Shown here: in pieces, positions 1 to 32,002 of the stretch
How the letters are laid out: each line of letters opens with the position of its first letter
Position numbering within the stretch: the first letter of the stretch is position 1
Origin: Bacillota bacterium
GTDB lineage: Bacteria; Bacillota; Clostridia; Christensenellales; CAG-138
Direction: 5' to 3'
NCBI GenBank assembly: GCA_022707005.1
Contig: JAKJBL010000002.1
Span: forward strand, 31,817-63,818
DNA: 32,002 nucleotides
The notes under the pieces: model-generated
Seen by the model: the letters and a program-made list of their open reading frames with translations, nothing else
The model's database searches: none
Told to the model about the DNA's origin: nothing
Program-made: the position numbers and the translations under genes

Positions 1-1
1 G

Positions 2-379
2 CAGTATACAGCCGCATCCTTGGTATCCGAGAATAAAATTTATGCCCATCCTGCAAGCGTGGATTCTATCCCCTCATCTGCTAATCAGGAAGACCATGTA
101 AGCATGGGCACTACAGCAGCACGCAAAGCGCGCATGATTCTTGACAACAGCCAAAAAGTCCTTGGAATAGAACTGTTCGCTTCCTCTCAGGCGCTTTGGC
201 TCTTAGGTGAGGAAAAGCTTTCTAAAGCGACAAAGGCAGTTTACGAGCATATCCGCAGGCGTGTTCCGCCTGTTGAAAAAGATATTGCAATGCATTATGA
301 ACTGGTAAAATTCGATGAAATGGTTAAAAGCGGCGAGCTTGTCGCTGTTGTGGAGAATATCATAGGGGAGCTTTTGTAG
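2..379 (+). CDS. hutH: Histidine ammonia-lyase, C-terminal part (cut by left edge)
   Basis: The frame is open from base 2 and ends at TAG 377-379, so only the last ~125 residues of a normally ~500-residue enzyme are present. The enzyme removes ammonia from L-histidine to give urocanate, the first step of histidine catabolism in the cytoplasm. The stretch QYTAASLVSENK followed by HPASVDSIPSSANQEDHVSMG is the family's highly conserved C-terminal block (seen). The MIO active-site Ala-Ser-Gly lies upstream, outside the window. The next gene, urocanate hydratase, starts 9 bases later, so the two are co-transcribed. The ATG/TTG codons inside this stretch are not starts. Confidence 0.95.
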   Translation, partial: QYTAASLVSENKIYAHPASVDSIPSSANQEDHVSMGTTAARKARMILDNSQKVLGIELFASSQALWLLGEEKLSKATKAVYEHIRRRVPPVEKDIAMHYELVKFDEMVKSGELVAVVENIIGELL

Positions 380-388
380 GAGGGTATT

Positions 389-2413
389 ATGTTGGAAAAT
401 TCAAAAATTGCACAGGCAATGACAATTAAGCTCGATGAACATTTGCCGGAATATCCGGACTTTGAGCAGGGGAGGCGCAGGGCGCCTGACAGAGGGTTTT
501 CGCTTACAAAAGAGCAGGCTGCACTCGCGCTAAAGAATGCTTTGCGCTATGTGCCGCAAGCGCTCCATGAAGCGCTTGCGCCCGAGTTTATGGATGAACT
601 CCTTACCCGCGGCCGCATTTATGCCTATAGATACAGGCCGCAGGGGAGAATTTACGGCAGACCAATAAACGAATATAAGGGCAATTGTCTTGCAGGCAAA
701 GCGCTCCAGGTTATGCTTGACAACAACTTAGATTTTGAAATTGCGCTGTACCCATACGAACTTGTAACTTACGGCGAAACCGGCCAAGCCTGCCAGAACT
801 GGCTTCAATACAGGCTAATTAAAAAATATCTTGAGGAGCTTACAGAAGAACAAACACTCGTGCTGCTCTCAGGCCATCCTTTGGGGCTTTTCCCGTCTAA
901 GCCTGAAGCGCCAAGGGTTATACTGACAAACGCGCTCATGGTTGGCATGTTTGACAACATGAAGGATTGGGAAATTGCCGAACAGCTCGGTGTTGCAAAT
1001 TATGGGCAAATGACAGCCGGCGGGTGGATGTATATCGGCCCTCAGGGCATAGTACACGGCACATTCAACACCATACTCGGAGCAGGGCGCAAATTCCTCG
1101 GCGTATCACAAAAAGGAGATTTAAAAGGCAAGGTCTTTGTTTCTTCCGGCCTTGGCGGTATGAGCGGGGCTCAGCCAAAAGCAGCAAATATTGCAGGCGC
1201 TGTCGGAATCTTTGCAGAGGTTGACTATTCAAGAATCAAAACGCGCCTTGACCAGGGCTGGGTAAATATTGCCTGCACAGATTTAGACGAGGTGTTTAGC
1301 ATAGCAAACGCCAAAAGGCATAGCGGCGAAAGCATATCTATAGCCTACCATGGCAATATTGTCGATTTATTGGAGCGTGCGGCAGATGTGAACTTTAAGA
1401 TTGACCTTTTGAGCGACCAGACTTCCTGCCACAATGCTTATGATGGCGGATACTGCCCTGTTGGCATAAGCTTTGAACAGCGAACAGCCATGCTCCATGA
1501 TGAACGTGATGCTTTTAGAGAGCAGGTCAACGCATCTTTCAGACGGCATTTTAATGCAATCCGTACTCTAACTGCAGCCGGGACATATTTCTTTGATTAT
1601 GGCAACTCCTTTATGAAGGCAGTATATGACAGCGGCGTTCATGAAATTTCAAAAAACGGTGTTGATGAGAAAGACGGCTTCATTTTCCCCTCCTATGTTG
1701 AAGATATTATGGGGCCGATGCTCTTTGATTATGGATATGGTCCTTTCCGCTGGGTTTGTCTCTCGGGCAAGCCGGAAGATTTAAATAAGACCGATGTTGC
1801 TGCAATGGCATGCATCGACCCTAATAGGCGCTTCCAAGATAGAGATAATTATATATGGATACGCGATGCTAAAGAGAATAAACTCGTTGTCGGAACGCAG
1901 GCGCGCATACTGTATCAGGATGCTGAAGGCAGAACGCGTATTGCCTTAAAGTTTAACGAAATGGTGCGAAACGGCGAAATAGGTCCTGTAATGCTCGGCA
2001 GAGACCATCATGATGTAAGCGGCACAGATTCACCCTTCCGCGAAACAGCAAATATTAAAGATGGCAGCAATGTAATGGCTGATATGGCTGTACAGTGCTT
2101 TGCTGGGAATGCTGCGCGCGGCATGTCCCTTTGCGCTTTGCATAACGGCGGCGGCGTAGGCATAGGCAAATCAATTAACGGCGGCTTTGGTCTGGTGCTT
2201 GATGGAACTTCCCGTACAGACGAAATTATTCGTTCTGCTATGATGTGGGATGTCATGGGAGGCGTTGCGCGAAGAAGCTGGGCAAGAAACGATAATGCAG
2301 TTGAAACTGCTGCTGCTTATAATGAAAAATGGATGGGGAAGGGGCACATAACCCTGCCGTTTGTCGCAGATGAGAGCCTGGTTGAAAATACAATTAACAA
2401 GGCAGGTATATAG
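389..2413 (+). CDS. hutU: Urocanate hydratase (urocanase), long form
   Basis: Converts urocanate to 4-imidazolone-5-propanoate using tightly bound NAD+, the second step of histidine breakdown. The 674-residue product is about 110 residues longer than the common ~555-residue bacterial urocanase and fits the longer version known from some anaerobes and eukaryotes (family knowledge). Visible blocks include YRPQGRIYGRPINEYKGNCL near residue 80, LSGHPLGLFPS, the central GGMSGAQPKAA dinucleotide-site region, GRDHHDVSG and a glycine-rich NGGGVGIGKSINGGFG near the C terminus. The ATG is preceded by a strong GGAGG. It sits 9 bases after hutH and 1 base before the formiminotransferase gene, so it is an internal operon gene. 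Confidence 0.96.
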   Translation: MLENSKIAQAMTIKLDEHLPEYPDFEQGRRRAPDRGFSLTKEQAALALKNALRYVPQALHEALAPEFMDELLTRGRIYAYRYRPQGRIYGRPINEYKGNCLAGKALQVMLDNNLDFEIALYPYELVTYGETGQACQNWLQYRLIKKYLEELTEEQTLVLLSGHPLGLFPSKPEAPRVILTNALMVGMFDNMKDWEIAEQLGVANYGQMTAGGWMYIGPQGIVHGTFNTILGAGRKFLGVSQKGDLKGKVFVSSGLGGMSGAQPKAANIAGAVGIFAEVDYSRIKTRLDQGWVNIACTDLDEVFSIANAKRHSGESISIAYHGNIVDLLERAADVNFKIDLLSDQTSCHNAYDGGYCPVGISFEQRTAMLHDERDAFREQVNASFRRHFNAIRTLTAAGTYFFDYGNSFMKAVYDSGVHEISKNGVDEKDGFIFPSYVEDIMGPMLFDYGYGPFRWVCLSGKPEDLNKTDVAAMACIDPNRRFQDRDNYIWIRDAKENKLVVGTQARILYQDAEGRTRIALKFNEMVRNGEIGPVMLGRDHHDVSGTDSPFRETANIKDGSNVMADMAVQCFAGNAARGMSLCALHNGGGVGIGKSINGGFGLVLDGTSRTDEIIRSAMMWDVMGGVARRSWARNDNAVETAAAYNEKWMGKGHITLPFVADESLVENTINKAGI

Positions 2414-2414
2414 T

Positions 2415-3311
2415 ATGGCTAAAATAATTGAATGTGTTCCAAACATAAGCGAAGGCCGCAGACCGGAAATAACCGAAAAATGTCTTGATGTTGTGCGCAA
2501 TACACCCGGAGTCGTGCTCCTTGACAGCAGCAGCGATTATAGCCACAATCGCAGTGTAATAACATTTCTCGGTTCGCCTGAAGGGGTAGAAGAAGCTGCT
2601 GTTGCCCTTGCAAAAGAGGCTGCAGCGCTTATTGATTTAACAAAGCATCATGGGGAACACCCCAGAATGGGTGCAATTGATGTCATTCCGTTTATCCCGA
2701 TAAAAGAAGTTGAAATGGCTGAGTGCGTAGCGCTCTCAAAGCATGTTGCCAAAAGAATAGCGGAAGAGTCCAAAATACCTGTTTATCTTTACGAAGAATC
2801 CGCAAGTACGCCGCAGCGCGTTAACCTGGCAGCAATCCGAAAAGGTCAGTTTGAGGGCATGAGCGAAAAAGTAAAGCTGCCTGAGTGGGAGCCTGACTTT
2901 GGTGGAAGAACTGTTCACCCCACTGCAGGGGTTGTAGCAATAGGAGCACGAATGCCCCTTATTGCATTTAATATAAACCTGTCTACTTCAGATGTTGAAA
3001 TAGCTAACAGAATAGCTAAGATTATAAGACGCAGTAGCGGTGGCTTCGATGCTGTTAAAGCTATAGGCATTATGCTTGAGGATAGAAACATTGCGCAGGT
3101 CTCAATAAATATGACAAACTTCAATGTTACTCCTCTTTACAGGGTGCTTGAGCTTATAAAAGCAGAGGCTGCCCGCTGGGGCATACATGTTGTAGGCACA
3201 GAGATTGTCGGGCTTACCCCAATGCGTGCGCTTATTGACTCTGCAGAATACTATATGCAGCTTGAGAACTTTGACGCTAATAAGCAGGTGCTCGAAAACC
3301 ACATTCTTTAA
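2415..3311 (+). CDS. ftcD: Glutamate formimidoyltransferase (stand-alone)
   Basis: Transfers the formimino group of N-formimino-L-glutamate to tetrahydrofolate, releasing glutamate. The 298-residue product corresponds to the N-terminal half of the bifunctional FTCD protein; the cyclodeaminase half is a separate gene further along this operon. The start chosen is ATG 2415, giving MAKIIECVPNISEGR, the canonical family N terminus; a longer in-frame start at 2361 would lie inside hutU. The block KHHGEHPRMGAIDVIPF (about residues 76-92) contains the catalytic histidine region, and FGGRTVHPTAGVVAIGAR is also typical. Only one base separates it from the hutU stop, which suggests translational coupling. 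The presence of this gene implies the folate-dependent branch rather than direct hydrolysis of formiminoglutamate. Confidence 0.95.
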   Translation: MAKIIECVPNISEGRRPEITEKCLDVVRNTPGVVLLDSSSDYSHNRSVITFLGSPEGVEEAAVALAKEAAALIDLTKHHGEHPRMGAIDVIPFIPIKEVEMAECVALSKHVAKRIAEESKIPVYLYEESASTPQRVNLAAIRKGQFEGMSEKVKLPEWEPDFGGRTVHPTAGVVAIGARMPLIAFNINLSTSDVEIANRIAKIIRRSSGGFDAVKAIGIMLEDRNIAQVSINMTNFNVTPLYRVLELIKAEAARWGIHVVGTEIVGLTPMRALIDSAEYYMQLENFDANKQVLENHIL

Positions 3312-3321
3312 GGAGGATTGA

Positions 3322-4551
3322 ATGCTGCTTATAAAGAATATCGGTCTTTTGCAGACCTCAGTCGGAACAGGCTGCGCTCGCGGAATAGCGCAGCGTGAGA
3401 ACTTAAAGCTGCGCAATGCGGCAATTCTTATTGAGCGAGGCAAAATTTCAGAAATTACAAGCGATGGTGTGCTGCCTGCATGCCCCCGCGGCATTGCCGA
3501 ACTTGATGCAAAGGGGCTCCTTGTCACCCCCGGGCTTGTTGATTCGCATACCCATCTGGTTTTTGGGGGATGGCGGCAGCACGAAGTCCAGCTCAAGCTT
3601 AAGGGCGCCTCATACCTTGAAATTCTTAGAGCGGGCGGCGGCATACTTGATACAGTCAGGAAAACGCGGGCAGCTACTGAAGAAGAGTTATACAATAAGA
3701 GCCTGAGATTCCTTGACGAAATGCTTGCGCTTGGCGTGACTTCTGTTGAAGCTAAGAGCGGGTACGGGCTTGATTTAGAAACAGAATTAAAGCAGCTAAG
3801 GGTGCTTAAGGCACTTAATCAAGACCATAAGGTTGATATTGTGTCTACCTTCATGGGCGCGCATGCAGTTGCGGATGAATACGCAGGCAATGGAAATGCA
3901 TATATCGACTTCGTTTGTGAAACTGTTTTGCCCGCTGTATGTGAACAGGGACTTGCCTCGTGCTGCGATGTTTTTTGCGAAGACTCTGTATTTAATGTTG
4001 AACAGAGCAGAAAAGTACTCAATTGTGCAAAAGAGCATGGGCTGAAGCTAAAGATTCACGCAGATGAAATCCATGCAATTGGAGGCGCTGAGCTTGCAGG
4101 TGAAGTTGGGGCAATTTCGGCAGAGCATTTAATCGCAACAGAAGAAGCAGGCATGGCCGCACTTGCTAAGGCAGGTACTGTAGCAGTACTTCTGCCGCAA
4201 ACATCCTTCTATTTGGCTAAGCAGTATGCAAAAGCAAAACGAATGATTGAGCTTGGGATTCCTGTAGCGCTTGCATCGGACTTTAACCCAGGTTCCTGCC
4301 CTTCGCTTAATCTCCAGTTTGCTGTAAATCTTGGCTATTTAGGGTATGGACTGCAGCCTGAGGAAATTCTGACTGCTGTAACAAGAAATGCCGCGTATGC
4401 GATTGGGCTTGATAAAAGCGTTGGAACACTCGAAAAAGGAAAACAGGCTGATATCGTTATTTGGGATGCTCCGGATTTTGAGATGCTGTGCTATCGTTTT
4501 GGAAGCAACCAGGTGCATTCTGTAATTAAAAAAGGAGAAATAGTTGTATGA
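3322..4551 (+). CDS. hutI: Imidazolonepropionase
   Basis: A metal-dependent amidohydrolase that opens imidazolone-5-propanoate to N-formimino-L-glutamate, the third step of the pathway. The 409-residue length is normal. Visible metal-binding motifs are HTH in VDSHTHLVFGG, KIHADEIHAIGGAEL in the middle, SAEHL, and ASDFNPGSCPS near residue 315, all in the expected order for the HutI subgroup. The ATG is preceded by AAGGAGG. The gene lies between the two folate enzymes, an order (hutH-hutU-ftcD-hutI-fchA) that differs from the biochemical sequence but keeps all steps together. Its last four bases overlap the next start as ATGA. Confidence 0.96.
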   Translation: MLLIKNIGLLQTSVGTGCARGIAQRENLKLRNAAILIERGKISEITSDGVLPACPRGIAELDAKGLLVTPGLVDSHTHLVFGGWRQHEVQLKLKGASYLEILRAGGGILDTVRKTRAATEEELYNKSLRFLDEMLALGVTSVEAKSGYGLDLETELKQLRVLKALNQDHKVDIVSTFMGAHAVADEYAGNGNAYIDFVCETVLPAVCEQGLASCCDVFCEDSVFNVEQSRKVLNCAKEHGLKLKIHADEIHAIGGAELAGEVGAISAEHLIATEEAGMAALAKAGTVAVLLPQTSFYLAKQYAKAKRMIELGIPVALASDFNPGSCPSLNLQFAVNLGYLGYGLQPEEILTAVTRNAAYAIGLDKSVGTLEKGKQADIVIWDAPDFEMLCYRFGSNQVHSVIKKGEIVV

Positions 4552-5174
4552 CGCTTGACAAGCAAAGTATTGATATGTATCTTGTTGCCTTAGCATCAGA
4601 ACTGCCTGCACCGGGCGGCGGCAGCGCAAGCGCGCTATGCGGGGCGCAGGGCGCTGCATTAACTGCAATGGTAGCTAATCTTACCCTTGGCAAGAAGAAA
4701 TATGAACAGGAGCAGGAGATTTGCAGGCTGGCTGCTTGTGAGGCACTTGAGTTAAAAGAAAAGCTCCAAATTCAAATAGAACGTGATACTCAAGCATATA
4801 ACCTTGTATGCTCAGCCTTTAAGCTGCCAAAGGAAACAACAGCAGAGCAGGCGCTTCGCAGCCATAAAATTGCAGAGGCAACGCTTGCTGCAACTGAAAT
4901 GCCTTTTCGTACAATGCAGCTCGCGCAGGAAGTTTTGCGTCTGACACGTTCGCTTGTAGGCCGTTCAAATGTGAATGCAGCAAGCGATTTAGGCGTTGCT
5001 GCTTTAAACCTTTTGTGTTGCATAAAAGGGGCATGGTTAAATGTGCTTATAAATTTAAGCGGCCTTAAAGATGAAAACAAAGCTGCTGAATTTTTAAGTA
5101 AAGGCAGAAGCCTGCTTGAAGAAGCAGAAAAAACAGAGCATGAAATTTTAAATCTTGTTATGGAGAGTCTCTAA
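4548..5174 (+). CDS. fchA: Formimidoyltetrahydrofolate cyclodeaminase
   Basis: Cyclises 5-formimino-tetrahydrofolate to 5,10-methenyl-tetrahydrofolate with release of ammonia, feeding one-carbon units into the folate pool. The 208-residue product is the stand-alone form of the FTCD C-terminal domain. The N-terminal PAPGGGSASALCGAQGAA motif (about residues 21-38) is the family signature, followed by the expected all-helical sequence. The start overlaps the hutI stop by four bases (ATGA), typical of coupled translation. It is the last gene of the hut operon; a perfect 19-bp stem follows 18 bases downstream. Confidence 0.93.
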   Translation: MTLDKQSIDMYLVALASELPAPGGGSASALCGAQGAALTAMVANLTLGKKKYEQEQEICRLAACEALELKEKLQIQIERDTQAYNLVCSAFKLPKETTAEQALRSHKIAEATLAATEMPFRTMQLAQEVLRLTRSLVGRSNVNAASDLGVAALNLLCCIKGAWLNVLINLSGLKDENKAAEFLSKGRSLLEEAEKTEHEILNLVMESL

Positions 5175-5192
5175 GGTTTTTATGAATAACTC

Positions 5193-5234
5193 AAAACAGG
5201 TCTGGAAAAGCTTGCGCTTTTCCAGACCTGTTTT
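5193..5234. terminator. Bidirectional intrinsic terminator between hut and nag operons
   Basis: A perfect 19-bp inverted repeat, left arm aaaacaggtctggaaaagc (5193-5211) and right arm 5216-5234, with a four-base loop TTGC. Both arms end in a run of four T on their own strand, so the hairpin can stop transcription from fchA (+) and from nagB (-), whose stop codon lies only four bases away. Confidence 0.9.
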
Positions 5235-5237
5235 ATA

Positions 5238-5954
5238 CTAACACTCTTTTGCGCAAATCACAGTTAAATCAGGGTGCAGCTGTAAAATTGATGCAGGCAG
5301 TTTAGGGGTAACGGGACCATATAGCGCACGGTCAATTATTTCGAACTTTGCTTTGCCGCAAGCTAAAAGCACAACCTTTCGCGCGTGCATTATGCCTCTT
5401 AAGCCCATTGTGAGCGCCGCAGTCGGAACATTAGAAATCTCGTTTTCAAAAAAACGTGAATTCGCGCTGATTGTATCCTCAGAAAGGAGCACGCGGTGAG
5501 TGTCCATTACAAATTCTTCGCCCGGTTCATTGAACCCGATATGTCCGTTATTTCCTATTCCGAGAAGCTGCAGGTCGATGCCGCCAAGCTCATGGATTGT
5601 TTTATCGTACTTTGCGCATTCCTGAGCATAATCTGATGCCATACCATCAGGCACATAAGTGTTATGCTTTTTTATATCAATATGGTTAAAAAGATTGTCA
5701 TTCATGTAAGTTCTGTAGCTTTGAGGGTGCGTTTCTTGAAGACCGCAGTATTCATCAAGATTTACAGTTGAAACGCCTTTAAAAGAGAGTTCTCCTGCTT
5801 TGAATAAAGCGGCTAACTGCTTATATGCGCCTATAGGCGTTGAGCCTGTTGCAAGGCCTAAAACACAAGCAGGTTTCATAAGAATCTGCGCGCAAATAAG
5901 GCTTGCAGCTTTTTTGCTCATTGCTTCGTAGCTGTTTGTTAGAATATAATTCAT
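5238..5954 (-). CDS. nagB: Glucosamine-6-phosphate deaminase
   Basis: Converts glucosamine 6-phosphate to fructose 6-phosphate and ammonia, linking amino-sugar breakdown to glycolysis. The 238-residue product is the usual length. Visible motifs: LGLATGSTP (phosphate loop), STVNLDEY with the catalytic Asp, and GIGNNGHIGFNEPGEEF with the Asp/His/Glu catalytic group. The start ATG (5954-5952) has GGAAAGGAG upstream and overlaps the nagA stop by four bases (ATGA). It is the last gene of the minus-strand kinase-nagA-nagB operon. Family members are often activated allosterically by GlcNAc-6-P; that was not assessed here. Confidence 0.96.
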   Translation of the reverse strand: MNYILTNSYEAMSKKAASLICAQILMKPACVLGLATGSTPIGAYKQLAALFKAGELSFKGVSTVNLDEYCGLQETHPQSYRTYMNDNLFNHIDIKKHNTYVPDGMASDYAQECAKYDKTIHELGGIDLQLLGIGNNGHIGFNEPGEEFVMDTHRVLLSEDTISANSRFFENEISNVPTAALTMGLRGIMHARKVVLLACGKAKFEIIDRALYGPVTPKLPASILQLHPDLTVICAKEC

Positions 5955-7060
5955 GCAAACTCCTTTCCTTTGACGAATACTTTTTTAATATTCCACTGCT
6001 TATCAATTAAGACCATGTCGGCTTGTTTGCCGCTTATAATACTGCCAATGTATTTATCCATCTTAATTGCTCGTGCCGGGTTCATTGTAGCTGCAGATAG
6101 CGCCGCTTCCTGCTTAATCCCAAACTTAATTGCATTTTTCACAGCCTGCATTAAATTTATGGAAGAACCTGCAATTGTACCATCGTGCAGCATTGCTTTT
6201 CCGCCTTGTACTGTAACAGGCTGACCGCCAAGTTCATATTCTCCATCAGCTAACCCTGCGCTTCTCATGGAGTCGCTTATAAAGCATATTTTGCTCTTAT
6301 CAAAAAGTTTAAACACTGCGCGTATAACCGCAGGATGAAGATGTATGCCATCGCAAATAACTTCAACGCTTGCGCCTGCATCTGCAGCTGCACCTATTAT
6401 ACCGGGGCTTCTATGCAGAAAAGGTTCCATTGCGTTGAATAAATGCGTAACATGGGTTGCTCCGTTTTCAAACGCCTGCATTGCAGTATCATAATCTGCA
6501 GCTGTATGTGCAAGAGAGACTGTTGCGAGCTTTGCTGCTCTTTCAATAAAATCAAGCGCGTTTGGGAGCTCGGGCGCAAGGTCAATTAGCTTTATTCGGT
6601 TGTTTGCAGCTTTATTCAGCCGTTTTAACATTGCAAAATCCGGAGGAATAATATTTTTTGAAGCCTGCGCACCTTTCTTTAGCGGGTTAATGAACGGGCC
6701 TTCCATATTTATGCCTATACATGTGGCTCCAGTTTCAGTTGTAAAGCTGCCGGCTACGCGCATTGCCTGTTCTAATCTTATTTCATCATATGTCATTGTA
6801 GTAGCCAAGAATGATGTTATTCCATTCATAGCATAAAATCTTGACATAGTTTTAAGCGCCTGCTCAATGCCGTCTGAGGTATCTGCGTTCATTGCGCCAT
6901 GTGTGTGTATATCCACAAGCCCCGGGATAAGCATATAGCCAGAAGCATCAAAACCTTTGCCCTTTAGGGTTCCTGATTCAACAATGTTTTCTTCAAAGCG
7001 GACATCCATTTTTCGAAAACATGAGTCTTCACAGAATACATTTGCATTTTTTATCAGCAT
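5951..7060 (-). CDS. nagA: N-acetylglucosamine-6-phosphate deacetylase
   Basis: Removes acetate from GlcNAc-6-phosphate to give glucosamine 6-phosphate for NagB. The 369-residue amidohydrolase shows VDIHTHG (first metal/structural motif, about residue 50), INMEGPF with the metal-binding Glu, LAHTAADY, VTHLFNAM, and ISDSMRSAG with the catalytic Asp, followed by MNPARAI near the end. All key residues expected for NagA are present. It starts six bases after the upstream kinase stop and overlaps nagB by four bases. The pairing with a sugar-kinase-like gene suggests that free GlcNAc, or a related amino sugar such as one from cell-wall recycling, enters the pathway by phosphorylation rather than through a PTS (inference). 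Confidence 0.95.
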   Translation of the reverse strand: MLIKNANVFCEDSCFRKMDVRFEENIVESGTLKGKGFDASGYMLIPGLVDIHTHGAMNADTSDGIEQALKTMSRFYAMNGITSFLATTMTYDEIRLEQAMRVAGSFTTETGATCIGINMEGPFINPLKKGAQASKNIIPPDFAMLKRLNKAANNRIKLIDLAPELPNALDFIERAAKLATVSLAHTAADYDTAMQAFENGATHVTHLFNAMEPFLHRSPGIIGAAADAGASVEVICDGIHLHPAVIRAVFKLFDKSKICFISDSMRSAGLADGEYELGGQPVTVQGGKAMLHDGTIAGSSINLMQAVKNAIKFGIKQEAALSAATMNPARAIKMDKYIGSIISGKQADMVLIDKQWNIKKVFVKGKEFA

Positions 7061-7066
7061 TGTGTA

Positions 7067-8446
7067 CTACATCCTTTCAGGCAGACTTGCCGCTGCGACT
7101 GACTGCCCAACTCTTCTCGCTTTTTCATCAGGCAAAACCGGTTTAATATTTGCAGCAATATCAGGGTATTCATTTTTAAGTATATGCGCCGCAGCTTCAA
7201 GAATAAGCTCTCCGCCCCTGCCGCTCATAACTCTTCCAAGCAGCAGCGCGTTGTGAAAACCGTATAAATCATAGTAAAGCGGCAGCGTGTGCCCCAAGTA
7301 TGCGCCTATGGTTGAGAAGACTGAAGCTGCAGCGCTGCTTCCATCTTTAAGAAGGTTTTGCACATGCAGGAGTTTTTCAGCCGGAGTTAGCTTTTCGCCA
7401 AGCTCAATGCCTGCAAGCGGTGCAAGGCGTATTACGGCATCTTGAGAAAAATACTTAACGCCGCAGCCAATGTCGCCAGACCACTCATCGCGCGGCGCTA
7501 CATGCTGCGCATCAGTAGGTGCAAAGGCTAGCTCGTTTAGCCAGCCTGTAATATGGCCGTTTTTATCAAGAAATCCCGCAGCTTCACTTGTACCCATTGC
7601 TATTCCTAAAACATTATTTGTATTTAGGTTCATTCCACCTGCAAGAGCGCTTACATCGCCGTCATTGCAAACAACTACCGGAACATCAGCAATTTCTTTT
7701 GCTGCGCGCAGATAAATATTTTGCACCTTTTCTTTATACAAAGCCTTGGGCACTTTTAAAAATAAAGAGGCGACCATAGTTTTGTTATCAATATATATGC
7801 CTGCTGAGGAAATGCCTATTGCATCAACCCTGGGCATATGGGCTGCAGCTGATTTAAGCGCCTGAACAATCTCCTGAAAGTGGTAGTCAGGGTCTGGCTG
7901 CGTTTTGGGATGCCAAACCACCTCTTCGGAAAACACAGGTATGCCATCAATAACTGCTGAAACCTTTCTATCGCTGCCGCCCGCATCAAAGCCGATACGG
8001 CATCCGTCGAGGTGCCTGCCAAGAGGTTTGGAAACTTCGTATGCAGAAGGTTTTTCACTAACTGCAAGCACTTCGAATTCTTTTTCATAAACATCGGCCA
8101 TGAATTCAGCATCAAAGGCGCGGGCGCCGCCTGCAGAAAATGCATCGCGGATATAGTTGAAAAGAACATCATTTACGCCATATAAATAAACCCTGAAACC
8201 GCCTTTCATCCAGAGTAAAGTTTTAATTAACCGTTCGAGATAGTATTTATCTGCATCAAATTTTGAAGTAGTGCCGTGTATAAATGTTTCATGCACTGCC
8301 ATTTGACCTTGTGAACGTAAAATTGCAATTGCAATCGGGACAGAGGCATCTTTTTTATACTCGTTAAACCACTTGTAAAGCGGAATAAAGCCTTCATCTA
8401 AAATGGGCCTATTCTCAACTGTAATATTTACGCCTAAGTGCATCAT
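7067..8446 (-). CDS. ROK/BadF-like sugar kinase with extra N-terminal domain
   Basis: Product of 459 residues. Residues ~150-459 look like an actin-fold sugar kinase or activator: IGFDAGGSDRKVSAV resembles the phosphate-1 loop, ISSAGIYIDN and VVCNDGDVSALAGG the middle motifs, and GIAMGTSEAAGFL the phosphate-2 loop. Residues 1-150 are an additional domain with no kinase motif. The usual ROK zinc motif (CGxxGCxE) is not seen. The start chosen is ATG 8446, eight bases after GGAG; a TTG at 8452 would be too close to that site. It is the first gene of the operon with nagA and nagB, so phosphorylation of GlcNAc or a related amino sugar is the likely role. The true substrate, and whether the N-terminal domain is regulatory, are not readable from sequence. 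Confidence 0.75.
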   Translation of the reverse strand: MMHLGVNITVENRPILDEGFIPLYKWFNEYKKDASVPIAIAILRSQGQMAVHETFIHGTTSKFDADKYYLERLIKTLLWMKGGFRVYLYGVNDVLFNYIRDAFSAGGARAFDAEFMADVYEKEFEVLAVSEKPSAYEVSKPLGRHLDGCRIGFDAGGSDRKVSAVIDGIPVFSEEVVWHPKTQPDPDYHFQEIVQALKSAAAHMPRVDAIGISSAGIYIDNKTMVASLFLKVPKALYKEKVQNIYLRAAKEIADVPVVVCNDGDVSALAGGMNLNTNNVLGIAMGTSEAAGFLDKNGHITGWLNELAFAPTDAQHVAPRDEWSGDIGCGVKYFSQDAVIRLAPLAGIELGEKLTPAEKLLHVQNLLKDGSSAAASVFSTIGAYLGHTLPLYYDLYGFHNALLLGRVMSGRGGELILEAAAHILKNEYPDIAANIKPVLPDEKARRVGQSVAAASLPERM

Positions 8447-8573
8447 TTGCAAATCTCCTTTATTGACAAAGCATATAACTTTATTTTGGGCTTATAACGC
8501 ATTAACTTTCAGGTGCTACTATTCATTATAAACGAATTCTATGTTTCATAATAGAGCTATTAAATACAAAAGA

Positions 8574-8603
8574 TACACCCTATGTTTTGCTGCATAGGGT
8601 GTA
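8574..8603 (-). terminator. Intrinsic terminator after hcp
   Basis: An 11-bp perfect stem (arms 8574-8584 and 8593-8603) with an eight-base loop. On the minus strand it is followed by ATCTTTTGTATTT, a moderate T-tract. It lies 53 bases after the hcp stop and just upstream of the amino-sugar operon, whose best -10 candidate (TATAAT, bases 8525-8530, minus strand) has no convincing -35. Confidence 0.7.
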
Positions 8604-8656
8604 ATGGATGCAAGCTTTTCTTTTGGCTGGTAGCAAAGTATAGCTGCAGGCAATGT

Positions 8657-10285
8657 TTAAGCTAAGAAAAGCTCAATATCTGAATCAACTGTATCAATGC
8701 TTGCAATGCCAAACTTCTCAACAAGCACTTTTGCCACATTGGGAGATAGGAAGCCGGGGAGTGTGGGCCCTAAGTGAATGTTTTTAACACCTAAGTAAAG
8801 AAGCGCCAAAAGGACAATTACTGCCTTTTGCTCATACCAGGCGATATTAAACGCTATAGGCAGTTCGTTAATATCGTCAAGGCCAAATGCTTCTTTAAGC
8901 TTAAGCGCTATAAGCGCAAGCGAGTATGAGTCGTTGCATTGGCCTGCATCCAAAACTCTCGGAATGCCGCCTATGTCACCAAGGTCAAGTTTGTTATAAC
9001 GGTATTTGGCGCATCCGGCTGTCAAAATTACTGTATCCTTGGGGAGCTTTTCTGCAAATTCGGTGTAGTAGGCTCTTGACTTCATTCGCCCATCGCAGCC
9101 TGCCATAACAAAGAATTTCTTAATTGCTCCGCCTTTAACTGCTGCTATTACTTTATCTGCTAAATCAAGAACCTGTTTGTGAGCAAAACCACCTACTATG
9201 CTGCCTGATTCAATTGCTTCAGGCGGCGGGAGCGTCTTTGCGAGCGCAATTATTTCAGAGAAATCTTTTTTACCGGACTCATCAGCAACAATATGCTTGC
9301 AGCCGGGATAGCCTGTTGAGCCTGTTGTAAACAGTCTGCTTAGAACTTCTTCGCTCCTTGGAGGAACGATGCAATTCGTTGTAAAAAGAATAGGGCCATG
9401 GAAGGAAACGAACTCATCAACCTGCTTCCACCATGCATTGCCATAGTTGCCTGCAAAATTATCATATTTGCTAAAAGCAGGATAATAGTGAGCAGGAAGC
9501 ATTTCACCGTGGGTGTAGACATCAACGCCTGTGTCCTTAGTTTGCTCAAGCAGCTGTTCGAGGTCAGCTAAATCATGCCCCGAAATTAAAATTGCAGGGT
9601 TGTTCCGAACCCCTATGTTTACCTTTGTTATTTGCGGGTTGCCATATCTTGATGTGTTCGCCTCATCAAGAAGAGCCATTGCCTTAACTCCAAACTCACC
9701 TGTTTTTAAGGTTAAAGCAACAAGCTCGTCTGCTCCAAGCGTATTATCCAATGTTGCTGCCAATGCTTCATAAATAAATGCATTTATTTCGTGGTTTTCT
9801 TTGCCGATATTGTTGGCGTGTTCCGTATAGGCAGCCATACCTTTTAGCCCATAAATAATCATTTCACGAAGCGAGCGGATATCTTCATTTTCAGTTGAAA
9901 GCACACCTATTGATGCTGCTTTATCAAGCATTTCGCTTCTGGTTTTAACGAAGAAAGTTGCTGCATCGCTGTAACCTTCAATGTTCAAGCCTTCTTTTAG
10001 TTCATCCCTGTATTTGAGCATTTTTAAAATTTGCCTTTCGAGGGAATCACAATCAAAGTTGGCATTGGTTATTGTCATAAACAGGCTGCTTAGCACATCA
10101 TAATTCATGCTCTTTTTGTTGGAAGTGTTTATTTTGGCTTTAACAACGAGCTGCGAAAGACCTTTCAATGTGTATATCAATAAATCCTGAAGCTTTGCTG
10201 TTTCTTCGGTCTTTCCGCATACGCCGCGGATTGTGCATCCTTTGCCTGCAGCCGTTTCCTGGCACTGGTAACAAAACATACTCAT
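8657..10285 (-). CDS. hcp: Hybrid cluster protein (hydroxylamine/NO reductase)
   Basis: A 542-residue Fe-S/hybrid-cluster protein. The family reduces hydroxylamine to ammonia in vitro and is best supported physiologically as a nitric oxide reductase/nitrosative stress protein in anaerobes. The N-terminal cluster motif is visible as [13 protein letters not shown] followed by IRGVC, i.e. Cys at residues 5, 8 and near 17 and 23, the spacing of the shorter (class I/II) Hcp. Further hybrid-cluster regions include [36 protein letters not shown] and [10 protein letters not shown]. Start ATG 10285 has GGAG five bases upstream. It directly follows a rubredoxin gene (9-base gap), a plausible electron donor, and is the last gene of that minus-strand operon. 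Confidence 0.96.
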
Positions 10286-10294
10286 AGCTGCTCC

Positions 10295-10459
10295 TTACTC
10301 CTCTACCGGCTCAAAGTCATCTTTTCCAACAAAGCAGATTGGGCATTGCCAGTCCTCAGGTAAATCCTCAAATGAAGTCCCCGGCGCAATTCCGCTGTCT
10401 TCGTCGCCCAGCTCAGGGTCATAAATATACCCGCATGGAATACATCTGTACTTTTTCAT
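10295..10459 (-). CDS. Rubredoxin (54 aa)
   Basis: A short gene that simple length cut-offs miss: ATG 10459-10457, stop TAA 10297-10295. The product has the two rubredoxin knuckles, [14 protein letters not shown] (Cys 6 and 9) and [15 protein letters not shown] (Cys 39 and 42), with the acidic middle typical of clostridial rubredoxins. It binds one iron through four cysteines and carries single electrons in the cytoplasm. GGAGG lies eight bases before the start. It sits between a cupin gene and hcp, nine bases before the latter, so delivery of electrons to Hcp is a reasonable inference. One oddity: the usual Gly after the fourth Cys (CPxCG) is Phe here. Confidence 0.93.
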
Positions 10460-10514
10460 TATTTAATCCTCCATTTGTTTTTTATTAGTTTAATAACCAG
10501 CTCAAGAGGCATAG

Positions 10515-10829
10515 TTAAGCCTTTGGCGCAGGTGCTTTTACAACTATAAGCTCCAAAGTTTCACTCGTGTGATTTTGAACATTCATTTTTGTATTAAAGG
10601 GGATTTTTAAAAGCGTACCAGCCGCATATTCGTGGAAATCCTGTTCATCAAGGCCTATAGAAAGCGTGCCGCGAACAACTGACATATAAACATTCGAGTT
10701 CGAAAAATGTTCCGGCAGCCCCTCGCCTTTATTAAAAACCATATGCAAGTAGTGAATGTTTTCGTCGAACAGTACCTTTTCTATTGCCTTTTCGTCTCCG
10801 GTTGAGAATATAAACACTTGTTCTACCAT
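10515..10829 (-). CDS. Small cupin-fold protein
   Basis: A 104-residue single-domain cupin-like protein. The pattern is weak but recognisable: HYLHMVFNKGEGLPEHFSNS (residues ~27-46) corresponds to cupin motif 1 with His and Glu candidates, and GTLLKIPFNTKMNVQNHT to motif 2. The sequence between, YMSVVRGTLSIGLDEQDFHEY, fits the beta-barrel. Function is unknown; small cupins may bind metal or sense small molecules. AGGAGGG precedes the ATG. It is the first gene of a likely three-gene operon with rubredoxin and hcp (55-base gap), so a role in nitrosative or oxygen stress is inferred from context only. Confidence 0.7.
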   Translation of the reverse strand: MVEQVFIFSTGDEKAIEKVLFDENIHYLHMVFNKGEGLPEHFSNSNVYMSVVRGTLSIGLDEQDFHEYAAGTLLKIPFNTKMNVQNHTSETLELIVVKAPAPKA

Positions 10830-10867
10830 GCTTACCCTCCTTTTTTTTGTTTAAGGCACACATCTCA

Positions 10868-10895
10868 AATATACCACACTAAACACAGAGTGTAA
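10868..10895 (-). promoter_or_regulatory. Candidate promoter of cupin-rubredoxin-hcp with a dyad in the spacer
   Basis: Reading the minus strand: TTACAC (10895-10890), 16 bases, then TATATT (10873-10868), about 38 bases before the cupin start. Between the boxes lies an inverted repeat, ACACT (10876-10880) and AGTGT (10889-10893) separated by eight bases, placed where a repressor or redox regulator could act. Consensus match is moderate. Confidence 0.4.
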
Positions 10896-10923
10896 CAGGC
10901 AAAAAACCGGTTTAAATTAATAT

Positions 10924-11106
10924 ATGAATGCAATACTTAGCATAGCCGCATTTGCGCTAAGGCGGAAAGTATTAAGCTTTTTCAAACAATCCGAGTTAAA
11001 TGTAGAAATGGCGCTGGAGAATGATATAATTAATGAAGCTTTACTTGTGTACGAAAGGGAGCAGACTGCGAAGGCAGTAAAACAAAGGGGAACTGCATTT
11101 GTATAA
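10924..11106 (+). CDS. Unrecognised small ORF (60 aa) overlapping the hydrolase gene
   Basis: Open from ATG 10924 to TAA 11104-11106; its last eight bases overlap the TTG start of the next gene. No clear Shine-Dalgarno precedes the ATG, and an in-frame stop lies immediately upstream. The product has a short hydrophobic N terminus followed by a charged, probably helical segment (VEMALENDIINEALLVYERE, residues 25-44). That segment has a faint resemblance to short DUF2508-type proteins, but this is not strong enough to name it. The alternating codon pattern and coupling to the downstream gene make it a plausible but unproven coding sequence. Confidence 0.4.
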   Translation: MNAILSIAAFALRRKVLSFFKQSELNVEMALENDIINEALLVYEREQTAKAVKQRGTAFV

Positions 11107-12253
11107 AAACCCGTATACATCATCCGGTTTAGGTAATCTATTAGGGCGATGTACTAATTCAATAAAAAGGTTTGCGCGAAAAGGCAGGGCAAAGAACAGA
11201 GTTAAGCTTTATTTGTTTGCTGCAGCCTTGGCTGTCTCTTTTGTATGCCTGTTATTATTAGGTAAAACCAAGAAAGCAGTTTCTTATGGAACGGAGCAAA
11301 GCCAGCCGGCAGTTTTGGATTTTGCTCAACCTGAATTGGCTGCTGAGCAGGCTGATAAAACTTATGCTGAGCAGGACATGCAAAACGACGTGCTTGAAAT
11401 TAAGGAGCCGCCCCCTGCTGTTGCCGCAAAACCGGACCCTATTACAACACCTAAAGAACAACCCAAAGTCCGTGAGTTGCCTCCATCACCTTCACCGGCC
11501 CCAAAACCAAAGTCCGTTGATTTAGACGCGTTTGTAGATTTCTACATGGTCGAAGCAAAAGAATACTACGGCGACTTTGGGTATTCATCCAATCATTATA
11601 ACTATACGGAAAACGATGTTTATATGCTCGCGCAGCTCATTTATGGTGAAGCAAGGGGCGAATCAACAAAAGGCAAGCTTGCAGTTGCCAATGTGGTCAT
11701 GAACCGTGTTCTATCACGCGGTTTCCCGGGCAATACAATAGAAGCGGTTATAAAAGCTCCAAATCAGTTTACCGGGTATTCATCTTCAATACGGCCTGAT
11801 TCATCCTGTTTTTCAGCAGCAAAGCAGGTGCTCGATAAGGAGGTTTGGGTACTGCCGCAGGATATTTACTATTTCCATTCTAACAAATCGGAAGGTGAAA
11901 ACTGGGGAAGTCATAGGTTTTATGCTAAAATAGGCGCGCATTGTTTTTACAGGGAGAGCTACAGCGGCCGCAAGCGAAACGCAGATATTCCGCCTGCGCT
12001 TTATGAACGAATATATAAATGGCCCCAATATGGCTGCAAGCCCGGAAAGCGGGTTTCACGTATACAGTATATGCTCAATAAGCTTGGCTACAAGGTTAAA
12101 GCTGACGGTTACTTCGGCATGACATCAAAAGAGGCTCTTATTGAATTCCAGACTAAAATGGGGCTTGAGGCAGATGGTGTTGCAGGGCCTTCCACTATTA
12201 GGTCTCTTATCCGCAAATTCGGCGCAGAAGAATATATAAAAAAGTATAGCTGA
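11099..12253 (+). CDS. Membrane-anchored SleB/CwlJ-type cell-wall hydrolase with C-terminal peptidoglycan-binding domain
   Basis: A 384-residue protein. Residues 36-55 (LYLFAAALAVSFVCLLLLG) form a single membrane anchor after a basic N terminus, so the rest lies outside the membrane. Residues ~60-140 are a Pro/Lys-rich linker. Residues ~172-284 are a Hydrolase_2 domain, with YGEARGES containing the catalytic Glu, VVMNRV, QFTGY and YYFHSNKSEG. Residues ~318-373 form a peptidoglycan-binding domain (RIQYMLNKLGY, ADGYFG, IEFQ, DGVAGPST). Classic SleB has the binding domain at the N terminus; here the order is reversed. Related enzymes cleave spore cortex during germination, but vegetative or sporulation wall remodelling is also possible. 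Translation likely starts at TTG 11099, eight bases after AAAGGGG, overlapping the preceding ORF. Confidence 0.85.
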   Translation: MYKNPYTSSGLGNLLGRCTNSIKRFARKGRAKNRVKLYLFAAALAVSFVCLLLLGKTKKAVSYGTEQSQPAVLDFAQPELAAEQADKTYAEQDMQNDVLEIKEPPPAVAAKPDPITTPKEQPKVRELPPSPSPAPKPKSVDLDAFVDFYMVEAKEYYGDFGYSSNHYNYTENDVYMLAQLIYGEARGESTKGKLAVANVVMNRVLSRGFPGNTIEAVIKAPNQFTGYSSSIRPDSSCFSAAKQVLDKEVWVLPQDIYYFHSNKSEGENWGSHRFYAKIGAHCFYRESYSGRKRNADIPPALYERIYKWPQYGCKPGKRVSRIQYMLNKLGYKVKADGYFGMTSKEALIEFQTKMGLEADGVAGPSTIRSLIRKFGAEEYIKKYS

Positions 12254-12584
12254 GGGTTCTTCTTAGGTTCTTTGTGCTTTCAACTATTTATTTTCATTAT
12301 TGGCTAAGACAATACTTCGCTTCTTAGCGCTTGTGTCTTAGGGTGCGTTAATAACCTGTCTTAATTTGTGCGCAAGGGCAGGGAAAAAGCGCGTTGTTGC
12401 GCTCTGACCTTCTATGATATAAAGCAAACAATAGTTTAAAAGTTGTTTTCATAGGGTAAATCTATACTAAAGCCTAACTTTTACGGGGCGGCTTGGTGTT
12501 TAAGTTGCAGATTTCACTGCGCGAAGTAAGAAAACTGCTTTAATAGTAATGCAGCTTTGTTATATTTTTGAAAGGTAAAAGTTT
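12254..12584. other. 331-base gene-free region before copA
   Basis: No ORF with coding character is seen on either strand. Small dyads are present: CTAAGACA (12304-12311) with TGTCTTAG (12334-12341), enclosing a second stem CGCT/AGCG, and a GC-rich AGCGC/GCGCT stem near 12385-12400. None is followed by a T-run, so no intrinsic terminator for the hydrolase gene was found. A long leader or operator region for copA would fit here, but no CsoR- or CopY-type operator could be recognised. Confidence 0.5.
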
Positions 12585-15044
12585 ATGAAAAAGGATATAC
12601 AAATCGGCGGCATGACATGCGCAGCTTGCTCCCAAAGGGTCGAAAAGGCAGTTTCAAAGCTTAATGGCGTTTCATCTGCTTTTGTAAATCTTGCAAGCGA
12701 AAAGCTTGCTGTAGAATTTGACGAGAATACAGCATCCATAAGCGATATATGCAAAACAGTTGAAAATGCCGGCTATACATGCAAAGTGCAAGCTGAAACT
12801 GCAAATGTGGTAATTCCGATTGAGGGCATGACATGCGCAGCCTGTTCCCAAAGAGTTGAAAAGGTGCTTTCAAAGCTTGAGGGTGTAAAGCAGGTTTCGG
12901 TTAACCTTGCCACAGAAAAGGCGGCAGTTGAATATGACCCAGAAGTGGTTAAGCTTTCCGCAATAAAGCTCAGCATTGAAAAGGCAGGCTATATACCGAA
13001 AACCATTGAAAATACAGATGTCGATGAAGACAGGCAGCAAAAAGAAAAAGAAATCCGCGCTATGAAGGTAAGGTTTATAGTTGCAGCTTCCTTTGGGCTG
13101 CCGCTGCTTTATCTTGCAATGGTGCCTATGATTAGCTGGGTGAGCCTGCCGTTTCCAAAATTTCTTGAACCTATGGCAAACCCTCTTTTATATGCGCTGG
13201 TGCAGCTGTTTTTAGTTGCTCCAATAATAATTGCAGGCCGCCGTTTTTACACCGTGGGCTTTAGAGCAATTCTTCAAAAAAGCCCGAATATGGATTCGCT
13301 CATTGCGTTAGGAACCTCAGCAGCTCTTATTTACAGCCTTTATTCAACTTACCGCATAAGCCTCGGGGATGTTCATATGGTTCACGGTCTGTATTTCGAG
13401 TCTGCAGGCATAATAATTACGCTTATCATGCTTGGTAAAATGCTTGAGACAATATCAAAGGGAAAGACTTCAAATGCAATAAAAAAGCTAATGGGTCTTG
13501 CGCCCAAAACTGCAACTATTCTGCATGACGGGCAGGAAATAGAGCTGCCGATTGACGAGGTCGAAATAGGAAATATCCTGCTTGTTAAACCGGGCGAAAA
13601 AATTCCTGTTGATGGCGTTGTCATCTTTGGCAATACATCAGTTGATGAATCAATGCTTACTGGCGAGAGCATTCCCGTAGATAAAAAACTTGGAGACAAG
13701 GTATTTGCGGCAACTATAAATGCAAATGGAGCAATTCACATTGAGGCTGCAAAAATCGGCAAGGATACCGCGCTATCGCAAATAATCAGGCTTGTTGAAG
13801 AAGCACAAGGGCAAAAGGCGCCAATAGCAAAACTTGCAGATGTGGTTTCGGGCTACTTTGTTCCAGCAGTCAGTATAATTGCTGTACTTGCCTTTGTTGC
13901 ATGGCTCCTTGCAGGCCAGCCGCTTTCTTTTGCGCTTACAAAGTTCGTTTCTATTTTAGTCATAGCATGCCCTTGCGCGCTCGGGCTTGCTACGCCTACT
14001 GCAATTATGGTCGGCACGGGCAAGGGCGCAGAATATGGAATTCTCATAAAAGGCGGCGAAGCACTTGAACTTGCACATAAAATCAACACGATTATTTTCG
14101 ATAAAACAGGCACAATCACTCAGGGATATCCCGAGCTTACTGATATAATTCCTAAAGGGGGCATTGCGCCCGAACGTCTTATGCAATTAGCCGCATCAGC
14201 AGAGAAAGTATCTGAACATCCGCTTGGTGCTGCGATAGTACGAGCTGCAGAGAATAAAAAGATTCCGCTTTTGCCTGCAGAGAATTTTGCTGCAATCCCC
14301 GGTCGTGGAATCGAGGTTACGATTGACGGCAATGCGTTGTTAATAGGAAACAAAAAGCTAATGGAGGAAAAGCAAATACAGCTAAATGAGCTTGAGCTTC
14401 AAACTGACCGCCTGGCAGACGAAGGTAAAACCCCGATGTTTATTGCTGTTGACGGAAATACTGCAGGCATACTTGCAGTTGCGGATGTAATAAAAGACAA
14501 CAGCAAAAAGGCAGTTTCGCTTTTAAACGAAATGGGTATTGAAGTTGTCATGATAACAGGCGACAACAAAAGGACAGCGCAGGCTATTGCAAAACAGGTG
14601 GGCATCTCAAGGGTGCTTGCAGAGGTGCTTCCTAACGATAAGTCCCGTGAGGTGAAAAAGCTCCAGGCAGAAGGCCGCAAGGTGGCAATGGTCGGCGATG
14701 GAATAAATGATGCCCCTGCACTTGCTCAGGCGGATATAGGTATTGCTATTGGCTCAGGTACGGATGTCGCAATGGAGTCTGCGGATATAGTGCTTATGAA
14801 AAGTGATTTAACAGATGTTTCAACCGCAATACATCTTAGCCGCAGGACAATCCGAATTATCAAGCAGAATCTGTTTTGGGCTTTTGCATATAATACAGCA
14901 GGCATACCTATAGCAGCCGGTCTGTTGTACTTGTTTGGCGGCCCGGAATTAAGCCCTATGTTTGCAGCAGCAGCAATGGCTATGAGCTCGGTTTCTGTTG
15001 TTTCTAACGCGCTGAGATTAACACGGTTTAAGCCGTATATTTAG
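12585..15044 (+). CDS. copA: Cu(+)-exporting P1B-type ATPase with two heavy-metal-binding domains
   Basis: An 819-residue inner-membrane pump that exports monovalent copper (possibly silver) using ATP. Two N-terminal HMA domains (residues ~1-67 and ~75-140) each carry [13 protein letters not shown] with the metal-binding CxxC. Next come paired membrane helices, the actuator loop [11 protein letters not shown], the transmembrane metal site CPC (residues 462-464, in [13 protein letters not shown]), phosphorylated Asp 506 in DKTGTIT, the SEHPLG motif, and [18 protein letters not shown]. These are the family's full set, and CPC with a C-terminal MxxSS-type helix ([14 protein letters not shown]) fits the Cu+ subgroup. 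Start ATG has GAAAGG upstream. It leads a cluster with a NifX-like protein and two half-permeases. Confidence 0.95.
12609..12841 (+). repeat. Exact 17-base duplication within the two HMA domains of copA
   Basis: ggcatgacatgcgcagc occurs at 12609-12625 and again at 12825-12841, each continuing into near-identical DNA encoding CSQRVEK. The two metal-binding modules therefore derive from an internal duplication still visible at the nucleotide level, or are kept alike by gene conversion. Confidence 0.8.
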
Positions 15045-15137
15045 CTTAACCCGGAGCTAAAATTTGCGCAAAATCAAGAAAAGCGGTATATTAAAAGAAT
15101 AAACAAGTCTTTCTAAGAAACAATTGCGGAGGTAAGT

Positions 15138-15485
15138 ATGAAAATCGGGGTTGCAGCAGATAAAATGGGCATTGCAGAGCATTTTGGTCATTGTGAACAG
15201 TTTCTTGTGTACGATACAGACGGTAAAAGTATAATAAAGCGCGAGATAGTCCCTAATCCTGGGCATAAGCCGGGTTTTTTGCCTGTCTTCCTGCATGAAC
15301 AGGGCGTAAATGTCATTATTTCAGGCGGAATGGGGCAGGGCGCTGTTACGCTCTTCCAAGAAAACGGAATTGAAGTAGTAACAGGAGCACAGGGCGAAGC
15401 TGAAAGTGCAGTAAAGCATTATATTGAAGGTACGCTGAAGTTTTCAGATGCAGTTTGCAGTGAGCATTCACATCATGATGACTAA
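15138..15485 (+). CDS. NifX/NifB-C-like (dinitrogenase Fe-Mo cofactor biosynthesis domain) protein
   Basis: A 115-residue single-domain protein of the Nitro_FeMo-Co family. MKIGVAADKMGIAEHFGHC at the N terminus (family pattern G-S-D-x5-HFG), the middle ISGGMGQGAVTLF, and GIEVVTGAQGEAESAV are all characteristic. In nitrogen fixers the fold carries Fe-Mo cofactor; in non-fixing anaerobes relatives are widespread and uncharacterised, with Fe-S or metal binding suspected. The C terminus EHSHHDD is His/Asp-rich, fitting metal binding (seen; function inferred). No nif genes are nearby. It lies 93 bases after copA and 23 bases before the first half-permease, so a metal-handling or membrane-transport role is more likely than nitrogenase assembly. 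A good GGAGG precedes the ATG. Confidence 0.87.
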   Translation: MKIGVAADKMGIAEHFGHCEQFLVYDTDGKSIIKREIVPNPGHKPGFLPVFLHEQGVNVIISGGMGQGAVTLFQENGIEVVTGAQGEAESAVKHYIEGTLKFSDAVCSEHSHHDD

Positions 15486-15508
15486 AGCAGCAAAAGGAGA
15501 ATGACAAC

Positions 15509-15982
15509 ATGACACTTGCCATCTACCTGTTTGCAGGGCTTGCGCTGATAGTTTCTTTAATTAAAAGCAGGGAAAAGACAATTTCGGCTCTTAAAAAGGC
15601 ATGGAAATCGTTTGAGGGTATTCTGCCGCAGTTGCTTTCAATACTTATACTCATAGGGCTCATGCTCGCAGTTCTTACGCCTGAACAAATCTCGAGCTAT
15701 TTAGGCAAGGATTCAGGCTGGTTGGGGGTTATAATCGCGTCGTTAATTGGCTCTGTAACGCTAGTGCCCGGGTTTGTGGCTTTTCCGCTTGCAGCAGCGC
15801 TTATAAAAAACGGCGCCGGCTATATGCAAATTGCGGCTTTTATTTCAACGCTTATGATGGTCGGCATAATAACACTGCCTATTGAAATTAAGTACTTTGA
15901 CAAAAAGGCGGCAATCGCAAGAAATGCTGCAGCCTTTGTGTTCTCAATGGCTGTTGCTTTAGTTATGGGGGTGTTGATGTGA
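15509..15982 (+). CDS. Half-size permease, subunit 1 (UPF0718/ArsP-like)
   Basis: A 157-residue membrane protein with about four or five hydrophobic helices (residues ~3-18, 38-57, 71-100, 105-125, 139-157). The central block YLGKDSGWLGVIIASLIGS followed by VTLVPGFVAFPLAAALIKNG resembles the core of COG0701/UPF0718 'predicted permeases', which include the organoarsenical exporter ArsP, but full family members are about twice this length. The next gene encodes a paralogous half with the same block, so the two probably assemble into one transporter (inference). Substrate unknown. It overlaps the next gene by four bases and follows the NifX-like gene by 23 bases; AAAGGAG precedes its ATG. Confidence 0.78.
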   Translation: MTLAIYLFAGLALIVSLIKSREKTISALKKAWKSFEGILPQLLSILILIGLMLAVLTPEQISSYLGKDSGWLGVIIASLIGSVTLVPGFVAFPLAAALIKNGAGYMQIAAFISTLMMVGIITLPIEIKYFDKKAAIARNAAAFVFSMAVALVMGVLM

Positions 15983-16530
15983 GCGAAAGGTTTATGACAC
16001 TCTTTAAAAGATACCGCATCTTTCTTCTTCTCTTGGTTGTTCAGCTTGCAGTCATGCTTGTATTTCCGCAAACCGGAAGCAAGTCCTTGCAGCTCACATG
16101 GTCAAACCTTGGCGAAATGCTTTCCGTCTTGCCGCCCATTTTCATTCTGCTTGGTTTGCTGGATGTGTGGGTTAAGCGTGAAACCATGATTAAATACATG
16201 GGGGAGAGTTCCGGCATTATCGGCATACTGCTTGCCTTCTTTATCGGTTCTGCTGCAGCAGGGCCGCTGTACGCTGCGTTCCCCGTTGCTGCAATGCTCT
16301 TGAAGAAAGGCAGCAAATTATCAAATGTTCTTATTATGCTTGGCGCCTGGTCAACAACAAAAATTCCGTTAATTCTTTTTGAAGCTTCATCTCTTGGCCC
16401 AAAATTCATGCTTATTCGCCTGGGGATGGACTTAATCGGGATTGCTTTAATCGCTTATTTTATAGAAAGAATACTTACAAAAGAAGAGAAAGAAGCAATA
16501 ATAAAAAGGGCAGCCGAGCAGGAGGGTTAA
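15979..16530 (+). CDS. Half-size permease, subunit 2 (UPF0718/ArsP-like)
   Basis: A 183-residue membrane protein starting with GTG at 15979, overlapping the stop of the first half-permease (GTGA). Hydrophobic helices are at about residues 13-30, 46-63, 78-98, 100-108, 115-133 and 148-164, with a charged C-terminal tail. The block YMGESSGIIGILLAFFIGS followed by AAAGPLYAAFPVAAMLLKKG aligns position by position with the same region of subunit 1, so the pair arose by duplication. The tight overlap argues for equal co-translation and a heteromeric complex. A link to copper or to the NifX-like protein comes from context only. Confidence 0.78.
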   Translation: MSERFMTLFKRYRIFLLLLVVQLAVMLVFPQTGSKSLQLTWSNLGEMLSVLPPIFILLGLLDVWVKRETMIKYMGESSGIIGILLAFFIGSAAAGPLYAAFPVAAMLLKKGSKLSNVLIMLGAWSTTKIPLILFEASSLGPKFMLIRLGMDLIGIALIAYFIERILTKEEKEAIIKRAAEQEG

Positions 16531-16563
16531 TTCGCTTTTACATTTAATATTGAAGCTTGTTTG

Positions 16564-16596
16564 AAAGCACACAAGCTATGTGCTGTGGTGCTTTTT
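16564..16596 (+). terminator. Probable terminator after the permease pair
   Basis: AAAGCAC (16564-16570) pairs with GTGCTTT (16588-16594), and five T (16592-16596) close the structure. A competing stem, AGCTTGT (16554-16560) with ACAAGCT (16571-16577), encloses the left arm in its loop. The loop of the first stem is long (17 bases), so strength is uncertain. Confidence 0.5.
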
Positions 16597-16611
16597 GCGA
16601 AACATAACTTG

Positions 16612-16674
16612 TTTACCATGAAATTGAATGTTGCTGGTAAAAGTGTTTACTCCTGAAAAAAAGAGTGGTATTAT
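16612..16674 (+). promoter_or_regulatory. Candidate promoter and upstream dyad of the lipoprotein gene
   Basis: TTTACT (16646-16651), 17 bases, TATTAT (16669-16674), about 50 bases before the lipoprotein ATG. Immediately upstream is a 7-base inverted repeat, TTTACCA (16612-16618) and TGGTAAA (16635-16641), that could be an operator. The -35 match is moderate. Confidence 0.4.
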
Positions 16675-16724
16675 TGCACTATTCAAGTAAACATCAGCAA
16701 AAAATAGAATTATGGAGGAGCAAA

Positions 16725-17549
16725 ATGAAGAGGTTAGTTTCAATATTATTGGCTCTTGTTTTAATACTTACCATGCTTGGAGGCTGCGCAAAGCAGGCGC
16801 AAAAACCAGCAGTAAAAGATTCGAAAAAGACCGAAGCTGTTGATAAACAATCACCAGAAAAGGCAGAAAAGCCGGACAAAGGAGCTGCTAAAAATCCTTT
16901 AGGGGCAAAAAGTACGCCTGGCGAGATGTATTCTGCTTATTTGGAGATGAAATCCGCATTTCTTGAGAGGGTTATAGACAGCGTCAGCCAAGAGGCGCCT
17001 ATGAGCGTTATTGGTTTATTGGGGCTTAGCACCGCAGACTTGATGCTGATACCAATTACGCTTATAGGGATGGACAAAGGTGCAATAAAAGCCGGACTTG
17101 CAGTATTTGGCAGCGACTCGGATTTTCAGTATAACATTTCAGGGAACAATTATACTCTTAGCTATAAAGATAATGGGGAAACAGTTTTATACGAAATGGA
17201 GTATAACCCTGCAAAGCAAGCTGCTGCAACTAAACTCTCAAAAGGCGGCAAAGAATTGATGTTTTTTGAATATATTAAAACATCTTATGGATATGCCTCG
17301 CAGCACTATTTAGTAAATGATGATGGCGTATTTTCTGTTTACATGGGGACTTTCTATGGGAGCAGTGAGAAGCCTGATGGAGTTGTAGGTGTTTCCGAAC
17401 AGCTTGATGCTGCGCCAAAATCAATCCTCAGCGGCACAGAGCCTGCAAAAGATCTGCCGAAACAGTGCAAAACATGGTTTGCAATAGAAGGCGCCTCTGG
17501 GAAGGGGCAAAATGATGATGGTTCAACATTTAACTTTAATGTTGGATAA
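16725..17549 (+). CDS. Lipoprotein of unknown function
   Basis: A 274-residue secreted lipoprotein. The N terminus MKRLVSILLALVLILTMLGG ends in the lipobox LGGC, with the lipid-modified Cys at residue 21. A Lys/Asp/Glu/Pro-rich linker (~22-60) follows and then a soluble domain. The start chosen is ATG 16725, six bases after GGAGG; an upstream GTG at 16665 would put charged residues before the signal peptide. The mature domain (PGEMYSAYLEMKSAFLERV, later YNISGNNYTLSYKDNGETV and FFEYIKTSYGYASQHY) looks mostly beta-stranded with aromatic-rich strands; no known family was recognised. It is monocistronic, between a candidate promoter and a clear terminator. Confidence 0.8.
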   Translation: MKRLVSILLALVLILTMLGGCAKQAQKPAVKDSKKTEAVDKQSPEKAEKPDKGAAKNPLGAKSTPGEMYSAYLEMKSAFLERVIDSVSQEAPMSVIGLLGLSTADLMLIPITLIGMDKGAIKAGLAVFGSDSDFQYNISGNNYTLSYKDNGETVLYEMEYNPAKQAAATKLSKGGKELMFFEYIKTSYGYASQHYLVNDDGVFSVYMGTFYGSSEKPDGVVGVSEQLDAAPKSILSGTEPAKDLPKQCKTWFAIEGASGKGQNDDGSTFNFNVG

Positions 17550-17572
17550 GAACACAAAATAATAGGCGCGAG

Positions 17573-17607
17573 AAAAGCCCTTCCGTCTTTAGGCGCAAGG
17601 GCTTTTT
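17573..17607 (+). terminator. Intrinsic terminator after the lipoprotein gene
   Basis: AAAAGCCCTT (17573-17582) pairs perfectly with AAGGGCTTTT (17597-17606), with a 14-base loop and a run of five T, 24 bases after the stop codon. Confidence 0.88.
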
Positions 17608-18011
17608 GAATACAAAATGCAAGCCGGTTATTCTATTCCTGCACTGCGAAGCAGCATTTAAACTGATAGCGTTGGTTTTGCACATAATGTTCTTCACAAA
17701 ATAAAGAGTAAATGTTAGGGCGTTAGGACTTGCTTTTGCGATGTGGGTGTGCAAAATGTAATGGCTGTGCTTTGATGCGTCCTGTATTCTAATAGACGCT
17801 TTCTTCAATGTACGTATACATGTATACAAGTATCCGGGTATACCTGGATGCAGAAAAATGCCTGTTTGCCTAAATAATTTTAACATTCCCCTTTTATGCA
17901 GCGCCTTAATATTTAGCTGTTATATAATCCTCTGTTGTAATAATATTATGTTTTTACAGCATATTGTTTATTTCTTTTAAAAGCTTTAAGAATAGCTGGA
18001 CATCCGCAAAA
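17608..18011. other. Gene-free region with clustered GTATAC palindromes
   Basis: About 400 bases with no coding ORF. It contains a perfect 14-base palindrome GTATACATGTATAC (17814-17827) and, 5 bases on, a 16-base near-palindrome TCCGGGTATACCTGGA (17833-17848), so GTATAC appears three times in 30 bases. The right part, toward the kor promoter, is AT-rich. No B12 or other riboswitch consensus was recognised. Confidence 0.55.
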
Positions 18012-18040
18012 ATTACATATAGAATATAAAAAGGTATAAA
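18012..18040 (+). promoter_or_regulatory. Candidate promoter of the kor-methylmalonyl operon
   Basis: ATTACA (18012-18017), a 17-base spacer, and TATAAA (18035-18040), leaving a leader of about 110 bases before korD. It is the best sigma-A-like pair found upstream of the operon; the GTATAC cluster lies about 165-200 bases upstream of it. Confidence 0.45.
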
Positions 18041-18159
18041 GACTGAATGTACAAATTATTCAGCGCCGAACCAATTTATGCAACTTTTAGAATCAGACTT
18101 GCATGAACAATATTGAACCAAATGATTGTCTTAGCCAGCAGCTTGAGAGGAATGTTAAC

Positions 18160-18351
18160 ATGTCGAATTTCGTCATTAACGAAAAGTGGTGTAAGGGCTG
18201 TGGAGTTTGTGTAGCTCTGTGCCCAAAGAAAGTACTCGAATTAAAAAACAACAAAGTATCAGTTGCAAACGAAGAAGCCTGCATTAGATGCCGCTTATGC
18301 GAGTATCGATGCCCTGACTTCGCAATATTTGTTAAGGAGGGGAAAGCATGA
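18160..18351 (+). CDS. korD: 2-oxoglutarate:ferredoxin oxidoreductase, delta (ferredoxin) subunit
   Basis: A 63-residue 2x[4Fe-4S] ferredoxin-like subunit that relays electrons from the catalytic subunits to free ferredoxin. Both cluster motifs are complete: CKGCGVCVALCP and CIRCRLCEYRCPD. The start ATG 18160 (MSNFVINEKWCKGC) was chosen because GAGAGGA lies upstream at a suitable distance; an in-frame ATG at 18103 lacks any ribosome site and would add 19 residues untypical of the family. It overlaps korA by four bases (ATGA) and is the first gene of the korDABC set, the gene order common in anaerobes. Confidence 0.93.
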   Translation: MSNFVINEKWCKGCGVCVALCPKKVLELKNNKVSVANEEACIRCRLCEYRCPDFAIFVKEGKA

Positions 18352-19487
18352 GCGAAGAAAAAGTTCTATTTCTACAGGGAAATGAAGCATGTGTCTTAGG
18401 TGCCCTACGGGCGGGGATGCGCTTTTTTGCAGGCTACCCGATAACCCCATCATCTGAAATAGCAGAGATTTCCTCAATTGAACTGCCTAAAGTGGGCGGC
18501 CGGTTTATACAAATGGAAGATGAGATTGCTTCAATGGCTGCTGTTATTGGTGCTTCCATGACTGGTGTAAAAGCTATGACTGCCACTTCTGGCCCAGGCT
18601 TTTCGCTCAAACAGGAAAACATCGGGTTTGCCTGCATGGCGGAAGTTCCTGTTGTGGTAGTTTCAATTATGCGTATGGGACCGTCAACCGGTCTGCCGAC
18701 ATCTCCTGCACAGGGAGATTTAATGCAGGCACGCTGGGGTACACATGGGGATCACCCTGCGATTTGCCTTATTCCAAGTTCAGTAAAAGAAATGTATGAG
18801 TTCACGATAAGAGCATTTAATCTATCTGAAAAATACCGTACGCCTGTAATTTTAATGACTGACGAAGTCATCGCGCACATGCGTGAAGGAGTTAAGCTTC
18901 AGGAAAATTACGAAATCATAGAGCGGAAACGACCTGCTCCCGGCGCTTTCAACTACCAGCCATTTTTAGATATCGATGGTGATGGAGTGCCGCCTATGGC
19001 ACCTTACGGCGAGGGCTATAAATTCCATGTTACCGGCTTGAGTCATGATGAAAACGGGTTCGCTACAAATTCACCCGAAAAAAACGAGAAGCTTCTTAAA
19101 CGGCTCAAATACAAAGTAGACAAAGATGCCGAGGAAATAGCCACATACAGCGAATACTTAATGGAAGACGCTGAATATGTGCTTGTAGCGCTTGGCTCAG
19201 TTTCAAGGACTGCGCAAAATGTTGCGCGGCAATTGCGTGCAAATGGTGTTAAGGCAGGGCTTTTTACTCCGAAAACACTATGGCCTTTCCCAGAGGCTGC
19301 GCTTAAGAGACATCTTTCTGCTGCTAAGCTTGTTATTGTCCCTGAGTTGAACCTCGGGCAGCTTGTGCTGGAGGTTGAGCGAATAGTTAAAGGCAGCTGC
19401 GAAGTAAAGCTTATTGCAAAGGCAAGCGGCGAGCTTTTCAAAACGGATGAGCTTTATAACCAAGTTGCGGGGGTGATTGGAGAATGA
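18348..19487 (+). CDS. korA: 2-oxoglutarate:ferredoxin oxidoreductase, alpha subunit
   Basis: A 379-residue alpha subunit of the ferredoxin-dependent 2-oxoacid oxidoreductase, which converts 2-oxoglutarate and CoA to succinyl-CoA and CO2 with reduction of ferredoxin. The N-terminal FFAGYPITPSSEIAE, the EDEIASMAAVIGAS region with the conserved Glu, TATSGPGFSLKQENIGFA, and GPSTGLPTSPAQGDLMQARWGTHGD (spread over residues ~107-131) are typical KorA blocks. The C-terminal domain carries PELNLGQL. The start overlaps korD and the end overlaps korB, both by four bases. Kor rather than branched-chain-specific Vor is favoured by the block sequences and by the methylmalonyl-CoA genes downstream, which use succinyl-CoA; substrate is not proven. 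Confidence 0.92.
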   Translation: MSEEKVLFLQGNEACVLGALRAGMRFFAGYPITPSSEIAEISSIELPKVGGRFIQMEDEIASMAAVIGASMTGVKAMTATSGPGFSLKQENIGFACMAEVPVVVVSIMRMGPSTGLPTSPAQGDLMQARWGTHGDHPAICLIPSSVKEMYEFTIRAFNLSEKYRTPVILMTDEVIAHMREGVKLQENYEIIERKRPAPGAFNYQPFLDIDGDGVPPMAPYGEGYKFHVTGLSHDENGFATNSPEKNEKLLKRLKYKVDKDAEEIATYSEYLMEDAEYVLVALGSVSRTAQNVARQLRANGVKAGLFTPKTLWPFPEAALKRHLSAAKLVIVPELNLGQLVLEVERIVKGSCEVKLIAKASGELFKTDELYNQVAGVIGE

Positions 19488-20287
19488 ACAATACATTAGA
19501 GTACATGAGAGAAAACAGGCTCCCTCACATCTGGTGCCCCGGGTGCGGCAACGGAACTGTAATCGGAGCTTTAATTCGCGCAATCGATGCTTTGGGGCTT
19601 GATACTAATAAAACTGTTTTAGTTTCAGGGATTGGCTGTTCTTCGCGAGCACCAGGGTATATGAAGTTCGATGCGCTGCATACAACCCATGGCAGGGCGC
19701 TGCCTTTTGCAACAGGCATAAAGATGGCAAACCCCGAACTAAATGTAATTGTTATTTCAGGCGACGGTGATGCGGCAGCAATAGGCGGCAATCATCTCAT
19801 CCACGCGTGCAGGCGAAATATTGATATAACAATGGTAATTATCAATAATAATGTTTATGGTATGACGAGCGGCCAGTATTCGCCGCTTACGCCTACCGGG
19901 CGGCTTGCAACAACCGCGGTATATGGCAATATCGACAGAACATTCGATTTGCCAAGCTTGTGCGGTGCTGCAGGCGCAACCTATGTTGCCCGCGCTTCTG
20001 TATACCATGTAGCTCAATTGAAAAACTACATCCAAAAAGGGCTCGAGAACAAAGGCTTTTCAATGATAGAAGCAGTCTCGATTTGCCCCACCTATTTTGG
20101 CAGGCGCAATAAACTTGGCGATGCTCCTGCAATGTTCAACTGGATTAAAGAAAATTCCACAATGTATAAACAAGGCGTTATGGAGTATGACAAACAAATC
20201 GTTATAGGCGAATTTGTGAATAAAAAAGATCCTGAATACACCAAGAGTTACACAGAGTTGATTGAAAAGCTTGGAGGTAACAAATAA
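19484..20287 (+). CDS. korB: 2-oxoglutarate:ferredoxin oxidoreductase, beta (TPP) subunit
   Basis: A 267-residue subunit that binds thiamine diphosphate. The motif GDGDAAAIGG followed some 30 residues later by NNNVYGMTSGQYSPLTP is the TPP/Mg binding segment. The N-terminal HIWCPGCGNG and the following GIGCSSR supply cysteines that bind the proximal Fe-S cluster in this family. It overlaps korA by four bases, and its TAA shares one base with the ATG of korC, so the three catalytic subunits are translationally coupled. Confidence 0.94.
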   Translation: MNNTLEYMRENRLPHIWCPGCGNGTVIGALIRAIDALGLDTNKTVLVSGIGCSSRAPGYMKFDALHTTHGRALPFATGIKMANPELNVIVISGDGDAAAIGGNHLIHACRRNIDITMVIINNNVYGMTSGQYSPLTPTGRLATTAVYGNIDRTFDLPSLCGAAGATYVARASVYHVAQLKNYIQKGLENKGFSMIEAVSICPTYFGRRNKLGDAPAMFNWIKENSTMYKQGVMEYDKQIVIGEFVNKKDPEYTKSYTELIEKLGGNK

Positions 20288-20820
20288 TGGCTGAACGCAC
20301 AGAATTCCGCTTAAGCGGCTCCGGGGGTCAGGGCATTATAACTGCAGGCATTGTTCTTGCTGAAGCAGCAATCCTTGAAGGCAAAAATGCCATCCAAACT
20401 CAGAGCTATGGCCCAGAAGCGCGTGGAGGAGCTTCAAAGGCAGAAGTCGTTATTTCTCTTGGCGAAATCGATTATCCAAAGGCAACAGTGCCTAACTATC
20501 TCTTATGCCTTACAAGCGAAGCATTCCGCTTGTTTGGGGCTGATGCTCCTGAAGAGACTGTAGTTATTGTGGATGCTTTTGTCGATACGGAAGGTTCAAG
20601 CCGAAAAGTTATTTCTGTCCCAATCATTCAAACAGCGCAAAGCGACTTCAAACCTATTGTTGCAAATGTAATTGCGCTTGGTTTCTTAGTGGCGTATTCA
20701 GAAATAGTTACTCAAGAAGCAGCAGAAACTGCGCTTTTGCGCCGGATTCCAAAGGGGACGGAGGAGCTTAACAAAAAGGCTTTGGCTGCAGGATTTGCGC
20801 TGGCAAAAACAGCAGGCTAA
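20287..20820 (+). CDS. korC: 2-oxoglutarate:ferredoxin oxidoreductase, gamma subunit
   Basis: A 177-residue gamma subunit of the complex. The N-terminal [18 protein letters not shown] and the following [20 protein letters not shown] are the family signature. GGAGG in the end of korB serves as ribosome site. The mutase gene begins 31 bases after the stop with its own GGAGG, without a terminator between, so the oxidoreductase and the B12-dependent branch form one operon. Confidence 0.93.
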
Positions 20821-20851
20821 AAGCGCTTGCTTAATAGTAACGGAGGCAGTT

Positions 20852-22510
20852 ATGGAAAGTTTTGAACAGAGATTAGCACAATGGGATAAAAACGTTGTTA
20901 AATCCCTGGCTAAAAGGAAGGAGCGCAAGGAAACCTTCTATACAACCGGCGGGCATGCAGTTAATCGCCTTTATACTCATAAGGATATAGCAGAGGTTGA
21001 TCCGCTGCAAGATATCGGGCTGCCTGGTGAATATCCGTTTACACGAGGAGTACAGCCTACCATGTACCGCGGCAGGCTGTGGACAATGCGCCAATATGCG
21101 GGGTTTGCTACAGCCGAAGAATCAAACAAACGCTATAAATACCTTATTGAACAAGGTTCAATGGGTCTTTCGGTTGCTTTCGACCTTCCTACGCAAATCG
21201 GGTTTGACTCCGACAATTCGCTTGCAGAGGGGGAAGTAGGGAAGGTTGGAGTAGCTATTGATTCTTTAAGAGATATGGAGCTGCTTTTTGATGGTATACC
21301 GCTCAACCAGGTTTCGACGTCTATGACTATTAATGCGCCTGCTGCTGTACTTTTGGCTATGTACATCGCTGTTGCCGAAAAACAAGGGGTTGATTCAAAA
21401 GAGCTGCGCGGCACCATTCAAAACGATATCCTTAAGGAATACATGGCGCGGGGTACATATATTTTCCCTCCCGAACCTTCAATGCGCCTTATTACAAACA
21501 TATTTGAATACTGCGCTGAGGCAGTGCCGCAATGGAACACTATTTCTATATCCGGCTATCATATTCGCGAGGCGGGCTGTACAGCAGTACAGGAGCTTGC
21601 GTTTACATTAGCTGATGGAATTGCCTATGTTGAAGCTGCAATAAAGGCAGGTCTTAGTGTAGACGATTTTGCGCCGAGGCTTTCCTTCTTTTTCAACGCG
21701 CATAATGATTTATTTGAAGAAGTTGCAAAGTATCGCGCTGCAAGAAAACTGTGGGCAAAGATTATGAAGGAACGCTTCAAGGCACAGGACCCTAAATCAA
21801 TGATGCTAAAGTTCCATACGCAGACTGCAGGGTGCAGCCTGACTGCACAGCAGCCTGACAACAATATTATACGTGTCGCAATACAAACGCTTGCTGCAGT
21901 TCTTGGCGGAACACAGTCTCTGCATACCAATTCAAGAGATGAAGCGTTTGCGCTGCCTACTGAAGCATCTGTGCGCATTGCGCTCAGAACACAGCAAATA
22001 GTAGCCTATGAGTCCGGAGTAGCGGATACTGTTGACCCGATGGCAGGTTCCTACTATGTAGAAGCGCTTACGGATACAATGCTAAAGCAGGCGGAAGAAT
22101 ACATCGCAAGAATTGACGAACTTGGCGGTGCGCCTAAAGCAATAGAAAGGGGCTATATGCAGCAGGAAATAATGGACAGTGCATATCGCTATCAAAAAGA
22201 TATAGAAAAAGGCGAGCGTGTTGTTGTAGGCGTTAATCAGTTTAGAATAGATGAAGAGCCGCCAAAAGGGCTCCTTCGTGTAGACCCCGAAGTCGAAGTT
22301 ATGCAAAAGCAGAAGCTTCTTGAACTTAAAGAAAAAAGGAATAGTCCGGCTGTTGCCACAAGCCTTGAGGCTTTGCGTATAGCATGCAGCAGCGAGGAAA
22401 ACCTTATGCCCTATATCCTTAGCGCTGTGCGCGCATATGCAACGCTTGGTGAAATCTGCGGAGTTATGAGGGATGAGTTTGGTGAATATATCGGAACTGC
22501 TATACTATAA
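20852..22510 (+). CDS. mcmA: Methylmalonyl-CoA mutase, large (catalytic) subunit of the split form
   Basis: A 552-residue TIM-barrel subunit of adenosylcobalamin-dependent methylmalonyl-CoA mutase, which interconverts succinyl-CoA and (R)-methylmalonyl-CoA. Visible blocks: [19 protein letters not shown] with the substrate-contacting Tyr, [64 protein letters not shown] and [14 protein letters not shown]. The Tyr and the Arg in PSMR favour methylmalonyl-CoA over isobutyryl-CoA mutase (family knowledge; not tested). The B12-binding domain is a separate gene immediately downstream, the split arrangement of many archaea and clostridia. ATG 20852 follows GGAGG; an open extension back to 20795 overlaps korC and was not used. 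Confidence 0.93.
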
Positions 22511-22525
22511 AAAGGGGGCAGAATA

Positions 22526-22924
22526 ATGCTTGAAAGAAAGATACGTGTCCTTGTAGCCAAGCCGGGGCTTGACGGCCATGACAGAGGCGCAAAGGTTATT
22601 GGGCGGGCACTTAGGGATGCGGGTATGGAAGTAGTATACACCGGTCTTAGACAGACGCCAGAGCAGATTGCAGCGACAACCCTTCAAGAAGATGTTGATG
22701 TGCTGTGTTTGAGCATACTTTCAGGTGCTCACAACACACTCTTTCCGCGTGTAACCGCACTTCTAAAGGAAAACGATGTTGATGACGTGCTTGTTATTGG
22801 CGGAGGCGTAATTCCAGACGAGGATATACCGTTCCTTAAAGATCATGGCATAGAAGCTGTTTTTACCCCGGGAACCAATACTGAGGATGTGGTTTCATTT
22901 ATAAAAACCAACCTTAAGAGGTAG
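22526..22924 (+). CDS. mcmB: Methylmalonyl-CoA mutase, small B12-binding subunit
   Basis: A 132-residue cobalamin-binding domain. The base-off B12 motif DxHxxG is seen as [16 protein letters not shown] (His at about residue 15), followed by [10 protein letters not shown] and [11 protein letters not shown], the other cobalamin-contacting loops. It partners the catalytic subunit encoded 15 bases upstream and is followed two bases later by the MeaB chaperone gene. Length and motif order match stand-alone small subunits of split mutases. Confidence 0.95.
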
Positions 22925-22926
22925 GA

Positions 22927-23892
22927 ATGAGCAAAGCTGACGACTATGTTGCAGGGATTATTGCAGGGAAAGCCAGGATAGCCGCAAAAGCTATTTCGCT
23001 TGTTGAAAATGGGGATTCTTCAGCAATCGAATTTTTAAAGGCGCTTTATCCGCATACAGGCAAAGCGCGAATAGTCGGCATAACAGGGCCGCCTGGAGCA
23101 GGCAAATCCACATTAACCGATAAGTTAGCAAAGCTGCTGCGCAAAAAAGGCAAGCGGGTCGGGATAGTCGCAGTTGACCCTACAAGCCCCTTTACAGGAG
23201 GGGCTATTCTTGGTGACCGTATCCGAATGCAGGAACTGGCGACAGACCCGGGCGTTTTTATTCGTTCAATGGGTACGAGGGGTCAGCTCGGCGGGCTTGC
23301 GAGGAGCACGCATTCTGCAGTAAGAGTGCTTGACGCCTATGGCTCTGACTTTGTTTTTATTGAAACCGTCGGTGTTGGCCAATCCGAAGTTGATATTGTG
23401 CAGTTGGCAGATATAGTTTTGCTTGTAACAATACCCGGAATGGGTGATGATATCCAAGTAATAAAAGCCGGTATTCTGGAAATCGGAGACATCTTCTGCA
23501 TAAATAAAGCGGATATGGATGGTGCTAACCGCTTAGCTGCCGAGCTTGAAATGATGCTTGACCTAAAAGGCCATTTTGAAGGGCTGCGCCCTCCTGTTGT
23601 TAAAACAGTTGCAAGTGAAGATAAGGGAACGGCTGAACTGCTTGAGAGCCTATTGTTCCATTTAGCCGAAGATGAAAACTCCGGCAGACTTGCTGAACGA
23701 AGGGAAAAGAATCTAAAGACCGAGATGCTTAGAATTATGGCTAAGGCGCTTGAAAACACTGTAAGCAGACTTACGGAACAGACCGGTGCACTCGAAAACT
23801 ACAGCAGGCAAATCATGCAGGGCGCTCTGGATCCGTTTTCTGCAAGCGAAAAAATGCTTGCACAAATAAACAATATTCAGTTTCGGTTATAA
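22927..23892 (+). CDS. meaB: MeaB/ArgK-type GTPase chaperone of methylmalonyl-CoA mutase
   Basis: A 321-residue G3E-family GTPase that protects methylmalonyl-CoA mutase and gates loading of adenosylcobalamin. Visible: Walker A GITGPPGAGKSTL (about residues 53-65), AVDPTSPFTGGAILGDRIRM, RSMGTRGQLGGLAR, the switch region FIETVGVGQSEVD, and NKADMDGANR for guanine specificity. The older ArgK/arginine-transport annotation of this family is not supported by context. It starts two bases after the B12-binding subunit gene and ends 11 bases before the epimerase gene. Confidence 0.95.
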   Translation: MSKADDYVAGIIAGKARIAAKAISLVENGDSSAIEFLKALYPHTGKARIVGITGPPGAGKSTLTDKLAKLLRKKGKRVGIVAVDPTSPFTGGAILGDRIRMQELATDPGVFIRSMGTRGQLGGLARSTHSAVRVLDAYGSDFVFIETVGVGQSEVDIVQLADIVLLVTIPGMGDDIQVIKAGILEIGDIFCINKADMDGANRLAAELEMMLDLKGHFEGLRPPVVKTVASEDKGTAELLESLLFHLAEDENSGRLAERREKNLKTEMLRIMAKALENTVSRLTEQTGALENYSRQIMQGALDPFSASEKMLAQINNIQFRL

Positions 23893-23903
23893 GGAGGTAA
23901 GTT

Positions 23904-24302
23904 ATGCAGCCTACAAAAATAGACCACATTGGAATTGCAGTTAGTAATTTAGATGAAGCAATTAAAGTTTATGAAGCATTAGGGTTGAACTGCACTGGTA
24001 TTGAAACAGTTGAAGAGCAAAAAGTGCGCGTAGCGTTTTTCCCTTGTGGAGACAGCGAACTTGAATTGCTTGAGAGTACAAGCCCGGATGGTCCAATTGC
24101 CCGCTTTATAGAAAAAAAGGGTGAGGGTATACAGCACCTTGCAATACGCGTACCCTCAATAGAAAAAGCGCTTGTAGAAATGAAAGAAAAGGGTATTCGG
24201 CTAATTGATGAACAGCCGCGTTATGGTGCAGGCGGTGCAAGGATTGCCTTTTTGCATCCGAAAAGCACAGGCGGGGTATTAATTGAACTTTCGGAGCGTT
24301 AA
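23904..24302 (+). CDS. mce: Methylmalonyl-CoA epimerase
   Basis: A 132-residue VOC-fold metalloenzyme that interconverts (R)- and (S)-methylmalonyl-CoA, needed because mutase and carboxyltransferase use opposite isomers. Metal-ligand positions are visible in [15 protein letters not shown], in [16 protein letters not shown], and in the C-terminal [21 protein letters not shown] is also typical. AAGGAGG precedes the ATG. A 66-base gap without a terminator separates it from mmdA. Confidence 0.94.
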
Positions 24303-24368
24303 CTGATATGCTATTGTAATAGCGTGACTTAGTAAGTTTACACCTTAATATCTTTAGGAGGCGTATAA

Positions 24369-25916
24369 ATGGGCAACAGCATGTATGAGACTTTAACACA
24401 GCGCAAAGCCAAGGTCGTGGAAGGCGGCGGTGCGGCACGAATTGAAAAACAACATCAAGCAGGTAAGATGACTGCGCGTGAGCGATTGAATGCTCTGCTT
24501 GATGAGAGGAGTTTTGTCGAAATAGATGCCCTTGTTGAACACCGCTGCAGCGATTTTGGCATGGAAGGCATGCATGTGCCCGGAGAAGGCGTTGTAACAG
24601 GTTACGGAAGCATTAATGGCAGGCTTGTATATGTCTATGCGCAGGATTTCACGGTTGTTGGCGGTTCTCTTGGCGAAATGCACGCAAAAAAGATTACAAA
24701 GGTCATGGATCTTGCCCTGAAAACAGGCGCTCCGATTATCGGCATTAATGATTCCGGTGGTGCGCGCATACAGGAAGGTGTAGACGCGCTGGCAGGTTAC
24801 GGAAGTATCTTTTACCGAAACACCATAAGTTCAGGCGTAATTCCGCAAATCTCCGTAATTATGGGTCCGTGTGCAGGGGGAGCCGTATATTCTCCTGCAA
24901 TTACAGACTTTGTGTTTATGACTGATAAGACGTCAAATATGTTCATAACTGGCCCTGCTGTAATAAAGGCGGTCACAGGAGAGGAAGTAACATCCGAAGC
25001 GCTTGGAGGCGCAATGACTCATAACTCAATTTCAGGCGTTGCGCATTTTATTAACCCGACAGAATCTGAAACGCTTGAAGCAATAAAAAAGCTGCTGTCT
25101 TTCCTCCCTGCAAATAATATGGAACAGCCTCCGGTAAAACCATGCAGCGATGATATAAACAGAGTATGCGATGCGCTTGATTCATTTCTGCCGGAAAACC
25201 CAAATAAAGCATATGATATGAAGCGCATTATAACCTCAGTTGTAGATGATGGCGACTTCTTCGAAGTCCAGCCTTATTATGCAAAAAATATTATTGTAGG
25301 CTTTGGCCGCATAGGCGGCGGTCCCATAGGCATTATTGCAAACCAGCCCAGTGTAATGGCTGGCTGCCTGGATATAAACGCATCGGACAAAGCAGCCCGT
25401 TTCATATCTTTTTGCGATTGTTTCAACATACCCATTGTTACATTTGCGGATGTTCCAGGCTTTCTACCCGGCGTTAACCAGGAACACGGCGGAATAATTC
25501 GGCATGGAGCAAAACTGCTGTACGCTTATTCTGAAGCAACAGTACCTAAGATTACCATAGTTGTCCGCAAGGCTTATGGCGGCGCTTATCTTGCAATGTG
25601 CTCAAAAGAGCTTGGGGCTGATCAAATGATTGCCTGGGCCTCAGCAGAAATCGCGGTTATGGGTCCTGAGGGTGCTGCCGGCATAATCTTTAGAAAAGAC
25701 ATTGAAGGCGCAGAAGATTCTGCCGCTGCATACAAAGACAAGGTCGCAGAGTATAAGGAGAAGTTTTCAAACCCATATAGAGCAGCTGCACGCGGTCTAA
25801 TAGACGATGTTATTTTCCCAAGCGAAACGCGGGCAAGGATTGCGAGCGCACTTGAAATGCTAAAGAATAAGCGCGATGTTTTGCCGGCAAAAAAGCATGG
25901 CAATTTCCCTGTTTAG
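24369..25916 (+). CDS. mmdA: Methylmalonyl-CoA decarboxylase / propionyl-CoA carboxylase carboxyltransferase subunit
   Basis: A 515-residue acyl-CoA carboxyltransferase, which transfers carboxyl between (S)-methylmalonyl-CoA and biotin, giving propionyl-CoA in the decarboxylating direction. Two crotonase-like halves are visible: N-terminal QDFTVVGGSLGEMHAKKI, GINDSGGARIQEGVDAL and IMGPCAGGAVYSPA; C-terminal VTFADVPGFLPG, GIIRHGAKLLYAYSEATVPK and RKAYGGAYLAM with its oxyanion glycines. AGGAGG precedes ATG 24369. Other expected subunits (membrane decarboxylase MmdB, full biotin carrier, biotin carboxylase) are not in the window; only a short carrier-like ORF follows, 20 bases on. Whether it works as Na+-pumping decarboxylase or carboxylase depends on genes elsewhere. 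Confidence 0.93.
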   Translation: MGNSMYETLTQRKAKVVEGGGAARIEKQHQAGKMTARERLNALLDERSFVEIDALVEHRCSDFGMEGMHVPGEGVVTGYGSINGRLVYVYAQDFTVVGGSLGEMHAKKITKVMDLALKTGAPIIGINDSGGARIQEGVDALAGYGSIFYRNTISSGVIPQISVIMGPCAGGAVYSPAITDFVFMTDKTSNMFITGPAVIKAVTGEEVTSEALGGAMTHNSISGVAHFINPTESETLEAIKKLLSFLPANNMEQPPVKPCSDDINRVCDALDSFLPENPNKAYDMKRIITSVVDDGDFFEVQPYYAKNIIVGFGRIGGGPIGIIANQPSVMAGCLDINASDKAARFISFCDCFNIPIVTFADVPGFLPGVNQEHGGIIRHGAKLLYAYSEATVPKITIVVRKAYGGAYLAMCSKELGADQMIAWASAEIAVMGPEGAAGIIFRKDIEGAEDSAAAYKDKVAEYKEKFSNPYRAAARGLIDDVIFPSETRARIASALEMLKNKRDVLPAKKHGNFPV

Positions 25917-25936
25917 TTTTCAAGGAGGTGCTTGCA

Positions 25937-26125
25937 ATGGAACTAGAGCAGCTAAAAGTAACTGTAAACGGAAGGGTCTATAATATTTCAATAGGCGAGC
26001 TTGGGGTTGACTTGCCAAATAAGCGAATAAGCTTTACTGTAAAATCTTATGATAGAGCGCCGCAGGCAGCGCATTGGCAAGCAGGAGCCTTTGCGAACAG
26101 AAAGGCGCCGTTTCTAGTGCGGTAA
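25937..26125 (+). pseudogene. Truncated biotin-carrier-like ORF (62 aa)
   Basis: Start ATG 25937 with AAGGAGG eight bases upstream. The first ~20 residues, MELEQLKVTVNGRVYNISIG, resemble the N terminus of biotin carboxyl carrier subunits of decarboxylases (pattern KxKVTVNGxxYxVxV), exactly the gene expected after mmdA. The Ala/Pro linker and the biotin-attachment domain with MKM are absent: after residue ~22 the sequence diverges and stops, and the opposite-strand guanine deaminase ends 31 bases later. No MKM motif was found in the other two forward frames up to 26156. Read as a remnant cut by a rearrangement; alternatively a genuine small subunit of unknown function. Confidence 0.55.
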
Positions 26126-26156
26126 AACGCTGATACATAGACAGGGTGTAAGATAA

Positions 26157-27419
26157 TCAGCCTACGGGTTTTCCTTGACTGTAGCGAGCAGCAATGCAGT
26201 TACCCTGCGACAAATACATTAGGCGCTCAAGCCGCTGCTCCGGTGTCAGAAAAGTGTGCGGCAGAAGAGCTTCATCATCGAGTATAAGCGCATGCAGCAT
26301 GTCTCCTGCTTTAAAGCCGGGGCCTGCGTTAAAATACTTTTGACCCGCTGAAGTAATAAGATAAAACGCTTCGGCTACTGTCAAGAAATTTTCCTGCTTT
26401 CCCGTATCGAGCCAATGTCTTTTTGATGAACGTATAGCAGCTGTTGCTACATCCATCATAGACAGATGCGCACCCCCCGCAATATCCGAACCTAATGTTA
26501 CATTAAGCCCTTCGTTAAGCATACGCCTGATCGGGGCTATTCCGCTTGCAATATTAATATTTGAATCAGGGCAGTGTGCTACCCAGACTTCGTGGTCAAG
26601 CATTGCCCTGCGTTCGTCTTTATCCGAATAAACGCAGTGCGCCATAACTGTTTTATCGCTAAAGAGCCCAAAGCGCGCATATGTCTGCCAATAACTATTA
26701 CAGTCTGGGCAGAGCGCTTTAACCCATGCGATTTCATCAAGGTTTTCAGATAAGTGAGATTGCACAAGCAGACCCCGTTCACAGGCTATTTCGCCCAAGC
26801 GGAGCATCAGATCGTCTGTACATGAGGGCGTGAATCTGGGCGTAAGCATAGGGTGTACATTTGCATACCGCCCTTCGCATTCGTTAAGCCAAAGAATAGT
26901 TTCGCTTATTGATTGCTCAGTACTTTCCAGCAGATAGTTAGGGCTGTTTCTATCCATATTTACTTTGCCCACATAGCCGGTTACGCCTGCTGCCTCGAGT
27001 TCTTCCATAAGAATATGGGTACTTTTGCGATGAATTGAGGCATACATACAAACCCTTGTTGTGCCTGCCCTAATTAAGTTTGCTGCAAGTTTTTTGTAAA
27101 CCATACGCGCATATTCAGAATCAGCGAACTTGGCTTCTGTAGGGAAGGTATATGTATTTAGCCATTCGAGAAGCTGCAAATCCATGCCCATGCCGAGCAT
27201 TGCATATTGCGGACCATGAAGATGCATATCCGAAAAGGATGGAATAATAAGCTTGTCTCCATAATCTTGCACAGATGCGCCTTCATACTGCGCAGGCAAC
27301 GCGGAATATACGCCTTCAATCTTTCCGCCCTGGCATATAAGATAGCCGTTTTCACAACAGTGTAGTTCGCCAAAAACAGGCGCGTCAACAATATGACCTT
27401 TAAGCACTAAAACATCCAT
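26157..27419 (-). CDS. guaD: Guanine deaminase
   Basis: A 420-residue zinc amidohydrolase that converts guanine to xanthine and ammonia. Visible motifs: SFSDMHLHGPQYAMLGMGMD (first metal pair and the guanine-deaminase-specific HGPQYA), LLEWLNTYTFPTEAKFAD, MLTPRFTPSCTDDLM, QSHLSEN, MAHCVYSD and LGSDIAGG with the metal-binding Asp. The HGPQYA and TPRFTPSC blocks separate it from cytosine deaminases and chlorohydrolases. It is the second gene of a minus-strand operon behind dihydropyrimidinase (30-base gap; GGTGG before the ATG). Its 3' end lies 31 bases from the convergent truncated carrier ORF with no terminator between. Confidence 0.94.
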   Translation of the reverse strand: MDVLVLKGHIVDAPVFGELHCCENGYLICQGGKIEGVYSALPAQYEGASVQDYGDKLIIPSFSDMHLHGPQYAMLGMGMDLQLLEWLNTYTFPTEAKFADSEYARMVYKKLAANLIRAGTTRVCMYASIHRKSTHILMEELEAAGVTGYVGKVNMDRNSPNYLLESTEQSISETILWLNECEGRYANVHPMLTPRFTPSCTDDLMLRLGEIACERGLLVQSHLSENLDEIAWVKALCPDCNSYWQTYARFGLFSDKTVMAHCVYSDKDERRAMLDHEVWVAHCPDSNINIASGIAPIRRMLNEGLNVTLGSDIAGGAHLSMMDVATAAIRSSKRHWLDTGKQENFLTVAEAFYLITSAGQKYFNAGPGFKAGDMLHALILDDEALLPHTFLTPEQRLERLMYLSQGNCIAARYSQGKPVG

Positions 27420-27449
27420 ATTTCCACCTATAAGCCCAAACTAATGATG

Positions 27450-28811
27450 CTATGCCATGCAAGGGCCCCTGTGAACAAACTTGCCCAAGCCCTTTTTTTG
27501 AAGAATACCGTTTTGCACTGCTATTTCGCCGCCTAAAATCACATCGCGTGCAAGGCCGGAAACAGCCATACCTTCAAAGGGTGTGTTATCGCATGCATGC
27601 GCAAGCCTTGTGTAAGTAAGCCTTTGCTCGTAATCCGGTTTCCAGATGACTATGTCTGCGTCAGCTCCTGCCTGGATTATTCCCTTTTGCGGATACATCC
27701 CGAAAATGCGTGCAGCGTTTTCGCTTAGGTGCGCCGCCATCTGCTCTAAAGTTACAATATTGCTTAAAACTCCGAATGTGAAGTATAGCATTGCACGCAC
27801 CTGCACGCCTGCACCGCCATTAGGTATCTTTGTAAAGTCACCTGCGCCCAAGGCCTTTTGAGCCATTGTAAACGAGCAGTGGTCGGTGCCTAAAGTATCA
27901 ATTTCGTTTTGTGCAAGGCCTTCCCATAGCAGCTTATTATCCAAAGGTTTTCTAAGCGGAGGACTCATGATGTACTTGGCAGCATCTGCCTCGCAGTACC
28001 TGCTCTCATCAAGCACAAGATATTGCGGGCAGGTTTCAAGATATACCTTTTGACCACGTTTACGTGCATGGCGCGCTTCTATAAGACCTTCCGCTGTTGA
28101 AAGGTGAACGACATAAGCGCTAGCACCTGCAAGTTCTGCTATGCGAAGATATCTCGAAATAGCTTCAGCTTCTACTATTGCAGGGCGTGAGCGCGGATGC
28201 CCCAATGGGTCGGTTTTGGAGAGCGCAAGTTGCTCTTTAGTTAATGCTTCAAGCAAACCCCAATTCTCGCAGTGCATGCCTAAAAGCGCCCCTATTTCAG
28301 CTGCCCGCTTCATGGCAAGGTATATTGTTCCGTCTTCAACCCGTAAAGCGGGATATACCATGTACATTTTATAAGAGGTAATGCCTTTTTCACGCATAAC
28401 CTCCATTTCTTTAGAAACAGAGCTGTTCCAATCAGTTATTGCCATGTGGAACCCGTAATTGCAAGAGCTGCCTTTTGCTTTTTCATGCCATTGATTAAGC
28501 GCCTCAAGCAAAGTCCCGCCTTTTGTTTGCGTAGCAAAATCAAGGACTGTCGTTGTGCCGCCAAGAAGTGCAGCTGCAGTTCCAGTATTAAAATCGTCAG
28601 CTGTTATTGTTGTGCCCAAATCCAAATCGAAATGCGTATGAGTATCAATAAAGCCCGGGAACACATAGCATCCCCGCGCATCTATGGTTTGTGCATCAGG
28701 CAAATCAATTGAAGGTTCAACAGCTGATATTTTATTCCCTTCAATAAGCACATCTGAATGCATTCTTCCGCTGGAATTAACTACTACGCCGTTTTTTATA
28801 CAGATACGCAT
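27450..28811 (-). CDS. hydA: Dihydropyrimidinase / hydantoinase
   Basis: A 453-residue cyclic-amidohydrolase that opens dihydrouracil, dihydrothymine or hydantoins. Visible: GFIDTHTHFDLDLG with the first metal-binding His pair, ITSYKMYMVYP with the Lys expected to be carboxylated and bridge two metals, GMHCENWGLL, VVHLSTAEGL, and LGTDHCSFTMAQK with the final Asp. All dinuclear-centre ligands are present. Closely related enzymes include allantoinase-like and phenylhydantoinase forms, so the exact substrate is open; the guanine deaminase partner suggests nucleobase salvage/catabolism. ATG 28811 follows AGGAGG. Its ~165-base leader holds a purine-riboswitch-like aptamer and a terminator. Confidence 0.9.
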   Translation of the reverse strand: MRICIKNGVVVNSSGRMHSDVLIEGNKISAVEPSIDLPDAQTIDARGCYVFPGFIDTHTHFDLDLGTTITADDFNTGTAAALLGGTTTVLDFATQTKGGTLLEALNQWHEKAKGSSCNYGFHMAITDWNSSVSKEMEVMREKGITSYKMYMVYPALRVEDGTIYLAMKRAAEIGALLGMHCENWGLLEALTKEQLALSKTDPLGHPRSRPAIVEAEAISRYLRIAELAGASAYVVHLSTAEGLIEARHARKRGQKVYLETCPQYLVLDESRYCEADAAKYIMSPPLRKPLDNKLLWEGLAQNEIDTLGTDHCSFTMAQKALGAGDFTKIPNGGAGVQVRAMLYFTFGVLSNIVTLEQMAAHLSENAARIFGMYPQKGIIQAGADADIVIWKPDYEQRLTYTRLAHACDNTPFEGMAVSGLARDVILGGEIAVQNGILQKKGLGKFVHRGPCMA

Positions 28812-28828
28812 TTAATGCCTCCTGAAGC

Positions 28829-28883
28829 AAAAAGAAAAGGATACCGCCTCGCCAGGCGCTTATGCGCTTACGCGAGTGGCTCC
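28829..28883 (-). terminator. Terminator / expression platform in the hydA leader
   Basis: On the minus strand the main stem CTCGC (28876-28872) pairs with GCGAG (28852-28848) and encloses a GCGC-ATAA-GCGC hairpin. It can be extended outward by CC/GG and GGA (28883-28881) with TCC (28841-28839), and TTTTCTTTTT (28838-28829) follows directly. The outer GGA belongs to the 3' strand of the aptamer P1 helix, so full terminator and closed aptamer exclude each other. Confidence 0.7.
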
Positions 28884-28947
28884 CATAGCAAAGCATTTGG
28901 CTGCTTTGTAGAAACGTTTGCGCCGCTTTAGCAAACTTATATGAGAG
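28880..28947 (-). promoter_or_regulatory. Candidate purine riboswitch aptamer (guanine type)
   Basis: Minus strand, 28947 to 28880. P1: CUCUCAU (28947-28941) with AUGGGAG (28886-28880), plus the A-U pair 28940/28887. J1/2 UAA (28939-28937). P2: GUUUGC/GCAAAC (28936-28931 and 28921-28916) with loop UAAAGCGGC. J2/3 GUUUCUAC (28915-28908), identical to the family core. P3: AAAGCA/UGCUUU (28907-28902 and 28895-28890) with loop GCCAAA. J3/1 GCUAUG. The GG of loop 2 can pair with the CC of loop 3, as in known purine riboswitches. The discriminator base equivalent to C74 is C (28888), predicting guanine rather than adenine. One deviation is G instead of A at the preceding position. It lies in the leader of hydA-guaD. 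Confidence 0.78.
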
Positions 28948-28982
28948 ATGACATGCTGAAAATATATTCTCTATCTGCATAA

Positions 28983-29011
28983 AGCATAGCACTTTACTAT
29001 ATCCATTTCAA
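28983..29011 (-). promoter_or_regulatory. Candidate promoter of the hydA-guaD operon
   Basis: Minus strand: TTGAAA (29011-29006), 17 bases, TATGCT (28988-28983). Transcription would begin near 28976, about 30 bases before the riboswitch aptamer. Confidence 0.5.
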
Positions 29012-29061
29012 TATACAATAACCTGCCTGAAAAGAATCTTGCAACCCTTTTAACAATTTTC

Positions 29062-29090
29062 TTGCCAAAGCCTGGTGCAAGTGATAGAAT
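29062..29090 (+). promoter_or_regulatory. Promoter of rpmB
   Basis: TTGCCA (29062-29067), a 17-base spacer, TAGAAT (29085-29090). The leader then contains a perfect 7-bp stem, CCCTTGC (29092-29098) with GCAAGGG (29120-29126), whose right arm includes part of the GGGAGG ribosome site. Confidence 0.6.
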
Positions 29091-29138
29091 ACCCTTGCTT
29101 GTTTAAAAGCTGTTTTCAGGCAAGGGAGGTGTATTAGT

Positions 29139-29330
29139 GTGGGCAAGTATTGCGAAGTTTGCAATAAGGGCGCAATGTCAGGCAACAAGGTGAGCCATTC
29201 GGAGCGAAAGTCGAGGCGTACCTGGGAACCCAATGTTCAGCGCGCCAGAGTTTTGGTCGATGGTACTCCGCGTAAGCTTAACGTATGCACCCGCTGCCTG
29301 CGTTCGGGCAAAATTGCACGAAGCATATAA
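29139..29330 (+). CDS. rpmB: 50S ribosomal protein L28 (zinc-binding form)
   Basis: A 63-residue ribosomal protein of the large subunit. It is the cysteine-containing version: MGKYCEVCNKGAMSGNKVSH carries the first CxxC and VCTRCLRSGKI the second, together a predicted zinc knuckle. NVQRARVLVDGTPRKLNVC is typical. Translation starts at GTG 29139, nine bases after GGGAGG. The gene is monocistronic, with its own promoter and an intrinsic terminator. Confidence 0.97.
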   Translation: MGKYCEVCNKGAMSGNKVSHSERKSRRTWEPNVQRARVLVDGTPRKLNVCTRCLRSGKIARSI

Positions 29331-29346
29331 GCGTTATAACGAAAAC

Positions 29347-29375
29347 AAGGCTGCCGAAAAATGGCGGCCTTTTTT
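29347..29375 (+). terminator. Intrinsic terminator after rpmB
   Basis: A 9-bp stem (29347-29355 with 29363-29371, one G-T wobble), loop GAAAAAT, followed by T-run 29370-29375. Confidence 0.9.
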
Positions 29376-29417
29376 GTATTCGTTACTGATTGTACGCCGT
29401 ATACATTGGTTAAACAT

Positions 29418-29452
29418 AAAAAACAGCCCTCCGGTGGGGGTTCGGAGGGCTG
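29418..29452 (-). terminator. Orphan minus-strand intrinsic terminator
   Basis: A perfect 10-bp stem, CAGCCCTCCG on both strands' 5' arm (29424-29433 with 29443-29452), loop of nine bases, followed on the minus strand by six T (29423-29418). No minus-strand gene ends here: rpsT has its own terminator about 140 bases upstream. A strong minus-strand promoter ends nine bases before the stem. Confidence 0.85.
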
Positions 29453-29460
29453 AACCGGTT

Positions 29461-29488
29461 GTTATACCAGTTAGCAGGGGGGTGTCAA
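29461..29488 (-). promoter_or_regulatory. Strong minus-strand promoter facing a terminator
   Basis: TTGACA (29488-29483, perfect -35), a 16-base spacer, TATAAC (29466-29461, five of six). An 8-base palindrome AACCGGTT (29453-29460) follows. The predicted start near 29455 is directly before the hairpin at 29452, so the product would be a ~35-40-base RNA consisting almost only of terminator. Confidence 0.6.
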
Positions 29489-29591
29489 AGTGTTCCCTTT
29501 AATATGAAGTGTAGCGCAATCTAATGACTACCTGATGAACGTAAGGTGAACTTTTAGTGTTCGTTTTGTGAGTAAATACCCACAAATACGC

Positions 29592-29616
29592 AAAAGCCCC
29601 TTATATAGAGGGGCTT
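29592..29616 (-). terminator. Intrinsic terminator after rpsT
   Basis: AAGCCCCT/AGGGGCTT stem (29609-29616 with 29594-29601), seven-base loop, ending in four T on the minus strand, 26 bases after the rpsT stop. Confidence 0.85.
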
Positions 29617-29642
29617 GTTAAACTGAATATTTATATATAGAA

Positions 29643-29906
29643 TTAGTTTGCTGCAGTAAGCTTGAGAGCAAGCCTGGATTTCTTGCGATTCGCGGCGTTT
29701 TTATGAATAACACCCTTGCCTGCGGCTTTGTCAACGGTACTGACAGCTTTTGTATATGCAGCTTCTGCTGCCTGGGCATCGCCTGCTGCTAGCGCTTGAT
29801 TAAACCTTCTTATTGAAGTTTTAACAGCAGAAGCTACCATGCGGTTACGCAAATTCTGTTTTGCTGTAATACTGACACGTTTTTGTGCCGATCTTATATT
29901 TGCCAT
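29643..29906 (-). CDS. rpsT: 30S ribosomal protein S20
   Basis: An 87-residue basic, helical small-subunit protein. MANIRSAQKRVSITAKQNLR at the N terminus and GVIHKNAANRKKSRLALKL at the C terminus are the family's conserved ends. The start is ATG 29906, preceded by GGGGGTG; the in-frame GTG at 29915 is part of that ribosome site. The gene is monocistronic and ends at its own terminator. Confidence 0.97.
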   Translation of the reverse strand: MANIRSAQKRVSITAKQNLRNRMVASAVKTSIRRFNQALAAGDAQAAEAAYTKAVSTVDKAAGKGVIHKNAANRKKSRLALKLTAAN

Positions 29907-29927
29907 TTTATTCACCCCCTATGCGCG

Positions 29928-29956
29928 CGTATATTATGTATAATGCTCATATCCAA
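29928..29956 (-). promoter_or_regulatory. Candidate promoter of rpsT
   Basis: Minus strand: TTGGAT (29956-29951), 17 bases, TATACG (29933-29928), giving a very short leader (~15 bases). Consensus is moderate. Confidence 0.4.
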
Positions 29957-30077
29957 TATGCTCTTGGGAGCACAGATTTAGCTGAACAAGCGCAATTATA
30001 ACATGTGAAGGGCTTGTATGCAATAGACGATTTGAACTTTTGTCCGGTTTCGGATACCGGATATGGTTCTTTTATAT

Positions 30078-30106
30078 TTGCACTGGTTTGCGGCTTCCAG
30101 TATAAT
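30078..30106 (+). promoter_or_regulatory. Promoter of the zinc-ribbon membrane protein gene
   Basis: TTGCAC (30078-30083), 17 bases, TATAAT (30101-30106, perfect -10), 63 bases before the ATG. A small GCGCA/TGCGC hairpin sits in the leader at about 30125-30137. Confidence 0.72.
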
Positions 30107-30168
30107 ATAAGGATAAAATACCCTGCGCAATATGCGCGCCTCATGATACAAAACAGGAGGAACCACTA

Positions 30169-32002
30169 ATGGTTTGCAAACAATGTGGTGCATATTCTGA
30201 AGCCGGCATGAAGTTTTGCACGGTTTGCGGTGCGCTGCACATGCAACCGAACTGAATACGGACGAGCCTGCTGAAGGTGAGCGCCCTAACCGCGGTTTTG
30301 TCCGCTCTCCGCGATGGCCCAAGCCTACTTTCGATATAAATGCAATTGATGCGCTTGAAGAAGATAATCTAACCAAAGCGCAGCCTTATGATGATAGCGA
30401 TAGTGCGAAGGGGTATAACTCAATAGAAGCTCTGCAAGACCAGGTTCAAACGCAAAGCCGACAGGAACCTATTTATGGGGATCCGCAGATTTATACCGAA
30501 AGCGCATCCTACGAAAACAGCAGCGATAATTTTGACCCGCAGCCGCTTCATTCGCAAGAGGCTACTTATTCTAAACAGCCGTTTTCAAGCGTTGGCGAGT
30601 ATGAAGACAGCTCTGCCGCATATCAGGGCAGGTTTGGCAGGGCGCCTCAGCATACCGCAGTCTACAGTATGGATGATGACGATTTAGGGCAGCCTTCTCA
30701 CAGCAAATACGATAGAACCCAAAAACCACGCGGCTCTACTGCGTATAAGCGCATGCCCGCTACGGCCGGCCGATATTCTGGCTCACGTGCGAAACACTCA
30801 AATAATACAGTATTCTTAATTGCAGTAAGCGTAATGCTTGTTTTGCTCGTAGTTTTCGGCGTAATGCTGATAAACAAAAACTATGGAACGCTCGGCGGGT
30901 TCTTTAAATCTGTTTTTGGCGGGTCGCCGATACTTAAAAACCCTGAAGTTGAAGAAGGCTTGAATGATGAAGGTGTGGAGTGCTACATAATTACAGTACA
31001 TGCACGCGAAGGGAACACAATTACTGTAAGGGTAGGCGGCAATGAACAATCAGGCATAATTGGGCGCTCAAATCAAAAAGCAATACGTATACCTAAAGCA
31101 AGCCTTTTGCCCGATACGCCTGTTGAAGGCGAAACTGCAGATGTAGTTCCTGATATACGGATTACTACAAAAGAAGGAGAAGTCTACCAGCTTGATATAC
31201 CGCCGGTTTCGGTAAATGTACCAAAGCTCTCACTAAACCTTACGACCCCAGCGAGTGAGTCAATAACAGTCACCCGCAGCGAGGTTTTAATTGAAGGTAC
31301 TGCAGATGATGGAGCAGAGGTCTTTGTAGGAGACCAAAAGCTTACAACAAGCGTTGACGGCGAATTTACAGGCAAACATAACCTAGGGGAACTTGGAGTA
31401 TATACGCTTACAATTGAAGCCAGGAAGAACGGATACCAGATTGCACGAAAGCAACTAAATGTCGACTACTCTCAGGCAGCTGCTAACATTAAGCTTGATA
31501 AATCAACTTTGCGGACAACAAGCGAAACAGCAGTTATTAAAGGCGAAACCGACCCGGGTGCGACAATGGAAATCAGAGGGCCGCAAAGCGTTACAATTGG
31601 CACACCTAATGTAAATGCTGCCACAGGTTTCTTCAGCTTTAGCGTACAGCTGCCATCAATAGGTGCTTATGAACTCGATGTGAGCATAACAAAGAGCGGT
31701 CTTACGACAACAGGCACTATCTTTGTTGAGCGCGCGCCGGACTATGCTGCATATACCGCTTCAGTACACAGGATGGACTACAGCCGTATGACCAACGAAA
31801 CACTTCATAAGGCAGCATACAAATGTGTTGGAAAGGTGACAAGCGTACTGCAGACTGAGCCTTATGTGGTTGCAAAATTAGAGACATCATCCGGTGAACT
31901 GGTTTTTGAATACCATAATACTGCTGCAAGCATTGATGCAGGAGACGGCAAAACTTATAATGTATTTGGGGATTATAAAGGGCTTGATAAGGAAACGGGT
32001 CT
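30169..32002 (+). pseudogene. Zinc-ribbon, membrane-anchored Ig-like protein with a reading-frame break; runs off right edge
   Basis: ATG 30169 follows AGGAGG and encodes a zinc ribbon (MVCKQCGAYS, KFCTVCGA) but stops at TGA 30253. The frame one base back is open from ~30201 to the window end with no stop and clearly continues the same protein. One missing base near 30230-30240 (probably a G after GGTGCG) would restore it. The joined product has a ~190-residue Gln/Ser/Tyr/Asp-rich linker and one membrane helix (TVFLIAVSVMLVLLVVFGVM, about bases 30807-30868). Outside it carries two tandem Ig-like domains (about 31215-31470 and 31485-31730), then another beta-rich domain cut by the edge. Function unknown; the layout suggests an anchored cell-envelope or sensing protein. 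Confidence 0.72.

Follow-up and report, generated by a model that had tools for sequence, protein, structure and literature searches.

On the minus strand of the DNA analysed here (32,002 nucleotides from the Bacillota genome of a gut-type Clostridia relative, hereafter the window), the leader of a hydA-guaD operon resembles a guanine riboswitch, which raises the question of what a guanine aptamer would do in front of degradation genes and in which direction it would switch them. We consider it probable that control of the operon lies with a canonical guanine-I aptamer coupled to an ON expression platform. The aptamer, its overlap with a terminator and the contrast with xpt leaders are read from sequence comparison; the ligand would be guanine, switching would be co-transcriptional, and hydA would act as HyuA.

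As the original prediction of a guanine-type purine riboswitch in this leader had anticipated, the covariance search that it proposed as a check returned a significant match. In a cmscan run of the whole window against 4227 Rfam families, the Purine family (RF00167) aligned over its full length (1-102) with E 1.1e-5, the sole above-threshold Rfam match in the window, and a search with that family alone across the whole genome gave E 1.4e-7. This is the only purine riboswitch copy found by the RF00167 search in the 1.69 Mb genome. The leader shares with guanine-I riboswitches (RF00167; xpt, guaA and permease leaders) the P1-P2-P3 three-way junction, the UUUCUAC core of J2/3, the specificity base C74 and the GG/CC contact between L2 and L3, and U22, U47 and U51 are canonical. 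J2/3, J3/1, the facing loop dinucleotides (GG 28924-28923, CC 28900-28899) and the discriminator C28888 were located exactly where they had been predicted (Table 1). Covariation in 15 homologs supports the helices: 15 of 19 P1-P3 pairs show changes on both sides, matched by none of 500 shuffles, and double changes occupy 54 cells, compared with 20 in shuffles. The whole leader folds only modestly more stably than shuffles (z -1.4), so the evidence lies in the covariance match and conservation rather than in folding energy. On these grounds the riboswitch is real, a guanine-I aptamer by sequence and a predicted guanine binder.

Table 1. Features of the hydA-guaD operon and its leader, in window coordinates.
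Feature	Position	Strand	Basis
hydA, dihydropyrimidinase/hydantoinase family, probable HyuA	27450..28811	-	TIGR02033 513 bits, cut-off 393
guaD, guanine deaminase	26157..27419	-	TIGR02967 335.6 bits, below NCBIfam cut-off 375.4
Candidate sigma-70 promoter TTGAAA-17-TATGCT, TG before -10	28983..29011	-	consensus scan, 9/12 matches
Purine riboswitch aptamer	28866..28964	-	RF00167, 49.7 bits vs gathering 37
P1 5' strand	28941..28947	-	sequence; structure A; pairs with 28886-28880
P2 and loop L2	28916..28936	-	stem 28936-28931 with 28921-28916; L2 GG 28924-28923
J2/3 GUUUCUAC, ligand-pocket strand	28908..28915	-	sequence; core nearly invariant in homolog alignment
P3 and hexaloop L3 GCCAAA	28890..28907	-	stem 28907-28902 with 28895-28890; CC 28900-28899
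J3/1 and P1 top	28886..28889	-	G73 28889, C74 28888 (specificity base), U75 28887, A76 28886
P1 3' strand	28880..28886	-	terminator uses same nucleotides from 28884 on
Intrinsic terminator hairpin competing with P1	28838..28884	-	-23.0 kcal/mol; 5' arm base is third nucleotide of P1 3' strand
Terminator U-tract	28829..28838	-	sequence
Shine-Dalgarno AGGAGG	28818..28823	-	sequence

The downstream genes had been assigned to the degradation of guanine and pyrimidines; the assignment to degradation holds, and the pyrimidine part is probably wrong. The nearest solved structures to HydA are D-hydantoinases, and the best solved relative of GuaD is the cytosine/guanine deaminase 2i9u (360 bits). HydA is single in the window's genome, with no further homolog at E<=1e-100, and the genome also encodes XdhA, a selenium-dependent xanthine dehydrogenase (Se-XDH), SsnA adjoining YgfK, YgeY, MocA and adenine deaminase (ade); YgeX was not found in this genome, which is 95% complete. 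Neighbours of hydA relatives include guanine deaminase, molybdenum-cofactor cytidylyltransferase, XdhA, selenium-dependent xanthine dehydrogenase, adenine deaminase (ade) and YgfK. In C. difficile, HyuA opens ureidomethyl-hydantoin (UMH) and 5-ureido-dihydrouracil (5UDU) in the reductive urate pathway (PMC12507026). A lone hydA alongside SsnA, YgfK, Se-XDH and YgeY fits HyuA better than pyrimidine breakdown, and hydA is therefore probably the HyuA of reductive urate degradation, which makes purine degradation alone a more likely target of the riboswitch than purine and pyrimidine degradation together. The operon reads as the conversion of guanine to xanthine by GuaD plus a later ring-opening step by HydA, a combination for which induction by guanine makes sense. 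The adenine deaminase gene of the window's genome (L196 3335-5000, G000:C204) is split over two frames, reflecting a frameshift, a pseudogene or a sequence error.

RF00167 was present in 31 of 103 genomes across the taxonomic family of the window and in 49 of 396 across its order. Group 1 comprises 18 distinct catabolic leaders: 14 lie before hydA, one (L016) precedes guaD, two (L003 and L004) precede an 8-oxoguanine-deaminase-like gene (NF006055, 573.5 bits over a cut-off of 532 for L003; similarity of L004 to L003 judged by eye), and one (L007/L103) sits behind hydA, with the following gene cut by the contig end. This count includes L058, detected only by our own model, and L098, whose sequence appears identical to that of L191. 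Group 2 comprises 15 leaders before xpt, the genes being named from translations. A purine riboswitch went undetected in 65 of 80 hydA homolog loci, and 20 hydA loci without the aptamer, checked against Rfam, held no other riboswitch.

We evaluated the ligand pocket against a list of contacts drawn from established guanine riboswitch structures and from PMC9295807. U22, U47, U51 and C74 are canonical in every group 1 leader. Position 73 is G28889 in the window and A73 in the Rfam consensus, although A73 is not required for guanine-I, and G73 occurs in 14 of the 18 group 1 leaders and in no xpt leader of the same family. The original prediction had taken G73 and the nonstandard loops as signs of a divergent member that might bind a ligand other than guanine, a view that the canonical contact residues and the wider distribution of G73 do not support. 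In a class-wide pattern search, G73 in other Clostridia preceded genes reading as an NCS2-type permease, xpt, purE, purL and adenine deaminase; since it stands before ordinary guanine-regulated genes, G73 alone is no marker of a new ligand, and we rejected it as the mark of a new ligand class. Guanine is our best guess from the pocket sequence, with hypoxanthine or xanthine also possible. Separately, L138 (about 1501-1562) carries a G73 guanine riboswitch before an apparent adenine deaminase in another Clostridia family.

The same ON switch might instead answer to another physiological purine (xanthine, hypoxanthine, urate, 2,8-dioxopurine or 8-oxoguanine), which we consider unlikely. Position 73 lies in the base layer adjacent to the ligand, the target enzymes act on or below xanthine, and L003 and L004 stand before an 8-oxoguanine-deaminase-like gene; one purine riboswitch of C. 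difficile reportedly responds to xanthine specifically (PMC11477304). However, the four contact residues are all canonical, G73 also occurs before typical guanine-repressed genes, and the xanthine-II and guanine-II classes are defined by J2-3 / J3-1 insertions, with U51G in xanthine-II (PMC9295807), whereas J2/3 GUUUCUAC and J3/1 GCUA of the window carry no insertion and fall outside those definitions. We likewise hold it doubtful that the leaders of hydA, guaD and the 8-oxoguanine-deaminase-like gene form a distinct ON subclass in which G73 adjusts how strongly or how selectively an intermediate of degradation, such as xanthine, is bound; if true, such a subclass would mean that the anaerobic reductive urate pathway is induced at the RNA level. 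The 8-oxoguanine riboswitch has an altered pocket, with 8-oxoguanine deaminase downstream; set against that class, the window has an unaltered pocket and hydA-guaD downstream, and two of its relatives precede an 8-oxoguanine-deaminase-like gene.

The direction of the guanine switch was read from the expression platform. In all 18 distinct group 1 leaders, the 5' arm of the terminator has its first nucleotide among the first three of the P1 3' strand, and a U-tract directly follows the terminator, whereas such overlap occurs in 0 of 14 xpt leaders (Fisher 2e-9, a value inflated by counting related leaders as independent). For positions 78-81, 73 of 76 cells (19 rows, one of them a duplicate) are paired in the terminator and 62 of the 76 follow the simple register of P1, and the two states of the catabolic leaders are near-isoenergetic, with B-A energies of +1.1 to -3.8 kcal/mol. 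In xpt leaders, the P1 5' strand has a downstream antiterminator partner of 8-10 bp (-11 to -16 kcal/mol, one -8.5) that is stronger than P1 itself, and the terminator is shifted downstream by some 43-56 nt relative to group 1; no comparable antiterminator for the P1 5' strand was found in the catabolic leaders, the window's best reaching -4.8 kcal/mol. A terminator set in the P1 3' strand without an antiterminator, as opposed to one governed by an antiterminator, indicates an ON design in group 1 and an OFF design in group 2. The ON logic of hydA-type leaders, previously an inference, is thus well supported by sequence. Within the window, the outer terminator pairs are drawn from the P1 3' strand as predicted (28884-28881 with 28841-28838, the U-tract starting from 28838), and the leader combines the two features of a transcriptional ON switch, namely a terminator that reuses this strand and the absence of an antiterminator. 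According to the nearest-neighbour model, a terminator shortened by one pair leaves room for the upper four pairs of P1 in several relatives (L006, L007, L018, L003, L004 and L027).

Transcription would start from the candidate promoter immediately upstream of the riboswitch, which is weak on its own (3 sites found by the scan in the region vs 0.9 expected). With the ligand absent, the nascent terminator hairpin would capture the P1 3' strand and halt transcription before hydA. By analogy with the pbuE adenine ON switch, in which the terminator invades P1 (PMC7707468), the upper terminator hairpin would form first and its 3' side would then displace the P1 5' strand; since the U-tract begins at the third P1 pair, displacement need go no further than that. 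With guanine bound (possibly hypoxanthine or xanthine), ligand-ordered base triples atop P1 would block this displacement and P1 would be held, so that the terminator base could not close beside the U-tract and the polymerase would read through. Guanine deaminase and a HyuA-type ring-opening enzyme would in this way be made when a purine base is available to degrade.

The terminator-P1 overlap of the window is short and includes a G-U pair and a bulge at the terminator base, as might be expected of a decayed or constitutive leader whose aptamer no longer switches, but the invariant core residues, the covarying helices and an expression platform conserved across many genera make this very improbable. 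Structure A is predicted to be slightly more stable than B without ligand (+0.8), which together with the short overlap suggests that basal read-through of this leader may be high. That P1, stabilised by ligand, frees the terminator as in xpt leaders is scarcely credible even though guanine-I riboswitches commonly lower expression at plentiful guanine (PMC9295807, PMC11477304), because P1 and the terminator base contest the same nucleotides and we rejected an OFF design for the catabolic leaders for want of an antiterminator.

An ON switch for purine catabolism built on a guanine-I aptamer would be new in its regulatory direction and gene association, as judged from sequence. Guanine-I riboswitches in the papers cited here are OFF switches governing synthesis, salvage or uptake, and typically carry A73, whereas the window leader has G73 and a hexaloop L3 and appears to turn on degradation genes. 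The pbuE riboswitch of B. subtilis is likewise ON through terminator invasion of P1 (PMC7707468), but it binds adenine, serves another target gene and is invaded through P1, J3/1 and P3, as opposed to the P1 3' strand only. Xanthine-I (NMT1) riboswitches are also associated with purine-degradation genes, including guanine-deaminase-like ones, but have an unrelated fold and are OFF, probably at the translational level (PMC7373994). The xanthine-II, guanine-II, 2'-dG-III and 8-oxoguanine variants of the guanine riboswitch share its scaffold, with ON-consistent architectures and, in several cases, purine-degradation genes (PMC9295807); in the first three the joining regions are altered or carry insertions, whereas the window pocket is canonical apart from G73. 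The surprise is limited, since altered-pocket ON switches for purine breakdown on the guanine scaffold were already known. We found no paper joining a guanine riboswitch with guaD, or a purine riboswitch with a dihydropyrimidinase, in a search that took in few subscription journals, so that this absence says little about novelty.

How urate-degradation genes are regulated across gut bacteria is poorly understood (PMC12507026). For guanine deaminase and a HyuA-type enzyme, the locus offers a direct connection from ligand to gene that can be put to the test, and it corrects the probable function of a gene whose annotation would point to a pyrimidine enzyme. It also suggests that a plain guanine aptamer has been wired oppositely within one bacterial family, OFF for salvage and ON for degradation.

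Several further observations concern the relatives. L003 (188-286) and L004 (1501-1598), from a Clostridia family, combine a canonical pocket (A73) with an ON-type terminator before the 8-oxoguanine-deaminase-like gene. L058 (2807-2901) contains a long perfect palindrome in aptamer P2, an inverted repeat of the J2/3 region that is either natural or an assembly artefact. Among the 31 family genomes with RF00167, each carries one type alone, either the ON hydA/guaD-type riboswitch or the OFF riboswitch of xpt, and the xpt group is nearly restricted to one genus (g22) within the family.
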